The notes beneath the pieces were generated by a model. It did no database searches and was not told where the DNA came from. It saw only the letters and a program-made list of their open reading frames with translations. Shown here piece after piece: positions 1-64,000 of a stretch of DNA of 64,000 nucleotides. The stretch lies in the NCBI RefSeq assembly GCF_013085465.1, contig NZ_CP049838.1, positions 5,828,001 to 5,892,000 on the forward strand, written 5' to 3'. Both the position numbers and the translations under genes were made by a program. Position 1 is the first letter of the stretch. The number at the start of each line of letters is the position of its first letter. Origin of the DNA: Streptomyces asoensis. Its GTDB lineage: Bacteria; Actinomycetota; Actinomycetes; Streptomycetales; Streptomycetaceae.

Positions 1-1019
1 ATGGAGGCGGTGGCCACGATCCGCCCGCCCGTCCGCAGGGCGCCCTTGGCGAGCAGCGCGTCCGTGGTGCGCAGCACGCTCGCCAGATTGACGTCGAGCA
101 CCGAACTCCAGCGCTCGGCAGGCATGTTGACCAGCCGCCGGTCCCGTGTGATCCCCGCGTTGTGGATCAGCACGTCCAGCCCGTCGGGCAGCTCGGCGGC
201 GATCCGCCCGCCCGCGTCGGCGGCCGTGATGTCGAGCGTGAGGGCGCTGCCGCCCAGCCGCGCGGCGACCCGGCGGGCGTCCTCCTCGGCCTGCGGCACG
301 TCCAGGACGACGACATGGGCGCCGTCCCGGGCCAGTGTCTCCGCGACGGCCTCGCCGATGCCGCGGGCGGCGCCGGTGACGAGCGCGGTACGGCCGGCGA
401 GGGGGAGATCCCAGTCCAGGGTGCCGTCGGGCCCCTCGGCCCCCACCCCGATCACCTGGCCGCTGACGTACGCCGACTTGGGGGAGAGCAGGAAGCGCAG
501 GGTGGATTCGGCGGCGGACGCGTCGGTCAGCCGGACGAGGTTCACCGTCCTGCCCCGCCCGATCTCCTTGCCCAGGGACCGTACGAAGCCCTCCAGGGCC
601 TGCTGTACGGCCGCCTGGTGGTGGTCCCGGGGGTCGAGGGGCGCGCCCAGCACGACGACCCGCCCGCTCGCCGCGACCGACCGTACGACCGGGTGCAGGG
701 CCGCGTGCACCTCGGCGAGCGCGTCGACGTCCCGGACGCCGGTCGCGTCCAGGACGACGGCGGCGGGGGCGGTGGATCCGCTGGTGGAGCCCGTGGATCC
801 GGTGGCCGGTTCGGTGGTCGTGGGCAGCCCGGTGCGGGCCAGGACCGGCGCGAGGTCGAGCCCGGACGGCCCGCCGGCCGTGAGGTGCAGCAAGTGGCCG
901 TCCAGAGAGGGACGTTCGGCCGTCCAGCGGCTGAGCGCGGCCGGTTGCGGGAGCCCGAGCCTCGACGTGAGGAACCGGCCGGGGGCCGTGGCGGTGAAGC
1001 TCAGATAGCGGTCGGCCAT
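1..1019 (-). CDS. 3-oxoacyl-ACP/CoA reductase, FabG4-type (3' end cut off by window edge)
   Basis: Minus-strand gene starting with ATG at 1019 and running off the left edge, so the C-terminus is missing. About 339 residues are visible. The first ~200 form a degenerate N-terminal Rossmann/flavodoxin-like domain, followed by a true SDR domain with the cofactor motif TGAARGIG near residue 210 and an HNAG motif further on. This two-domain layout is that of high-molecular-weight FabG4 reductases (about 450 aa), NADH-dependent beta-ketoacyl reductases. It is divergent from a thiolase gene, as fabG4 and fadA2 are in Mycobacterium tuberculosis, suggesting a shared role in fatty-acid turnover. The catalytic Tyr-Lys lies outside the window. 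Confidence 0.88.
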   Translation of the reverse strand, partial: MADRYLSFTATAPGRFLTSRLGLPQPAALSRWTAERPSLDGHLLHLTAGGPSGLDLAPVLARTGLPTTTEPATGSTGSTSGSTAPAAVVLDATGVRDVDALAEVHAALHPVVRSVAASGRVVVLGAPLDPRDHHQAAVQQALEGFVRSLGKEIGRGRTVNLVRLTDASAAESTLRFLLSPKSAYVSGQVIGVGAEGPDGTLDWDLPLAGRTALVTGAARGIGEAVAETLARDGAHVVVLDVPQAEEDARRVAARLGGSALTLDITAADAGGRIAAELPDGLDVLIHNAGITRDRRLVNMPAERWSSVLDVNLASVLRTTDALLAKGALRTGGRIVATAS

Positions 1020-1060
1020 GATGATCTCCCACGGGCTCGGCGCACACCTCGTACCGGGTG

Positions 1061-1091
1061 CTTACTCTGAAGTAAGGTTACCGTGGGTAAG
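1061..1091. promoter_or_regulatory. two adjacent inverted repeats, candidate operators of the divergent fabG4/thiolase promoters
   Basis: In the gap between the divergent starts (1019 and 1121), positions 1061-1076 read CTTACT-4 nt-AGTAAG, a perfect 6-bp inverted repeat. Positions 1078-1090 read TTACC-3 nt-GGTAA, a perfect 5-bp inverted repeat. Both share TTAC...GTAA half-sites, typical of TetR-family operators. No TetR gene is next to the site in this window, so the regulator would act in trans. The location and symmetry are observed; the regulator class is inference. Confidence 0.55.
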
Positions 1092-1120
1092 TCTAGGTCA
1101 CGGGTGAGGAGCAGGTCGAG

Positions 1121-2479
1121 ATGAGTACCTCGGAACCGTCACGGGCGAGCCGGCGAGTGAGCCACCTGAAGGTCGCGGAGAGCGGCGCGCCACAACCAAG
1201 GCCGGAACTGCCGCGGATCCGCCGCGTGGCGATCGTCGGCGGCACCCGCATCCCCTTCGCCCGCTCCGACGGCCCCTACGCCACCGCCTCCAACCAGGAG
1301 ATGCTGACGGCGGCCGTGAACGGTCTGGTGAACCGCTACGCGCTCGATGTGCCGGGCGTCGTGGGCGAGTTGGTCGCCGGGGCCGTGCTCAAGCACAGCC
1401 GCGACTTCAATCTCGCCCGTGAGACCGTCCTCGGCTCGAAGCTCGACGCCCGCACCCCCGCCTACGACATCCAGCAGGCCTGCGGCACCGGCCTCCAGGC
1501 CGTGATCGCCGCCGCCAACAAGATCGCCCTCGGTCAGACCGAGTCCGCGATCGCGGGCGGCGCCGACACCGCGAGCGACGCCCCGCTCGGCGTCAACGAC
1601 CGTCTGCGCCGGATCCTCCTCGAGGCCCGCCGGGCGAAGTCGACGGGTGACCGCCTCAAGGCCCTCGCGCAGATCCGCCCCTCCCACCTGATTCCCGAGA
1701 TCCCGCGCAACGCCGAACCGCGCACCGGTCTGTCCATGGGCGAGCACGCGGCGGTCACCGCCCGCGCCTGGGGCGTGGAACGCGAGGCCCAGGACGAACT
1801 GGCGGCCACCAGCCACCAGCGGCTCGCGGCCGCCTATGAACGCGGTTTCTTCGGCGACCTGGTGGTCCCCTTCCACGACCTGGCCCGCGATCAGAACCTG
1901 CGCCCGGACTCCACGGTCGAGAAACTGGCCGCGCTGAAGCCGGTGTTCGGCACCGACGGGCCCGACCCGACCATGACGGCGGGCAATTCGACGCCGCTGA
2001 CGGACGGCGCGGCGGTCGTGCTCCTCGCCTCCGAGGAGTGGGCCGAGGCGCGGGGTCTGGAGCCGCTCGCCTATCTGACGGCGTACGAGACGGCGGCCGT
2101 GGACTTCGTACGCGGCGATGTCGCGAACGGCGAGGACGGGTTGCTGATGGCGCCCGCGTACGCTGTCCCGCGCATGCTGGCGCGGACCGGTCTGGGCATC
2201 GAGGACTTCGACCTGTTCGAGATCCACGAGGCCTTCGCCTCCCAGGTGTTGGCGACGCTCGCGGCCTGGGAGAAGCAGGGGCTGGCGCCGGTCGACCGCG
2301 ACCGGCTGAACGTCGCCGGCTCCTCCCTCGCCACCGGCCACCCGTTCGCGGCGACCGGCGCCCGCATCGTGGCGACCCTGGCCAAGCTGCTCGCCGAACG
2401 GGAGGGTCCCGCAAGGGGGTTGATCTCGATCTGTGCGGCGGGCGGACAGGGGGTCACCGCGATTCTGGAACGAACGTGA
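1121..2479 (+). CDS. acetyl-CoA C-acyltransferase (thiolase, FadI/FadA type)
   Basis: 452-aa thiolase. ATG at 1121 is preceded by GAGGAG at a good distance. All catalytic elements are visible: nucleophilic Cys121 in QQACGTG, His369 in EIHEAF, His407 in GHPFAATG, and Cys438 near the C-terminus in ICAAGGQG. The family cleaves or condenses 3-ketoacyl-CoA with CoA in beta-oxidation. About 35 residues at the N-terminus precede the usual thiolase start (VAIVGGTRIPF), so initiation could lie slightly downstream. Divergent from the FabG4-like reductase and followed 210 bp later by an acyl-CoA ligase, which gives a fatty-acid catabolic context. The intervening gap holds a weak hairpin (CCCCT-5 nt-AGGGG, 2591-2605). 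Confidence 0.93.
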   Translation: MSTSEPSRASRRVSHLKVAESGAPQPRPELPRIRRVAIVGGTRIPFARSDGPYATASNQEMLTAAVNGLVNRYALDVPGVVGELVAGAVLKHSRDFNLARETVLGSKLDARTPAYDIQQACGTGLQAVIAAANKIALGQTESAIAGGADTASDAPLGVNDRLRRILLEARRAKSTGDRLKALAQIRPSHLIPEIPRNAEPRTGLSMGEHAAVTARAWGVEREAQDELAATSHQRLAAAYERGFFGDLVVPFHDLARDQNLRPDSTVEKLAALKPVFGTDGPDPTMTAGNSTPLTDGAAVVLLASEEWAEARGLEPLAYLTAYETAAVDFVRGDVANGEDGLLMAPAYAVPRMLARTGLGIEDFDLFEIHEAFASQVLATLAAWEKQGLAPVDRDRLNVAGSSLATGHPFAATGARIVATLAKLLAEREGPARGLISICAAGGQGVTAILERT

Positions 2480-2689
2480 AGATTCCTCATATAACCCCCG
2501 AGATTGCACATCCCCAGCCCCGGAACATCCCGGAACACGCACAAGCCCCACACGTCAGCGCCGTACGATCCCCTACCTAACTGGCGGTAACCCCTTTCTT
2601 AGGGGGCATCCCGGTTGAACGCCTCGGTACGCGAGGCACGTACGTCATGCAGCAAGCAGTTTCGTCGCTGCACGCCCAGGGAGCCGCCC

Positions 2690-4612
2690 GTGTCCACGCC
2701 GTATCCAGCTGTCGGCTCGGCCTACGCCGACCACGACGCTCCCCCCACCCTGGTGGAACCCGAGACGCGACGACTGGACGGCGCCGTACGGGAGGCGTCC
2801 GTACCGGCGTTCGCGCGCCCGGTGACGTACGGTTCGCTGGCCGATCTGCCCTACGACAACGCGGCCGCCGCCCCCGAGGCGGTGGTCCTCAGCCGCAAGG
2901 GCCAGGACGGCGAGTGGACGGACATCACGGCCGAACGCTTCGCCGCCCAGGTCCACGCGGTGGCCAAAGGGCTGATCGCGGAGGGTCTCGTGCCCGGCGA
3001 CCGGCTCGCCATCATGGCCCGCACGACCTACGAGTGGACGCTGCTCGACTTCGCGGCCTGGGCGGCCGGCCTGGTCACCGTCCCCATCTACCCGACCTCC
3101 TCCGTCTTCCAGACCCGCTGGATCCTCCACGACTCCGGCGCGGTCGCCCTGGTCACCGAGAGCACCGCACAGGCCGCCGCCCTCGGCCCCGAACTCGACC
3201 GGCTGCCCGACCTGCACCACCTGTGGGTGATGGAGAAGGGGCATGTGGACCGGCTGATCGAGGCGGGCGAGCACGTACCGGACGCCGAGGTCGAGATCCG
3301 CCGGGGCATGCTGGTCCCCGACACCCTCGCCACCCTCATCTACACCTCCGGCACCACGGGCCGCCCCAAAGGCTGCGCGCTCACCCACGGCAACTTCTTC
3401 GCCGAGGTCGACAACGCGATCGAGCTCCTCTACCCGGTCTTCAAGTCGAGCGGCGAGGACCTCTCCGTCCTCCTCTTCCTCCCCATGTCCCACGTCTTCG
3501 GCCGCATGGTCGCCATCGCCTGCGTCCGCGCCCGGGTCCGCCTCGGCCACGCCCCGAGTCTGAAGGCCGACGAACTCCTCCCGGACCTGGCGGCCTTCAG
3601 ACCCACCTGTCTGCTGGCCATCCCGTACATGCTGGAGAAGATCTTCAACACCGCCCGCGCGAAGGCCGAGGCCGGCGGCAAGCTGTCCTCCTTCGACCGG
3701 GCGGTCAACGTGGCCCGCCGCTACGGCGAGGCGGTCGAGGCACAGAAGACCGGCACCGGATCCGGCCCCGCGGCCACCCTCCGCGCCGCCCGCACCATCT
3801 ACGACCCGCTCGTCTACCGCCGCATCCGCAACGCCATGGGCGGCCGCGTCCGCCACGCCATCTGCGGCGGCTCACCCCTGGGGCAGCGCCTCTCCGCCTT
3901 CTACCTCGGCGCGGGCATCGAGATCTACGAGGGCTACGGCCTGACGGAGACGACCGGCGCGTCCACGGTCACTCCGCCGCTCAAACCCCGCCTGGGCACG
4001 GTCGGTTGGCCCCTGCCGGGGACGAAGATCCGCATAGCGGCGGACGGCGAGATCCTGATCGCCGGCGAACACGTCCTGCGGGGCTACTGGGACCCGGCGG
4101 CCGGGGGAGTGGTCCCCGCCGCCCCCGACGGCTGGCTGCCCACCGGCGACATCGGCGAACTGGACGACGAGGGCTATCTGACGATCACCGGCCGCAAGAA
4201 GGAAATGATCATCACGGCGGGCGGCAAGAGCGTGGCCCCCGCGCCCCTGGAGAACTGGCTGCGCTCCCACCCCCTGATCTCCCAGGCCATGGTCCTCGGC
4301 GACGGCCGCCCCTACGTCTCCGTCCTCCTCACCCTCGACCCGGACGGCCTCACCCACTGGCGCCAGATGAACGGCAAGCACCCGGTCCCGGTGGAGCTGC
4401 TGGTGGACGACCCGGACCTGCACGCCGTACTCCAGCGAGCGATCGACGAGGCCAACAAGCTGGTCTCCCGCCCCGAGTCGATCCGCCGCTTCGCCATCCT
4501 CCCGACCGACTTCTCGGAGCTCGCCGGCCACCTCACCCCCTCGATGAAACTCCGCCGCGAGGCAGTCCTGGCGGACTTCGCGGACCAGGTGGAGGGGCTG
4601 TACCAGCACTAG
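2690..4612 (+). CDS. long-chain acyl-CoA synthetase (AMP-forming, FadD15-like)
   Basis: 640-aa AMP-dependent ligase that activates fatty acids to acyl-CoA through an acyl-adenylate. GTG at 2690 is chosen because GGGAG sits about 6 nt upstream; an in-frame ATG/GTG extension to 2615 lacks such a site. Motifs in order: the P-loop-like YTSGTTGRPKG at residue ~218, GYGLTETT at ~415, and the hinge region TGRKKEMIITAGGK at ~502. The length (about 600-640 aa) and the insertion pattern match long-chain (FadD15/FACL) rather than acetyl-CoA synthetases. It follows the thiolase in the same direction, but the 210-bp gap suggests its own promoter. Confidence 0.92.
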   Translation: MSTPYPAVGSAYADHDAPPTLVEPETRRLDGAVREASVPAFARPVTYGSLADLPYDNAAAAPEAVVLSRKGQDGEWTDITAERFAAQVHAVAKGLIAEGLVPGDRLAIMARTTYEWTLLDFAAWAAGLVTVPIYPTSSVFQTRWILHDSGAVALVTESTAQAAALGPELDRLPDLHHLWVMEKGHVDRLIEAGEHVPDAEVEIRRGMLVPDTLATLIYTSGTTGRPKGCALTHGNFFAEVDNAIELLYPVFKSSGEDLSVLLFLPMSHVFGRMVAIACVRARVRLGHAPSLKADELLPDLAAFRPTCLLAIPYMLEKIFNTARAKAEAGGKLSSFDRAVNVARRYGEAVEAQKTGTGSGPAATLRAARTIYDPLVYRRIRNAMGGRVRHAICGGSPLGQRLSAFYLGAGIEIYEGYGLTETTGASTVTPPLKPRLGTVGWPLPGTKIRIAADGEILIAGEHVLRGYWDPAAGGVVPAAPDGWLPTGDIGELDDEGYLTITGRKKEMIITAGGKSVAPAPLENWLRSHPLISQAMVLGDGRPYVSVLLTLDPDGLTHWRQMNGKHPVPVELLVDDPDLHAVLQRAIDEANKLVSRPESIRRFAILPTDFSELAGHLTPSMKLRREAVLADFADQVEGLYQH

Positions 4613-4627
4613 GCAGGGTGCGTGTTC

Positions 4628-4919
4628 CTACTTGCTCGGCAGCAGCTTGTGCCCTGAGGCGCGGACGAACCTGGTGCCGTCCTCACCGACGCGGCGGAGA
4701 CTGCCGACGCCGTCGTACCTGCGGGCGTGGATGAGGTAACCCAGGCCGAAGATGGGGAGAAGGACGCAGGCTATGCCGGTGTACGCGAGCCAGGAAGCAA
4801 CGTCCGTGTCCAGGTCGCTGTCCGGGCCGTCCGGCTGTACGGCGACATCGAAGGTCAGCCAGAGCGGCAAGCCGCCGAGGGCCCGGCTGGTCCATGACGA
4901 TGCTGCTTCCGAACGCCAT
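4628..4919 (-). CDS. small membrane protein, probably with an N-terminal frameshift
   Basis: A reading frame ending with TAG at 4628 encodes a hydrophobic segment (WLAYTGIACVLLPIFGLGYL) followed by a basic tail, with G/C-rich third positions as in real Streptomyces genes. Upstream of about 4890 this frame loses codon bias and offers no start with a ribosome site before 4966. In another frame, ATG at 4919 has a strong AGAGGGGG site 7 nt upstream and good codon bias for its first ~15 codons (MAFGSSIVMDQPG). The simplest reading is one ~95-aa membrane protein whose frame shifts near 4880-4890, by mutation or sequencing error. Function unknown. Confidence 0.4.
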
Positions 4920-5047
4920 CTGACGACCCCCTCTTGACAGTTGCCCCCGAAACGGACGGCAATCATGCCCGCGGGACGTTCCACCGAACCGCCCGGACGA
5001 GCACCTGTGCGGCACGAGTCCCCTGGAGGTTCGCGAGAGGGGACCGG

Positions 5048-6298
5048 TCAAGGAGTGGCGAGAGACTGGGGGTCGCCGTCGTAGGTGGAGGGGTCGGCCG
5101 GGACGATGCCGGCGCCGACCGGGGCCGCCACGCCTCCCACGTACATGGCCCGATAGCCGGCGTAGGGGTGCGGTCCCTCGTAGTCCGCGGCGAGCGCGGT
5201 CAGCTGGAAGGGCTTTCCATTTTCACTCACCTCCTGCTTCACCGGCTTCTGTCCCGGAACGACCACGGTGAAGCGGAAAGTGAACCCGCAGGAACGCTCG
5301 TTGGCAGAGATGAACGCGACGATCGTCTCGCTCTCCCCGTGCTTCAGGGTGATGCTGTGGCGGGCGAAATAGGGTTCGTTGTCCAGCGTGGGCTCAGGAA
5401 CACGCTCGTCGAGGTTGAAGAACAGGGTCCTCGTCTCGGTCTCGCCGCCGTTGGTGCCTCCGTTGAGGAAAAGCGTGCCCGAGAGCGGCGGTGCGCAGTC
5501 CTGTTTCTGGATGTCCATGTTGGTGATGCGGATCTCTTTCTTGCTGCGTCCGCTGACGGTGAGCGAGACCGTCCTGAAATGCGCCGGTACTCCTTTGTTC
5601 TGCGTGAACCAGTCGTCGAACGTCATGCCTTTCCCGTAGTCCTCGTTCTTCAGTTTCTCCACCTGAGGGGACGACAACTTGATGGTGGACGGAAAGACGT
5701 AGTCTCCCGTGCTCAGTCCGAGGAAGGACACGTCGTCCACGGACAGGGGCGGTTCCGGGTCCGGGTTCGGATCCCAGAGGAAGTACGTCGAGCTCACCGC
5801 CAGCACCACAACCGTGGCCGCCGCGCCCAGGGCGTACGGCACACGCTTTCGGCGCGCCGCCGGAGTCTCCACGGACGGGGGCGTGGTCGTGCGCCGGTAC
5901 TTCGGCCGCGGTAGACCGCCGCAGACGGTGTAGCCGTCCGCCCAGCGGATGACCAAGTCGTCTCGCGTCTCCTCGCCCAGGACGTGGTGCTTGCAGTACG
6001 CCACGACCAGGAGCTCCACGTACTTCCAGTCGGGCAGCGCGGCCGCCTTCCGGCCCTTCGTCGTAAGGGCGTTGAGCCACGTGCCCTTGGACGGGCCGTT
6101 CTCGATGCCCTCGAAGCCGGGGAACTTCTTGTCCGCGACGATCCCGTCCTTGATGATTTCGTCGGCGATGTCGACCAGACGGTCGTACGAGAACCCGTCG
6201 GCGCGCAGACCGTTCAGTGCCGCGCGGAACGCCGGCGGCGTCGGTTTCTCGACGGCGGTGTCCAGGAGTTCCTGCCATGTCGGCGTCCGCTCGGTCAT
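5048..6298 (-). CDS. hypothetical single-pass membrane protein
   Basis: 416 aa from ATG 6298, with a GGGGG ribosome site just upstream. The N-terminal ~130 residues are soluble and helical (begins MTERTPTWQELLDTAVEKP), with a conserved-looking segment on aromatic and charged residues. A linker rich in Thr/Pro follows, then one transmembrane helix at about residues 152-175, then an extracellular domain of ~240 residues with two Cys (in KQDCAPPL and ERSCGF) that may form a disulfide. This inside-helical, outside-beta layout recalls Streptomyces sensors coupled to a cytoplasmic helical module, but I recognise no named family. Divergent from a small membrane protein at 6511. Confidence 0.7.
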   Translation of the reverse strand: MTERTPTWQELLDTAVEKPTPPAFRAALNGLRADGFSYDRLVDIADEIIKDGIVADKKFPGFEGIENGPSKGTWLNALTTKGRKAAALPDWKYVELLVVAYCKHHVLGEETRDDLVIRWADGYTVCGGLPRPKYRRTTTPPSVETPAARRKRVPYALGAAATVVVLAVSSTYFLWDPNPDPEPPLSVDDVSFLGLSTGDYVFPSTIKLSSPQVEKLKNEDYGKGMTFDDWFTQNKGVPAHFRTVSLTVSGRSKKEIRITNMDIQKQDCAPPLSGTLFLNGGTNGGETETRTLFFNLDERVPEPTLDNEPYFARHSITLKHGESETIVAFISANERSCGFTFRFTVVVPGQKPVKQEVSENGKPFQLTALAADYEGPHPYAGYRAMYVGGVAAPVGAGIVPADPSTYDGDPQSLATP

Positions 6299-6510
6299 GT
6301 CGCGCCCCCTGTTCGTGGTGCAGCAGTATCCCGGAACCGCCGGTCCAGGGGAGGCGCTCGCGCATATCCGGTGCAATGCCGGCCACTTCGGCCCGTCTGC
6401 CTGCGTAAACACCGCTGTCCGCAATTGACATGATCTTGTTCTGGAGGTGTCCGGGCGTCCTGCCGCACGGTGTGGAGCACTCCGCACAACGACTACTGAG
6501 GACGGACATC

Positions 6511-6711
6511 ATGCCTACGCCGAGCCCCGCTGTCCGGGTCATGGCCCTCGCCATCGCGGCACTGAGCGCCCTCGTCGCCGCCCTGGTCGCCTTCATCGTC
6601 CTGCCGTACCTGGGCGCGAACATCCTGACGGCGACGCTGAGTTCCTGCGGTGCCTTTGTGGCCGTCAGCGCGGGCACTCTGCACGTGCTGAGGGAATTCA
6701 ACCTGTTCTGA
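6511..6711 (+). CDS. hypothetical two-helix membrane protein
   Basis: 66-aa protein from ATG 6511, with GAGG 10 nt upstream. Two hydrophobic segments fill it (residues ~9-33 and ~38-55), ending with the short tail HVLREFNLF. No family recognised. It sits between two minus-strand membrane or secreted unknowns and is convergent with the one ending at 6726. Codon third positions are G/C rich, which supports coding. Confidence 0.6.
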   Translation: MPTPSPAVRVMALAIAALSALVAALVAFIVLPYLGANILTATLSSCGAFVAVSAGTLHVLREFNLF

Positions 6712-6725
6712 TGCGCGGCACCGAT

Positions 6726-7325
6726 TCAGCGCGCGACGAGACGGCCCTTCCGGTGGACCCAGGTCTCCGTGGCCTGCCCGGAAGGGCAGCAGTTGGGGTC
6801 CTCCGCAAGATAGAAGCTGTCCTTGACCGTGATCCCGCCGGGATTCATCCGTTCGACCCTCAGGAGATTCGGCGGCTCACCGAGCCGTGGCTTACGGCTC
6901 GTCAAAGTGCCGAGGAGGGAGAGTTGTCGAGCTCCACCGTCGAAGACGAGAATTCCCATCGCTCTCTGTCCTGCCGCGGTGGAGTCGTGATTTCCGCACA
7001 GCACGGGCAGCGCGGCCTCGTCACGGTCGTCGCCCGTGATGTCCCCGTAGAAGATGTCGTCCGTGTGCGCCGACACGTCCTGCGGCATGTTCGGCTCCGG
7101 CCCGTCGAAATCCGACGGCACGTTGACGGCTGTTCCGTCATGCAGGCGGATCGCCTTCGGGGATCTGCACAACGTTCCCGGGATCTCGATGCTTCGCCAG
7201 TCCACGGCACGCAGGTCGATCGGATCGGAGTGCGTCTCACCGTGGGGAAGAAGCCGATAGGCCACAAGGCAGGCCGCGGCCAGCAGTACGCACACCAACA
7301 GGGTCAGCGCCCCCGTCCGCCACAT
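6726..7325 (-). CDS. hypothetical secreted or membrane-anchored protein
   Basis: 199 aa from ATG 7325. A signal or anchor helix covers residues ~5-25 (ALTLLVCVLLAAACLVAY). The Cys after LAAA could be a weak lipobox. The rest is an exported domain containing the Asp-rich stretch DIFYGDITGDDRDEAALPV, which resembles the calcium-loop-like repeats of FG-GAP/VCBS-type extracellular proteins, and several Cys residues. The same open frame extends far upstream (to 10250) through the MFS and regulator genes, but that part is antisense and not coding. Function unknown. Confidence 0.65.
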   Translation of the reverse strand: MWRTGALTLLVCVLLAAACLVAYRLLPHGETHSDPIDLRAVDWRSIEIPGTLCRSPKAIRLHDGTAVNVPSDFDGPEPNMPQDVSAHTDDIFYGDITGDDRDEAALPVLCGNHDSTAAGQRAMGILVFDGGARQLSLLGTLTSRKPRLGEPPNLLRVERMNPGGITVKDSFYLAEDPNCCPSGQATETWVHRKGRLVAR

Positions 7326-7484
7326 CGAACGGCCCACGGTCCCGCCCCCCGTTCCGTCCCGCAAAAGGTGCTGACAGTGTGCCGTCGCGACCGGTGCCGT
7401 GGAAGCGATTCGCCCGATTTCCGTGGCACCTGCTGTGCAGCGGTAAAGGATTCGCGGGGTGCCGCTCGGCCGGGGAGTATGCGG

Positions 7485-7982
7485 ATGGTGAACGGCATCG
7501 AGTTCTTCCACTGTCCCTGGGACGATCACCCCGCCGCCCTGGTCTGGGGTGCCCGCGTCGACGGTGTCGATCTGCGGGCGCTGACCGCCTGGGCGACGCG
7601 GGAGCTGTGGCGGCCGGAGCTGGCGGGGCAGTTCGAGGACCAGGAGCGGGAGTCGGCCGAGCTGATCTGGCGTCAGCACGGCGGGCTGGGCGTTCTCGAC
7701 TTCACCGAGAACCCGTTTCTGAGGACGGCCGGCCGGACCCCGCTCCTCGGCTGCCCCTGTGGCATCTGGCAGTGCTGGCCCCTCATGGCCCGCGTCGCCG
7801 TGACGCCCACGACGGTCACCTGGTCCGGCTTGCACTACCCGGAGCGCGAGGAGTGGGGCGAGCTGCCGATCGGGCCGTTCGTCTTCGAACGGACGGCGTA
7901 CGAGGCGTCGCTGAGCGCTCCGGCGGTGCTGGCGGAGGACCCGCTCGGCCCGGTTCCGGAGTCCTTGGGCTGTGTTCCCTGA
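7485..7982 (+). CDS. hypothetical protein
   Basis: 165 aa. ATG 7485 is preferred over ATG 7479 because GGGGAG at 7472-7477 is 7 nt from it and only 1 nt from the other. The protein starts MVNGIEFFHCPWDDHPAALVWG, has many Trp/Cys residues, and looks soluble. I do not recognise a family. Its last ~148 bp overlap, on the opposite strand, the 3' end of the MFS gene, so the two genes converge and overlap tail-to-tail. Confidence 0.65.
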   Translation: MVNGIEFFHCPWDDHPAALVWGARVDGVDLRALTAWATRELWRPELAGQFEDQERESAELIWRQHGGLGVLDFTENPFLRTAGRTPLLGCPCGIWQCWPLMARVAVTPTTVTWSGLHYPEREEWGELPIGPFVFERTAYEASLSAPAVLAEDPLGPVPESLGCVP

Positions 7983-9202
7983 TCCTTCTCGGAGGCGACG
8001 GCGACGGCGGACAGGAGCGTCGCACCGGCGAGGCCGCCCCAGAGCGCGGCCGGGCCGTGGGGTGCGAGAGCGGTGATGGCCGCCGGGGAGACGGCGAGGC
8101 CGAAGCCCGTGGAGAGCTCGAAGCGGGCGAGGGTGCGTCCCAGGGCGTGGGCCGGGGCGAGGACGGTGACGAGCGCGGTGGCGCTGCCGGCATAGATGAT
8201 CTCGCCGATGGTGCAGATCACGGACACCGCGGCGACGGCCGGGGCACCCCACCCGTGTCCCAGCGAGGTGGCCACGAGGAAGCCCAGGTAGGACGCGGTC
8301 AGGACCACGCCGGCGAGAGCCAGCACGCTCCGCCGCGAGAAGCGGGACATCAGGACCGTGACCGGAACCTGAAGGGTGACCACCAGCACCGTGTTGGCCA
8401 CGAAGATGGCCGCCGACCACACCGGGGACGCGTGCAACTGGGTCACCAGGATCAGGGGGAGCGCGATCTCCGGCACGTTGAGGCAGAACACGTAGACCAC
8501 GTTGGCGGCCAGCAGCGCGCGCATCCGAGGGGCGGGAGCGGGAGCTGCACCGGCGGCTCTGTCCTCGGCCGGGTCGGTATCCGGGCCGACGGCCGGATGC
8601 GCGCGCAGGTGGACCGACCAGGCCAAGGCCGCCGCCGCGAGATAGGCGAGCCCGGTGACGGCTGCCAGCGCCCGCAGCGCGGTGGTGCCGCCCGCCAGGC
8701 ACGCGGTGGCGAGGAGCGCGCCCGTGCCCAGGCCGGCGTTGCGCAGGGCGCGGCCCGCCGCGAGAGCGGTGTCGCGTTCCCGGCCGTGGGCGACCGTGGC
8801 CACGAGAGCGGCGTGGGCGGCCGGCCAGGCCTGGTTGCCGATGCCGAGGAAGAGCGCCGCTGTCGCGAACGGCCAGGCGTGCCCCGCCGGGGTGGCAAGC
8901 AGCAGCGCCACACCCAGCACCCGCACCAGCATCGACGCTGCCACGACGGTGCTGCGTGCGCCCCGGTCCAGCCATCGGCCCACCCCGGGCATGCACACCA
9001 GGCCCACGACGACGCCGACCGTCATGGCGATACCGGTGGTCGGCGCGGACAGCCTCAGCACCGTCACCCCGTAGAGCAGCAGAAAGGGCCGCAGCAGGCC
9101 GGTGCCGAGCGCGTCCACGGCCAGGGCGACGGCATAGCGGGGTCCCCCGGAGGCCCGGACGAGGGCGCGGGGCCGGATCTTCGCGGTGCTGGTGATTGCC
9201 AT
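7835..9202 (-). CDS. MFS transporter (probable drug/metabolite exporter)
   Basis: About 455 aa from ATG 9202 (a GTG at 9238 adds 12 residues; neither has a clear ribosome site). About 12 hydrophobic helices are visible, with a cytoplasmic loop near the middle (around residue 190-210, acidic and Ala/Pro-rich). There is a motif-A-like segment near GRWLDRGARS between helices 2 and 3. The C-terminal ~50 residues (after SEKDQGTQPKDSG) are hydrophilic and antisense to the hypothetical gene at 7485. It is divergent from the ArsR-type regulator at 9301 with a 29-bp palindrome between them, a layout typical of a self-regulated efflux pump. Confidence 0.88.
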   Translation of the reverse strand: MAITSTAKIRPRALVRASGGPRYAVALAVDALGTGLLRPFLLLYGVTVLRLSAPTTGIAMTVGVVVGLVCMPGVGRWLDRGARSTVVAASMLVRVLGVALLLATPAGHAWPFATAALFLGIGNQAWPAAHAALVATVAHGRERDTALAAGRALRNAGLGTGALLATACLAGGTTALRALAAVTGLAYLAAAALAWSVHLRAHPAVGPDTDPAEDRAAGAAPAPAPRMRALLAANVVYVFCLNVPEIALPLILVTQLHASPVWSAAIFVANTVLVVTLQVPVTVLMSRFSRRSVLALAGVVLTASYLGFLVATSLGHGWGAPAVAAVSVICTIGEIIYAGSATALVTVLAPAHALGRTLARFELSTGFGLAVSPAAITALAPHGPAALWGGLAGATLLSAVAVASEKDQGTQPKDSGTGPSGSSASTAGALSDASYAVRSKTNGPIGSSPHSSRSG

Positions 9203-9237
9203 GGCGGCAACGGTGAGTTCGACCGCCGGGCCGGGCA

Positions 9238-9266
9238 CGTCGGTTGACGGACACCGTCAACCGACG
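9238..9266. promoter_or_regulatory. perfect palindromic operator between MFS gene and ArsR regulator
   Basis: Two perfect 13-bp arms (9238-9250, CGTCGGTTGACGG, and its reverse complement at 9254-9266) flank the 3-nt centre ACA. It sits between the two divergent starts (9202 and 9301). Symmetry and place strongly suggest it is the binding site of the regulator encoded at 9301, controlling both genes. If the MFS gene starts at GTG 9238, the site would touch its start codon. Confidence 0.75.
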
Positions 9267-9300
9267 CCGTCGGCGGCCGGCCGGTCGGTGATGATGAGGG

Positions 9301-10398
9301 ATGACGTTGAGGATCGACATCGGCGGACTGCCGGCCGAGCGACTGCGGTTCGCCGCCTCCCCGCTGGCCGAGCTGACCGCGATGCTGCACGTGCTGGCCG
9401 AACCCGGGCACCATCCGCAGCTCGCCGACTGGGCCGGGGACGTCTGGACCGCTCTGCGGCCCGAGCTGGCCGAGCGGCTGCGGGAGGCGGAGTTCCTCTG
9501 GCGTTCCTCACAGGCCGACTTCCTGATCCCCGCCCGGCCCCGGCCGACCCTCGCCGAGGAACTGGACGACGTCGACCGGATCGACGACGAGAGGTATGTG
9601 ACCGCCGCGCTCGTCACCACGTGCGGCAGCAACCGCGTCCACTTCGGCACCCGGTCGCCGCTCACCGACGCGACCGCGCGCGAACGGGCCCTGGACCTGG
9701 CCCAGTCTCGCGGCGCGCTCCAGGAGGCCTTCGCGGAACGGCTGCTCGCCGACCCGGCCGCCGTACGGGCACGGGTGCGCGACACCCTCGAACAGTGCGG
9801 CGAGGCGTTCTTCGACGCCGCCTGGGCGGGCGCCGCCGTGCGCCTCGCCACCGACCTGCGCGTCAAGAACGACCTGCTCAAGCGCCAGGGCATCGGAGCG
9901 GCGATCGCGTCGGTCTCCGACGCGGTCACCCTGGCACCGGACGGCGACTGCGTCATCGTGGACAAGCTCCAGGACAAGGCGACCTCCGCCCACGGCATCG
10001 GGGTCACCTTCATCCCCAGCGTCTTCGGCCGCCCGCACCTGGTGGCGGTCCACGCGCCCGGCTGGCGGCCGGTGGTGCAGTACCCGGTGGCCGAGCCGAG
10101 TTCGGCGGAGCCGGAGCCGGAGCAGGTGTCGCTGGAGACGGTCACCCTGCGACTGGAGGCCCTCGCCCATCCGGTACGGCTACGGCTGCTGCGCACCCTG
10201 GCCCGCAGCCCGCAGACCAACCGCGAGCTGGCGTACGCATGGGACCTCACACCCCCGGAGGTCTCCCGTCACCTCGCCGTCCTGCGCCGCGCGGGCCTGC
10301 TCACGGCCCGGCGGCACGGTCGCTACGTCCGCTACACGCTCGACCTGCCCGCGCTGACGGCACTGGGGTCCGACCTGCTGGGGGCCGTGCTGCGCTGA
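9301..10398 (+). CDS. ArsR-type winged-helix regulator with large N-terminal domain (DUF5937-like)
   Basis: 365 aa from ATG 9301. The N-terminal ~270 residues are a helical ligand-type domain found in Streptomyces regulators of this layout. The C-terminal ~80 residues form an ArsR winged helix-turn-helix: LEALAHPVRLRLLRTLARSP, then TPPEVSRHLAVLRRAGLL as recognition region, then the wing RRHGRYVRYTL. There are no metal-binding Cys motifs. The start has GAGGG only 1 nt upstream, so translation may begin on a near-leaderless message. Divergent from the MFS exporter; likely represses the pair through the 29-bp palindrome. Confidence 0.85.
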   Translation: MTLRIDIGGLPAERLRFAASPLAELTAMLHVLAEPGHHPQLADWAGDVWTALRPELAERLREAEFLWRSSQADFLIPARPRPTLAEELDDVDRIDDERYVTAALVTTCGSNRVHFGTRSPLTDATARERALDLAQSRGALQEAFAERLLADPAAVRARVRDTLEQCGEAFFDAAWAGAAVRLATDLRVKNDLLKRQGIGAAIASVSDAVTLAPDGDCVIVDKLQDKATSAHGIGVTFIPSVFGRPHLVAVHAPGWRPVVQYPVAEPSSAEPEPEQVSLETVTLRLEALAHPVRLRLLRTLARSPQTNRELAYAWDLTPPEVSRHLAVLRRAGLLTARRHGRYVRYTLDLPALTALGSDLLGAVLR

Positions 10399-10403
10399 GG
10401 CGA

Positions 10404-10646
10404 CTACTTCACTGCGTGCGCGAGGAACTCGGCCCAGGCACCGGTCGCGAGGGAGAGGCGGGGGCCGTCGGGGTTCTTGGAATCACGGACGTGGATGGTC
10501 CGAGGGCAGACGGCTACTTCCACGCAATCGCCGCCTTCGCCGTCGCTGTACGTCGACTTGCGCCAGGTGTAGGCGACTTCAATGCACTCGCCGCCCCCAC
10601 CGTCGCTGTAGCTGGACTTGAACCAGTTGAGGTCTTGACTGCTCAC
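10404..10646 (-). CDS. DUF397 protein (small acidic partner of a WhiJ-type regulator)
   Basis: 80 aa. The DUF397 signature appears twice: WFKSSYSDGGGGECIEVA at residues ~8-25 and WRKSTYSDGEGGDCVEVAV at ~28-46, followed by the usual RDSKNPDGPRL and W.EFL end. A single copy is usual, so the N-terminal motif is duplicated. Its start overlaps the end of the regulator gene by 4 nt (ATGA), so the two are translationally coupled. In Streptomyces such proteins are encoded beside WhiJ-like regulators and are thought to modulate them. Confidence 0.88.
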   Translation of the reverse strand: MSSQDLNWFKSSYSDGGGGECIEVAYTWRKSTYSDGEGGDCVEVAVCPRTIHVRDSKNPDGPRLSLATGAWAEFLAHAVK

Positions 10647-11512
10647 AACTCCCCCAGCTTTTTGTCGATCAACGCCCGGGAATCCTTGGGCGAGAAGGCC
10701 ATGGCCCGGATCATTCCATAGCGGTCCACGATCTTCCGGACCTCCTCGGGGTCGGTGATCAGGCGGGGAAATTCCTGGATCTCCGTGTACGCCACCTGCG
10801 GGTGCCGCTGTGGGGTCAGAAGGTTGAACGCACCCCCCATGTTGGGGTGGTCCTCAATGCCGGTTGGGATCACCTGGATTTCCACATTGCGCAAAACGCC
10901 GATGCGGAGCAGCTGCTTCAACTGTGCCTCACGCACTGCCCGGCCTCCGATCGGCCGATCCAGGACGACTTCCTCCAGCACGAAACTGCACATAGGGGCG
11001 GGCCACTTGTCGAAAACCTGCTGTCGGGAGAGTCGGTCGGCGATGCGCTTCTCGATGGTCTGCTCGTCGAGCAGCGGCCGCCGGTGGGAGAACACCGCCC
11101 GTGCGTAGTCCCCACTCTGTAGAAGGCCAGGCACGCCTTGGTTGGCATAGAAGTGCAGCTCAACGGCTTCCGCCTCCAGCGCCGCGTAACTCCGATACCA
11201 CTCCGGATGCCGCGTCCGCACCCGGCTCATCGCCTCCCGGACCTCGGGAATCGCCTCCTTGAACAGGCCCCCGGCGTCCAGCAGCTCATCCGCCTTCTCC
11301 AGCACCTCGGGCCGAATCGTCCGCACCCCCCGCTCCATCGCGGAGATCGCGTCCGGCCCGTACCCGACCAGCTCCCCGAACTCCTTCTGCGTGAGTCCCT
11401 TGCGCTCGCGCAGCAGTTTCAGCATCTTGCCCAGGGCCGTGAACAGCCCTGTCGTCCCGTCGGCCTCCGCCGGTGTCTGCGGCCTGCGGTCCTCCGTCAC
11501 GTACGCCACCAC
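10643..11512 (-). CDS. XRE-family regulator with DUF5753 domain (WhiJ-like)
   Basis: 289 aa if begun at GTG 11512 (GGAGG 7 nt upstream); GTG 11509 or 11500 are alternatives. Residues ~28-85 hold an XRE helix-turn-helix (LLRERKGLTQKEFGELVGYGPDAISAMERG). The remaining ~190 residues are the DUF5753 domain, with features such as VPGLLQSGDYAR and the late segment ...NVEIQVIP. With the DUF397 gene downstream and an anti-sigma-like ATPase divergently upstream, this matches the whiJ-type clusters of Streptomyces, which influence development and antibiotic onset. Start choice is the main uncertainty. Confidence 0.88.
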   Translation of the reverse strand: MVAYVTEDRRPQTPAEADGTTGLFTALGKMLKLLRERKGLTQKEFGELVGYGPDAISAMERGVRTIRPEVLEKADELLDAGGLFKEAIPEVREAMSRVRTRHPEWYRSYAALEAEAVELHFYANQGVPGLLQSGDYARAVFSHRRPLLDEQTIEKRIADRLSRQQVFDKWPAPMCSFVLEEVVLDRPIGGRAVREAQLKQLLRIGVLRNVEIQVIPTGIEDHPNMGGAFNLLTPQRHPQVAYTEIQEFPRLITDPEEVRKIVDRYGMIRAMAFSPKDSRALIDKKLGEL

Positions 11513-11633
11513 CCTCCCGCCTCCGTGGTCACGGCCGACGACCCGTACGTCTGCCCCACCGCATCCGTACAACTACACAGAGTCGCCATGCCGCTCCTGG
11601 TCAGGGTAGGGACAACCGACCACGCTCAGTCAG

Positions 11634-12098
11634 GTGAACTCCGAAATCTCCACCCAGATCTCCACCCGGGAATCGACCCTGGAATCCACCCGGGACACCC
11701 CGCTCGGTGAACTGACCCTGCGCCTCAGTGCGACGCCGCGCGGCGCCCGGCTGGCCCGGCGCCTCACGGGTCACCAGCTCACCGCCTGGGGGCATCCGCA
11801 CGGCAGCGACGCCAACCACGCCGCGCAGCAGGTGGTCGCGGAGCTCGCCGCCAACGCCGTCACGCACGGACGCGTCCCGGGCCGGGACTTCGAGCTGCGG
11901 CTCCGGCTGCTCCCGGAGGACACGCTGCGTGTCGAGGTGAGTGACGCCCGCGGGGACCGGCAACTGCGGATCGTCACGGACCCGGAGGAGGAGGGCGGCC
12001 GGGGGCTGATCCTCGTGTGGGTGCTGGCCCGCACGTGGGGTGTCGCGGAGCGGGACATCGGCAAGACGGTCTGGGCGGAACTACCGCTCAGCCCTTGA
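11634..12098 (+). CDS. RsbW/AbaA-like ATP-binding anti-sigma regulator
   Basis: 154 aa from GTG 11634. The N-terminal ~25 residues are Ser/Thr-rich and low-complexity. Residues ~30-150 form a GHKL/HATPase_c domain with the N box VAELAANAVTHG and the later G-rich box EGGRGLILVWVLA. This is the family of serine-kinase-type anti-sigma factors. It is divergent from the WhiJ-like regulator and completes the trio (regulator, DUF397, ATPase). Kinase activity and target cannot be told from sequence. Confidence 0.85.
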   Translation: MNSEISTQISTRESTLESTRDTPLGELTLRLSATPRGARLARRLTGHQLTAWGHPHGSDANHAAQQVVAELAANAVTHGRVPGRDFELRLRLLPEDTLRVEVSDARGDRQLRIVTDPEEEGGRGLILVWVLARTWGVAERDIGKTVWAELPLSP

Positions 12099-12123
12099 CT
12101 TCACAAGACCGTCGCGCGACATT
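12095..12123 (+). promoter_or_regulatory. candidate promoter of the Tat flavoprotein gene
   Basis: TTGACT at 12095-12100 and GACATT at 12118-12123, spaced 17 nt, about 50 nt upstream of ATG 12176. The first hexamer overlaps the stop codon of the ATPase gene. Only sequence similarity to the vegetative consensus supports it. Confidence 0.35.
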
Positions 12124-12175
12124 CCGGGCTCCGCACCCGAATCCATCCATTCGTCCCCAACTGGCTGGAGTGGCC

Positions 12176-13960
12176 ATGACCACGAGCGCGGACCCAGTGA
12201 GACATGTCGGCCTTCCCTCCCGGAGGGCCGTGCTCGGCGTCTCCGCCGGAGCCGGTGCCGGGCTGGCGCTGGCCGCCGTCGGCCGGGAGGCGGCCGCCGC
12301 CGACCTCCCCCTCCTCGGCACCTACGACGTCGTCGTCATCGGCTCCGGCGCGGCCGGGATGACCGCCGCCCTGACGGCCGCCAAGCGTGGGCTCAGCTGT
12401 GTGGTCGTCGAGAAGGCACCGACGTTCGGCGGGTCCGCCGCCCGCTCGGGCGCCGGGATCTGGATCCCCAACAACTCCGTCATCCTGTCCGCCGGGGTGC
12501 CGGACACGCCCGCGAAGGCGGCCGCCTATCTGGCCGCCGTGGTCGGGGCGGACGTCTCCGCCGACCGTCAGGCCGCCTTCCTCGCGCACGGGCCCGCCAT
12601 GCTCTCCTTCGTCATGGCCAACAGTCCGCTGCGCTTCCGCTGGATGGAGGGGTACAGCGACTACTACCCGGGGTTGCCGGGCGGGCTGCCCGGCGGCCGC
12701 TCCGTCGAGCCCGACCAGCTGGACGGCAATCTCCTCGGAGCCGAACTCGCCCGCCTCAACCCGCCGTACATGGCCGTACCGGCGGGCATGGTCGTGTTCA
12801 GCGCGGACTACAAGTGGCTGGCGCTGTCCGCCGTCAGCGTCAAGGGGGCCGCCGTCGCCACCGAGTGTCTGGCGCGCGGGACCAAGGCCGCCCTGCTCGG
12901 GCAGAAGCCGCTCACCATGGGACAGTCGCTGGCCGCGGGCCTGCGCGCGGGTCTGCTCGCCGCCCAGGTGCCGGTGTGGCTGGACACCCCGCTCACCGAC
13001 CTGTACGTCGAGGGGGGAGTGGTGACGGGGGCCGTCGTCACGCGCGACGGCGTGCCCGGGCTCGTACGGGCCCGGCGGGGTGTCGTCGTCGGCTCGGGCG
13101 GGTTCGAGCACAACGCGGCGATGCGGGCGCAGTACCAGCGGCAGCCGATCGGTACCGAGTGGACCGTCGGGGCGAAGGAGAACACCGGGGACGGCATACG
13201 CGCCGGTCAACGCGCGGGCGGGGCGCTGGCGCTGATGGACGACGCCTGGTGGGGACCCGCGATCCCGCTCCCCGGCGAGCCCTACTTCTGCCTCGCCGAA
13301 CGCACCCTTCCCGGCGGCCTGTTGGTGAACCAGGCCGGTGTCCGCTTCGTCAACGAGGCCGGCCCCTACAGCGACGTGGTCCACACGATGTACGACCGGG
13401 ACCCCACCGCCCCCGACATCCCGGCGTGGCTGGTCGTCGACCAGAACTACCGCAACCGGTACCTCTTCAAGGACGTCGCCCCGACCTTCGTGCTCCCCGA
13501 CGACTGGTACACCTCGGGAGCCGCGCGCAAGGCCTGGAGCCTCGACGCCCTCGCCGCCTCGATCGGCGTCCCGGCCGCCGCGCTCCGCTCCACCGTCGAC
13601 CGCTTCAACTCCCTCGCCCTCAAGGGCAAGGACACCGACTTCAAACGCGGCGACAGCGCCTACGACCACTACTACACGGACCCCTCCGTCCTCCCCAACT
13701 CCTGCCTCGCGCCCCTGTGGCTGCCCCCGTACTACGCCTTCCGGATCGTCCCCGGCGACCTCGGCACCAAGGGCGGCCTGCGCACGGACGCCCGGGCCCG
13801 CGTGCTGCGCGCCGACGGATCGACGATTCCCGGCCTGTACGCCGCCGGGAACGCCAGCGCCGCCGTCATGGGGCACAGCTACGCGGGCGCGGGTTCGACG
13901 ATCGGGCCCGCGATGACCTTCGGATACATCGCGGCCCTCGACCTCGCCGGGGGACTCTAG
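12176..13960 (+). CDS. Tat-exported FAD-dependent oxidoreductase, 3-ketosteroid delta1-dehydrogenase-like
   Basis: 594 aa from ATG 12176. A twin-arginine signal (SRRAVLGVSAGAGAGLALA) begins near residue 13, so the enzyme is probably exported folded or anchored outside. The FAD-binding motif VVIGSGAAGMTAALTAAKRG follows at ~52. The C-terminal part carries the hallmark region of KstD/fumarate-reductase flavoproteins: GDLGTKGGLRTD, then IPGLYAAGNASAAVMGHSYAGAG. KstD enzymes dehydrogenate ring A of ketosteroids; export is unusual for them, so the substrate may differ. No electron acceptor is encoded nearby. Its stop overlaps the end of the convergent kinase gene by 4 nt. Confidence 0.82.
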   Translation: MTTSADPVRHVGLPSRRAVLGVSAGAGAGLALAAVGREAAAADLPLLGTYDVVVIGSGAAGMTAALTAAKRGLSCVVVEKAPTFGGSAARSGAGIWIPNNSVILSAGVPDTPAKAAAYLAAVVGADVSADRQAAFLAHGPAMLSFVMANSPLRFRWMEGYSDYYPGLPGGLPGGRSVEPDQLDGNLLGAELARLNPPYMAVPAGMVVFSADYKWLALSAVSVKGAAVATECLARGTKAALLGQKPLTMGQSLAAGLRAGLLAAQVPVWLDTPLTDLYVEGGVVTGAVVTRDGVPGLVRARRGVVVGSGGFEHNAAMRAQYQRQPIGTEWTVGAKENTGDGIRAGQRAGGALALMDDAWWGPAIPLPGEPYFCLAERTLPGGLLVNQAGVRFVNEAGPYSDVVHTMYDRDPTAPDIPAWLVVDQNYRNRYLFKDVAPTFVLPDDWYTSGAARKAWSLDALAASIGVPAAALRSTVDRFNSLALKGKDTDFKRGDSAYDHYYTDPSVLPNSCLAPLWLPPYYAFRIVPGDLGTKGGLRTDARARVLRADGSTIPGLYAAGNASAAVMGHSYAGAGSTIGPAMTFGYIAALDLAGGL

Positions 13961-14916
13961 GGGTGGGACGGGTGCCGATACGGGGTGAGTGCCTCGGCCA
14001 GCCGGTCCACGAACTGGGTGACGAGGTCGAGGCGCGGCCCCTCGCGAGCGACCCGGAACCCGTGGTGCCGTCCGTGGAACGCGGCCTGGACGAGGTGGAA
14101 CTGCGCCCAGCGGCGGGTGCGTTCGCGATCCAGTCCGGCGGCCTCGGCGAAGTGGTCCAGGATGCGGTGGGCGACCCGGCGCAGGTCTCCTTCGCCGTGC
14201 CGCACGACGTGTCCGAAGATCAGCGGCTTGAGCAGGGTGCCGCCGTCGTACGCGGGATCCCCGGCCCACCCCTTGGGATCGACGGCGAGCCACGGCTCAC
14301 GTTCGGCGCGCAGGATGTTACTGGCGTGCAGGTCCCCGTGGACAAGCAGATCGGGCTGGTCGCGCCCGAGTTCTCGTACGGTGTCCACGGCCACGTCGAC
14401 CGTACGGGTGGGCAGGGCCTGGGCGAACTCCGCCTGGTCGAGGAGCAGTTGCCGCTTCCATCCGTCGGCCATGTCGCTCAGCCGGGGCAGGCCGTTTGGC
14501 GCGGGAACGGCGAGCCGCCGGCTGATCCGCCCGGCGACGACGGCGACCTCCTCGGTGTCCTCGACCTCGGCGAGGGACGATGCCCCTACCCGCTCCAGCA
14601 GCATCGCGAAGCGCGCGTCGTCCCGCTCGTACAGCCGTACGGCCCCCTGTCCGCTCCAGGCGGCGAAGGCGTCGGGTTCGTGGACGTTGCCCGGGTGCGG
14701 GAAGGACACCTTGATGACGGCGGGGATCCGGTCGGGCCGGCGCAGCACGGGTACGACGATCCCGACGCCGCCGTGCACGACGTCACCGTCGGGCACGCAG
14801 CCCCAGCGGTCGAGCAACTCGGCGACCAGCGCGGGGAGTCCCTCGACCCAGCCCGCCCCGCGCTGCCCCTCCCGCTGGACGGTGCTGCTCGCGAAGGCCT
14901 GCGGTACCTCGATCAT
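13957..14916 (-). CDS. aminoglycoside/hydroxyurea phosphotransferase family protein
   Basis: 319 aa from ATG 14916. It has the APH-kinase core: lysine region PAVIKVSFPH, catalytic loop VHGDLHASNIL, and metal-binding VDPKGWAGDPAYD. The DPKGW arrangement is that of the APH(6)/hydroxyurea phosphotransferase subgroup. Members can inactivate streptomycin-like drugs, but many Streptomyces copies have unknown small-molecule substrates. It stands alone, convergent with the flavoprotein. Confidence 0.85.
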   Translation of the reverse strand: MIEVPQAFASSTVQREGQRGAGWVEGLPALVAELLDRWGCVPDGDVVHGGVGIVVPVLRRPDRIPAVIKVSFPHPGNVHEPDAFAAWSGQGAVRLYERDDARFAMLLERVGASSLAEVEDTEEVAVVAGRISRRLAVPAPNGLPRLSDMADGWKRQLLLDQAEFAQALPTRTVDVAVDTVRELGRDQPDLLVHGDLHASNILRAEREPWLAVDPKGWAGDPAYDGGTLLKPLIFGHVVRHGEGDLRRVAHRILDHFAEAAGLDRERTRRWAQFHLVQAAFHGRHHGFRVAREGPRLDLVTQFVDRLAEALTPYRHPSHP

Positions 14917-14948
14917 GGCCCCATTGTGCCGGGCCCACCGCCTCTCGA

Positions 14949-15302
14949 TCAGCGGCTCGGGCGGGTGCTTCGGGCGGCGGTCTCGCTGTCGGGGTGGAGG
15001 GGGAAGATCTGGTCGAGGCCGACGATGCGCAGGACGCGCAGGGTGTTGGCCGGAACGGCGGCCAGCGCGATGTCCGCGTGGGCGGCCTGGGCGTGGGCGT
15101 GGGCGGCGATCAGCGCGGTGATGCCGCTGGAGTCGCAGAAGTCCATGCCGGCCAGGTCCAGGACGAGACGCTGGCCCGGCCGGAGGGTGAGCGTGGGGAG
15201 CAGGTCACGCAGCCGGCCGGCGTGGACATAGTCGAGGTCGCCGAGGATCTCCAGGACGGGACCGGTCGCGGTGTCTCTGGTGATGATCTTCAGTGGGCTC
15301 AT
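14949..15302 (-). CDS. STAS-domain anti-sigma factor antagonist (RsbV/SpoIIAA-like)
   Basis: 117 aa from ATG 15302, which overlaps the stop of the phosphatase gene by 4 nt. Single STAS domain with the phosphorylation loop DFCDSSGITAL; Ser58 or Ser59 is the likely site. In the family, the unphosphorylated antagonist binds an anti-sigma kinase and frees a sigma factor. Last gene of an operon whose first two genes resemble Bacillus rsbQ and rsbP, so it is the probable substrate of the PP2C phosphatase. No dedicated kinase gene is adjacent. Confidence 0.92.
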   Translation of the reverse strand: MSPLKIITRDTATGPVLEILGDLDYVHAGRLRDLLPTLTLRPGQRLVLDLAGMDFCDSSGITALIAAHAHAQAAHADIALAAVPANTLRVLRIVGLDQIFPLHPDSETAARSTRPSR

Positions 15303-16624
15303 CGGGTGCTCTTCGTTGCCGGGTCGTGGTCGTGGTCGGGGTCGGCGTCGGCGTAGCGGGTGGGGGCGGGGACGCCGAGCGCGAGCAGGGCGGTGTCGTC
15401 GTCGAGGCCGTCGCCGAAATCGTCCAGCAGGCCGGTCAGGGCCTCGATGACGGCCTGCGGGGGCCGGCCGGCGTGCTCGGCGGCGAAGGCGCGCAGGGCC
15501 TCGTCGCCGTACAGGCTGTCCCGGTTTTCGCCGGTACGGGCCTCGGTGAGTCCGTCGGTGTAGAGCAGCAGGGTGTCGCCGGGGGCGAGGACCGTGGTGG
15601 CGGCGACGAAGCGCGCGCCGGGCAGAACGCCGACCAGGAGACCGCCCGGGGTGGGCAGGAAGTCGGCCGTGCCGTCGGCACGCAGGACGAGGACCGGCGG
15701 ATGGCCGCCCGAGGCGATGCGGACGGCGACCTGCCCGGTCGCGGGGTCGGGTTCGAGAACCCCGAAGACGGCGGTGCAGTAGCGCGGATCACCGCCGGCG
15801 GAGTACCGCTCGTGCAGCACCTTGTTGAGGGTCGACAGGGCCGCGACCGGGTCGGAGTCGTGCAGCGCCGCCGCCCGCAGCGTGTAGCGGGTCAGCGAGG
15901 TGACGGCGGCGGCCTGGGGACCCTTGCCGCACACATCGCCGAGGAAGAACGCGAAGCGTTTGCCGTCGACCGGGAAGACGTCGTAGAAGTCGCCGCCGAG
16001 CCGGTCGGGGGAGGCCGTGTAGTAGTGGGCGGCCGTCTCCACCCCGGGCACCGGCGGCAGGGTGGCGGGCAGCAGCGACTGCTGGAGCACCGCGAGGGCC
16101 TCCTGCAATCTGGCGCGGTCGGCCTCCGCCTGTCTGCGCGCCTCCTCGGCCGCCTTCCGGCCGCGCAGGAGCTCCTCCTCGTAGGCGCGGCGGTCCCGGG
16201 CGTCGAAGACGGTGGTGCGGATCAGCAGCGGCTCGCCGCCACCGCCGTACTTGACCACCGAGGAGACCAGCACCGGTATTCGGGCGCCGTCGGCCTTCTT
16301 CATCTCGAGCGCGATGCCGCCGATCTCGCCCTGCATGCGCAGCAGCGGCGCGAAATGGGTCTCGTGGTACAGCTTGCCGCCCACGGTCAGCAGGTCGGTG
16401 AACCGCATCCGGCCCACCACCGCCTCCCGCTCCAGACCGAGCCAGCCCAGCAGCGTGGTGTTGATCTTCGCGATGGTGCCGTCCATCAGCATGGACAGGT
16501 ATCCGCACGGCGCGCTCTCGTACAGGTCCTCGGCGCTGTCCTCCAGCAGCGCGGCGAACGCCGCGTCCGAGGTCTTCCCGTTGTCGGGATCGGCCGGGTC
16601 GGGTTGCCGGCCGGTCCGGCACAT
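15299..16624 (-). CDS. PAS-PP2C serine phosphatase (RsbP-like)
   Basis: 441 aa from ATG 16624 (TGATG overlap with the upstream hydrolase gene). Domains: PAS sensor at about residues 25-145 (ESAPCGYLSML, then LLGWLGLERE), a Glu/Arg-rich coiled coil at ~150-185, then a PP2C SpoIIE-type phosphatase with GGDFYDVF (~210), LGDVCGKG, GGHPPVL, LLYTDGLTEAR and DDDTALL, which carry the metal-binding aspartates. PAS + coiled coil + PP2C is the RsbP layout. Together with the RsbQ-like hydrolase it should dephosphorylate the STAS protein downstream, under energy or ligand stress. Confidence 0.92.
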   Translation of the reverse strand: MCRTGRQPDPADPDNGKTSDAAFAALLEDSAEDLYESAPCGYLSMLMDGTIAKINTTLLGWLGLEREAVVGRMRFTDLLTVGGKLYHETHFAPLLRMQGEIGGIALEMKKADGARIPVLVSSVVKYGGGGEPLLIRTTVFDARDRRAYEEELLRGRKAAEEARRQAEADRARLQEALAVLQQSLLPATLPPVPGVETAAHYYTASPDRLGGDFYDVFPVDGKRFAFFLGDVCGKGPQAAAVTSLTRYTLRAAALHDSDPVAALSTLNKVLHERYSAGGDPRYCTAVFGVLEPDPATGQVAVRIASGGHPPVLVLRADGTADFLPTPGGLLVGVLPGARFVAATTVLAPGDTLLLYTDGLTEARTGENRDSLYGDEALRAFAAEHAGRPPQAVIEALTGLLDDFGDGLDDDTALLALGVPAPTRYADADPDHDHDPATKSTR

Positions 16625-17427
16625 CACCGCAGCCCGGCCAGGAAGCCGGTGATCGCCTCGTTGGTGGCCTCGGGCGCGGACAGGTGCGGGCAGTGCCCGG
16701 TGGCGTCGAGAGTGATCAGCGTCGAGCCGGGGATCGCCCGGTGGACGAAGGCGCCGACCTCCCGGGGCGCGATGGCGTCCTGCGTGCACTCCAGCACCAG
16801 CGTCGGCACCCGCACGCTCTTCAGGTCGTCCCGCGAGTCCGACAGGAACGTGGTCCGGGCGAAGACGCGCGCCATGTCCGGGTCGGTGGCGCAGAAACTG
16901 TTCTTCAGCTCCTCGCCGAGCTCGGGCCGCTCCGCGTTCCCCATGATCACCGGTGCCATCGCCGCCGACCAGCCCAGATAGTTCGACTCCAGTGAGGTCA
17001 GCAGCTCGTCGATGTCCGGCGCGGTGAACCCGCCCCGGTAGTCCTCGTCGTCGATGTAACGCGGAGAGGGGGCGACCATCACCAGCGCGCCGATGCGCTC
17101 CGGAGCCAGGTCGGCGGCCAGCACGCCGATCATCGCGCTGACCGAGTGCCCCACGAACACCGCGTCGCGCAGGTCGAGCGCCTCGCACACCTCCACCACG
17201 TCGCGCGCGTAACCGTCGAGAGAGCTGTAGCGGGCCTCCGAGAACGCGGACAGATCCGAGCGGCCCGACCCCACGTAGTCGAACATCACCACCCGGTACT
17301 TCTCGGCCAGGGCGGGCACGGTGAGTCGCCACATGTTCTGATCACAGCCGAATCCATGCGCCAGCACCACCGTGGGCCCCTGCGGGTTGCCGGTGACCGT
17401 GACGTTGTTCCTGCGATCGATGTCCAT
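16624..17427 (-). CDS. RsbQ-like alpha/beta hydrolase
   Basis: 267 aa from ATG 17427 (GTG 17433 also possible). It opens like Bacillus RsbQ, with the HGFGCDQNMW oxyanion region and FDYVGSGRSDL. The triad is Ser95 (VGHSVSA), Asp217 (TQDAIAP) and His245 (TGHCPHLS), nearly the same spacing as RsbQ Ser96-Asp219-His247. RsbQ is required by the RsbP phosphatase, probably to supply a small hydrophobic signal; plant KAI2/D14 hormone receptors are relatives. First gene of a coupled three-gene operon with the RsbP-like and STAS genes. Confidence 0.92.
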   Translation of the reverse strand: MDIDRRNNVTVTGNPQGPTVVLAHGFGCDQNMWRLTVPALAEKYRVVMFDYVGSGRSDLSAFSEARYSSLDGYARDVVEVCEALDLRDAVFVGHSVSAMIGVLAADLAPERIGALVMVAPSPRYIDDEDYRGGFTAPDIDELLTSLESNYLGWSAAMAPVIMGNAERPELGEELKNSFCATDPDMARVFARTTFLSDSRDDLKSVRVPTLVLECTQDAIAPREVGAFVHRAIPGSTLITLDATGHCPHLSAPEATNEAITGFLAGLR

Positions 17428-17501
17428 ACCCACCAGTTTCCCAAACTCCGCTCATTGCTGCGGGGCCCGCCCCCCCCCACGCCCGGTGCTGCGCCCGGTG
17501 C

Positions 17502-18233
17502 TCAGGCGTCCGGTGCGGTCGGCCTGCGGGCGATCAGGAAGGCCTGCGGGGTCGATTCGCCGAGGTCTGCGTCCCGCTCACGCACCGTGCGCGACAGCAT
17601 CGCGAAACCGGCCGCCGTGAGCAGCTCGGCCATCCGTTCGGGGCGGCGGCGTTCGAAGTCGATGGCTACCGGGTGGCCCCACGGCCGGTCGTAGTGGCGC
17701 GGTTCGTCGCCGACCTGGAAGGCGAGAAGGAGATGCCCACCGGGGACGAGCACGCGATGGAACTCGGCGAAGAGGGCGGGCAGCTCGTCCACAGGGGTGT
17801 GGATGGAGGAGTAGAAGGAGACGACCCCCGCCAGACTCTCGTCGGCGAAGTCCAGCTCCAGCATCGAGCCCTGCTCGAACCGGATCTTCGGGTTCTCGCG
17901 CCGCGCGACCGCCAGCATCGACTCCGACAGGTCGAGTCCGGAGATGTCGAGCCCGCGCGAGGCCAGGAACCCCGTCGACCGGCCGGGCCCGCACCCGAGG
18001 TCCGCCACCCGGCCACCGGCGCCGACGAGCTCGGCGTACGCGGTGAGCACGGCCCGCTCCAGCGGCCTGGCCACCAGCTCGTCACGGTAGCGCTCGGCGT
18101 AGTCCTCGGCGATGGCGTCGTAGAAGGTCCGTGTGGCGGCGACGAAGCCGGGGGTGGCGGAGGCGGAGGCGGAGTCCGGGGCGAGGGCGACGGAGTCCGG
18201 CGTGGCGGAGGTGGGGTCCGTGGTGTCGGTCAT
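17502..18233 (-). CDS. class I SAM-dependent methyltransferase
   Basis: 243 aa from ATG 18233. The first ~28 residues are Ala/Ser/Pro-rich and probably disordered. SAM motif I is VADLGCGPGRSTGFLA at residue ~75, with an acidic motif II region LDISGLDLS and the post-I segment MLELDF. The family methylates small molecules; the substrate is not evident. No operon partner; it ends 68 nt before the end of the RsbQ-like gene's upstream region. Confidence 0.85.
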   Translation of the reverse strand: MTDTTDPTSATPDSVALAPDSASASATPGFVAATRTFYDAIAEDYAERYRDELVARPLERAVLTAYAELVGAGGRVADLGCGPGRSTGFLASRGLDISGLDLSESMLAVARRENPKIRFEQGSMLELDFADESLAGVVSFYSSIHTPVDELPALFAEFHRVLVPGGHLLLAFQVGDEPRHYDRPWGHPVAIDFERRRPERMAELLTAAGFAMLSRTVRERDADLGESTPQAFLIARRPTAPDA

Positions 18234-18306
18234 GGGCGGTGAGCCTAGGAGCGGCCACTGACAACGGGGGCGGTTCTACGCCACCCCCGTCGCCAGGACC
18301 AAAGGC

Positions 18307-18336
18307 AGGAGCCCCGTGCCGCGGCACAGGGCTCCT
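18307..18336 (-). terminator. hairpin terminator downstream of the cold-shock gene
   Basis: AGGAGCCC (18307-18314) pairs with GGGCTCCT (18329-18336), and inside it GTGCC pairs with GGCAC across GC. The result is a nearly continuous 13-bp stem with one mismatch. It lies 42 nt past the stop of the cold-shock gene on its strand. No long U-run follows, as is common in Streptomyces. Confidence 0.7.
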
Positions 18337-18377
18337 TGGGTACTGCTCTCAGACTTGCGATCTCAGGGTTCTGAAGA

Positions 18378-18581
18378 TCAGACGGGGGTGACGTTCTCCG
18401 CCTGGGGACCCTTCGGGCCCTGCGTCACGTCGAAGGAGACCTGCTGGTTCTCCTCGAGCGAGCGGAAACCCTGCGCGTTGATCGCGGAGTAGTGGACGAA
18501 GACGTCGGGGCCGCCGCCTTCTTGGGCGATGAAGCCAAAGCCCTTTTCGGCGTTGAACCACTTCACGGTTCCGGTAGCCAT
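18378..18581 (-). CDS. cold-shock protein, CspA family
   Basis: 67-aa single OB-fold RNA chaperone that binds single-stranded nucleic acid and melts RNA structure. ATG 18581 has GGAGGG 5 nt upstream. It carries RNP1 (KGFGFIA) and RNP2 (DVFVHYS), the start [14 protein letters not shown] typical of Streptomyces Csp, and standard length. The gene has a long untranslated leader (~150 nt by the promoter proposed at 18740-18767), a feature of cold-regulated csp genes. Confidence 0.97.
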
Positions 18582-18739
18582 AAGCCCTCCTTGGGCCCAA
18601 AGGGTTGCCCTGCTCCAGAACCCTGCAAGCGTGAAAGCAAGTGCCGCACAACTGCATACGTCTGAAAACGACGAGAGCCCGCGGTTACATGCTCCGCAGG
18701 CTCTGTACTGCAAGGGAAACCAAACTGCAACTTGCGGCG

Positions 18740-18767
18740 AGCCTAGCATGCAGGCAGCCGAAAGCAA
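18740..18767 (-). promoter_or_regulatory. candidate promoter of the cold-shock gene
   Basis: On the minus strand, TTGCTT (18762-18767) and TAGGCT (18740-18745) are 16 nt apart, a fair vegetative-type promoter. Transcription would start near 18733 and leave a leader of about 150 nt before ATG 18581. Sequence match only. Confidence 0.4.
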
Positions 18768-18860
18768 TAGAGGTCAAGATCACGTCACCCGGATGTTTGA
18801 AGATCCCCGGAAGAGGTTGACCGAGGGGGTGGAGTGCCCACGGTATCCGATGGGGTCTAG

Positions 18861-19718
<858 letters not shown>

Positions 19719-19791
19719 CCACGGCACTACGCTGCTGCCGAGTCCAATGGGGCCCCGCGGGGGCGCCTTTCGGGGGAGAGGTGGACGTCCA

Positions 19792-21525
19792 ATGCAGCCG
19801 CTCGGAGCCGACGAACCCACGACCGTGGGTCCCTACCGGCTGCTCGGCCGCCTCGGCTCCGGCGGGATGGGCCGCGTCTACCTGGGCCGCAGCGCCGGCG
19901 GCCGCACGGTCGCCGTGAAGATCGTGCACCCGCACCTCGCGCTCGACGAGGAGTTCCGCGCCCGCTTCCGGCGCGAGGTCGAGGCCGCGCGGCGGGTCGG
20001 CGGCGCGTGGACCTCGCCGGTCCTGGACGCCGATCCGGAGGCGACGGTGCCATGGGTCGCCACGGGCTACGCGGCCGGCCCGTCCCTCGCCGCGGCGGTC
20101 ACCTCCGGCGGCGGACCGCTGCCCGAGCACTCCGTACGGGTGCTGGGCGCGGGCCTGGCCGAGGCACTGGCGACCGTGCACGAACTGGGCCTGGTGCACC
20201 GGGACGTGAAGCCGTCCAACGTCCTGCTGACGGTGGACGGTCCGCTGCTCATCGACTTCGGCATCGCCCGGGCGACCGACGGCACGGCGTCGCTCACCTC
20301 GACCGGCGTCTCGGTCGGCTCGCCCGGCTACATGGCCCCCGAGCAGATCCTCGGCAAGGTCGCGTCCGGCGCGGCCGACGTCTTCTCCCTCGGCGCGGTG
20401 TTGGCGTACGCGGCGACCGGGCGGCCCCCGTTCCCCGGGGACTCCTCGGCCGCCCTCCTCTACAAGGTCGTCCACGAGCAGCCCGAGCTGGGCGAGCCGG
20501 AGAGCGGGCTGCGGGGCGAACTCCGGGCGGTGGTCGAGGCCTGTCTGTCCAAGGACCCGACCGCCCGGCCGGCCCCCGCCGAGGTGGCCCGGCGGCTCGC
20601 CCCCGAGGGCGCCGCCCGGCTGGTGGCGGGCGGGTGGCTGCCGGGTGCGCTGGTGGAGCAGCTGGGGCGGAGCGCGGTACAGCTGCTGAACCTGGAGGGG
20701 ACGGGGGCCGGGGTGGAACCGGTCGCGTCCGGGCCGGTGGGGTTCAGCAGTCCGGCGGTGACCTCGGGGAAGCCGGCGGTGTCGTTCGGGGAGCCGGCGG
20801 TGTCGTTGGGCGAGTTCGGGCCGCCACCGGTGATGGGCGGGGGTGCCGCCACCCCGGCCGACGAGTCGCGTCGCGTCCCCGAGCCGAGGGACGTCGAGCC
20901 GGCGGCCGTCGGCACGGACCGGCCGGGCAAGGTCTCCGTCACCGTGGCCGCCACCGCGGCTCCTGGGGAGGGCGGGCGCGGGCGGCGGCTGAGCTGCACC
21001 GTCGCGCTGGCGGTCGCGGGGGCGATGGCGGCGGTCACCGTCGGGTCGGTGTTCCTGTTCCGCATGCTGCCGGGCGACGACGACCGCAACGACGCCTCCG
21101 GCAGCGACGCCTACTCCTCGGCGCCGGCGGACGGTTCGAGCTCCGGCCCGGCCGCCTCGCAGGCGCCCACCGCGCTCCCGGCCCGCTATGTCGGCACCTG
21201 GGAGGGCGAGGGCAGTGGTCTCGGCGGCACGCTGCCGATGGGCACCTTCCGGGTGACGGTCCAACAGGCCGACGTGGGCGACAAGTTGGGGGAGCTGCGG
21301 CAGACCGATGTGCTCGGCGGCAGCTGTCTCGACGTCCTGACGCTGAAGCAGGTGACCGACAAGGACGTCGTCGCCACCTCGGTCGGGGCCAAGAGCAACC
21401 ACAGCGGCTGCAATCCCGAGCCCCACACGATCCGGCTCACCCCGACCGGCGACGACCTGACGTACGCCTCGGACAGCACGGCGGAGGGCAATCCGGTGGC
21501 GCGCATGTCGAAGGTCGAGCAGTGA
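19792..21525 (+). CDS. transmembrane Ser/Thr protein kinase (PknB-type)
   Basis: 577 aa. ATG 19792 is preferred over ATG 19747 because GGGGGAGAGG lies about 10 nt upstream. Kinase domain at residues ~15-275: Gly loop GSGGMGRVYLG (22-32), Lys43, catalytic HRD (136-138), DFG (155), and the MAPEQ segment. A long Pro/Gly/Ser-rich linker follows, then one transmembrane helix at ~403-424 and an extracellular domain (~425-577) with two Cys, which may sense a ligand. No PASTA repeats. The stop overlaps the next gene's GTG by 4 nt, so the small membrane protein downstream is probably co-translated. Confidence 0.93.
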   Translation: MQPLGADEPTTVGPYRLLGRLGSGGMGRVYLGRSAGGRTVAVKIVHPHLALDEEFRARFRREVEAARRVGGAWTSPVLDADPEATVPWVATGYAAGPSLAAAVTSGGGPLPEHSVRVLGAGLAEALATVHELGLVHRDVKPSNVLLTVDGPLLIDFGIARATDGTASLTSTGVSVGSPGYMAPEQILGKVASGAADVFSLGAVLAYAATGRPPFPGDSSAALLYKVVHEQPELGEPESGLRGELRAVVEACLSKDPTARPAPAEVARRLAPEGAARLVAGGWLPGALVEQLGRSAVQLLNLEGTGAGVEPVASGPVGFSSPAVTSGKPAVSFGEPAVSLGEFGPPPVMGGGAATPADESRRVPEPRDVEPAAVGTDRPGKVSVTVAATAAPGEGGRGRRLSCTVALAVAGAMAAVTVGSVFLFRMLPGDDDRNDASGSDAYSSAPADGSSSGPAASQAPTALPARYVGTWEGEGSGLGGTLPMGTFRVTVQQADVGDKLGELRQTDVLGGSCLDVLTLKQVTDKDVVATSVGAKSNHSGCNPEPHTIRLTPTGDDLTYASDSTAEGNPVARMSKVEQ

Positions 21526-22103
21526 ACCGGTCCCGGGCCCGGGCCGGCTGGGGTGTCGCCGCGGGCGTCCTCATTCTCGCGGCCCTCCTCGCCGTCCTGC
21601 TGTTCGCCATGGGCCTGTGGAGGTGGTTCGTGCGCGCGACGGCACCGGCCCTGGTGGACCTGCCCGGCGGCGGCTGGACGGCCGGCGCGGTGCTCGGGCT
21701 GCTGTCCGTGGCCGGCTGGGTCGGTGGCGCGTGGTTCTCCTCCCCGGAACGGAACCGGAACCCGGACCGGAACCCGGACCGGAACCGCGGTCGCGTCGGC
21801 CCGGCGCGGGTCGGGCTCGCGATCGGGGGAGCGGCCTGCTGGACGGTGGCGTTCGGCGCGCTGATGTACGTCCTCGGCGCCCTGCCCGGCCGCAACTGCC
21901 GCTCGGGCGCGACGATGTGCGCGTACATCCCGGGCACGGGCAGCGCGTTCCTCGCCTACGCGGCCACGGCCGCACTGCTCGGCGGGCTCTGGTACCGCCG
22001 GCGCGGCACGGTGACCGCGGCGCGCCGCGCGGAGGAGCGGGCCCGGATGAGGAGGCTGCGCAAGAAGGGCAAGGGCAGGAGCAGGGCGGCGAGGTCTTCA
22101 TGA
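21522..22103 (+). CDS. hypothetical membrane protein coupled to the kinase gene
   Basis: 193 aa from GTG 21522, overlapping the kinase stop (GTGA). About four hydrophobic helices (residues ~10-30, ~48-68, ~100-120, ~140-160). A loop near residue 75-88 carries a short direct repeat (RNPDRNPDRNRG), and the C-terminal tail is strongly basic (KKGKGRSRAARSS). No named family recognised. Coupling to the kinase suggests a functional link, but that is inference. Confidence 0.7.
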   Translation: MNRSRARAGWGVAAGVLILAALLAVLLFAMGLWRWFVRATAPALVDLPGGGWTAGAVLGLLSVAGWVGGAWFSSPERNRNPDRNPDRNRGRVGPARVGLAIGGAACWTVAFGALMYVLGALPGRNCRSGATMCAYIPGTGSAFLAYAATAALLGGLWYRRRGTVTAARRAEERARMRRLRKKGKGRSRAARSS

Positions 22104-22107
22104 GGCC

Positions 22108-22881
22108 ATGTCACGGTCCCCAGGATCTCTGCCGATGACCACACCTCCCGACGACCTGGCGCTGATCACCGTCGCAGCGCTCTGGGGCGCCATCGCGGGG
22201 GCGCTGCTGCCGCGGCCCGTCCACCGGTTCTCCGTGCCGTGGGAGGAGAGGGCCGACGGCTGGCGGACGACCTGCCCGGACGGCCATCCGATCCGGGGGT
22301 GGCTCGGACGAGCGAGGTGCGGCCGCTGCGCTGCTTCCTACGCGCCCGGTGCCGTCGGTCTTCCCCTGCTCACCGCTGTCGTCTGTGCCGCGCTCGCCGC
22401 CGCGACCGGTGTCCGGCCCGAGCTCGTCGTCTGGCTGCTGCTCGCGCCGGTCGGGGTGCTGCTGGCCGCCGTCGACCTGCGGGTGCGCCGACTGCCCGAT
22501 CCGCTCACTCTCCCGCTCGCGGCCGCCGCCCTCGTCCTGCTGGGCCCGGCCGCGCTGCTGCCCGAGCACGCCGGCGACTGGACGACGGCCCTGCTGGGCG
22601 CGCTCGCCCTCGGCGCCGGATATCTCGCGCTGCATCTCGTCAACCCCGGCGGCATGGCCTACGGCGACGTGAAACTGGCGCTCTCGATGGGTGCCGTCCT
22701 CGGCTGGTACGGCTGGGCGACGGTCATGCTGGGCATGTTCGCCGCGTTCCTGCTCGGGGCGCTGTACGGCGGCGCCCTGGCCGTCGTGGGACGGGCCGGC
22801 CGCAAGACGACGATCGCCTTCGGGCCGTTCATGCTCGCCGGGACTTTCGCCGGGCTGCTGATCGGTGCGTACGCGGCCTGA
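22108..22881 (+). CDS. prepilin leader peptidase, A24 family
   Basis: 257 aa from ATG 22108 (ATG 22135 is an alternative). A membrane aspartyl peptidase that removes leader peptides from type IV or Flp-type prepilins. The two catalytic aspartates are Asp123 in AAVDLRVRRLPD and Asp187 in the GDVK motif (AYGDVKLALSMG). About seven helices. A short N-terminal cytoplasmic segment contains two Cys (RARCGRCAAS), reminiscent of the zinc/methyltransferase segment of full-length PilD but reduced. No pilin genes lie nearby. Confidence 0.85.
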   Translation: MSRSPGSLPMTTPPDDLALITVAALWGAIAGALLPRPVHRFSVPWEERADGWRTTCPDGHPIRGWLGRARCGRCAASYAPGAVGLPLLTAVVCAALAAATGVRPELVVWLLLAPVGVLLAAVDLRVRRLPDPLTLPLAAAALVLLGPAALLPEHAGDWTTALLGALALGAGYLALHLVNPGGMAYGDVKLALSMGAVLGWYGWATVMLGMFAAFLLGALYGGALAVVGRAGRKTTIAFGPFMLAGTFAGLLIGAYAA

Positions 22882-22953
22882 CGTCCGGCTGCCGGTACCG
22901 CTGGCGTAGGCTGGTTCGGTCCGCCCACAACCCTTGACGAAAGGGACGCTCCG

Positions 22954-24153
22954 GTGCCCGAGAAGGCCGACCTCCAGTCCGTGCTCGACCGTGCCGCGGA
23001 CGGCGGGCGGATCACCCCGGAAGAGGCCCTCGACCTCTACCGCGACGCCCCCCTGCACGCGCTCGGCGCCGCCGCCGACGCCGTACGCCGCCGTATGTAC
23101 GCGGGCACCGAGCACATCGCCACGTACATCATCGAGCGGAACATCAACTACACCAACGTGTGCGTCACGGCGTGCAAGTTCTGCGCCTTCTACGCGGCCC
23201 CCAAGGACAAGGCCAAGGGCTGGACGCGCGACCTCGACGACATCCTGCGCCGGTGCGCCGAGACCGTCGAGCTCGGCGGCACGCAGATCATGTTCCAGGG
23301 CGGGCACCACCCGGACTTCGGGGTGGAGTACTACGAGCAGCATTTCGCCGCCATCAAGGAGGCGTTCCCGCAGCTGGTGATCCACTCGCTGGGAGCGTCC
23401 GAGGTCGAGCACATGGCGCGGATCTCGAAGGTGTCCGTCGAGGAGGCCATCACCCGTATCCACGCCGCCGGCCTCGACTCCTTCGCCGGCGCCGGCGCCG
23501 AGCTGCTCCCCGCCCGTCCCCGCAAGGCCATCGCCCCGCTCAAGGAGTCCGGCGAGCGCTGGCTGGAGATCATGGAGACCGCGCACGGGCTGGGCGTCGA
23601 GTCGACGTCCACCATGCTGATGGGCACCGGCGAGACCAACGCCGAGCGTATCGAGCACCTGCGGATGATCCGTGACGTGCAGGACCGGACGGGCGGCTTC
23701 CGGGCCTTCATCCCGTACACGTACCAGCCCGAGAACAACCATCTGAAGGGCCGCACCCAGACGACGCTCTTCGAGTACCTGCGGATGATCGCGATCGCCC
23801 GGCTGTTCTTCGACAACGTCCGGCACATCCAGGGCTCGTGGCTGACGACGGGCAAGGAGGTCGGCCAACTCTCCCTGCACTACGGCGCGGACGACCTCGG
23901 CTCGATCATGCTGGAGGAGAACGTCGTCTCCTCGGCCGGCGCCAAGCACCGCTCCAACCGCCTCGAGATCATCGACCTGATCCGGAAGGCGGGCCGGGTC
24001 CCGGCCCAGCGCGCGACGACGTACGAGCACCTCCTCGTGCACGACGACCCGGCGAACGACCCGGTGGACGAGCGGGTCATGTCCCACATCTCGTCGACCG
24101 CGATCGCCGGCGGCACCGCCCACCCCGAACTGAAGCTCCTCGCCTCCAACTAG
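22954..24153 (+). CDS. mqnC: cyclic dehypoxanthinyl futalosine synthase (radical SAM)
   Basis: 399 aa from GTG 22954, with GAAAGGGA upstream. The radical-SAM cluster motif is Cys70-x3-Cys74-x2-Cys77 (CVTACKFC). Family marks include MFQGGHHPDFGVEYYE, FAGAGAELLPARPR and MLMGTGETNAERIEHL. MqnC cyclises dehypoxanthinyl futalosine, a middle step of the futalosine menaquinone route. TAGGCT at 22907-22912 may be the -10 element. The truncated amidohydrolase-like gene begins 17 bp after its stop and is probably cotranscribed. Confidence 0.96.
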   Translation: MPEKADLQSVLDRAADGGRITPEEALDLYRDAPLHALGAAADAVRRRMYAGTEHIATYIIERNINYTNVCVTACKFCAFYAAPKDKAKGWTRDLDDILRRCAETVELGGTQIMFQGGHHPDFGVEYYEQHFAAIKEAFPQLVIHSLGASEVEHMARISKVSVEEAITRIHAAGLDSFAGAGAELLPARPRKAIAPLKESGERWLEIMETAHGLGVESTSTMLMGTGETNAERIEHLRMIRDVQDRTGGFRAFIPYTYQPENNHLKGRTQTTLFEYLRMIAIARLFFDNVRHIQGSWLTTGKEVGQLSLHYGADDLGSIMLEENVVSSAGAKHRSNRLEIIDLIRKAGRVPAQRATTYEHLLVHDDPANDPVDERVMSHISSTAIAGGTAHPELKLLASN

Positions 24154-24169
24154 TCCAACTAGGGCTCCC

Positions 24170-24781
24170 TTGCTGACGATTCACGCCGACTCCAGGGGCC
24201 GGGCCCTCGCCGTCGAGGGCGCCCGGATCGCCGAGACCGGTCCGCTGGAGCAGCTCGTCGCCGCGTATCCGTCGGCGCGGGTGCGCCAGTGGCCCGGCAT
24301 CCTGACGCCCGGTCTCGTCAACCCGCACGGCACGGAGTTGCTGGAGGGGGCCTACCACCCCGACCCGCGCGAGGCCGAAGAGCTGGGCGCCGAGCCGCTG
24401 ACCGGGGACGCGCTCACGGCACTGGCCCCGGACGACGCCCGCTGGGGCGCGAGCGCCCGGCGCGGGGTGCAGCGCATGCTGGCCCACGGCACGGTCGCGG
24501 TGGCCTGCGGGGAACTGCGCCGACGCGCGGTGCGGGACGCCGTGGCCCGCTCCGGCCTGGCGGTCGTGGGCCGGCCCGCGACGCCGCACCTCGGCGGGGT
24601 GCCCTCGCTGGATCCGTACGCCTGCGGCCTGCCGGTGGAGTTCGCTCCGCCCAGGGAACGCGGCTCCGCCGCCCGCTTCGCCGTCTTCGACGTGCCCGAC
24701 GAGGCGGCCCTGTCGACCCGGGGCGCGGGAACCTGCGTGGCCACGGTGATCGAGGGCCGCCTGGTGTACCGGAGGCGGTGA
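24170..24781 (+). CDS. truncated amidohydrolase-like protein downstream of mqnC
   Basis: 203 aa from an apparent TTG start at 24170. It begins like the N-terminal beta-sandwich of imidazolonepropionase/adenine-deaminase-type amidohydrolases (ALAVEGARIAETGPLEQL, then WPGILTPGLVNPHGTELLEG). Where the metal-binding HxH should follow there is NPHGTE, and the TIM-barrel core is mostly absent. The end returns to the sandwich fold (TCVATVIEGRLVYRRR). It therefore probably lacks hydrolase activity. Position after mqnC hints at a link with futalosine processing. Function unknown. Confidence 0.72.
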   Translation: MLTIHADSRGRALAVEGARIAETGPLEQLVAAYPSARVRQWPGILTPGLVNPHGTELLEGAYHPDPREAEELGAEPLTGDALTALAPDDARWGASARRGVQRMLAHGTVAVACGELRRRAVRDAVARSGLAVVGRPATPHLGGVPSLDPYACGLPVEFAPPRERGSAARFAVFDVPDEAALSTRGAGTCVATVIEGRLVYRRR

Positions 24782-24810
24782 ATCGTCTCCCCCGGGACGG
24801 AGCGGCGAGC

Positions 24811-24845
24811 CGCCCCCCAGGGGCGCGGGGAACTGCGCGACCGGC
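24811..24845. repeat. short dispersed Streptomyces intergenic element
   Basis: The intergenic stretch contains CGCCCC-3 nt-GGGGCG (24811-24825) followed by GCGGGGAACTGCGCGACCGG. A GGGGCGCGGGGAACTGCGCGA-like segment recurs between genes in many Streptomyces genomes. It lies between the convergent ends of the amidohydrolase-like and GH18 genes, so a role as a terminator or structured spacer is possible. Recurrence is from general knowledge; only one copy was noticed in this window. Confidence 0.5.
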
Positions 24846-24900
24846 TACGACGGACCGGCAGCCGACACACGACCGGACCTTCCGGGTCCTGCCGCGGGCC

Positions 24901-25941
24901 CTACTCCGAGAACGCCTCGGCGAACGCCCCTGAACTCTGTTCGACGCCACTGCAATTGGTCAACGCGTCATCCGTGGCGGAGCCGTCCTCGCACTGCTGG
25001 TCGCGGAACGTCGACCACATCGACACCCAGGAGATGCCCTTCTCCTCGGCGAACGTCCGCACCTGTGCCGCGTCCGAGAGCGAGAACGTCTCGTTGTCGA
25101 CGTCGTTGGTGCCGATCATCGAGGTGAGCGCCATCCCCTTCCACGCGGCGGCGTCCGTCGTCCCGAACACCTCCTTGAGCTGCGCCTGCGCGGCCGTGGC
25201 CGAGGTGATCGCGTACCCGCCCATGTCGCCGGCGTACGACTCGCCGTAGTTCATCGTCATGAGGTTGACGGTGGAGACCTGGACGTCGTACTTGTTCGCG
25301 GACGCCAGCAGCGCCAGGCTGTCGGCGTCCAGCCCGGAGGGCATCACCGGGAGGGTGAAGGACACCTCGAGGTCCGGGCGCTCCTCCTGGAGGGCCGCGA
25401 TCGCCTGGGAACGCAGGGCGACCGAGTCGGAGTCGGTCAGCTCGTCGCCCTCGATGTCGAAGTCGGCCTGGGTGGAGCCGGCCGCGTCGAGCGCCTCGCC
25501 GTACGCCTCCGCGAGTTCGGACGCGCTGTCACAGGTGGCCGCCAACTCCTTGCCGGAGGCCCCGCCGAAGGAGACGCGTGCCGTGGCGCCCGACTCGGTC
25601 AGCGCCGAGATACGGGACTTCACGGCGGAGTCGCCGATGGCGTTCGTACCGTTCCACTTCGGCGTACAGCCGCTGCCGCTCGAGATGACGAACGCCAGGT
25701 TGTACGCCGTCGGCGAGCCCGCCGAGTCGTTGTCGTCGGCCTCCACCGCGCTCACGTAGGGCGCGTAGGAGGTGCCGGTACTCGACGATGTGGCGCTGGG
25801 CGATGGTGAGGGACTGTTCGCCTGTTCGCTCTCCGCGGGTGGTGTCGCGTCCGACGAGCTGTCGGACCCCGCGGAGCATCCTGTAACGGCCAGGGCAAAC
25901 AGGCAGGTGACCCCGGCCATCGGCATCAGGAAACTCCTCAT
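24901..25941 (-). CDS. GH18-like (chitinase-type) lipoprotein
   Basis: 346 aa from ATG 25941. Lipoprotein signal with lipobox near LAVTGC, so the mature protein is attached outside the membrane, then a Ser/Pro/Thr linker. The catalytic strand reads QADFDIEG, matching the DxDxE pattern of family 18 with Glu as acid. SVNLMTMNYG-like and WVSMWS segments fit the barrel. Members cleave chitin-type beta-1,4-GlcNAc or bind it. It lies next to the polysaccharide deacetylase/glycosyltransferase genes, which may be relevant for trimming an amino-sugar polymer. An in-frame ATG 25926 is an alternative start. Confidence 0.85.
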   Translation of the reverse strand: MRSFLMPMAGVTCLFALAVTGCSAGSDSSSDATPPAESEQANSPSPSPSATSSSTGTSYAPYVSAVEADDNDSAGSPTAYNLAFVISSGSGCTPKWNGTNAIGDSAVKSRISALTESGATARVSFGGASGKELAATCDSASELAEAYGEALDAAGSTQADFDIEGDELTDSDSVALRSQAIAALQEERPDLEVSFTLPVMPSGLDADSLALLASANKYDVQVSTVNLMTMNYGESYAGDMGGYAITSATAAQAQLKEVFGTTDAAAWKGMALTSMIGTNDVDNETFSLSDAAQVRTFAEEKGISWVSMWSTFRDQQCEDGSATDDALTNCSGVEQSSGAFAEAFSE

Positions 25942-26248
25942 TGCGTATGCACCCGCTCTCGTGATTTCTGTCTCAGCACGGAAACAAAGCGTGTTTCCCA
26001 AATGGAAATGTCTCACAAGTGGGCGGATCACGCGGGAACAGTGGACACACAGACAGTTCATGGAGGTAACCGCGCAAAAGGTGATATCCACCCGCCCAAA
26101 AGGGATAATCAACCCTCCCATGATGAGCAGGTGCCGCGCAGGAGATTCGGGGATCTCTCAGGGAAGAGACAGGTTCACGTGTTTCTCATGGGTCTCTCAC
26201 AAGCGGCACAGAGTTTGTGCCACATAAAGGCTCTCTAATATCCGTGGA
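25942..26248. promoter_or_regulatory. divergent promoter region between GH18 and polysaccharide genes
   Basis: About 300 bp without a gene, poorer in G+C than its surroundings. On the plus strand TTTGTG (26214-26219) and TAATAT (26236-26241) are 16 nt apart, a strong promoter match. It ends 7 nt before ATG 26249, so that mRNA would be nearly leaderless. The region also holds short inverted repeats (TCTCT...AGAGA near 26155-26169). The promoter and leader of the GH18 gene must also lie here on the other strand, but I cannot place its hexamers. Confidence 0.55.
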
Positions 26249-26659
26249 ATGCAATCCGAGCCTGCCATCGAAAGCCGTGCCGCCGCTCGCGGCAGCCGTC
26301 GCAGCCGCAAACGTGACGACGCCTCCGCCGAGGGGCCCGTGTTCGTTGACAACTCCGGGCGCAGGTCCAAGCTGCTGCGCCGGATCGGTCTCCTCATGGG
26401 GGTCGGCTGTCTTGTGTACGCCGTCGTCCTCGGAGCCGCCTTCATGGGCTGGGGCACCTCCCTGGCCCCGTCCTCCCTGCTGCCGTTCGGCAACGGAGGC
26501 CCGCGCGGTTCCCAGAACTCCGGCCCCGGCGGCGCCCAGCCGCAGGGCGGTATCGGCACCCCGCCCTCGAGGCCCACCGGCACTCCGCCCACGGGCGTCG
26601 CCACCGGCGAGCCGCCGAGCTCCGCCCCGACCGCGACCGCCTCCGCGGCCGCCAACTGA
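26249..26659 (+). CDS. hypothetical membrane protein, Pro/Gly-rich
   Basis: 136 aa from ATG 26249. A basic N-terminus (~45 residues, SRRSRKR), one transmembrane helix at ~48-70 (IGLLMGVGCLVYAVVLGAAF), then an outside tail rich in Pro, Gly, Thr and Ser. No family recognised. It precedes the deacetylase/glycosyltransferase fusion by 19 bp, so it is likely the first gene of a three-gene operon and may be an accessory membrane subunit of the synthase. Confidence 0.75.
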   Translation: MQSEPAIESRAAARGSRRSRKRDDASAEGPVFVDNSGRRSKLLRRIGLLMGVGCLVYAVVLGAAFMGWGTSLAPSSLLPFGNGGPRGSQNSGPGGAQPQGGIGTPPSRPTGTPPTGVATGEPPSSAPTATASAAAN

Positions 26660-26678
26660 CCGGAGTTCAGCCACTCCC

Positions 26679-29087
26679 ATGACGACCACTTCCTCTCGCG
26701 GCCGCCGCCGTGCCCCGACCCGCATGTCGCGGGCGGCGGGCAAGGCCTCGGCGCTCCAGAAACCGCGTGTCATCCTCGCCCTGCTGCTTCTGCTCGCGCT
26801 GACCAGCGTGATGCTCCTCGACGGCTATCTGCGCGCCGAGGTCGGCGGGGACGAGCGGGTGCGCACCGGGGCCAGCGCCAACAAGGTGCCCGACAAGGTC
26901 CTCGACGGCGGCCCGATCCTGACCTTCCAGGGCGGCCAGGCAACCACCGTCTCGGTGCCGGACAAGACGATCGCGCTGACCTTCGACGACGGGCCGAACC
27001 CGACCTGGACGCCCCAGGTGCTGAAGATCCTCCAGGAGTACGACGTGCCCGGCACGTTCTTCCTGGTCGGCTCGATGGTCTCGCGCTACCCGAGCATCGT
27101 GAAGGACATGGTCGAGGAGGGCAACGAGGTGGGCATCCACACCTTCACCCACGTCGACCTCTCCTACCAGTCCGACGCCCGCGTCGACCGTGAGATGGAG
27201 CAGACCCAGCTCGCGCTCGCGGGTGCGGCCGGCATCACGACGACGCTCTTCCGCGCCCCGTACTCCTCCGAGACGGACGCCATCGACAACTACAGCTGGC
27301 CCATCTACGAGAAGCTGGGCGAGGACGGCTACACCAGCGTCTTCGTCGACACGGACAGTGACGACTGGAAGAAGCCGGGCGTCTCGAAGATCATCAAGTG
27401 GGCCACGCCGGAGGACGGCAAGGGCGCGTCGGTGCTCTTCCACGACGCGGGTGGCGAGCGCTCGCAGACGATCAAGGCGCTGCCGACGTACATCAAGAAG
27501 ATGAAGGCCGCGGGCTACACCTTCACCACCATCAGCGGTGTGATGCAGGAGCAGAACGCCGCGGCCCGCGAGGCCTCCGGCACGGGTCAGCAGCAGGCCG
27601 CGGGTGCGGCCGGGGCCGGCGCGACGACGGCGCCCGAGGGGACGGCGGGAACCGAGGGCGCGACCGGCGAGCAGCCCGGCAACGTGCCCAACGGCGAAGG
27701 TGGCATCGGCGGGACCGGTGGCACCGGCGGGACGAGTGGCACCGGCGGGACGAGTGGCACCGGCCAGACCATCAACCGGCTCCAGGCGGCCCACCGCGAG
27801 GCCACCGGCGTGACGCTCTACGAGGGCAAGGCCCTCATCGCGGCGGTCACCCTCGCCGAGTGGACCGTCCCGACGCTGTCGGTGGGGCTGATGGTCGTCG
27901 GCGTGGCCGTCATGGGCCGGTTCGGGATGATGCTGATCCTGGCCCGCCGGCACTGGAGAAAGCGCAACAAGCGCCGCTTCAGCTGGGGGCCGACCGTCAC
28001 CCGGCCGGTCAGCGTGATCGTCCCGGCGTACAACGAGAAGGAGTGCATCGCCAACACCCTGAAGTCGCTGGCGAAGAGCACCCATCCGATCGAGATCATC
28101 GTCGTGGACGACGGTTCGACGGACGGCACGTCCGAGATCTCGCGCGAGGCCGCGAGGGCCCTCGGCATGACGAACGTCCGCGTCATCCGGCAGGAGAACG
28201 CGGGCAAGCCGGCCGCCCTCAACAACGGTGTCCGCAGCGCCAGTTACGACATCGTCGTGATGATGGACGGCGACACGGTCTTCGAGCCGGACGCCGTGCA
28301 CCAGCTCGTGCAGCCCTTCGCCGACCCCAAGGTCGGCGCGGTCGCCGGCAACGCCAAGGTCGGCAACCGCGACACGATCATCGGCGCCTGGCAGCACATC
28401 GAGTACGTGATGGGCTTCAACCTCGACCGCCGCATGTACGACCTGCTGCGCTGCATGCCGACCATCCCCGGCGCGATCGGCGCGTTCCGCCGCGAGGCCG
28501 TGCTCGAGGTCGGCGGCATGAGTGAGGACACCCTCGCCGAGGACACCGACATCACCATCGCCATGCACCGCGGGGGCTGGCAGGTCGTCTACCAGGAGCA
28601 CGCCAAGGCCTGGACGGAGGCGCCCGGCTCCCTGAAGCAGCTGTGGTCCCAGCGCTACCGCTGGTCCTACGGCACCATGCAGGCGCTGTGGAAGCACCGC
28701 AAGTCCCTGACGGACAAGGGGCCTTCGGGTCGCTTCGGCCGGGTGGGCATGCCGCTCGTGGTCCTCTTCCAGATCATCACGCCGGTCTTCGCCCCGCTCA
28801 TCGACGTGTTCACGATCTACTCGATGATCTTCGTCGACTTCCAGGCGGCCCTGCTGGCCTGGCTGGCGGTCCTCGGCGTCCAACTGGGCTGCGCGGCCTA
28901 CGCGTTCCGCCTGGACCGCGAGAAGTACCGCTACCTGCTGATGATGCCTCTCCAGCAACTGGCCTACCGCCAGATGATGTACCTCGTCCTCATCCACTCC
29001 TGCATCACCGCCCTCACCGGCGGCCGCCTGCGCTGGCAGAAGCTGAAGCGCACCGGTGAGGTCGGCACCCCCGCCGGGGTGAGCTGA
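26679..29087 (+). CDS. polysaccharide deacetylase-glycosyltransferase fusion (MatB-like)
   Basis: 802 aa from ATG 26679. A transmembrane helix (~25-48) is followed by a NodB-type deacetylase domain outside the cell (TFDDG at 101-105, HTFTH at 154-158, so metal ligands Asp104, His154 and His158). Then a Gly/Thr-rich linker of GGT repeats (~330-365), a helix, and a processive GT2 domain with IVPAYNE (~447), VDDGST (~475), DGD (530-532) and QRYRW (658-662), and C-terminal helices. The architecture equals Streptomyces MatB, which makes a beta-1,6-GlcNAc-type adhesive polymer with partner MatA. Polymer identity here is inference. Stop and next start overlap (TGATG). Confidence 0.92.
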   Translation: MTTTSSRGRRRAPTRMSRAAGKASALQKPRVILALLLLLALTSVMLLDGYLRAEVGGDERVRTGASANKVPDKVLDGGPILTFQGGQATTVSVPDKTIALTFDDGPNPTWTPQVLKILQEYDVPGTFFLVGSMVSRYPSIVKDMVEEGNEVGIHTFTHVDLSYQSDARVDREMEQTQLALAGAAGITTTLFRAPYSSETDAIDNYSWPIYEKLGEDGYTSVFVDTDSDDWKKPGVSKIIKWATPEDGKGASVLFHDAGGERSQTIKALPTYIKKMKAAGYTFTTISGVMQEQNAAAREASGTGQQQAAGAAGAGATTAPEGTAGTEGATGEQPGNVPNGEGGIGGTGGTGGTSGTGGTSGTGQTINRLQAAHREATGVTLYEGKALIAAVTLAEWTVPTLSVGLMVVGVAVMGRFGMMLILARRHWRKRNKRRFSWGPTVTRPVSVIVPAYNEKECIANTLKSLAKSTHPIEIIVVDDGSTDGTSEISREAARALGMTNVRVIRQENAGKPAALNNGVRSASYDIVVMMDGDTVFEPDAVHQLVQPFADPKVGAVAGNAKVGNRDTIIGAWQHIEYVMGFNLDRRMYDLLRCMPTIPGAIGAFRREAVLEVGGMSEDTLAEDTDITIAMHRGGWQVVYQEHAKAWTEAPGSLKQLWSQRYRWSYGTMQALWKHRKSLTDKGPSGRFGRVGMPLVVLFQIITPVFAPLIDVFTIYSMIFVDFQAALLAWLAVLGVQLGCAAYAFRLDREKYRYLLMMPLQQLAYRQMMYLVLIHSCITALTGGRLRWQKLKRTGEVGTPAGVS

Positions 29088-30568
29088 TGAGCTGGGAGCA
29101 GCAGGGCTTCGGCCAGGGGCAGCAGTACAGCCACGAGTACGGGCAGCCGTCGTCGTACCCGTACGGGTACGACGGGTACGGGCAGCAGCCGTATCCACAG
29201 CAGCCGTATCCACAGCAGCCGTATCCGCAGCAGCCCTATCCACAGCAGTACGGGCAGCAGCCGTATCCGCAACAGCCGCATCCACAGGAGTACGCGGAGT
29301 ACGCGGAGTACGCGGAGTACGCGGAGTACGCGCAGAACGTGGAGTACGGGCAGGGTGTCGCCGTCGACGAGACGGCGCCCCTGCCGGCGGTGGACGCGGA
29401 CCCGGGCCTGGGCCTGGACCTGGACCGGGACCGGGACCGGGACCGGGATCCGGAACCCGTTCGGGAGCCCGAGGCTCCGGCGTCCGTTACCGACGAGGTG
29501 ACGGAGGAGCCCCCGCCCCCGTCCAAGCCCGCCGCTCCCCAACGCGACCGCTACTTCGACACGCTCCGCGCCCTCGCGCTCATCCGTGTCGTCGCCTACC
29601 ACACCTTCGGCTGGGCCTGGGCGGGCATGGTCTTCCCCTCCATGGGGATCATGTTCGGCCTGGCCGGCACCCTGATGGCGAAGTCCCTGGAGCGTCCGGC
29701 GCTGAAGGTGGTGAGGAGCCGCTTCCGCCGGCTCCTTCCCCCCTTCTGGTTCTGGGGCGTCTTCGTCGTTCTGGCGATGCTGATCCACGACTGGATGCCG
29801 GGCTGGGAGATCGTCTACTGGGTCGTGCCGCTGGGCGACCCGCCGGGCAACGCCTGGGGCGAGCAGGCCTGGGAGATCCTCTGGTACCTGCGGACGTACC
29901 TCTGGTTCGTCCTGCTCTCCCCGCTCCTGCTGCGGCTGTTCCGGCTGGCCCCGGTCCCCGTGCTGGCGCTCTCCCTCGCGCCGATCCTGGTGCTCACCTT
30001 CGTGTGGGCGGGCCCGGACAACCGTGTCGGCACCGCGATGTGGGACCTGTCGACGTACCTCTTCTGCTGGATGCTCGGCTTCGCGCACCGCGACGGCGTC
30101 CTCCAGCGGATGAAGCCGGCCCTGGTGGTCGTGGTGTCGCTCGCGGCGATCGGGTTCGGCGGCTGGTACGCCTTCACGCACCAGGCCGAGTTCGGCACCT
30201 ACGACCTCGACGAGGACCCCCTCGCGCAGGCGTTCTGGTCGGCTGGCTTCGTCATGCTGCTGATGTGGGCGAAGGCGCACTTCGGGATCGACTTCGCCTG
30301 GCTCACCCGCTTCCGGCGCACGAACCGGATCGTCACCGTCTTCAACGCGCGCGCGGTGACGATCTACCTCTGGCACGAGATCGCCCTGATCCTGGCCGTG
30401 CCGCTGATCGACCGGTTCTGGGACATCCCCGCCTTCGAGAAGTACCTGCCGCTGGAGAGCCAGTGGTTCATGTTCGGCGTGGGCTGGCTGCTGATCGCCC
30501 TGTTCGTGCTGCTCTGCGGCTGGGTCGAGGACGTCGCGGCACGGAAGAAGCCGAGGCTCCTGCCGTGA
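29087..30568 (+). CDS. acyltransferase-3 family membrane protein with repetitive cytosolic N-terminus
   Basis: 493 aa from ATG 29087. The first ~150 residues are disordered: a Gln/Tyr/Gly start, PYPQQ copies, an EYA run, then an Asp/Arg stretch (DRDRDRDRDPEP). The rest is an integral membrane acyltransferase of the acyltransferase-3 class (opening RYFDTLRALALIRVVAYHTFGWAW, where His is the expected catalytic residue) with about 10 helices. Such enzymes O-acylate extracellular polysaccharides or lipids. Coupled to the MatB-like gene, so it probably decorates that polymer. Confidence 0.88.
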   Translation: MSWEQQGFGQGQQYSHEYGQPSSYPYGYDGYGQQPYPQQPYPQQPYPQQPYPQQYGQQPYPQQPHPQEYAEYAEYAEYAEYAQNVEYGQGVAVDETAPLPAVDADPGLGLDLDRDRDRDRDPEPVREPEAPASVTDEVTEEPPPPSKPAAPQRDRYFDTLRALALIRVVAYHTFGWAWAGMVFPSMGIMFGLAGTLMAKSLERPALKVVRSRFRRLLPPFWFWGVFVVLAMLIHDWMPGWEIVYWVVPLGDPPGNAWGEQAWEILWYLRTYLWFVLLSPLLLRLFRLAPVPVLALSLAPILVLTFVWAGPDNRVGTAMWDLSTYLFCWMLGFAHRDGVLQRMKPALVVVVSLAAIGFGGWYAFTHQAEFGTYDLDEDPLAQAFWSAGFVMLLMWAKAHFGIDFAWLTRFRRTNRIVTVFNARAVTIYLWHEIALILAVPLIDRFWDIPAFEKYLPLESQWFMFGVGWLLIALFVLLCGWVEDVAARKKPRLLP

Positions 30569-30600
30569 GCCGGTGAGGAGGGGGCTGCCACAATGGGCGG

Positions 30601-31296
30601 GTGACCCGTGCTTCCCTGAACAAGCAGCCCCACGAAGTCGCCTCGATGTTCGACCGCGTGGCGGAACGGTACGACCTGACCAACGACGTCCTGTCGCTCG
30701 GCCAGGACCGGAGGTGGCGCAAGGAGGTCGCGAAGGCGGTCGACGCCCGCCCCGCCCAGAAGGTCCTGGACCTCGCCGCGGGTACGGCGACGTCCTCCCT
30801 CCCCTTCGCGCGGACCGGCGCCTATGTCGTCCCCTGCGACTTCTCCCTCGGCATGCTCCAGGTCGGCAAGAAGAACCACACCTGGCTGCCGTTCACCGCC
30901 GGGGACGCCACGCGACTGCCCTTCAAGGACGACGCCTTCGACGCCGTCACCATCTCCTTCGGCCTGCGCAACGTGCAGGACTTCGACGCGGCCCTGCGCG
31001 AGATGTACCGGGTGACCCGGCCCGGCGGACGCGTCGTGATCTGCGAGTTCTCGCACCCGACCTGGGCGCCTTTCCGGACCGTCTACACCGAGTACCTGAT
31101 GCGCGCGCTGCCCCCGGTCGCCCGCGCGGTCTCCTCCAACCCGGACGCCTACGTCTACCTCGCCGAGTCCATCCGCGCCTGGCCGGACCAGCCCGCCCTC
31201 GCCGAGCACCTGCGCAAGGCCGGCTGGTCGAAGGTCGCCTGGCGCAACCTGACGGGCGGCGTGGTGACCCTGCACCGCGGCTTCAAGGAGGCCTGA
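30601..31296 (+). CDS. menG: demethylmenaquinone methyltransferase
   Basis: 231 aa from GTG 30601; also named ubiE. Methylates the ring of demethylmenaquinone, the last step of menaquinone synthesis. Features: [25 protein letters not shown] near the start, SAM motif [12 protein letters not shown], and [21 protein letters not shown] at 30589-30594 lies 6 nt before the GTG and there is no ribosome site, pointing to a leaderless message. Fits the menaquinone genes at 18870, 22954 and 32442. Confidence 0.94.
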
Positions 31297-31364
31297 GGCA
31301 CGGCTCGGGCTGAGGTACGGCTCGGCCTCCGGTACGGCTCGGCCTCCGGCACGGCTCGGGCCGG
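31297..31364. repeat. four tandem copies of a 17-bp unit
   Basis: Starting right after the menG stop, the units at 31297-31313, 31314-31330, 31331-31347 and 31348-31364 follow GG(C/T)ACGGCTCGG(G/C)(C/T)nnn; copies two and three are identical (GGTACGGCTCGGCCTCC). They lie between the convergent ends of menG and the PASTA gene. No obvious hairpin. Confidence 0.85.
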
Positions 31365-31375
31365 TTGCCTCGCCG

Positions 31376-31726
31376 CTACCTGGTGATCGCCTCGAAGGGA
31401 TGTCCGGGCCGGTCCAGCTCGCGCTCCAGCCCGCCCCCGCCCGGTCTGGGCACCCGGGGCTCGCGCACGCCCGCGCCTCCGCCGCCCTCTCCTTCGCCGA
31501 ACTCGAACCACACGGTGACGACGGCGCCGCGCGGCACCCCGACACCGGGTGGCGGGTACTGCCGTACGACGTAGTCCACGACCGCGCGGTGGAACTCGGG
31601 CCGGTCCGGTGCGGCCAGCAGCACGCCGTGCGCCGCGGCCGCCTCGCGCGCGTCCACGGCCATCAGACCGACGAGTCTCGGCACGCGCACTTCGGGTGTC
31701 TTGGGTGGTATGAGCACAAATGTCAC
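31376..31726 (-). CDS. PASTA-domain protein
   Basis: 116 aa from ATG 31726. It has one PASTA domain (VPRLVGLMAVDAREAAAAHGVLL, then VVDYVVRQYPPPGVGVPRGAVVTVW), a module that binds peptidoglycan fragments or beta-lactams in kinases and penicillin-binding proteins. There is no signal peptide or membrane helix, so if real as annotated it is cytosolic, unusual for PASTA. The C-terminal ~40 residues are Gly/Glu/Arg-rich. No operon partner. Confidence 0.75.
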   Translation of the reverse strand: MTFVLIPPKTPEVRVPRLVGLMAVDAREAAAAHGVLLAAPDRPEFHRAVVDYVVRQYPPPGVGVPRGAVVTVWFEFGEGEGGGGAGVREPRVPRPGGGGLERELDRPGHPFEAITR

Positions 31727-31837
31727 CCCCAGCGGTACTGGAAGAGTAACCGCCCGGGGGTGCCGTCCGGAAGTGCCGGGTGTCTTTCTGTAGCCAACAA
31801 CTACGAAGGGTGACTTACCGGCGCTCGGTGTCCGAGG

Positions 31838-32344
31838 TCACCAGGCGAGGCGGTAGCAGCGCCCCTCCCGCTTCGACTCCGGCGTCGTGAAGACCTCCGC
31901 GAGCCGCATGCCCAGCCGCTCCGTGACGGCGATGGACCGCGCGTTGCGCGCGTCGACCATGGCCACCACCCCCGGCACCCCGGCCGCCCGCACCCGCTCC
32001 AGCGTCATCTGCGCGGCCGCCGTCACGTATCCCTGCCCCCAGTGCTCCCGCCCGAGCCGCCACCCGATCTCGATCTCGCCCTTGGGGCCCCACTCCTGCG
32101 GCCACGGCTGGGCGCCCGTGAACCCGATGACCCGGTCGTCCCGGTCCAGCATCGTCCACAGACAGAAGCCGTGCTCGGCGTCGTGCCGGCGCTGGCGGGC
32201 GGTGAGCTCCTCGTAGGCGGACAGCTCCGCGGACCTGCCGCCGTGGAACTCCATCACGTCCGGGTCGTCGAAGACCCGGTGCCAGGTGACCGCGTCCTCG
32301 TCCGTGGGGACACGCAGCCGTACTACGGGGAGAGCTCGGTTCAC
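31838..32344 (-). CDS. GNAT family N-acetyltransferase
   Basis: 168 aa from GTG 32344 with AAGGG 8 nt upstream. Acetyl-CoA-dependent acyltransferase of the RimJ/RimL-like type: substrate-side VRLRVPTDEDAVTWHRVFDD at the start and the acetyl-CoA loop region LGREHWGQGYVTAAAQMTLE at ~100-120. Substrate unknown. It is divergent from the MenJ-like gene. Confidence 0.85.
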   Translation of the reverse strand: MNRALPVVRLRVPTDEDAVTWHRVFDDPDVMEFHGGRSAELSAYEELTARQRRHDAEHGFCLWTMLDRDDRVIGFTGAQPWPQEWGPKGEIEIGWRLGREHWGQGYVTAAAQMTLERVRAAGVPGVVAMVDARNARSIAVTERLGMRLAEVFTTPESKREGRCYRLAW

Positions 32345-32441
32345 GGGGCAGCCCTTCAGCCGGGTGATCAATTCTGCTGAATAGACTGCCCATGTCCAGT
32401 GCCGGGCGGCACGAAGATTCCGAACTTGGGGAGATCCCGCC

Positions 32442-33737
32442 GTGACCGTCGTGAACGAGCCCCTCTCCGAAAACACCGCCGATGTGATCGTCGTCGGCGC
32501 GGGGCCGAGCGGCTCCACGACCGCGTACTACCTCGCCAAGGCCGGACTCGACGTACTCCTCCTGGAGAAGACCGAGTTCCCGCGCGAGAAAGTGTGCGGC
32601 GACGGCCTCACCCCGCGAGCCACCAAGCAGCTCGTGGCCATGGGCATCGACATCTCCGAGGAGGCCGGCTGGCTGCGCAACAAGGGCCTGCGCATCATCG
32701 GCGGGGGGGTCCGCCTCCAGTTGGACTGGCCGGATCTCGCCTCCTTCCCCGACTACGGACTCGTCCGCAAGCGTGACGACTTCGACGAACAGCTCGCCCG
32801 CCAGGCCCAGAAGGCGGGCGCCCGCCTCTACGAGCGCTGCAACGTCGGCGCCCCGATCGTCGACGACCGCACCGGCCGCATCACCGGTGTGCACGCCAAG
32901 CTGGGCGAGGAGAAACGCGAAGTCACCTTCCGTGCTCCGCTCGTGGTGGCCGCCGACGGCAACTCCAGCCGTATCTCGCTGGCGATGGGGCTGCACCGCC
33001 GCGAGGACCGCCCGATGGGTGTCGCGGTCCGCACCTACTTCACCTCTCCGCGCCACGAGGACGACTACCTGGAGTCGTGGCTGGAACTGTGGGACCGCCG
33101 GGGGCCGGGCGAGGACCGTCTGCTGCCCGGCTACGGCTGGATCTTCGGCATGGGCGACGGAACCTCGAACGTCGGCCTGGGTGTACTGAACACCTCCAAC
33201 TCCTTCAAGGAGCTGGACTGGCGCGAGGTCCTGAAGGCCTGGTGCGCGTCCATGCCGGAGGACTGGGGTTACACCCCCGAAAACATGACCGGCCCGATCC
33301 GCGGCGCCGCCCTTCCCATGGCCTTCAACCGCAAGCCCCACTACACCAAGGGCCTGCTGCTGGTCGGCGACGCCGGCGGCCTGGTGAACCCCTTCAACGG
33401 CGAGGGCATCGCCTACGCCATGGAGTCCGGTCAGATCGTCGCCGACGTCATCGTGCAGGCTCACGCCCGCGCCACCCCTGCCCAGCGCGAACTGGCCCTT
33501 CAGCGCTACCCGCAGGTGCTCGCGGACACCTACGGCGGCTACTACACGCTGGGCCGCGCCTTCGTGAAGCTCATCGGCAACCCGAAGGTCATGAAGATCG
33601 CGACCCAGCGCGGCCTGACCCATCCCCTGTTGATGAAGTTCACCCTGAAGATGCTCGCCAACCTGACGGACCCCACGGGCGGCGACGCGATGGACCGCAT
33701 CATCAACGGCCTGAGCAAGGTGGCCCCGAAGGCCTGA
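32442..33737 (+). CDS. geranylgeranyl reductase family flavoprotein, MenJ-like
   Basis: 431 aa from GTG 32442 with GGGGAG upstream. FAD motif VIVVGAGPSGSTTAYYLAKAG at the N-terminus, then the family's CGDGLTPRA segment and late GDAGGLVNPFNGEGIAYAMESG. MenJ reduces one isoprene double bond of menaquinone in mycobacteria, and Streptomyces menaquinones are likewise partly hydrogenated. Location 2.3 kb before nuo and 1.1 kb after menG supports that job over chlorophyll or carotenoid-type substrates. A strong hairpin follows its stop. Confidence 0.88.
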   Translation: MTVVNEPLSENTADVIVVGAGPSGSTTAYYLAKAGLDVLLLEKTEFPREKVCGDGLTPRATKQLVAMGIDISEEAGWLRNKGLRIIGGGVRLQLDWPDLASFPDYGLVRKRDDFDEQLARQAQKAGARLYERCNVGAPIVDDRTGRITGVHAKLGEEKREVTFRAPLVVAADGNSSRISLAMGLHRREDRPMGVAVRTYFTSPRHEDDYLESWLELWDRRGPGEDRLLPGYGWIFGMGDGTSNVGLGVLNTSNSFKELDWREVLKAWCASMPEDWGYTPENMTGPIRGAALPMAFNRKPHYTKGLLLVGDAGGLVNPFNGEGIAYAMESGQIVADVIVQAHARATPAQRELALQRYPQVLADTYGGYYTLGRAFVKLIGNPKVMKIATQRGLTHPLLMKFTLKMLANLTDPTGGDAMDRIINGLSKVAPKA

Positions 33738-33767
33738 CCACGGCTGGGCCCTCCGGAACCGGAGCAC

Positions 33768-33805
33768 GGCGGTCCGGCGCGAAGACCTCTTCCCGCCGGA
33801 CCGCC
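33768..33805 (+). terminator. strong hairpin terminator after the MenJ-like gene
   Basis: Perfect 12-bp arms (GGCGGTCCGGCG at 33768-33779 and its complement at 33794-33805) enclose a loop that itself contains GAAGA-CC-TCTTC. The structure lies 30 nt past the stop. No U-run, as common in high-G+C actinomycetes. Confidence 0.78.
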
Positions 33806-34444
33806 CACCTCGGGCCGCCCACCTCGGCGTGTCCTCCCGGCCCCTGCCGAGCCTCGATCCGGAGCCACTCCAGACCCGGTCCCGAGCTGCTCCGGACCCA
33901 GTCCCGAGTCGGTCCAGAACCGCTCGAGACTCACTCGAGAGTCGCTCGAGTTCCGCGCTCGTGTCGAACAGCCACAGCCACAGCCACTGCCGCAGCCAGC
34001 GCGCCAGGCGCAGCCAGCGCGCCAGGCGCAGCCACTGCCCCAGCCGGACCGGACCGGACCGAGCCGATCCGGCGCTGGATTGACGGTGTGTCCGACATGT
34101 CGGGACATCGCGCTCGATGCATCGCCGACCCGGCCCCGCCGGCGACGCGGAGAGCGACAGGCATGACCCACGAGCCCGACCGACGCACCAGTGAGCGTCC
34201 CGAAGCCGGCGGGTGCGCCCAGGCGCCCTGGAGCCGGCCCGGGGCCTCTACGCGCCCCTGGAGGCGACTGGGGGCCTCTACGCGCGTCCCGGCGGCGGAT
34301 GGTGAGCCCGCGGGCGCGTCAGGAGAGCGGTGCGCGGAGCCGTGCGTTCGGGCCGCGCGCGTCGGCAGTGCCCGAAGGGCCGCTGCCCCCGAGCGGCTGC
34401 GGCCCTTGCGTGCGTGAGGTGCCCTGAGGGGCACCCGGGAGGTG
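33806..34444. other. low-complexity intergenic stretch with short repeats
   Basis: About 640 bp with no gene I can support. It is a patchwork of short repeats: three CTCGAG sites 11 nt apart (33923-33950), an 18-bp unit beginning GCAGCCAGCGCGCC repeated 2.4 times (33992-34034), and a 14-bp GGGCCTCTACGCGC copied near 34241 and 34274. Open frames here encode Arg/Gly/Cys-rich or proline-rich strings with no ribosome sites and look like by-products of the repeats. Confidence 0.6.
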
Positions 34445-35248
34445 TCAGAGCACCCGTACCGCGCCGGTCGGCGGGTCGTACGAGAGCGGCTTCTCGGCCA
34501 CACCGGTGGACGGGTTCTGCGCGCCGACGAACATGCCGTCGCCGACGTACACCGCCACGTGGTACGCGCTGCCCGCGCTTCCCCAGTAGAGGATGTCGCC
34601 CGGCAGCAGGTTGTCCAGCGACACCTGGGTGCCGAAGGTCGACTGGTCCTGAGAGACGCGCGGAAGGTCGACGCCGACCTGCTTGAAGGCGGTCTGCATG
34701 AGACCCGAGCAGTCCCAGGAGTTCGGGCCGGTGCCGCCGGAGACGTAGGCGTCGCCGATCTGCGCCTTCACGAAGGCGATGACGGCCGCGGCCGAACCGG
34801 TCGCCGTGGAGCTGCTCGTGCTGCTGTCGGAGCTGCTGCTCGCCGTCGTGCTGAGCGTGGTCCGCTCGGCGGCGCGCGTGGCTCGCTCGGCGGCGGCCTT
34901 GCGGGCGGCCTCGGACTTCTTCTTCGCCTCGGCCTTGGCGTCGGCGAGGTCCTTCTTGGCCTCCTTGGCGGCTGCGGTGGCGGCCGCGTCGCGCTCGGCC
35001 TGAAGCTGGTAGTTCGCCGCGGCCTGCTGCGTGGCCTGAGCGGACTGCGCGACCTGGGCGGCCAGGTCTCCCGTGAGAACGGGCAGTTCGAGCGTCTGCG
35101 TCACCGGCTCGGCGGCGTTGGCCGAGCCAGCTGCTGTGGCGACGGCCAGCGTGCCGAGGACACCACTGGCGACTCCGGCCCGCATCGCGATCGTCGACGC
35201 GCTGCGGCGGGGTTTCCGGTGGCTGCGTATGTGAGCGGTGAGGGACAT
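34445..35248 (-). CDS. secreted NlpC/P60 peptidoglycan hydrolase
   Basis: 267 aa from ATG 35248 (ATG 35278, with GAAGG upstream, would add 10 residues). Signal peptide after a basic RSHRKPRR start, cleaved near SANAAEP. Residues ~50-130 are a long Ala/Lys/Glu coiled coil, then a Ser-rich linker. The C-terminal NlpC/P60 domain has the catalytic Cys in WDCSGLMQTAFK and His in YHVAVYVGDG. It cleaves stem-peptide bonds in cell-wall peptidoglycan. Single gene, divergent from nuo with a 740-bp gap. Confidence 0.93.
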   Translation of the reverse strand: MSLTAHIRSHRKPRRSASTIAMRAGVASGVLGTLAVATAAGSANAAEPVTQTLELPVLTGDLAAQVAQSAQATQQAAANYQLQAERDAAATAAAKEAKKDLADAKAEAKKKSEAARKAAAERATRAAERTTLSTTASSSSDSSTSSSTATGSAAAVIAFVKAQIGDAYVSGGTGPNSWDCSGLMQTAFKQVGVDLPRVSQDQSTFGTQVSLDNLLPGDILYWGSAGSAYHVAVYVGDGMFVGAQNPSTGVAEKPLSYDPPTGAVRVL

Positions 35249-35846
35249 GGGTACAACCGGTATCAGGGGCTCCTCCATACCTTCAAGAAACGTGTGCTGC
35301 GCCACAGTTGTTCAATGGGCGCCCCAAATTCCCTGTCCTGGGTTCTTTATTGACGCCGTAACGGACATTGCGGACGCAGGTGATCAAGCCTGTGATCATG
35401 GACTTTCATCGTTACGTCCGGATTGCCCGCCACCTACCACCGGTTGAGACCGTTGGCCAAGCCCGGTTCTTAGGCGCCTCTCACGGATGTGGCGGAGGTC
35501 ACGGAACGGTTACCGCAACGGCCGCGTCTCGCGCGTCCGGCACGTCCGCCTCCGCTTGTGAACGCGTGCACGCGTCCACACCCCGGCTCCGTCTCCCCCT
35601 GATGTGTGAATGCGCGCCTCTATCAGGGCACCGCGTCCATCACCAATTTGCATGCAAGGGAAGCCTCTTGATATGGAGACGACCCTCGATTCCTGCGGTG
35701 ACGAGCGTAAATGTCACTTCTTGTGATCACTCTGACGCTTCACGTATGAAGATCACTGTCGATATGACTTCATGATCCTTCGTCAGGTGGTGGAGATCAC
35801 AAAGCTTGTGTAATACCCCGTGTCGCAGATCACAGAGCGGCGGGCA

Positions 35847-35852
35847 TAGGAT
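35847..35852 (+). promoter_or_regulatory. candidate -10 element of the nuo operon promoter
   Basis: TAGGAT at 35847-35852 fits an actinomycete -10 hexamer. The -35 region (TGTCGC near 35821) is poor. Transcription would start near 35859, directly before the Rex-like site, leaving a leader of ~130 nt. Match by eye only. Confidence 0.35.
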
Positions 35853-35867
35853 GCGAGGCAGTTGGGC

Positions 35868-35885
35868 TTGTGACCTGCTTCACAT
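35868..35885. promoter_or_regulatory. candidate Rex operator upstream of nuoA
   Basis: TTGTGACCTGCTTCACAT differs at one position in the core TGTGAA-4 nt-TTCACA (C for A at 35874). Rex is the NADH/NAD+ sensor that controls respiratory genes in Streptomyces and is known to target nuo. The site lies about 105 bp before nuoA and just downstream of the proposed -10, where a bound repressor would block transcription. Confidence 0.7.
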
Positions 35886-35989
35886 GTTCGCGATCTTCGC
35901 CGGGACGGGCGGGGTTCACAGAACGTGCGGGGCTGGTCAGCCCCACGTCATCGCCAGCAGTCAGTGCCGACTGAGAGGAGCGAGGAGCG

Positions 35990-36349
35990 GTGAACGCGTA
36001 TGCGCCCATCCTCGTACTGGGAGCCCTCGGGGCAGGCTTTGCGATCTTCTCCGTGGTCATGGCCACGCTGATCGGGCCGAAGCGGTACAACCGCGCCAAG
36101 CTCGAGGCCTACGAGTGCGGTATCGAGCCGACCCCCACGCCGGCCGGCGGCGGGCGCTTCCCCATCAAGTACTACCTGACGGCGATGCTCTTCATCGTCT
36201 TCGACATCGAGATCGTCTTCCTCTACCCCTGGGCCGTCACCTTCGACGCCCTGGGTGTTTTCGGGCTCGTGGAGATGTTGCTCTTCGTGCTCACCGTCTT
36301 CGTCGCGTACGCGTACGTATGGCGGCGCGGCGGCCTGGAATGGGACTGA
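35990..36349 (+). CDS. nuoA: NADH-quinone oxidoreductase subunit A
   Basis: 119-aa membrane subunit of complex I, GTG 35990 after GAGGAG. Three helices; the conserved loop (YECGIEPT) contains the Cys-Gly-Ile-Glu segment near the quinone site, and [15 protein letters not shown] is the hallmark second helix. First gene of the 14-gene nuo operon, which runs in the canonical A-to-N order. Confidence 0.97.
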
Positions 36350-36362
36350 GGGGCCTTTAGCC

Positions 36363-36917
36363 ATGGGACTCGAAGAAAAGCTGCCGAGCGGATTCCTGCT
36401 GACCACCGTCGAGCAGGCCGCGGGCTGGGTGCGCAAGGCGTCCGTCTTCCCCGCCACGTTCGGCCTCGCCTGCTGTGCCATCGAGATGATGACCACCGGC
36501 GCCGGCCGCTACGACCTGGCGCGCTTCGGTATGGAGGTCTTCCGGGGTTCGCCCCGCCAGGCGGACCTCATGATCGTCGCCGGCCGGGTGAGCCAGAAGA
36601 TGGCGCCGGTGCTCCGGCAGGTCTACGACCAGATGCCGAACCCCAAGTGGGTCATCTCCATGGGCGTGTGCGCCTCCTCCGGCGGCATGTTCAACAACTA
36701 CGCGATCGTCCAGGGCGTCGACCACATCGTGCCCGTCGACATCTACCTCCCGGGCTGCCCGCCGCGCCCCGAGATGCTGATGGACGCGATCCTCAAGCTC
36801 CACCACAAGATCCAGAACACCAAGCTCGGTGTGAACGCCGAGGAGGCGGCCCGCGAGGCGGAAGAAGCGGCGCTCAAGGCCCTGCCCATGATCGAGATGA
36901 AGGGGCTGCTGCGGTGA
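36363..36917 (+). CDS. nuoB: NADH-quinone oxidoreductase subunit B
   Basis: 184-aa peripheral subunit holding cluster N2, the last 4Fe-4S before quinone. Ligands seen: tandem Cys37-Cys38 (LACCAIEMM), Cys103 (GVCASSGG) and Cys132 ([10 protein letters not shown]). ATG 36363 is 13 bp after the nuoA stop. C-terminal ~25 residues are Ala/Glu-rich. Confidence 0.97.
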
Positions 36918-37705
36918 GCGACGCGAACGGCACCCAAGGCGCGAACGGCCCCGCGGACGGGGTGAGCGGGTCGAACGGGGCGGACGGAGTGAACCCCGAG
37001 AAGGACCTCTCCGCCTCCAACCTCCCCGGTCAGCGCGGCCAGGGCGGCGAGGAGGTCCGCGTCCAGCGCGGCATGTTCGGAGCCAACAACGGCGGCGACA
37101 CCTCCGGCTACGGCGGCCTGGTCCGCTCCGTCCGGCTCCCGGGAGCGGCCAGCCGGCCCTACGGCGGCTGGTTCGACGAGGTCGCCGACGAACTCGAGGG
37201 CGCACTCGAGGAGCAGGGGCTGCTCCCCGCCAACGCGATCGAGAAGACGATCGTCGACCGCGACGAGCTCACGTTCCACATCGAGCGCGAGCACCTGCTC
37301 CGTGTGGCCCGCACCCTGCGCGACGACCCGGCCCTGCGCTTCGAGCTCTGTACCGGCGTCAGCGCCGTGCACTACCCGAACGACAAGGGGCGTGAGCTGC
37401 ACGCCGTCTACCACCTGCGCTCGATCACCCACAACCGGTTGATCCGCCTGGAGGTCAGCGCCCCGGACGCCGACCCGCACATCCCGTCCCTGGTCTCCGT
37501 GTATCCCACGAACGACTGGCACGAACGCGAGACCTACGACTTCTTCGGGATCGTCTTCGACGGTCACCCGGCCCTGACGCGGATCATGATGCCGGACGAC
37601 TGGCAGGGCCATCCGCAGCGCAAGGACTACCCCCTCGGCGGCATCCCCGTCGAATACAAGGGCGCCCAGATCCCGGCTCCGGACCAGCGGAGGTCGTACT
37701 CATGA
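36914..37705 (+). CDS. nuoC: NADH-quinone oxidoreductase subunit C
   Basis: 263 aa from GTG 36914, overlapping nuoB by 4 nt. The first ~50 residues are a Gly/Asn/Ala-rich extension absent from most NuoC. The 30-kDa subunit domain follows, ending with the signature [19 protein letters not shown]. It braces the quinone-reduction module with NuoB and NuoD. Separate from nuoD, unlike the fused enterobacterial form. Confidence 0.95.
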
Positions 37706-39024
37706 GCACGCAGTCAGCATCCGCCCGTGAGACCACCGAGGGCACTGTATATACGGTCACCGGTGGCGACTGGGACGAGGTCGTCCAGTCCGCGACCCGC
37801 GCCGACGACGAGCGCATCATCGTCAACATGGGTCCCCAGCACCCCTCGACCCACGGGGTGCTCCGCCTGATCCTGGAGATCGAGGGCGAGACGGTCACCG
37901 AGGCCCGCTGCGGCATCGGCTACCTCCACACCGGCATCGAGAAGAACCTCGAGTACCGCACGTGGACGCAGGGCACCACGTTCGTGACGCGCATGGACTA
38001 CCTGACGTCCTTCTTCAACGAGACCGCCTACTGTCTCGCCGTCGAGAAGCTGCTCGGTATCGAGGACCAGATCACCGAGCGAGCCAAGATCATCCGGGTG
38101 CTCCTGATGGAGCTGAACCGGCTGTCCTCCCACCTGGTGTGCATCGCCACCGGCGGCATGGAACTCGGCGCCACCACGATCATGATCTACGGATTCCGTG
38201 ATCGTGAAATGATTCTCGACATCTACGAGCTCATCACGGGCCTGCGGATGAACCACGCGTACATCCGCCCCGGCGGACTCGCCCAGGACCTGCCGCCCGG
38301 CGCGGTGGACCAGATCCGCGAGTTCGTGAAGAAGATGAAGAAGAACCTCCCCGAGTACGACAAGCTCGCCACCGGGAACCCCATCTTCAAGGCCCGTATG
38401 CAGGACGTCGGGTATCTCGACCTGGCCGGCTGCATGGCCCTCGGCGCCACCGGCCCGATCCTGCGGTCCACCGGCCTCCCGCACGACCTGCGCAAGGCAC
38501 AGCCGTACTGCGACTACGAGACATACGACTTCGATGTCCCGACCGCCGACTCCTGCGACTCCTACGGCCGCTTCCTGGTCCGCCTGGAGGAGATGCGCCA
38601 GTCGCTCCGGATCGTCGAGCAGTGCCTGGACCGGCTACAGCCCGGCCCCGTCATGGTCGCCGACCGGAAGATCGCCTGGCCCGCCCAGCTCGCCCTGGGC
38701 CCCGACGGTCTCGGCAACTCCCTGGACCACATCAAGAAGATCATGGGCACCTCCATGGAGGCCCTGATCCACCACTTCAAGCTGGTGACCGAGGGCTTCC
38801 GCGTCCCGCCGGGACAGGCGTACGCGGCCGTCGAGTCACCCAAGGGCGAACTCGGGGTGCACGCCGTTTCCGACGGAGGCACCCGGCCCTACCGGGTCCA
38901 CTTCCGGGACCCGTCCTTCACCAACCTTCAGGCCATGGCAGCGATGTGCGAGGGCGGCCAGGTCGCCGACGTCATCGTCGCCGTCGCCTCCATCGACCCC
39001 GTAATGGGAGGCGTCGACCGGTGA
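37702..39024 (+). CDS. nuoD: NADH-quinone oxidoreductase subunit D
   Basis: 440 aa from ATG 37702 (ATGA overlap). The 49-kDa subunit that forms the quinone pocket with Nuo[15 protein letters not shown] carries the conserved His loop. It also shows [10 protein letters not shown] and the conserved end [21 protein letters not shown]. Length close to the family. Confidence 0.97.
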
Positions 39025-39893
39025 CCACCTCTTCTTCCGAGCGGGGCGTCAGCCTGGGTATGCCCGAACTGCCCGCGCCCGCCTACCCGGACGACGTCCG
39101 GGCCCGGCTGGAAGCGGATGCGCGCGAGATCATCGCCCGCTATCCCGACTCCCGGTCCGCGCTCCTGCCGTTGCTGCATCTCGTGCAGTCGGAGGAGGGA
39201 CACGTCACGCGCACCGGGATGCAGTTCTGCGCGGACGTGCTGAAACTGACCACGGCCGAGGTCACCGCGGTCGCCACCTTCTACACCATGTACCGGCGCC
39301 GCCCCAGCGGCGACTACCAGGTGGGCGTCTGCACCAACACGCTGTGCGCGGTGATGGGCGGCGACGCGATCTTCGAACAGCTCCAGGAGCACCTGGGCAT
39401 CGGCAACGGCGAGACCACCGACGACGGCAAGATCACCCTGGAGCACATCGAGTGCAACGCGGCCTGTGACTTCGCGCCGGTCGTGATGGTCAACTGGGAG
39501 TTCTTCGACAACCAGACCGTGCAGAGCGCGAAGCGCCTGGTGGACGACCTGCGGATCGGTCACACCGTCTCGCCGACGCGCGGTGCGCCGCTGTGCACCT
39601 TCAAGGAGACCGCCCGGATCCTGGCGGGCTTCCCCGACGAGCGGGACGGGGCCGTCGAGGCGAGCGGCAGTGCGGGACCGGCGTCGCTGGTGGGTCTTCG
39701 CCTGGCAAGGGGAGAGACCGCACCCGCGCGCGTGGTCCACCCGCGGGACGGCGGGCCGCACGACGAGCCGCAGGACCGCGCGGTGCACGAGCCGTCGCCC
39801 GCGGAGCACCAGAGTTCGCACGACGCGCCGCAGGACACGTCGGCCTCCGACCCAGCTCACCCGGCAGGGCCTACCGCCGAGGAGGGGGAGTGA
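39021..39893 (+). CDS. nuoE: NADH-quinone oxidoreductase subunit E
   Basis: 290 aa from GTG 39021 (GTGA overlap). The 24-kDa thioredoxin-like subunit with the N1a 2Fe-2S cluster: Cys104 and Cys109 (CTNTLC) and Cys145 and Cys149 (CNAAC). Residues after ~215 are a low-complexity Glu/Asp/His/Pro extension, so the protein is about 75-100 residues longer than usual. TGATG overlap with nuoF. Confidence 0.95.
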
Positions 39894-41242
39894 TGACCTT
39901 GGCACCCGAGTTGAAAGGCAGTAGCCCGGAGAAGCTGCTCGCACCCGTGCTGTCGGCCTTCTGGGACGAGGACCGGTCCTGGAGTCTGGACGTCTACCGA
40001 AGGCACGAAGGGTACGAGGGACTCCGCAAGGCACTCGCCATGTCGCCGGACGACCTGATCGCGTATGTCAAGGACTCCGGTCTGCGAGGGCGGGGCGGCG
40101 CGGGATTCCCGACGGGAATGAAATGGCAGTTCATTCCCCAAGGTGATGGAAAGCCGCACTATCTAGTTGTCAACGCCGACGAATCGGAGCCCGGGACCTG
40201 CAAGGACATCCCGCTCCTCTTCGCGAACCCGCATAGCCTCATCGAGGGCATTGTGATCGCGTGTTATGCCATCAGGTCGTCTCATGCCTTCATCTATCTG
40301 CGTGGTGAAGTCGTCCCTGTTCTGCGGCGGTTGCACGAGGCCGTGCGCGAGGCCTACGCGGCGGGCTACCTCGGCGAGAACATCCTGGGCAGCGGACTCG
40401 ACCTCGAACTCACCGTGCACGCCGGCGCCGGCGCGTACATCTGCGGTGAGGAGACCGCGCTGCTCGACTCGCTCGAAGGCCGCCGTGGTCAACCGCGGCT
40501 GCGCCCTCCTTTCCCTGCTGTCGCGGGCCTCTATGCGTGCCCGACTGTGGTGAATAACGTCGAATCGATCGCGTCAGTTCCCGCGATTCTGCAAAACGGC
40601 AAAGAATGGTTCAGGTCGATGGGAAGCGAGAAGTCCCCGGGCTTCACGCTCTACTCGCTCAGCGGCCATGTCGCCGGTCCCGGCCAGTACGAGGCCCCGC
40701 TCGGCATCACCCTCCGCCAGCTCCTCGAGATGAGCGGCGGCATGCGACCCGGGCACCGGCTCAAGTTCTGGACACCGGGCGGCTCCTCGACGCCGATGTT
40801 CACCGAGGAGCACCTCGACGTCCCTCTTGACTACGAAGGAGTGGGTGCCGCGGGTTCCATGCTCGGCACCAAAGCTCTCCAGTGCTTCGACGAGACGACC
40901 TGCGTCGTGCGGGCCGTCACCCGGTGGACCGAGTTCTACGCCCACGAGTCCTGCGGCAAGTGCACCCCGTGCCGTGAAGGAACGTACTGGCTCGTGCAGT
41001 TGCTGCGGGACATCGAGGCCGGCAAGGGAGTCCTCTCCGACCTCGACAAGCTCAACGACATCGCCGACAACATCAACGGCAAGTCCTTCTGCGCCCTCGG
41101 CGACGGCGCGGCCTCGCCGATCTTCTCCTCGCTCAAGTACTTCCGCGAGGAGTACGAGCAGCACATCACGGGCCGCGGCTGCCCCTTCGACCCGGCCAAG
41201 TCGACGGTCTGGGCGGACAAGCACACGGAGGTGAACGCATGA
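39893..41242 (+). CDS. nuoF: NADH-quinone oxidoreductase subunit F
   Basis: 449 aa from ATG 39893 with GGAGGGGGAG just upstream. NADH entry site: FMN/NADH loops [13 protein letters not shown] and [12 protein letters not shown], then the N3 4Fe-4S ligands [12 protein letters not shown] and the later Cys in FCALGDGA. Two short stretches (40100-40350 and 40550-40620) use more A/T in third positions than the neighbours. Confidence 0.97.
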
Positions 41243-43743
41243 CGGTGACCACCAGCGCTCCCTCCGGAGGCGGCGAGGCGGCGGTCCCGCCGGAAGATCT
41301 CGTGACGCTGACGATCGACGGCGCCGAGATCAGCGTGCCCAAGGGCACCCTGGTCATCCGGGCCGCCGAGCAACTCGGCATCGAGATCCCGCGCTTCTGC
41401 GACCATCCCCTCCTCGACCCGGTCGGCGCGTGCCGGCAGTGCATCGTCGAGGTCGAGGGCCAGCGCAAGCCGATGGCGTCCTGCACGATCACGTGTACGG
41501 ACGGCATGGTGGTGAAGACCCAGCTCAGCTCACCGGTCGCCGAGAAGGCGCAGCACGGTGTGATGGAGCTGCTCCTCATCAACCACCCGCTGGACTGCCC
41601 GGTCTGCGACAAGGGCGGCGAGTGCCCCCTCCAGAACCAGGCCGTGTCGCACGGCCAGGCCGAGTCCCGCTTCGAGGGCAGGAAACGGACGTACGAGAAG
41701 CCCCTGCCGATCTCCACGCAGGTGCTGCTCGACCGTGAGCGGTGCGTGCTGTGCGCGCGCTGCACCCGGTTCTCCAACCAGGTGGCGGGCGACCCGATGA
41801 TCGAGCTGATCGAGCGGGGCGCGCTCCAGCAGGTGGGGACCGGTGAGGGCGACCCCTTCGAGTCGTACTTCTCCGGCAACACCATCCAGATCTGCCCGGT
41901 CGGCGCGCTGACCTCGGCGGCGTACCGATTCCGCTCCCGGCCCTTCGACCTGGTCTCCTCGCCGTCGGTCTGCGAGCACTGCTCCGGCGGCTGCGCCACG
42001 CGCACCGACCACCGGCGCGGCAAGGTCATGCGGCGCCTGGCCGCCAACGACCCCGAGGTCAACGAGGAGTGGATCTGCGACAAGGGGCGGTTCGCGTTCC
42101 GGTACCCCCAGCAGCGGGACCGGCTCGAGACGCCTCTGGTGCGCGACGCCGAGGGGGACCTCGTACCGGCTTCCTGGCCGGAGGCGTTGCAGATCGCGGC
42201 TCAGGGCCTGCTGGCGTCGCGTGGCAGAACCGGTGTCCTGACCGGCGGCCGCCTCACGATCGAGGACGCCTACGCGTACAGCAAGTTCACGCGCGTGGCG
42301 CTCGGCACCAACGACATCGACTTCCGCGCGCGCGTGCACAGCAGCGAGGAGGCCGACTTCCTGGCCGCCCACATCGCCGGTCGCGGCCGTGACCTCGACG
42401 GTACGGGCGTCACGTACACCTTCCTGGAGAAGGCGCCCGCCGTCCTGCTGGTCGGGTTCGAGTCGGAGGAGGAGGCGCCCGGCGTCTTCCTGAGGCTGCG
42501 CAAGGCCTGGCGCAAGCACGGACAGCGGGTCTTCTCGCTGGCCACGCACGTCACCCGGGGCCTGGAGAAGGCGGGCGGCACGCTGCTGTCGGCCGCCCCG
42601 GGTACCGAGACCGAGTGGCTGGACGCGCTCGCCGGCGGCGTCGGCCTGGAGGACGCGGGCGGCAAGGCCGCCGAGGCGCTGCGGGCCGAAGGCGCGGTGA
42701 TCGTCGTCGGCGAGCGGCTGGCCGGTGTGGCCGGCGGTCTCACCGCCGCCGTGCGGGCCGCCGCGGCGACCGGCGCCCGACTGGTGTGGATTCCACGCCG
42801 GGCGGGCGAGCGGGGCGCGATCGAGGCGGGCGCGCTGCCGTCGCTGCTGCCGGGCGGTCGTCCGGCCACCGACCCACGCGCGCGTGAGGAGGTCGCCGCG
42901 GCCTGGGGTCTGGCCGAACTTCCGCACCGCTACGGCCGGGACACCGGCCAGATCGTCGAGGCCGCCGCGTCCGGCGAACTTCAGGCGCTGCTCGTCGCGG
43001 GCGTCGAGGTCGCGGACCTGCCCGACCCGGCACGCGCGCGTGCGGCGCTTGCCGAGGCCGGCTTCGTCGTGTCGCTGGAGCTGCGGCCCGGTGAGGTCAC
43101 CGAGCACGCCGATGTCGTCCTCCCGGTGGCCGCGGTCGCCGAGAAGGCCGGCGCCTTCCTCAACTGGGAGGGCCGGGTCCGTTCCTTCGAGGCGGCACTG
43201 AAGCCCGACCAGATGACACGCCGCCCGGCGCCCGCCGACGCGCGCGTGCTCCAGATGCTCGCCGACGCCATGGACGTCCACCTCGGCCTGCCGGACCTGC
43301 GCACCGCGCGCGCGGAGCTCGACCGGCTCGGCGCATGGGACGGGCCGCGGGCCTCCGAGTCCCTGGAGACCGCCGCCCAGCTGCCGCGTCCCGCCGCGGG
43401 GGAGGCCGTTCTCGCCGGGCACCGCCTGCTGCTCGACCAGGGTGTCCTCCAGCAGGGTGACGAGGCGCTCGCCGGGACACGGCACGCCGCACACGCGCGT
43501 GTGTCGCCCGCCACGGCCGCCGAGGTGGGCGTCAAGGACGGCGACGTCCTCGCCGTGACCGGGCCCGCCGGGGCGGTCGAACTCCCGCTGCTGATCACGC
43601 AGATGCCCGATCGGGTGGTCTGGCTCCCGCTGAACTCCACGGGCGGAGGCGTCGCCTCCGACTCCGGGGCGACGCCCGGCGCCCTTGTCCGCATCGGCCC
43701 GGCGACGCTCATCGCCGACGCCCCCAAGGAGGTGGAGGGATGA
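41239..43743 (+). CDS. nuoG: NADH-quinone oxidoreductase subunit G
   Basis: 834 aa from ATG 41239 (ATGA overlap). Ferredoxin-like N-terminus with 2Fe-2S N1b ([15 protein letters not shown], then Cys in MASCTITC), the His-ligated N5 site ([14 protein letters not shown]), N4 ([10 protein letters not shown] ... CPVGAL), then a molybdopterin-type fold. The extra cluster N7 is present (CEHCSGGC, then Cys in [10 protein letters not shown]), as in E. coli and Thermus. The C-terminal half is Ala/Arg-rich and degenerate. Confidence 0.96.
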
Positions 43744-45101
43744 GCCCGTACTTCGCCGCTGAAGACCTCTCGATGTTCGGCCGCGACCCCTGGTGGCTGG
43801 TCGTCGTCAAGGCGGTCTTCTGCTTCGCCTTCCTGCTGCTGTCCGTGCTGTTCGCCATCGTCTGGGAGCGGAAAGTCGTCGCCTGGATGCAGCTGCGCGT
43901 CGGCCCCAACCGGCACGGCCCCTGGGGCATGCTCCAGTCGCTCGCCGACGGCATCAAGCTGATGCTGAAGGAAGACCTCATCGTCAAGCGCGCGGACAAG
44001 GTGGTGTACATCCTCGCGCCGATCATCGCGGCCATCCCGGCCTTCATGGCGATCGCGGTGATCCCCTTCGGCCCGGCCGGCAACGAGGTCTCGATCTTCG
44101 GCCAGCGCACCACGATGCAGCTGACCGACCTGCCGATCGCGATGCTCTACATCCTCGCGTGCGCCTCGATCGGCATCTACGGCATCGTGCTGGCGGGCTG
44201 GAGTTCCGGCTCCACCTATCCGCTGCTGGGCGGACTGCGGTCCTGCGCACAGATGATCTCCTACGAGATCGCCATGGGCGCCTCGTTCGCCTCGGTGTTC
44301 CTCTACTCGGGGTCGATGTCGACGTCGACGATCGTCGAGCAGCAGCAGGACCGCTGGTACATCCTCCTGTTGCCGGTCTCCTTCATCCTCTACATCGTCA
44401 CGATGGTCGGCGAGACCAACCGCGCCCCCTTCGACATGCCGGAGTCCGAGGGCGACCTGGTCGGCGGCTTCAACACCGAGTACTCGTCGATCAAGTTCGC
44501 GATCTTCATGCTCGCCGAGTACGCGAACATGATCACGGTCTCCGCCGTGTCGACCACGCTCTTCCTCGGCGGCTGGCGGGCTCCCTGGCCGATCAGCACC
44601 TTCTGGGAGGGCGCGAACCACGGCTGGTGGCCGATGCTCTGGTTCATCGCCAAGGTGCAGCTGCTGCTGTTCCTCTTCATCTGGCTGCGCGGCACGCTGC
44701 CCCGCGTCCGCTACGACCAGTTGATGAAGCTCGGCTGGAAGGTCCTGATCCCGGTCTCGGTGACGTGGCTGATGCTCGTCGCGACCGTACGGACCCTGCG
44801 CAACGAGAACTACGACTTCGCCCAGATCGCTCTCTACGTCTGCGGCGGCGTCCTGGTCCTGTTGCTGCTGTCCTTCATCGCGGACATGTTCCGCAACGCA
44901 GGCAAGGAAGCACAGGCCCCCGCCGAGCCGGCCGACTTCGACCCGATGGCGGGCGGATTCCCCGTACCGCCACTGCCGGGACAGGAGTTGCCGCCGGTGC
45001 CTCGGCGCCGCCCGCACCAGGAGCGAGAGCTCATTGTCAGTGGCGGAGTGGACACTGTGAGTGACGGATCGCTGGATGGAAAGGAGGCGTCCGATGGCTG
45101 A
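43740..45101 (+). CDS. nuoH: NADH-quinone oxidoreductase subunit H
   Basis: 453 aa from ATG 43740. Membrane subunit next to the quinone tunnel, with eight or so helices and the conserved loops [21 protein letters not shown] and [24 protein letters not shown]. Typical length is ~330; here a hydrophilic tail of ~90 residues with Pro/Glu-rich sequence extends the C-terminus. Its end overlaps nuoI by 8 nt. Confidence 0.96.
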
Positions 45102-45735
45102 GGAGCCCAAGGAGACCAAGCCCGGTTTCCAGAACCCCGTGGCCGGCTTCGCCGTGACCTTCAAGGCCATGTTCAAGAAGCGGCTGACCGAGCAGTACCC
45201 GGAGCAGCAGAAGACCACAGCTCCCCGGTTCCACGGACGGCACCAGCTCAACCGCCATCCGGACGGCCTGGAGAAGTGCGTCGGCTGCGAGCTGTGCGCC
45301 TGGGCCTGCCCCGCCGACGCCATCTACGTCGAGGGCGCGGACAACACCGACGAGGAGCGCTACTCCCCGGGCGAGCGGTACGGGCGGGTGTATCAGATCA
45401 ACTACGCCCGCTGCATCCTGTGCGGCCTGTGCATCGAGGCATGCCCCACGCGCGCGTTGACGATGACCAACGAGTTCGAGCTCGCCGACTCCAGCCGCGC
45501 CAACCTGATCTACACCAAGGAACAACTGCTCGCCGGCCTCGAAGAGGGCATGGTCGACTCGCCCCACGCGATCTACCCGGGTACGGACGAGCAGGACTAC
45601 TACCGGGGTCTGGTGACGGAGGCGGCGCCCGGCACGGAACAGCAGCCGGCCGTCTCCAAGGGCGAGGACCCGCAGGAGGCCGCCACCACGTCCGGCACGG
45701 ACGAGCCGACGTCACGGAAGGTGGTCGGCCGATGA
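45094..45735 (+). CDS. nuoI: NADH-quinone oxidoreductase subunit I
   Basis: 213 aa; ATG 45094 chosen because AAGGAGG is 7 nt upstream, inside the nuoH end. Two 4Fe-4S clusters N6a/N6b: [12 protein letters not shown] and [12 protein letters not shown], each followed by the other's fourth ligand. The C-terminal ~50 residues are an acidic extension. Confidence 0.97.
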
Positions 45736-46574
45736 GCGCGCAACTCGCCGCCTACTCCACCTCGACCGGCGAGGCCTTCCAGTTCTGGGTGCTCGGCACC
45801 GTCGCGGTGATCGGCGCCCTGTGCACCGTCTTCATGAAGAGGGCCGTGCACAGCGCGCTCTGCCTCGCCGGCACCATGATCGTCCTGGCGGTGTTCTACC
45901 TCGCCAACGGCGCCTACTTCCTGGGCATCGTGCAGATCGTCGTCTACACCGGCGCGATCATGATGCTGTTCCTGTTCGTGGTGATGCTCGTCGGCGTCAC
46001 CGCGGCGGACTCCCTGAAGGAGACCATCAAGGGCCAGCGCTGGCTGGCCCTCGTCAGCGGCCTCGGCTTCGGCATCCTGCTGATCGCCGGCATCGGCAAC
46101 GCCTCCCTGACGGAGTTCAACGGTCTCGCCGAGGCGAACGCGAACGGCAACGTGGAGGGCCTCGCCACCCTCATCTTCACCAAGTACGTCTTCGCCTTCG
46201 AAATCACCGGCGCCCTGCTCATCACGGCCACCGTCGGCGCCATGGTGCTCACCCACCGCGAGCGCACCGAGCGGGCCAAGACCCAGCGGGAGCTGGCCGA
46301 ACAGCGTGTCCGTGAGGGCAAGCACGTGCCGCCGCTGCCCGCGCCGGGCGTGTACGCGCGGCACAACGCCGTGGACATCCAGGGTCTGCTGCCCGACGGC
46401 ACCCCGTCGGAGCTCACGGTCAGCAAGACGCTGCGTGAGCGCGGTCAGGTCCGGGACGTGTCCACCGAGGCGCTGAACGACCTCAAGGCTCTGGAGCAGC
46501 ACGCCGAGGAGCGCCTGGGGCGGTCCGCGATCGAGCCGCCACACCTGAAGCGGACCGAGGAGGCATCGAAGTGA
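45732..46574 (+). CDS. nuoJ: NADH-quinone oxidoreductase subunit J
   Basis: 280 aa from ATG 45732 (ATGA overlap). Five helices in the first ~175 residues, including the conserved [20 protein letters not shown] with its pi-bulge helix. The C-terminal ~105 residues are a charged cytosolic extension (Arg/Glu-rich, then ...[16 protein letters not shown]), not found in E. coli NuoJ. Confidence 0.95.
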
Positions 46575-46870
46575 ACCCGGTCAACTACCTCTACCTCGCG
46601 GCCCTGTTGTTCACGATCGGTGCGACGGGCGTGCTGATCAGGCGCAACGCGATCGTCGTCTTCATGTGCATCGAGCTCATGCTCAACGCCTGCAACCTCG
46701 CGTTCGTCACCTTCTCCCGGATGCACGGCAATCTCGACGGCCAGATCATCGCCTTCTTCACGATGGTCGTCGCCGCCGCGGAGGTCGTGGTCGGACTCGC
46801 GATCATCGTGTCGCTGTTCCGTTCCCGCCACTCGGCCTCGGTCGACGACGCCAGCCTGATGAAGCTGTAA
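46571..46870 (+). CDS. nuoK: NADH-quinone oxidoreductase subunit K
   Basis: 99 aa from GTG 46571, overlapping nuoJ by 4 nt. Three-helix subunit with the conserved Glu residues in helix 2 ([16 protein letters not shown]) and helix 3 ([13 protein letters not shown]) that belong to the proton path. Length standard. Confidence 0.97.
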
Positions 46871-46885
46871 GGGGTCGGAAGAATC

Positions 46886-48799
46886 GTGGAGAACCTGATT
46901 GCGCTGCTGATCGCGGCGCCCCTGCTCGGAGCGGCCGTCCTTCTGGTCGGCGGCCGCCGGCTCGACGCCGTCGGCCACTGGATCGGCACGCTCCTGTCGT
47001 CCGTCTCCTTCGTGTTCGGCGTCATCCTCTTCAGCGACCTGCTGAGCAAGGACGCCGAGGACCGGACGCTGACGCAGCACCTGTTCAGCTGGATCCCGGT
47101 CGAGGGCTTCCAGGCGGACGTCGCCTTCCGCCTCGACCAGCTGTCGATGACGTTCGTGCTGCTGATCACGGGCGTCGGTTCGCTGATCCACCTGTACTCG
47201 GTCGGGTACATGGAGCACGACGAGCGGCGCCGCCGCTTCTTCGGCTATCTGAACCTGTTCCTGGCGGCGATGCTGCTGCTCGTCCTCGCCGACAACTACC
47301 TGCTGCTGTACGTCGGCTGGGAGGGCGTCGGGCTCGCGTCCTACCTGCTCATCGGCTTCTGGCAGCACAAGCCCAGCGCCGCCACCGCCGCGAAGAAGGC
47401 CTTCCTGGTCAACCGCGTCGGAGACATCGGCCTGTCGATCGCCATCATGCTGATGTTCACCACCTTCGGGACCTTCGCCTTCGGCCCGCTGCTCGGGGCG
47501 GAGGGCGAGCCCGGCATCGCGGGTGACGCGAGCGAGGGCAAGCTGACCGCCATCGCCCTGATGCTGCTGCTCGCCGCCTGCGGCAAGTCCGCCCAGGTGC
47601 CGCTCCAGTCCTGGCTCGGGGACGCGATGGAGGGCCCGACCCCGGTCTCGGCCCTCATCCACGCGGCGACGATGGTGACGGCGGGCGTGTACCTGATCGT
47701 CCGCTCGGCGGCCATCTTCAACGGCGCACCCGACGCACAACTCGTCGTCACCGTCGTCGGTGCCGTCACGCTGCTGTTCGGTGCGATCGTCGGTTGCGCG
47801 AAGGACGACATCAAGAAGGCGTTGGCCGGCTCGACCATGTCGCAGATCGGCTACATGGTGCTGGCCGCGGGCCTCGGCCCCATCGGCTACGTCTTCGCGA
47901 TCATGCACCTGGTGACGCACGGCTTCTTCAAGGCCGGGCTGTTCCTCGGCGCGGGCTCGGTCATGCACGGCATGAACGACGAGGTCGACATGCGCAAGTA
48001 CGGCGGCCTGCGCTCCTACATGCCGATCACCTTCGTCACCTTCGGACTCGGCTACCTCGCCATCATCGGCTTCCCGGGTCTGTCCGGCTTCTTCTCCAAG
48101 GACAAGATCATCGAGGCGGCGTTCGCCAAGGGCGGCACCGAGGGCTGGATCCTCGGCGGGTGTGCCCTGCTCGGCGCGGCCATCACCGCGTACTACATGA
48201 CGCGCGTGATGCTGATGACGTTCTTCGGCGAGAAGCGCTGGCAGCCCGACGCGGACGGCCACGAGCCGCACCCGCACGAGTCCCCGAAGTCCATGACGAT
48301 CCCGATGATCGTGCTGGCGTTCGGATCGGTCTTCGCCGGTGGGTTCTTGAGCATCGGTGACCGCTTCCTGCACTGGCTGGAGCCTGTCACGGGCCACAGC
48401 CACGGCGACTCCCCGGTCAGCGCCCTGACGGTCACCCTCGCCACCATGGTGGTGCTCGTCATCGGTGTGGCGATCGCCTACGCCCAGTACGGCCGCCGCC
48501 CCGTCCCGGTCGTCGCCCCGCGCGGGTCGCTGCTCACCCGGGCCGCCCGGCGTGACCTCCTCCAGGACGACTTCAACCACGTCGTCCTGGTCCGCGGCGG
48601 CGAGCACCTCACGCGCTCCCTGGTCTACGTCGACCACACCCTGGTCGACGGCGTCGTCAACGGCACGGCGGCCTCGGTCGGCGGCCTCTCCGGGCGGCTG
48701 CGCCGGCTCCAGAACGGCTTCGCGCGGTCGTACGCGGTCTCGATGTTCGGCGGTGCGGCGGTCCTCATCGCCGCGACCCTGCTGATGAGGGCGGTCTGA
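46886..48799 (+). CDS. nuoL: NADH-quinone oxidoreductase subunit L
   Basis: 637 aa from GTG 46886 after AAGGGG. Antiporter-like proton-pumping subunit with 14 or more helices, the conserved Glu helix and Lys in [35 protein letters not shown] region, and a long C-terminal part for the lateral helix. 15-bp gap from nuoK. Confidence 0.97.
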
Positions 48800-48804
48800 T
48801 ACCG

Positions 48805-50400
48805 ATGTCCTTTCCTCTGCTGACAGCGACGGCGGCGCTCCCGGCGATCGGGGCGGTCGTCACGGCCGCCGTACCGGCCGCCCGGCGCAACGCCGCCAAA
48901 TCGCTGGCCCTGGTGTTCTCCCTCGCGACACTCGCCCTGGCGATCGTCGTCCTGGTCCGCTTCGACCCGGACGGCGGCCGCTACCAGCTCACCGAATCCC
49001 ACTCCTGGATCCAGGACTTCGGGGTCAGGTACGAGCTGGGCGTGGACGGCATCGGCGTCGCGCTCGTCGCGCTGACCGCGCTGCTGATCCCGTTCATCAT
49101 CCTCGCGGGCTGGCACGACGCCGACCCGCTGGAGACGGGCGACGCATCTCTCAGCAGCTTCGCTGCGGGGCGCTGGCGGCCGACGCAGGGCTTCTTCGCC
49201 CTGATCCTGGCCGTCGAGGCGATGGTGATCATCTCCTTCGAGGCGACCGACGTCTTCCTCTTCTACATCTTCTTCGAAGCCATGCTGATCCCGATGTACT
49301 TCCTCATCGGCGGCTTCGGGGACCGTGCCCACGAGCACGGTGAGGAGGCGGCGTCCACGCAACGGTCGTACGCGGCCGTGAAGTTCCTCCTGTACAACCT
49401 GGTCGGCGGTCTGATCATGCTGGCCGCGGTGATCGGCCTCTATGTGGTCGCCGGGAACTTCTCGCTCACGGAGATCGCCGAGGCCCGCGCCAACGGAACG
49501 CTCGACATGGCGACGAACACCGAACGCTGGCTGTTCCTGGGCTTCTTCTTCGCCTTCGCCGTGAAGGCGCCCCTGTGGCCGCTGCACACCTGGCTGCCCA
49601 ACGCCATGGGTGAGGCGACCACCCCGGTCGCCGTGCTCATCACGGCGGTCGTCGACAAGGTGGGCACCTTCGCGATGCTCCGGTTCTGCCTCCAGCTGTT
49701 CCCGGAGGCGAGCAAGTGGGCGACGCCCGCCATCCTCGTCCTCGCGGTGATCAGCATCATCTACGGGGCACTGCTCGCCGTGGGCCAGCGGGACATCAAG
49801 CGGCTGGTGGCGTACGCGTCGATCTCGCACTTCGGCTTCATCATCCTGGGCATCTTCGCGATGACCAGCCAGGGCCAGTCCGGCGCGACGCTCTACATGG
49901 TCAACCACGGCATCTCGACGGCCGCCCTGATGCTGGTGGCGGGCTTCCTGATCTCCCGGCGCGGCTCGCGGCTCATCGCCGACTACGGCGGGGTGCAGAA
50001 GGTCGCCCCGGTGCTCGCCGGCACTTTCCTGATCGGCGGTCTGGCGACGCTCTCGCTGCCGGGACTCGCGCCCTTCGTGAGTGAGTTCCTGGTCCTGGTC
50101 GGCACGTTCGCGCGCTACCCGGCGATCGGCATCATCGCCACCTTCGGCATCGTTCTTGCCGCGCTCTACACCCTCGTCCTCTACCAGCGGACGATGACGG
50201 GTCCGGTGAAGCCCGAGGTCGCGGCGATGCCCGACCTGCGCGCGCGTGAGCTCGTGGTCGTCGCCCCGCTGATCGTGCTGTTGATCTTCCTGGGCGTCTA
50301 CCCGAAGCCCGTCACGGACATCGTGAATCCGGCGGTCAAGCAGACCTTGTCCGACGTACACAAGAAGGACCCCCAGCCCGAGGTGGAGGCGGCCAAGTGA
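48805..50400 (+). CDS. nuoM: NADH-quinone oxidoreductase subunit M
   Basis: 531 aa from ATG 48805. Second antiporter-like subunit; signature FAFAVKAPLWPLHTWLPNAM includes the pump Lys, and LVAYASISHFGFIILGIFA is in the central half-channel. Ends with a short acidic tail. 5-bp gap from nuoL, ATGA/TGAG-type overlap with nuoN. Confidence 0.97.
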   Translation: MSFPLLTATAALPAIGAVVTAAVPAARRNAAKSLALVFSLATLALAIVVLVRFDPDGGRYQLTESHSWIQDFGVRYELGVDGIGVALVALTALLIPFIILAGWHDADPLETGDASLSSFAAGRWRPTQGFFALILAVEAMVIISFEATDVFLFYIFFEAMLIPMYFLIGGFGDRAHEHGEEAASTQRSYAAVKFLLYNLVGGLIMLAAVIGLYVVAGNFSLTEIAEARANGTLDMATNTERWLFLGFFFAFAVKAPLWPLHTWLPNAMGEATTPVAVLITAVVDKVGTFAMLRFCLQLFPEASKWATPAILVLAVISIIYGALLAVGQRDIKRLVAYASISHFGFIILGIFAMTSQGQSGATLYMVNHGISTAALMLVAGFLISRRGSRLIADYGGVQKVAPVLAGTFLIGGLATLSLPGLAPFVSEFLVLVGTFARYPAIGIIATFGIVLAALYTLVLYQRTMTGPVKPEVAAMPDLRARELVVVAPLIVLLIFLGVYPKPVTDIVNPAVKQTLSDVHKKDPQPEVEAAK

Positions 50401-52055
50401 GCGCATCAGCCGTCCACAGCCTGTGGACAACGGCGGCAACCGCGGCCGAACCGATCTCGAAGATCGACTCGCCGAAGATCGAGTACGGGCAATTGTCGCC
50501 CACCTTGATCGTCGTGGGTGCGGCGATCATCGGAGTGCTGGTCGAGGCGTTCGTGCCGCGCAAGCACCGCTACTACGCACAGTTGTTCGTATCCGTCGTG
50601 GCGCTGGCCGCCGCCTTCGCCGCGGTGGTCGCGCTGGCGGAGGGCGGATACGGCACCACGAAGGCACGCATCGCGGCCATGGGCGCGATCGCGGTCGACG
50701 GACCGGCCCTCTTCCTCCAGGGCACGATCCTGCTGGCCTCCCTGGTCGGCCTGTTCACCTTCGCCGAACGGCGCCTCGACCCCGAGGTGCACGGCAACCG
50801 GGTCGACTCGTTCGCCGCCCAGGCGGCCTCCGTGCCCGGCAGTGACAGTGAACAGGCCGCGGTCAAGGCCGGGTTCACGACGACCGAGGTCTTCCCGCTG
50901 CTGCTGTTCGCGGTCGCCGGCATGCTGGTCTTCCCGTCGGCCAACGACCTGCTGACCCTGTTCATCGCCCTGGAAGTCTTCTCGCTGCCGCTGTACCTCC
51001 TGTGCGCACTGGCCCGCCGTAAGCGGCTCATGTCGCAGGAGGCCGCGGTCAAGTACTTCCTCCTCGGCGCGTTCGCCTCCGCGTTCACCCTCTTCGGCAT
51101 CGCACTGCTGTACGGGTACGCGGGCTCGGTGTCGTACGGCACGATCGCGCAGGTCGTCGACGGCACCGTCCAGAACGTGAACCCGGCGCTCGCCGACACC
51201 ATGGGCAACGACGCGCTGCTTCTCGTCGGCGCCGCGATGATCGTCATGGGGCTGCTGTTCAAGGTGGGCGCGGTGCCGTTCCACATGTGGACGCCCGACG
51301 TCTACCAGGGCGCGCCGACCCCGGTCACCGGTTTCATGGCCGCGGCGACCAAGGTGGCCGCCTTCGGCGCGCTGCTGCGCCTCCTCTATGTCGTCCTGCC
51401 CGGCCTGCGCTGGGACTGGCGGCCGGTCATGTGGGGCGTCGCGATCGTCACCATGCTGGGCGGCGCGATCGTCGCGATCACGCAGACGGACATCAAGCGG
51501 CTGCTGGCGTACTCGTCCATCGCGCACGCCGGATTCATCCTTGCGGGTGTCATCGCGACCACCCCGGACGGCGTCTCGTCGGTTCTCTTCTACCTGGCCG
51601 CGTACTCGTTCGTGACGATCGGCGCGTTCGCCGTGGTCACCCTCGTGCGCGACGCCGGTGGCGAGGCGACCCACCTGTCCAAGTGGGCCGGGCTCGGGCG
51701 CAGGTCCCCCCTGGTGGCGGCCGTGTTCGCGGTGTTCCTGCTGGCCTTCGCCGGTATCCCGCTGACCTCCGGGTTCGCCGGTAAGTTCGCCGTGTTCAAG
51801 GCGGCGGCGGAGGGCGGCGCGGCCCCACTGGTCGTGGTCGGTGTGATCTCGTCGGCGATCGCGGCGTTCTTCTACATCCGCGTGATCGTGCTGATGTTCT
51901 TCAGCGAGCCGCGGCCCGAGGGCCCGACCGTCGCCGTCCCGTCACCGCTGACGATGACGGCGATCGCGGTGGGCGTGGCGGTCACGCTGGTGCTCGGCGT
52001 GGCGCCGCAGTACTTCCTTGACCTGGCGAACCAGGCGGGAGTGTTCGTGCGCTGA
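50397..52055 (+). CDS. nuoN: NADH-quinone oxidoreductase subunit N
   Basis: 552 aa from GTG 50397, overlapping nuoM by 4 nt. Third antiporter-like subunit; LFKVGAVPFHMWTPDVYQGAPTPVTGFM holds the pump Lys and LLAYSSIAHAGFILAG the central channel. A stretch at its start contains two DnaA-box-like sequences. Closes the operon; a strong hairpin follows. Confidence 0.97.
   Translation: MSASAVHSLWTTAATAAEPISKIDSPKIEYGQLSPTLIVVGAAIIGVLVEAFVPRKHRYYAQLFVSVVALAAAFAAVVALAEGGYGTTKARIAAMGAIAVDGPALFLQGTILLASLVGLFTFAERRLDPEVHGNRVDSFAAQAASVPGSDSEQAAVKAGFTTTEVFPLLLFAVAGMLVFPSANDLLTLFIALEVFSLPLYLLCALARRKRLMSQEAAVKYFLLGAFASAFTLFGIALLYGYAGSVSYGTIAQVVDGTVQNVNPALADTMGNDALLLVGAAMIVMGLLFKVGAVPFHMWTPDVYQGAPTPVTGFMAAATKVAAFGALLRLLYVVLPGLRWDWRPVMWGVAIVTMLGGAIVAITQTDIKRLLAYSSIAHAGFILAGVIATTPDGVSSVLFYLAAYSFVTIGAFAVVTLVRDAGGEATHLSKWAGLGRRSPLVAAVFAVFLLAFAGIPLTSGFAGKFAVFKAAAEGGAAPLVVVGVISSAIAAFFYIRVIVLMFFSEPRPEGPTVAVPSPLTMTAIAVGVAVTLVLGVAPQYFLDLANQAGVFVR
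50412..50430. other. paired DnaA-box-like sequences inside nuoN
   Basis: TGTGGACAA at 50422-50430 equals the complement of TTGTCCACA, the Streptomyces DnaA consensus. With the preceding half it forms GTCCACAG-C-CTGTGGAC, a 17-bp palindrome (50412-50428). It lies in coding sequence, so it may be chance or a titration site; DnaA boxes away from the origin are known in bacteria. Confidence 0.45.
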
Positions 52056-52094
52056 GCGGCTCCGCCGAGCCGCGTTGACCTGCGTGTGCCTGCA

Positions 52095-52133
52095 CGACGG
52101 GCCCGGTTCCCCAGGCGGGGGCCGGGCCCGTCG
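52095..52133 (+). terminator. strong hairpin terminator of the nuo operon
   Basis: Perfect 12-bp arms (CGACGGGCCCGG at 52095-52106 and its complement at 52122-52133) with an inner CCCC-4 nt-GGGG stem in the loop. It lies 40 nt after the nuoN stop. No U-run. Confidence 0.8.
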
Positions 52134-52200
52134 GCGTCGTACGGGTGATCGAGTCCGGGGGCTTTTCCACGCCCGTCACCCGGAGTCACCGGAACGAGCC

Positions 52201-52209
52201 TGTGGATAA
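52201..52209. other. DnaA-box-like sequence upstream of recQ
   Basis: TGTGGATAA is the exact complement of TTATCCACA, the E. coli DnaA box. It lies about 80 bp before the proposed recQ start, in the promoter area. Single copy, so its role is uncertain. Confidence 0.35.
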
Positions 52210-52280
52210 CTCCGGCGCTGTCAGTCCGGACCCCTATCGTGGAGGCAGTGGTCGAGGGACGACGTACGGGGGACCAGACG

Positions 52281-54314
<2,034 letters not shown>

Positions 54315-54393
54315 GGGACGGGGAACCGGGGGACTGGGGATCGGGCGCGGGGGCCCGGAAGGCGGCGAGGGGCGGAAGCGGTGAATGAGCTGG

Positions 54394-57270
54394 TCATAGA
54401 GCGCGCGTCGCATACGCCCTGACGTCCGCGTCGGAGTCCGTCGTCGCCGTGGCGAGGGCCGCGCGGGCGGCTTCCGAGGCACGGTGCCGGGTCAGGGCGA
54501 GGACGGCGGCCTTGCGGACGTCGGCATTCGGGTCGGCCAGGGTCTTGGCGAGGACGGGGAGGGCCGTATCCGGGTGGGCCACCGACAGCGCGGTGGCGGC
54601 ACCGGCGCGGACCTGCCAGGCGGGGTCGGCCAGGGCACTCACGGCCCGCGCGGCGAGTGGCACCGGGCAGCCGGTGGTGCCCAACGCCCCGTAGGCAGCG
54701 GCACGCACCAGGGCGTCGGGGTCGTCGACGAGCCCGACGAGGGCCGCGTGGACGGCGTCGCGCTCGACGGCGATACCCGCATCGGAGCCGGTGCTGACGC
54801 CGGAGCCGGGGCCGTCGCCGGGGCCGTCGCCGGAGTCGGCGTCGGCCGGTGAGGTGTCGCTCAGGCGTCCGGCCGCCACCGTGGCCAGGGACTTGGCGAT
54901 CGTGACGCGGACCTCGCGGGACGGGTCGGCGGTCGCCGCGCGGGCCAGTTCCTCGGCGGCGTCGACGGAGACCAGGGCGCGGACGGCCTCGATACGGACG
55001 GCGATGTCGGCGTCGGTGAGAGAGTCCGCGAACAGGGCGGCGTCACCGAGGCGCAGGGCACGCAGCACATCCAGGGCCGCGGCGCGGACGACGGGGTCGG
55101 GCTCGGCCAGGGCGGCGGCGAGGCCGTCGCGCAGGGCCGGTTCCGCCGGCAGGGTCTCGACGAGTTCGCGCAGCGAGGCCGCCGCGGCGGCACGCACCTC
55201 CGCGGAGGGGTCGCGCAGCGCCTCGGCGAGGGCCGGACCGGTGCCCGACGGCACGGTCTCGGTGAGGACGGCGACGGCCTCGCGCCGGACAGCGGCCACC
55301 GGGTCGGCCAAGTAGGGCAGCAGGGAGTCGAGTTCGGGCTCGTCCTCGGCGAGGGCGACGAGTTCGAGGAGGCGAACGGACGACTGAGGGGAGGACTGAT
55401 CGAGGGCGGGTTCGGGCGCCGGAAGCGCCGAGCCGTCCGTGACCTGCGGGGCTGCCGCCTCGGCCCCGGTGGCGAGGGGCGCCACGTCCCGTGAACCGGC
55501 CGTGGCCACGTCCTCGGGGTGGACTTCGCCGAGTGGCCGGGACGGGCCGCCGACGGGGGTGAACTCGTCGACCGGAACCAGATACGGAGCCACGGGCCGG
55601 GCCGTGAACTCCATCGCACCAGAGGGGGACTTGTGCAGATCAAGGTGATGGAACCAGGAGGCGTCGTCACGGCGAGGGTGGTCGAGGCGGTCGTGGTAGA
55701 GGCCCCAGCGGGACTCGGTACGAGCCAGGGAGGCGCGCGCGGCCATCTCCGCGCAGTCACGGATGAAGGAGACCTCGGCGCACCGCATCAGCTCGTGCGG
55801 GGTGCGGGCACCCATCTCGGCGATGTCGTCGCGCATCCGCTCGAAGGACTCCAGGGCCAGCGACAGCCGCGCGCCCGACTTCGGCGGGGCCACGTAGTCG
55901 TTCACGAAACGGCGCAGCTTGTACTCGACCTGGGGCTGCGGCGGGCCCTCCGGGTTGCGCAACGGGCGGTAGATCAGCTCGTGCGCCTCACGCAGCTGGT
56001 CGGCGGGAAGCTCACCGTCGTACGCCTTGTACCGGGCCGCGTCCGAGCCGGCCAGGTCGCCGAAGACGAACGCGCCGATCATGTAGTTGTGCGGGACGCA
56101 GGCCAGGTCGCCGGCGGCGTACAGGCGGGGGACGGTCGTGCGGGCGTGCTCGTCCACCCGTACGCCCGAGGCCGAATGACCGCCGCACAGGCCGATTTCC
56201 GAGATGTGCATCTCGATGTCGTGCGTGCGGTAGTCGTGACCGCGTCCGGAGTGGAAGGTGCCCCGGGTCGGACGCTCGGTGGAGTGCAGGATCGACTCCA
56301 GGGCCGAGATCGACTCCTCGGGGAGGTGGCTCAGCTTCAGGTACACCGGGCCCCGGTCGCTGGCGACCTCCGCCGCGAACTCGGCCATCATCTGGCCCGA
56401 CCAGTAGTCGGAGTCGACGAAGCGTTCGCCGTGCCGGTTGACCTGGTAGCCACCGAAGGGGTTGGCGACATAGGCGCAGGCGGGACCGTTGTAGTCCTTG
56501 ATCAGCGGGTTGATCTGGAAGCACTCGATGCCGGTCAGCTCCGCGCCCGCGTGGTAGGCCATGGCGTAGCCGTCGCCCGCGTTGGTCGGGTTCTCGTACG
56601 TGCCGTACAGGTAGCCGGAGGCGGGCAGGCCGAGGCGGCCGCAGGCGCCGGTCGCGAGGACGACCCCGCCCGCGCGGACGGTGACGAACTGTCCCGTGCG
56701 GGTGTTGAAGCCGACCGCCCCGATGGCGCGCCCGTCCTCGGGCGAGGTCAGCACACGCACCGGCATCACCCGGTTCTCGATGCGGATCCGCTCCCGCATC
56801 TCGCGCCGCCGCAGCTGCCGGTACAGCACCTTCTTGACGTCCTTGCCCTCCGGCATGGGCAGCACATAGGAGCCGGAACGGTGGACCTGGCGGACCGCGT
56901 AGTCGCCGTGCTCGTCCTTCTCGAACTTCACGCCGTACGACTCCAGGCGCTGCACCATGGCGAAGCCGCGGGTGGCGGTCTGGCGGACGGTGGACTGGTC
57001 GACGATGCCGTCGTTGGCGCGGGTGATCTCGGCGACGTAGTCGTCGGGCTCCGCGCGGCCGGGGATGACCGCGTTGTTGACGCCGTCCATGCCCATCGCG
57101 AGGGCCCCGGAGTGGCGGACATGGGCCTTCTCCAGGAGCAGGACGTCCGCGCCGCGCTCGGCGGCGGTCAGGGCCGCCATGGTGCCGGCGGTACCGCCAC
57201 CGATGACGAGGACGTCGCAGGTCAGCTCCTCGGCGTCGCCGAGCGCGGGGATCTGGAGGAGGGTGTCCAC
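54394..57270 (-). CDS. AprA/fumarate-reductase-like flavoprotein fused to HEAT repeats
   Basis: 958 aa from GTG 57270 (AAAGG 8 nt upstream). Residues 1-~600: FAD-type succinate dehydrogenase/fumarate reductase fold (VLVIGGGTAGTMAALTAAERG at 20-40, then HSGALAMGMDGVNNA, later GLCGGHSASGVRVDEHA and LYAAGDLACVPHNYMIGAF), closest in plan to the alpha subunit of adenylylsulfate reductase. Residues ~630-958: at least eight HEAT-type repeats of the pattern DP...VR.AA..AL (e.g. LADPVAAVRREAVAVL, DPSAEVRAAAAASLREL). Last gene of an operon with a ferredoxin and ABC importer, so it probably oxidises or reduces the imported compound. Substrate unknown; the fusion is unusual. Confidence 0.87.
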   Translation of the reverse strand: MDTLLQIPALGDAEELTCDVLVIGGGTAGTMAALTAAERGADVLLLEKAHVRHSGALAMGMDGVNNAVIPGRAEPDDYVAEITRANDGIVDQSTVRQTATRGFAMVQRLESYGVKFEKDEHGDYAVRQVHRSGSYVLPMPEGKDVKKVLYRQLRRREMRERIRIENRVMPVRVLTSPEDGRAIGAVGFNTRTGQFVTVRAGGVVLATGACGRLGLPASGYLYGTYENPTNAGDGYAMAYHAGAELTGIECFQINPLIKDYNGPACAYVANPFGGYQVNRHGERFVDSDYWSGQMMAEFAAEVASDRGPVYLKLSHLPEESISALESILHSTERPTRGTFHSGRGHDYRTHDIEMHISEIGLCGGHSASGVRVDEHARTTVPRLYAAGDLACVPHNYMIGAFVFGDLAGSDAARYKAYDGELPADQLREAHELIYRPLRNPEGPPQPQVEYKLRRFVNDYVAPPKSGARLSLALESFERMRDDIAEMGARTPHELMRCAEVSFIRDCAEMAARASLARTESRWGLYHDRLDHPRRDDASWFHHLDLHKSPSGAMEFTARPVAPYLVPVDEFTPVGGPSRPLGEVHPEDVATAGSRDVAPLATGAEAAAPQVTDGSALPAPEPALDQSSPQSSVRLLELVALAEDEPELDSLLPYLADPVAAVRREAVAVLTETVPSGTGPALAEALRDPSAEVRAAAAASLRELVETLPAEPALRDGLAAALAEPDPVVRAAALDVLRALRLGDAALFADSLTDADIAVRIEAVRALVSVDAAEELARAATADPSREVRVTIAKSLATVAAGRLSDTSPADADSGDGPGDGPGSGVSTGSDAGIAVERDAVHAALVGLVDDPDALVRAAAYGALGTTGCPVPLAARAVSALADPAWQVRAGAATALSVAHPDTALPVLAKTLADPNADVRKAAVLALTRHRASEAARAALATATTDSDADVRAYATRAL

Positions 57271-57281
57271 CGGGGTGCCTT

Positions 57282-58080
<799 letters not shown>

Positions 58081-58097
<17 letters not shown>

Positions 58098-58962
58098 CGC
58101 GCGCCTCCTCGGGGTCGGGTCCGGTGCGGACGGCGGGGGAGGCCGCCGGTGCCGGAACGGCCGGCAGGGGGCTCTTCGGCCGGGTCCGGCCGGTGGGGAC
58201 GTACGACGTGCGGGGCAGCCAGCGGGTGAGGCGGCGACCGAGGAGTTCCACGGCCGTGGACGTGGCCCAGCCGAGCACGCCGATCGTGACCATGCCGACG
58301 AACACCCCCGGGTAGTCGACGACCGTGTAGTCCTGCCAGGTGCGGTAGCCGACGCCGTACTGACCGGAGATCATCTCGGCGGAGATCACACAGATCCACG
58401 ACACCCCGATGCCGACCGACAGGCCGCCGAAGATGCCCGGCAGCGCCCCGGGCAGGACGACCGAGCCGAGGATCCGCCACCGGCCACCGCCCATGGTGCG
58501 GACCGCCTCCTCCCACCCGGGGGGCAGCGCGCGGACCGCGTGCCGGGTGGAGACCAGGACCGGGAAGAAGGCGGCGGTGAAGGTGATGAAGACGATGCCC
58601 TGTTCGTTGGAGGGGAAGAGCAGGATCGCGACGGGCACCAGGGCGATCGCGGGGATCGGGCGGACGACTTCGAGGATCGGTCCGAGCAGGTCCTCGGCGA
58701 GCCGCGAGCGCGCCACGAGCACGCCCGTGGCCACGCCCAGGACGGCGGCCAGGAGGAATCCGGTGACGATGCGGGTGAGGCTGTCGGTGAGGTCGGTCCA
58801 GTAGTCGTCGCCGGTCAGGCGGTCGGCGAAGGCGCGGGCCACGTCGGCGACCGTGGGGAACTGCGAGAAACGCAACCACAGGTCGATGTTCAGGCTGGTC
58901 AGCAGCTGCCACAGGCCGAGGGCGGCCGCCACCGAGGCCACCCGCAGCGCATACCGGGTCAC
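58081..58962 (-). CDS. ABC importer permease, sulfonate/nitrate type
   Basis: 293 aa from GTG 58962, overlapping the binding-protein stop by 4 nt. Six or so helices and the BPD_transp_1 coupling loop EEAVRTMGGGRWRILGSVVLPGALPGIFGGL (quoted in parts of the EAA motif: EAVRTMGGG, then VVLPGALPG). The C-terminal ~35 residues are Pro/Ala-rich and cytosolic. Belongs to the SsuC/TauC group. Confidence 0.94.
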
Positions 58963-60299
58963 GACACCCGCCCCAGCGCGTCGGCGTACGTGACGACGCG
59001 GGCGCCGCCATGGGAGTCGACGTAGGCCTGCGCGGTCGCCGGGGCGACGAACGGCAGGAGCGTCGCGCCGTCGGCCACCCAGACGGCCTTGTCGGCGAAC
59101 CACAGGGTGCCGGTGGTGGCGTCGGGGACGTAGGCGGCGCGGATGCCCTCCTTGTGCTGCGCGACGTAGGTCAGCAGCTCGGCGGGCGTCTCGAAGGTAC
59201 GGGTCTCCGTGGCGTCCTTGGGCCAGACCTCGCTCGCGGCCGGTGCGGGCGTGGCGGCGAGCTGCTTCGCGTAGGACGGGCCGAGCGCCTTCTTCACGTA
59301 CTGGTCGTCGACGAAGGAGTCCACGTCGATGTCTCCGGTCAGCTTGGCCGCCTTCAGGATCGAGACGTCCTCCTTGAGCGCGGCGACGAGCTGCGGCTTT
59401 ACGGCCGGGTCGAAGGTGGAGATGCCGTGGGCGCCGTTGTAGAGGTAGACGACCTCGGCGGGCAGGCCGGTGGCCTTGGCGACCTTCTCGGCGGCGGCCA
59501 CCGGGTGCGTGTCGAGGTAGTCGGTGGCTTCCGACTGCGCCTTCAGGAACGCCTCCAGCACGGCCGGGCGCTTCTTCGCGAAGTCCTCGCGGGCGGTGAC
59601 CCCGTGGAAGGTGGGCAGGTCCAACTGGGCGCCGTCGTACAGGGCCTTCGCTTTGCCCTGGTAGGCGAGCAGGCCGGGCCAGGCGACGAACTGCGAGAGC
59701 GCGTCGGCGCTGCCCGCGGAGAGGGCCGACGCGCCGACGGCCGGCTGCTGGTTGAGCTTCTCGATGCCCTTGGCCGGGTCGATGCCGGCGCGCTGCAAGG
59801 CCCGTACGAGGGTGCCGTCGGCGGCGGAACCGATGCTGGTGGAGACCTTCTTGCCCTTGAGGTCCTCGATGGAGGCGAGCTTGGAGTCGGGCGCCGTGAC
59901 GATGGTGTTGAGGCCGCCGCGGAGGTTGTAGCCGGTGACCGAGACCAGGTGGGTGGGCTTGCCGAGCTGTTTGCCCCGGGCCGCGTTGATGAGGAGCGGG
60001 AAGTCGCCCATCGAGCCGATGTCGATCTTCCCGGCGGTCATCTGCGCGGTGATGGGGGCGCCGGTGGCGTAGTCCTGCCAGTCCACCTTGTAGGTAGTGC
60101 CGTCGCCGAGGGCGTTCAGCTCCTTCTCGAAGTAGCCGAGTGAGCGCAGGAGGGTGCCGGCCGTGACGGTGTTGATGGTCTTGGACTGGTAGCCGACGGT
60201 GACGGTGACCGTGGAGCCGCTACCGGCCTCGGCGCTGCCGCATCCGGTGAGGGGGAGCAGGAGAAGGGCGGCGGACGCGGCTGTCGCTTTGGGTTTCAT
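58959..60299 (-). CDS. ABC binding lipoprotein (SsuA/NrtA type) with NosL-like C-terminal domain
   Basis: 446 aa from ATG 60299. Lipobox LLPLTGC at residue ~14-20, so membrane-anchored outside. Residues ~30-345: NMT1/SsuA-type periplasmic binding fold (TVGYQSKTINT, IDIGSMGDFPLL, GKKVSTSIGSAADGTL). Residues ~345-446: an extra domain (AAYVPDATTGTLWFADKAVWV, LPFVAPATAQAYVDSHGGARVVTYADAL split here into pieces) resembling the C-terminal half of NosL, a copper-handling lipoprotein of nitrous-oxide reductase systems. Typical SsuA proteins lack this tail. Ligand unknown. Confidence 0.9.
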   Translation of the reverse strand: MKPKATAASAALLLLPLTGCGSAEAGSGSTVTVTVGYQSKTINTVTAGTLLRSLGYFEKELNALGDGTTYKVDWQDYATGAPITAQMTAGKIDIGSMGDFPLLINAARGKQLGKPTHLVSVTGYNLRGGLNTIVTAPDSKLASIEDLKGKKVSTSIGSAADGTLVRALQRAGIDPAKGIEKLNQQPAVGASALSAGSADALSQFVAWPGLLAYQGKAKALYDGAQLDLPTFHGVTAREDFAKKRPAVLEAFLKAQSEATDYLDTHPVAAAEKVAKATGLPAEVVYLYNGAHGISTFDPAVKPQLVAALKEDVSILKAAKLTGDIDVDSFVDDQYVKKALGPSYAKQLAATPAPAASEVWPKDATETRTFETPAELLTYVAQHKEGIRAAYVPDATTGTLWFADKAVWVADGATLLPFVAPATAQAYVDSHGGARVVTYADALGRVS

Positions 60300-60314
60300 G
60301 GAGGTTCGGGCCTT

Positions 60315-60542
60315 TCACCGGAGCAGGTAGGGCATGTTGACCGTGACGGCACCGGTGGGACAGCGAGCCGCGCACGGGCCGCAGTACCAGCACTCGTCGA
60401 CGTGCATGTAGGCCTTGCCGTTGCTCTCGTCGATGGCGAGGGAGTCCAGCGGGCACATGTCCACACAGAGCGTGCAGCCGTCGATGCACTTCGACTCGTC
60501 GATGGTCACGGGCACGTCGGCCCGCTGGGGTGCCAAGGTCAT
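60315..60542 (-). CDS. two-cluster 4Fe-4S ferredoxin, AprB-like
   Basis: 75 aa from ATG 60542 with GGAG 7 nt upstream. Cluster ligands Cys19, 23, 26, 30 (CIDGCTLCVDMCP, with one extra residue between the first two) and Cys51, 54, 57, 61 (ECWYCGPCAARCP). The pattern CWxCxxCxxxCPxGA equals that of adenylylsulfate reductase beta subunit AprB, without its C-terminal tail. First structural gene of the operon; likely electron partner of the flavoprotein at 54394. Confidence 0.92.
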   Translation of the reverse strand: MTLAPQRADVPVTIDESKCIDGCTLCVDMCPLDSLAIDESNGKAYMHVDECWYCGPCAARCPTGAVTVNMPYLLR

Positions 60543-60552
60543 GGCTGTCTCC

Positions 60553-60582
60553 AGAAAAGTCCCGAGAAATTCTGAGAAATCC
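60553..60582 (-). repeat. three 10-bp direct repeats upstream of the ferredoxin gene
   Basis: On the minus strand, GGATTTCTCA, GAATTTCTCG and GGACTTTTCT follow one another (60582-60553), i.e. one helical turn apart, just before the ribosome site of the ferredoxin gene. Within them AGAA-T-TTCT is a small palindrome. Possible regulator site. Observed by eye. Confidence 0.5.
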
Positions 60583-60692
60583 CGCCCGGCGGTGAACCGA
60601 TGAGGCCGTGCCGAGCGATGAAGGGTTGAGGGCGGAGCGGAGGACGAGCAAGAGGGCGGAGAAGGGGGCGGAAGCGATGCCGGTGGGAGAGA

Positions 60693-61481
60693 TCAGAGGG
60701 AGCGGTGCAGCAGGCCGCTCATCGAGATGCGGTCTCCGCGGAAGCGGATGAACTCCAGGTCCACCGGGCGGCCGTCGGCGAGGTGGGTGAGGCGTTCGAG
60801 CATCAGGACGGCCGCGCCACGCGGTGCCTCCAGTACGGCGGCGGAGTGGGCGTCCGCGGTCACCGCCTCCAGGGTGATCTCGGCGTGGCCGAGGCGCTGC
60901 CCGGTGACTGCCTCCAGGAGCCGGAAGACGTCGGTGTTCTCCAGGTCGGCGCCGAGCAGGGCGGTGCCGATGTCGAGCGGGATGTAGGTGAGATCGAGAG
61001 AGAGGGGGAGGCCACCCAGACGGCGCAGGCGCTCGATGTAGAGCACGTCGGTGCCGGGCGGGACATGGAGGCGGTCGGCCACCGGGGCGGGCGCGGCGAC
61101 GGGGCCCATCGTGCGGACCTCGTTGGTGACGTGGCCGTGCTCGTGCAGGGTCTCCGCGAGGCCCATCAGACGGTCCAGGCCGTGCGGGTACTTCTGCGCC
61201 ACGACGACCGTGCCGACGCCCGGCAGGCGCTCCACCAGCCCCTCCGCCCGGAGCAGGTCGAGAGCCTGGCGGACGGTGTTGCGCGAGGCGCGGTAGTCGC
61301 CGGCGAGGGTCGACTCGTGGGGGAGCGTGCCGTCCGGGAAGCCGTCGGTGAGCAGCTGGCGGCGCAGGAGGTCCGCGAGCTGTCGGGCCTGGTCCGCGCG
61401 CAGCCGACGACGCGCACGGTGGGCGGCGACGGTGGTCGCGCCTTGGCCGGCGTGCTCTCGGATGCGGTCGGTGGGTGGCAT
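60693..61481 (-). CDS. GntR/HutC-family transcription regulator
   Basis: 262 aa; ATG 61481 (ATG 61493 possible). N-terminal winged helix of GntR type at ~20-90 (HESTLAGDYRASRNTVRQAL, then LRAEGLVERLPGVGTVVV), then a UTRA ligand domain at ~100-255. Same strand as and 150 bp upstream of the ferredoxin-ABC-flavoprotein operon, so it probably controls it in response to the imported compound. TATGGT 7 nt before the ATG may be a -10 of a leaderless message. Confidence 0.92.
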   Translation of the reverse strand: MPPTDRIREHAGQGATTVAAHRARRRLRADQARQLADLLRRQLLTDGFPDGTLPHESTLAGDYRASRNTVRQALDLLRAEGLVERLPGVGTVVVAQKYPHGLDRLMGLAETLHEHGHVTNEVRTMGPVAAPAPVADRLHVPPGTDVLYIERLRRLGGLPLSLDLTYIPLDIGTALLGADLENTDVFRLLEAVTGQRLGHAEITLEAVTADAHSAAVLEAPRGAAVLMLERLTHLADGRPVDLEFIRFRGDRISMSGLLHRSL

Positions 61482-61606
61482 GTTTCGAACCATAGCGAGC
61501 CAGTAGGAAAAGCGGTGTTGCCGGAGTGTTGCGCCACCTGCGGGAGCGTCAGACAAGGCGTTGACCTGGGAAAACAGGACCGGCTTACACAAGATCTGCC
61601 AGGTCG

Positions 61607-61648
61607 GGACAACGCCGTCAGGACAACGCCGTCAGGACAACGCCGTCA
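61607..61648. repeat. three perfect tandem copies of a 14-bp unit
   Basis: GGACAACGCCGTCA repeats exactly at 61607-61620, 61621-61634 and 61635-61648. The stretch spans the stop codon of the M56 peptidase gene (61632) and the upstream region of the GntR gene. It could be a replication-slippage repeat or a multi-copy operator. Confidence 0.92.
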
Positions 61649-62570
61649 GTCCCGGGGCGAAGGTGATCAGCAGGGGCAGCAGCGGCACCAGCGTGGCCAC
61701 CGTCGTCGTCAGCGCCCGCTGTCTGAGGAGCAGGCGCGGGGGCGGCTGGAGCAGGCGGTCGACCCGCTCGCCCAGGAGACGGTGGCTGGAGGCGCAGGAC
61801 AGGACGCCCCGGTGCTGGTTCAGCTCGATCAGGGCCAGCGCCGTGGTCAGGTGACCGCAGCGGCGCGACGCCGTGTCGTCGGCGGCGAGTTCGACCAGGC
61901 GGTGGGTCTGGTCGCAGAAGTGGGAGAAGAGCGGAATGCGGGGGAAGCCGGTGGCAAGGGCGGTCGAGAGGTGGAGCAGCCAGTCATGGTGGGCGCGGGC
62001 ATGGCCACGCTCATGGGTGAGGACGGCGTCCAGCTGGTGGGAGGTGAGGCGGTGCAGGGCGCCGGTCGTCACGATCAACTGGGGCGGGTTGCCCGGCATC
62101 CACCAGGCGTCCGGGTACTCGTCCTCCAGCACCAGGAGCGGGCCCCGGGCGGACGGCAGGCCGGCGGGCAGGTCGGGCGCGCGTTCACGCAGGTGGGCCC
62201 TGGCCCGGTTGCGGCGCCGACGCGCCTCGACAAGCTCGCGGGCCAGCATCGCGGTGGTCCAGGCGGCCCCGCAGGCCAGCAGCAGGGTCAGGGCCGCGGC
62301 CCACAAGGGGGCGGCGGAGAGGTCGTACGCCTCGGAGACCCCAGGCGGCGCGGGAGCGAAGACCCGGGCGCGGACCGTGTGGAACACGGCGGCGGCGCCC
62401 AGGGTCAGGGCGGTCAGGCAGCACAGCAGGACCGTGGCGACCAGGCACTGCCACACCCACAGTCCGATCACCGGCTCCCGCTCGGGCCAGGCGGACCGGG
62501 TGAGCGCGCGCGGGGCCGGCACGGCGGCGGACAGGGCGACGACGCTCAGCAGGAGCAGGCAGAGGGCCAT
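61632..62570 (-). CDS. M56 family membrane metallopeptidase (BlaR1/MecR1-like)
   Basis: 312 aa from ATG 62570 with GGAG 8 nt upstream. Three or four helices surround a cytosolic zinc-peptidase with His186-Glu187-x2-His190 (THERGH) and a downstream Glu in VELAADDTASRR. BlaR1 relatives cleave a BlaI-type repressor after sensing beta-lactams, but this protein lacks the C-terminal sensor domain, as do many actinomycete M56 proteins. The expected BlaI/MecI gene, normally just upstream, is absent here. Confidence 0.9.
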   Translation of the reverse strand: MALCLLLLSVVALSAAVPAPRALTRSAWPEREPVIGLWVWQCLVATVLLCCLTALTLGAAAVFHTVRARVFAPAPPGVSEAYDLSAAPLWAAALTLLLACGAAWTTAMLARELVEARRRRNRARAHLRERAPDLPAGLPSARGPLLVLEDEYPDAWWMPGNPPQLIVTTGALHRLTSHQLDAVLTHERGHARAHHDWLLHLSTALATGFPRIPLFSHFCDQTHRLVELAADDTASRRCGHLTTALALIELNQHRGVLSCASSHRLLGERVDRLLQPPPRLLLRQRALTTTVATLVPLLPLLITFAPGLTALS

Positions 62571-63018
62571 GCCATGGGCTCCGGATCCTGGTCGGGAAGG
62601 GTGCGTGGGCCACGTGCGCGCGGGGTCCGTAGGGCGTACCCGCGTGCGTGCGGCCTGCCACGGGCGGCGGGCTCGGCACGAGGACCGTGCCCGCCGCCAG
62701 TATGACGGCGGTTACCCCGGGAGTCAGCCCACGACGACACCCCGATTCAGCCCCGACCGCCCCGGCTCGCCGGCCTCGCCACTGTCAGCCACCCCACCAC
62801 CGGCTCGGTCACCGACACCGCTACCGCCACCGGCACCGCTACCGCCACCGGCACCGCTACCGCTACCGCCACCAGCACCGCCACCAGCACCGGCACCGGC
62901 ACCGGCACCGCCACCGCCACCAGCACCGGCACAGGCACCGACACCGGCACAGGCACCGATGTCGGCACCGGCACGAGCTGTGGCCCTGTCACCGGTGCCA
63001 GATCCGACCCCGGGCGCT
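62571..63018. repeat. hexanucleotide-repeat intergenic stretch
   Basis: Between M56 and the fumarylacetoacetase. Positions about 62810-62975 consist of imperfect ACCGGC/ACCGCC/ACCGCT-type hexamers. A frame on the minus strand from GTG 63022 to 62747 overlaps the fumarylacetoacetase stop by 4 nt (GTGA) and would encode 91 aa made mostly of Val/Pro/Ala alternations (VPVPV, VAVAV). It may be a coupled small gene or only a by-product of the repeat. No BlaI gene and no clear promoter seen. Confidence 0.7.
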
Positions 63019-64000
63019 TCACCCGGCGATCACCTGTCCGCTCACCTCTCCCAGGCCGACTCGCGTTCCGTCGGGGCCGGGAGCCCAGGCCGACAGGGTC
63101 ACCACGTCGCCGTCCTCCAGGAACGTGCGCTTGCCGTCGGGGAGCTCCAGCGGGTCACGGCCGTTCCAGGTCAGTTCCAGCAGGGAGCCGCGCTCGTGCG
63201 GCTGGGGGCCGCTCACCGTGCCCGAGCCGTACAGGTCGCCCGTGCGCAGGGAGGCGCCGTTGACCGTGAGGTGGGCGAGTTGCTGGGCGGCCGTCCAGTA
63301 CATGGTGGAGAAGGGCGGATCGGAGATCACCTGACCGTTGAGCGCGACGGAGATGCGCAGGTCGTAGCCGCCGGGTTCGGCCGCCGCGTCGTCCAGGTAG
63401 GGGAGGAGGGGGTGGGTCCGCTCCGGGGGCGTCACCCGCGCGTTCTCCAGGGCCTCCAGCGGGGTGATCCACGCCGACACCGATGTGGCGAACGACTTGG
63501 CGAGGAACGGGCCGAGAGGGACGTACTCCCAGGCCTGGAGGTCGCGGGCGGACCAGTCGTTGAGCAGGCACAGACCGAAGACGTGCTCGCGGAAGTCGGT
63601 CAGCGCGACCGGGCTGCCCTGCCGCGAGGGCACGCCGACCACGAAGCCGACCTCGGCCTCGATGTCGAGCCGCACGGAAGGGCCGAAGACGGGCGCCGGG
63701 GCGTCGGGCGCCTTGCGCTGGCCCGACGGGCGGACGACGTCCGTGCCGGAGACCACGACCGTGCCGGCCCGGCCGTGGTAGCCGATCGGCAGGTGCTTCC
63801 AGTTGGGCAGGAGGACGTCCCCGGCGTCCGGGCGGAAGATCGCTCCCGCGTTCCGGGCGTGGTGCTCGGACGAGTAGAAGTCCACGTAGTCGGCGACCTG
63901 GAAGGGAAGGTGCAGGGTCACGCCGGAAAGGGGATGGAAGAGCGGCTCGACGGTGGGCCGGTGGGCGGGGTCGGTCACCCACTCCGTCAGGGCGCGGCGC
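63019..64000 (-). CDS. fumarylacetoacetase (5' end beyond window edge)
   Basis: About 327 residues are visible; the frame runs off the right edge, and a GTG at 63978 is internal, since the family is ~400 aa and coding continues past it. Last step of tyrosine/homogentisate breakdown: hydrolyses fumarylacetoacetate to fumarate and acetoacetate. Motifs: VDFYSSEHHARNAG with the catalytic His, GYHGRAGTVVVSGT, LDIEAEVGFVVG (metal Glu), LLNDWSARDLQAWEY (metal Asp) and GDLYGSGTVSGP. Confidence 0.95.
   Translation of the reverse strand, partial: RRALTEWVTDPAHRPTVEPLFHPLSGVTLHLPFQVADYVDFYSSEHHARNAGAIFRPDAGDVLLPNWKHLPIGYHGRAGTVVVSGTDVVRPSGQRKAPDAPAPVFGPSVRLDIEAEVGFVVGVPSRQGSPVALTDFREHVFGLCLLNDWSARDLQAWEYVPLGPFLAKSFATSVSAWITPLEALENARVTPPERTHPLLPYLDDAAAEPGGYDLRISVALNGQVISDPPFSTMYWTAAQQLAHLTVNGASLRTGDLYGSGTVSGPQPHERGSLLELTWNGRDPLELPDGKRTFLEDGDVVTLSAWAPGPDGTRVGLGEVSGQVIAG

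Follow-up and report, generated by a model that had tools for sequence, protein, structure and literature searches.

A flavoprotein–ferredoxin–HEAT gene set with a sulfonate-type importer in Streptomyces asoensis, probably serving the acquisition of organic sulfur

Closest described systems and layout of the locus

The PAPS reductase of Methanothermococcus thermolithotrophicus (MtPAPSR, 8a8o) combines a fumarate-reductase-family FAD alpha subunit with a small 2[4Fe-4S] beta subunit and, according to PMC10322725, retains the catalytic residues of APS reductases. Dissimilatory APS reductase, AprAB, follows the same two-subunit plan. SsuABC–SsuD and TauABC–TauD resemble the locus described here in importer class, in the sulfur genes that adjoin this gene set elsewhere and in likely role; however, its operon holds no monooxygenase or dioxygenase, no cognate SsuD or TauD is found among its genes, and an FAD/Fe-S enzyme with no evident O2 step stands in their place. 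It also lacks sulfate-respiration genes, unlike AprAB, and in contrast to MtPAPSR it adds a HEAT component and an importer to the two-subunit plan. The following features were found in the window, that is, the whole 64,000-nucleotide stretch analysed.

61489..61536, minus strand: putative gntR promoter region, with TGGCGCAAC at 61536-61528, then GGCAACAC
60693..61481, minus strand: GntR/HutC-type regulator with UTRA domain (Pfam GntR 50.2 bits, UTRA 123.4 bits)
60315..60542, minus strand: 75-aa 2[4Fe-4S] ferredoxin with AprB-like CWYCGPC motif (Pfam Fer4_7)
58959..60299, minus strand: SsuA/TauA-fold substrate-binding lipoprotein (Pfam NMT1-type), with an extra C-terminal NosL-like domain at about 58980-59249
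58081..58962, minus strand: ABC permease, SsuC/TauC type (Pfam BPD_transp_1, 77.9 bits)
57282..58097, minus strand: ABC ATPase, TauB/SsuB/NrtD type (Pfam ABC_tran, 97.1 bits)
54394..57270, minus strand: AprA-like FAD oxidoreductase with C-terminal HEAT repeats (Pfam FAD_binding_2 and Succ_DH_flav_C, HEAT)

Positions, short gaps or overlaps and Pfam domains all agree with the original prediction of five packed minus-strand genes behind a GntR/HutC regulator. The regulator and ferredoxin genes are 150 bp apart, and 15 bp separate the ferredoxin from the binding protein. The latter overlaps the permease by 4 bp (GTGA), provided that the permease starts at GTG 58962, since its ORF is open further, to GTG at 59103. 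Permease and ATPase overlap by 17 bp, and 11 bp lie between the ATPase and the flavoprotein. Within the flavoprotein, the N-terminal FAD part of about 570 aa (55561-57270) is followed by a low-confidence linker and by HEAT repeats (about 54397-55386).

The gntR ORF is open to 61592, with in-frame ATGs at 61493 and 61481. A TATGGT at 61494-61489, a few bases ahead of the gntR ATG, may be the -10 element of a leaderless gntR transcript; a sigma-70 consensus scan found no promoter in the gntR upstream region. TGGCGCAAY precedes gntR in eight of the nine actinobacterial loci inspected, and the ninth (L021) carries TGGCGGAAT. Across the 10-Mb genome, TGGCGCAAYN{4,6}GGYAA, an extended form of this pattern, occurs once, as does its backwards control, and a version with spacing 6-8 does not occur at all. 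Regulators differ in other phyla, being Crp/Fnr or LysR fused to a binding-protein domain. Such a binding-protein-like domain is carried by the neighbouring LysR in three of four cyanobacterial plasmid loci, and it is 29-37% identical to the binding-protein family of the locus, compared with 20-27% to other SsuA-type proteins.

Relatives of the enzyme and of the importer

The flavoprotein belongs to NCBIfam PRK13800 (1635.6 bits, cut-off 1196) and also exceeds the cut-off of PRK08275 (866.1 versus 587), and both families give it the database name 'fumarate reductase/succinate dehydrogenase flavoprotein subunit'. This name states a function without sequence support, since the protein reaches only 137.8 bits against the TIGR01812 (SdhA/FrdA) cut-off of 567.3. 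It also misses AprA TIGR02061 (129.3 versus 641.75) and PRK06854 (258.4 versus 557). The closest solved structure to its N-terminal part is the alpha subunit of MtPAPSR (8a8o_A, 192.8 bits in a PDB search; 281.8 bits in a profile search), and AprA is the next solved relative, at 109 bits.

The original prediction of an AprA-like/HEAT flavoprotein thus stood as to kinship and HEAT repeats, but the APS-type active site is replaced throughout the family. In 100 of 100 family sequences, Arg265, Tyr95, Trp234 and Tyr235 of APS reductase (A. fulgidus numbering) are changed to Leu, Glu, Tyr and Glu, which places two invariant Glu at AprA active-site positions; the first three are active-site residues with a catalytic role in APS reductase. 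In MtPAPSR numbering, Arg237, Trp206, Tyr207 and Tyr72 become Leu, Tyr, Glu and Glu, whereas the equivalents of Asn57 and His346 are retained. Because of these replacements the flavoprotein is, as judged from its sequence, not an APS or PAPS reductase, and the loss of the APS-type Arg together with the two invariant Glu counts against a sulfate-ester-type mechanism. An AF2 model of the full flavoprotein has a mean pLDDT of 63.0, with values <50 over most of residues 207-370 and confident values over most of the HEAT part; it was not used for active-site geometry.

The ferredoxin carries CWYCGPCAARCPTGAV and eight cysteines, in line with the AprB-type motif claimed earlier. DECW of this motif is present in 100 of 100 ferredoxins examined, and the eight-Cys pattern in 99, plus the remaining one (L022) by inspection. 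Its sequence has what characterizes the small subunit of AprAB, namely predicted ligands for two [4Fe-4S] clusters, the second of them flanked by a Trp; nevertheless, it scores 36.3 against the AprB TIGR02060 cut-off of 135.65. Its PDB matches include AprB (3gyx_B, 1jnr_B) and MtPAPSR beta (8a8o_C, 104 aa compared with 75 here), and several polyferredoxins rank higher. HEAT repeats are fused to the flavoprotein in all nine actinobacterial loci examined and form a gene of their own in the non-actinomycete loci seen. HEAT ranks as an independent third component.

The main domain of the binding protein has the SsuA/TauA fold: SsuA or TauA structures fill the first six places among its structural matches, and the matches listed mainly span residues 28-350. 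Pfam and NCBIfam classes likewise agree with the SsuABC/NrtD-type importer proposed at first, although the scores stay under the family cut-offs: the binding protein scores 142.2 against 163.5 for the SsuA family TIGR01728, the ATPase 215 against 357 bits for TauB, and the permease is under cut-off for SaoP (133), ntrB (127) and TauC (111 bits). Unlike SsuA, the binding protein ends in a putative domain resembling NosL (PF05573, 22.3 versus a gathering score of 24), which was matched at E up to 0.1 in eight of ten family members scanned (best 2.9e-6). An organometal substrate, suggested by SaoP as best permease name and by the NosL-like domain, was dropped because the SaoP score lies under its cut-off of 295 and the single publication found on the idea is a review.

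Distribution of the gene set and its neighbours

The flavoprotein–ferredoxin–HEAT core was found in Actinomycetota, Cyanobacteriota and Pseudomonadota, and recurrence of the same set in three phyla is far beyond chance. This strong linkage answers the objection that the genes might not be linked in other genomes. Relatives of the flavoprotein are encoded by at least 589 stretches of species genomes and by 51 records of a plasmid collection. In a sample of 101 Streptomyces genomes, 35 encode the flavoprotein (E up to 1e-100) and 33 the binding protein (E up to 1e-60), all of them among the 35; the two genomes with the flavoprotein alone have contigs that stop short of where the binding protein would lie (G308 begins 1.6 kb upstream and G373 has 4314 bases). 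For the ten actinobacterial regions, L027 and L028 (33-34% relatives) and L029 (a 100-residue match) were left out of operon counts.

Among 70 proteobacterial loci with adequate flanks (80 named loci minus 10 with short flanks), ferredoxin and HEAT are present in all, GntR in 69, DUF971 in 59 and the importer in 48. In genome searches of 24 of the 26 importer-less loci (L105 and L115 were left out), the binding protein was found nowhere in 23. Hence the enzyme is the constant part of the gene set and the importer a common addition. The expected import and flavin/Fe-S conversion of a possibly organosulfur compound is supported, but the importer is not obligatory, being missing in 22 of the 70. 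Distance matrices of HEAT, ferredoxin and binding protein correlate with that of the flavoprotein at 0.91, 0.87 and 0.86 (43 loci, no species-tree control), values that do not serve as evidence here. Clustering the neighbouring ORFs all against all gave too much noise in this high-GC DNA and was set aside.

Sulfur genes adjoin the set in several lineages. Among 20 annotated regions of the plasmid collection, six have TauE/SafE or TSUP-type exporters (L034, L038, L040, L122, L123, L124) and three have YeiH or putative sulfate exporters; one region has metX with a sulfhydrylase, one a rhodanese with 3-mercaptopropionate dioxygenase, and one sulfate and sulfonate importers with TauD. TauE/SafE proteins vary in function. 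Ten families, nearly all sulfur-related, were picked after these neighbours had been seen, and at least one of them occurs at ≥80 bits in 21 of the 80 named loci and none in 59; TauE/SafE and YeiH queries had no match in the 80. In three of these loci (L107, L113 and L118) TauD lies next to an importer resembling TauABC. Second sulfonate-type binding proteins (≥100 bits) occur in six of the 80 loci, compared with an expectation of 0.59 for the 1.14 Mb of flanking DNA, given a background of 82 in the 160 Mb surveyed from 22 of these genomes, partly chosen for having hits; background was measured for this one of the ten families. These sulfur-family hits are not independent, because six share one Caballeronia/Trinickia pattern and three are from Ralstonia. 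An ATPase near the core in Ralstonia L088 was rejected as a sulfonate importer and not counted, as Pfam places a sugar-type binding protein beside it.

Near the S. asoensis locus itself no sulfur gene was seen, the neighbours being nuo, recQ, an M48-type peptidase and fumarylacetoacetase. The earlier statement that sulfate-reduction genes are absent holds at the locus but not for the genome, which encodes two PAPS_reduct proteins of the CysH type and a NIR_SIR protein of the sulfite-reductase type at about 7.72 Mb; an AprA search of the genome gave nothing over cut-off.

Proposed function and its alternatives

Sulfur neighbours elsewhere and the SsuA/TauA fold of the binding protein point to an organosulfur substrate, and the gene set probably helps soil bacteria and cyanobacteria to obtain sulfur from an organic sulfur compound. 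We tentatively favour sulfur scavenging by ferredoxin-linked cleavage. The SsuABC/TauABC-type importer would bring a small sulfonate-like or related organosulfur compound into the cell, where the AprA-lineage FAD subunit would receive electrons from the AprB-like ferredoxin in the cytoplasm and cleave it. The HEAT part may act as a structural third subunit, and sulfite, or a product readily yielding it, would pass to the ordinary resident sulfite reductase. GntR/UTRA, or Crp/Fnr or the LysR-binding-protein fusion in other phyla, would switch the system by ligand. MtPAPSR/AprA kinship, the AprB-like ferredoxin, the TauA/SsuA fold, sulfur neighbours, second sulfonate-type binding proteins, the LysR domain and the genome's own sulfite reductase support a role in sulfur; the sulfur-free surroundings of the S. 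asoensis locus, the 59 loci without the ten families and the unmatched exporter queries weaken it.

The direction of the reaction is where the nearest alternative differs. The flavoprotein might instead dehydrogenate an imported sulfur compound, with electrons leaving via the ferredoxin and sulfite lost later or elsewhere, which we consider rather unlikely. The fumarate reductase superfamily includes many dehydrogenases, structures of SdhA and NadB of the E. coli type are matched with 78-80 bits, and the two invariant Glu that accompany loss of the APS-type Arg are possible bases. Yet the closest relatives are MtPAPSR, a reductase, and AprA. Reduction is also supported at two loci, where the gene set is followed by FdxA and ferredoxin-NADP reductase (Methylobacterium radiotolerans) or by FdxA and an FAD oxidoreductase (A. 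caldus), but FdxA and FNR queries had no match in the 80 named loci, which favours oxidation and weakens reductive cleavage.

A non-sulfur substrate, such as a pyrimidine, aromatic or nitrogen compound, with incidental sulfur neighbours, is unlikely, given the binding protein's best structural matches and the repetition of sulfur genes near the set in several lineages. It is very unlikely that HEAT and the ferredoxin, with DUF971 and Mrp/NBP35, build or repair an Fe-S enzyme. DUF971 is frequent in proteobacterial loci and Mrp/NBP35 occurs in four of four cyanobacterial plasmid loci, but neither was found near the core in nine actinobacterial loci, 48 of the 70 proteobacterial loci have a dedicated importer and the regulators are ligand-type, and both proteins may just mature the clusters of the flavoprotein–ferredoxin enzyme itself. 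That the enzyme is an assimilatory reductase of APS or PAPS, of the flavin type and duplicating CysH, is scarcely credible, even with a PAPS reductase that keeps the APS-reductase residues as best PDB match, given the replaced residues, the scores far under the PRK06854 and AprA cut-offs, the CysH-type genes already present and an importer that would be pointless.

Open-access literature searches brought up nothing that could be recognised as work on the gene set, as expected from the original prediction, and the main texts of four papers on sulfur (PMC8557817, PMC7661421, PMC13352529, PMC3868597) do not mention it by the terms searched. The gene set, apparently unstudied, is widespread and common yet mislabelled, hidden under a doubtful fumarate reductase/succinate dehydrogenase name. 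It lends itself to direct tests in laboratory strains, given the compactness of the operon and the existence of genomes with the core but no importer. That an APS-reductase-lineage, ferredoxin-driven FAD/Fe-S/HEAT enzyme cleaves organosulfur without O2 in otherwise aerobic soil bacteria and cyanobacteria, as a third route beside SsuD-type monooxygenases and TauD-type dioxygenases, is a bold and doubtful proposal. If the gene set is a sulfur scavenger, it would represent an additional enzyme class in the sulfur cycle of soils and cyanobacteria, in which APS-reductase-type machinery has been re-tooled for another substrate.

Gene order and the region upstream of gntR

The locus, in a host genome of 10.04 Mb assembled as one contig and assigned to Streptomyces from close protein matches, comprises the following features.

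Features of the locus (window positions)
60693–61481, minus strand: GntR/UTRA regulator, first gene of the locus
after the GntR/UTRA gene, minus strand: ferredoxin, 75 aa
after the ferredoxin gene, minus strand: binding lipoprotein, 446 aa
between the binding lipoprotein and flavoprotein genes, minus strand: permease, then ATPase
last gene, after the ATPase, minus strand: flavoprotein, 958 aa
61489–61536, minus strand: promoter-like block before gntR, with TGGCGCAAC, GGCAACAC and TATGGT near the ATG

The tight packing of five minus-strand genes behind a GntR regulator, as claimed in the original prediction, was borne out: from ferredoxin to flavoprotein, adjacent genes either lie 15 or 11 bp apart or overlap by 4 or 17 bp. 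Nine actinobacterial loci were compared (the window, L020–L026 and L030), and the first element of the upstream block, TGGCGCAAC, is exact in eight of them and differs by a single base in the ninth. This block is possibly a leaderless, regulated promoter.

Immediately after the M48-type peptidase gene, upstream of gntR, lies a 14-bp unit in 3.4 tandem copies (61603–61649), which is present in the window alone among nine upstream sequences. A degenerate 6-bp repeat (CACCGG, about 30 copies, 62798–62974) lies between the M48-type peptidase and fumarylacetoacetase genes.

Spread of the set and its importer

A protein search of a plasmid collection gave 51 flavoprotein records, 48 of them with query coverage of at least 80%; identity was 80–90% in one, 60–80% in 14 and below 60% in 36 (minimum 54.8%). 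Hosts include Nonomuraea, Tsukamurella, Nostoc, Pseudanabaena, Leptolyngbya, rhizobia, Cupriavidus, Paraburkholderia, Methylocystis, Methylobacterium, Acidithiobacillus and Acinetobacter. A species-genome scan yielded at least 589 loci, of which the 80 most similar to a Cupriavidus protein were named; all 80 are from Pseudomonadota by title, and the 70 with adequate flanks were used for gene-content counts. Linkage of the genes in other genomes was confirmed in these 70 loci, drawn from the 80 top-ranked of at least 589, where the flavoprotein is accompanied by ferredoxin (70/70), HEAT protein (70/70), GntR (69/70) and DUF971 (59/70). Distribution in Actinomycetota is patchy: 16 of 296 genomes match (E up to 1e-40), eight at ≥81% identity over nearly the whole query, one as a fragment and seven as relatives at 30–34%. 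All nine actinobacterial loci hold the complete set, including importer and a HEAT part fused to the flavoprotein.

Several loci depart in detail. One actinobacterial genome (G288:C1:764682-764981; L014, L029) matches flavoprotein residues 29–128 only, at 81% identity, possibly a remnant. In Nostoc edaphicum (L031, 11704–14885), flavoprotein and ferredoxin are kept apart by five additional genes, which encode two HAD hydrolases, one methyltransferase, one GNAT protein and one VOC protein. In Mesorhizobium sp. AR07 (L125, 10957–11914), the annotation splits the HEAT gene into two overlapping parts, so this gene may be disrupted or wrongly called. In two Rhizobium plasmids (L124, L129), thiCOSG closely adjoins the set.

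The importer is an optional part of the set. Dedicated binding protein, permease and ATPase each occur in 48 of the 70 proteobacterial loci with adequate flanks (again from the 80 top-ranked of at least 589). Genomes of 24 of 26 importer-less loci were searched for the dedicated binding protein (E up to 1e-30), and it was not found anywhere in 23, L078 being the sole exception; both positive controls (L042, L050) were recovered. Among 101 Streptomyces genomes, 35 carry the flavoprotein and 33 the binding protein, all 33 within the 35, and in the remaining two the locus ends at a contig edge.

Flavoprotein architecture and active-site positions

In the flavoprotein, an FAD part of 570 residues is joined by a low-confidence linker to HEAT repeats that span about 330 residues and are mostly predicted with high confidence. 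Fusion of these repeats to the flavoprotein in the nine actinobacterial loci suggests that HEAT protein and flavoprotein make contact. The flavoprotein's NCBI family, PRK13800, has the sole name 'fumarate reductase/succinate dehydrogenase flavoprotein subunit', and two host-genome paralogues spanning most of the FAD part share 28–30% identity with it. The nearest solved protein is the alpha chain of MtPAPSR, the flavin-type PAPS reductase of Methanothermococcus thermolithotrophicus (192.8 bits), followed by AprA (109) and SdhA (80). AprB and MtPAPSR beta are two of the many proteins that match the ferredoxin, and several polyferredoxins outscore both.

We aligned 100 family sequences (13 in A1, the 80 named loci, top-ranked of at least 589, and seven actinobacterial) with MtPAPSR and AprA, and compared AprA active-site positions that we take to be catalytic. 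Asn74 is conserved in 100/100, whereas Tyr95 is replaced by Glu, Trp234 by Tyr, Tyr235 by Glu and Arg265 by Leu, each in 100/100. Hence, the substrate is most likely other than APS or PAPS. His346 of MtPAPSR is retained as His365. According to the MtPAPSR study, this enzyme keeps the APS-reductase catalytic residues, binds FAD through Trp206/Tyr207 and has in Trp42 a possible electron carrier (PMC10322725). Judged from aligned ends, ferredoxin Trp52 should be the counterpart of beta-chain residue 42.

Sulfur genes near the core and the proposed reaction

Among 20 annotated plasmid-collection regions, six hold TauE/SafE or TSUP-type genes and three hold YeiH or putative sulfate exporters, whose genes in all three immediately follow core and mrp and share their strand. 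In the named loci, genes near the core include TauD beside TauABC-like genes (L107, L113, L118), sulfate-binding proteins (five Caballeronia loci and one Trinickia locus) and NtaA-type monooxygenases (five loci). At least one of ten chosen families, picked after the plasmid neighbours were seen, reaches ≥80 bits in 21 of the 80 named loci, which rank highest among at least 589; all ten are missing at this threshold from the other 59, and TauE and YeiH queries had zero matches in these 80. Background was measured for one family, second sulfonate-type binding proteins: a scan of 160 Mb from 22 of the named-locus genomes gave 82 matches at ≥100 bits. At this rate 1.14 Mb of flank should hold 0.59, against six loci observed, three of them from Ralstonia. 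The enrichment is modest and was looked for post hoc. In the window's genome, zero sulfur-related genes adjoin the locus, and CysH-type genes and sulfite reductase are grouped about 1.8 Mb away.

In the most economical reading, one imported compound would be cleaved by the flavoprotein enzyme alone, because the set holds no other constant enzyme. The main rival is an oxidative dehydrogenase in place of a reductive enzyme. The reductive direction, in which sulfite would be released from the imported compound, is favoured because the partner is a ferredoxin, the closest relative is a reductase, and two loci have FdxA plus a gene for a reductase or oxidoreductase beside the set.

No study of the flavoprotein–ferredoxin–HEAT set was found in the open-access literature searched, and a phenotype may already be on record in subscription journals, supplements or fitness databases. 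The individual parts are of known kinds; as far as our searches reach, the combination of a three-part enzyme, changed at active-site positions, with an SsuABC/TauABC-type importer is an uncharacterised variant.
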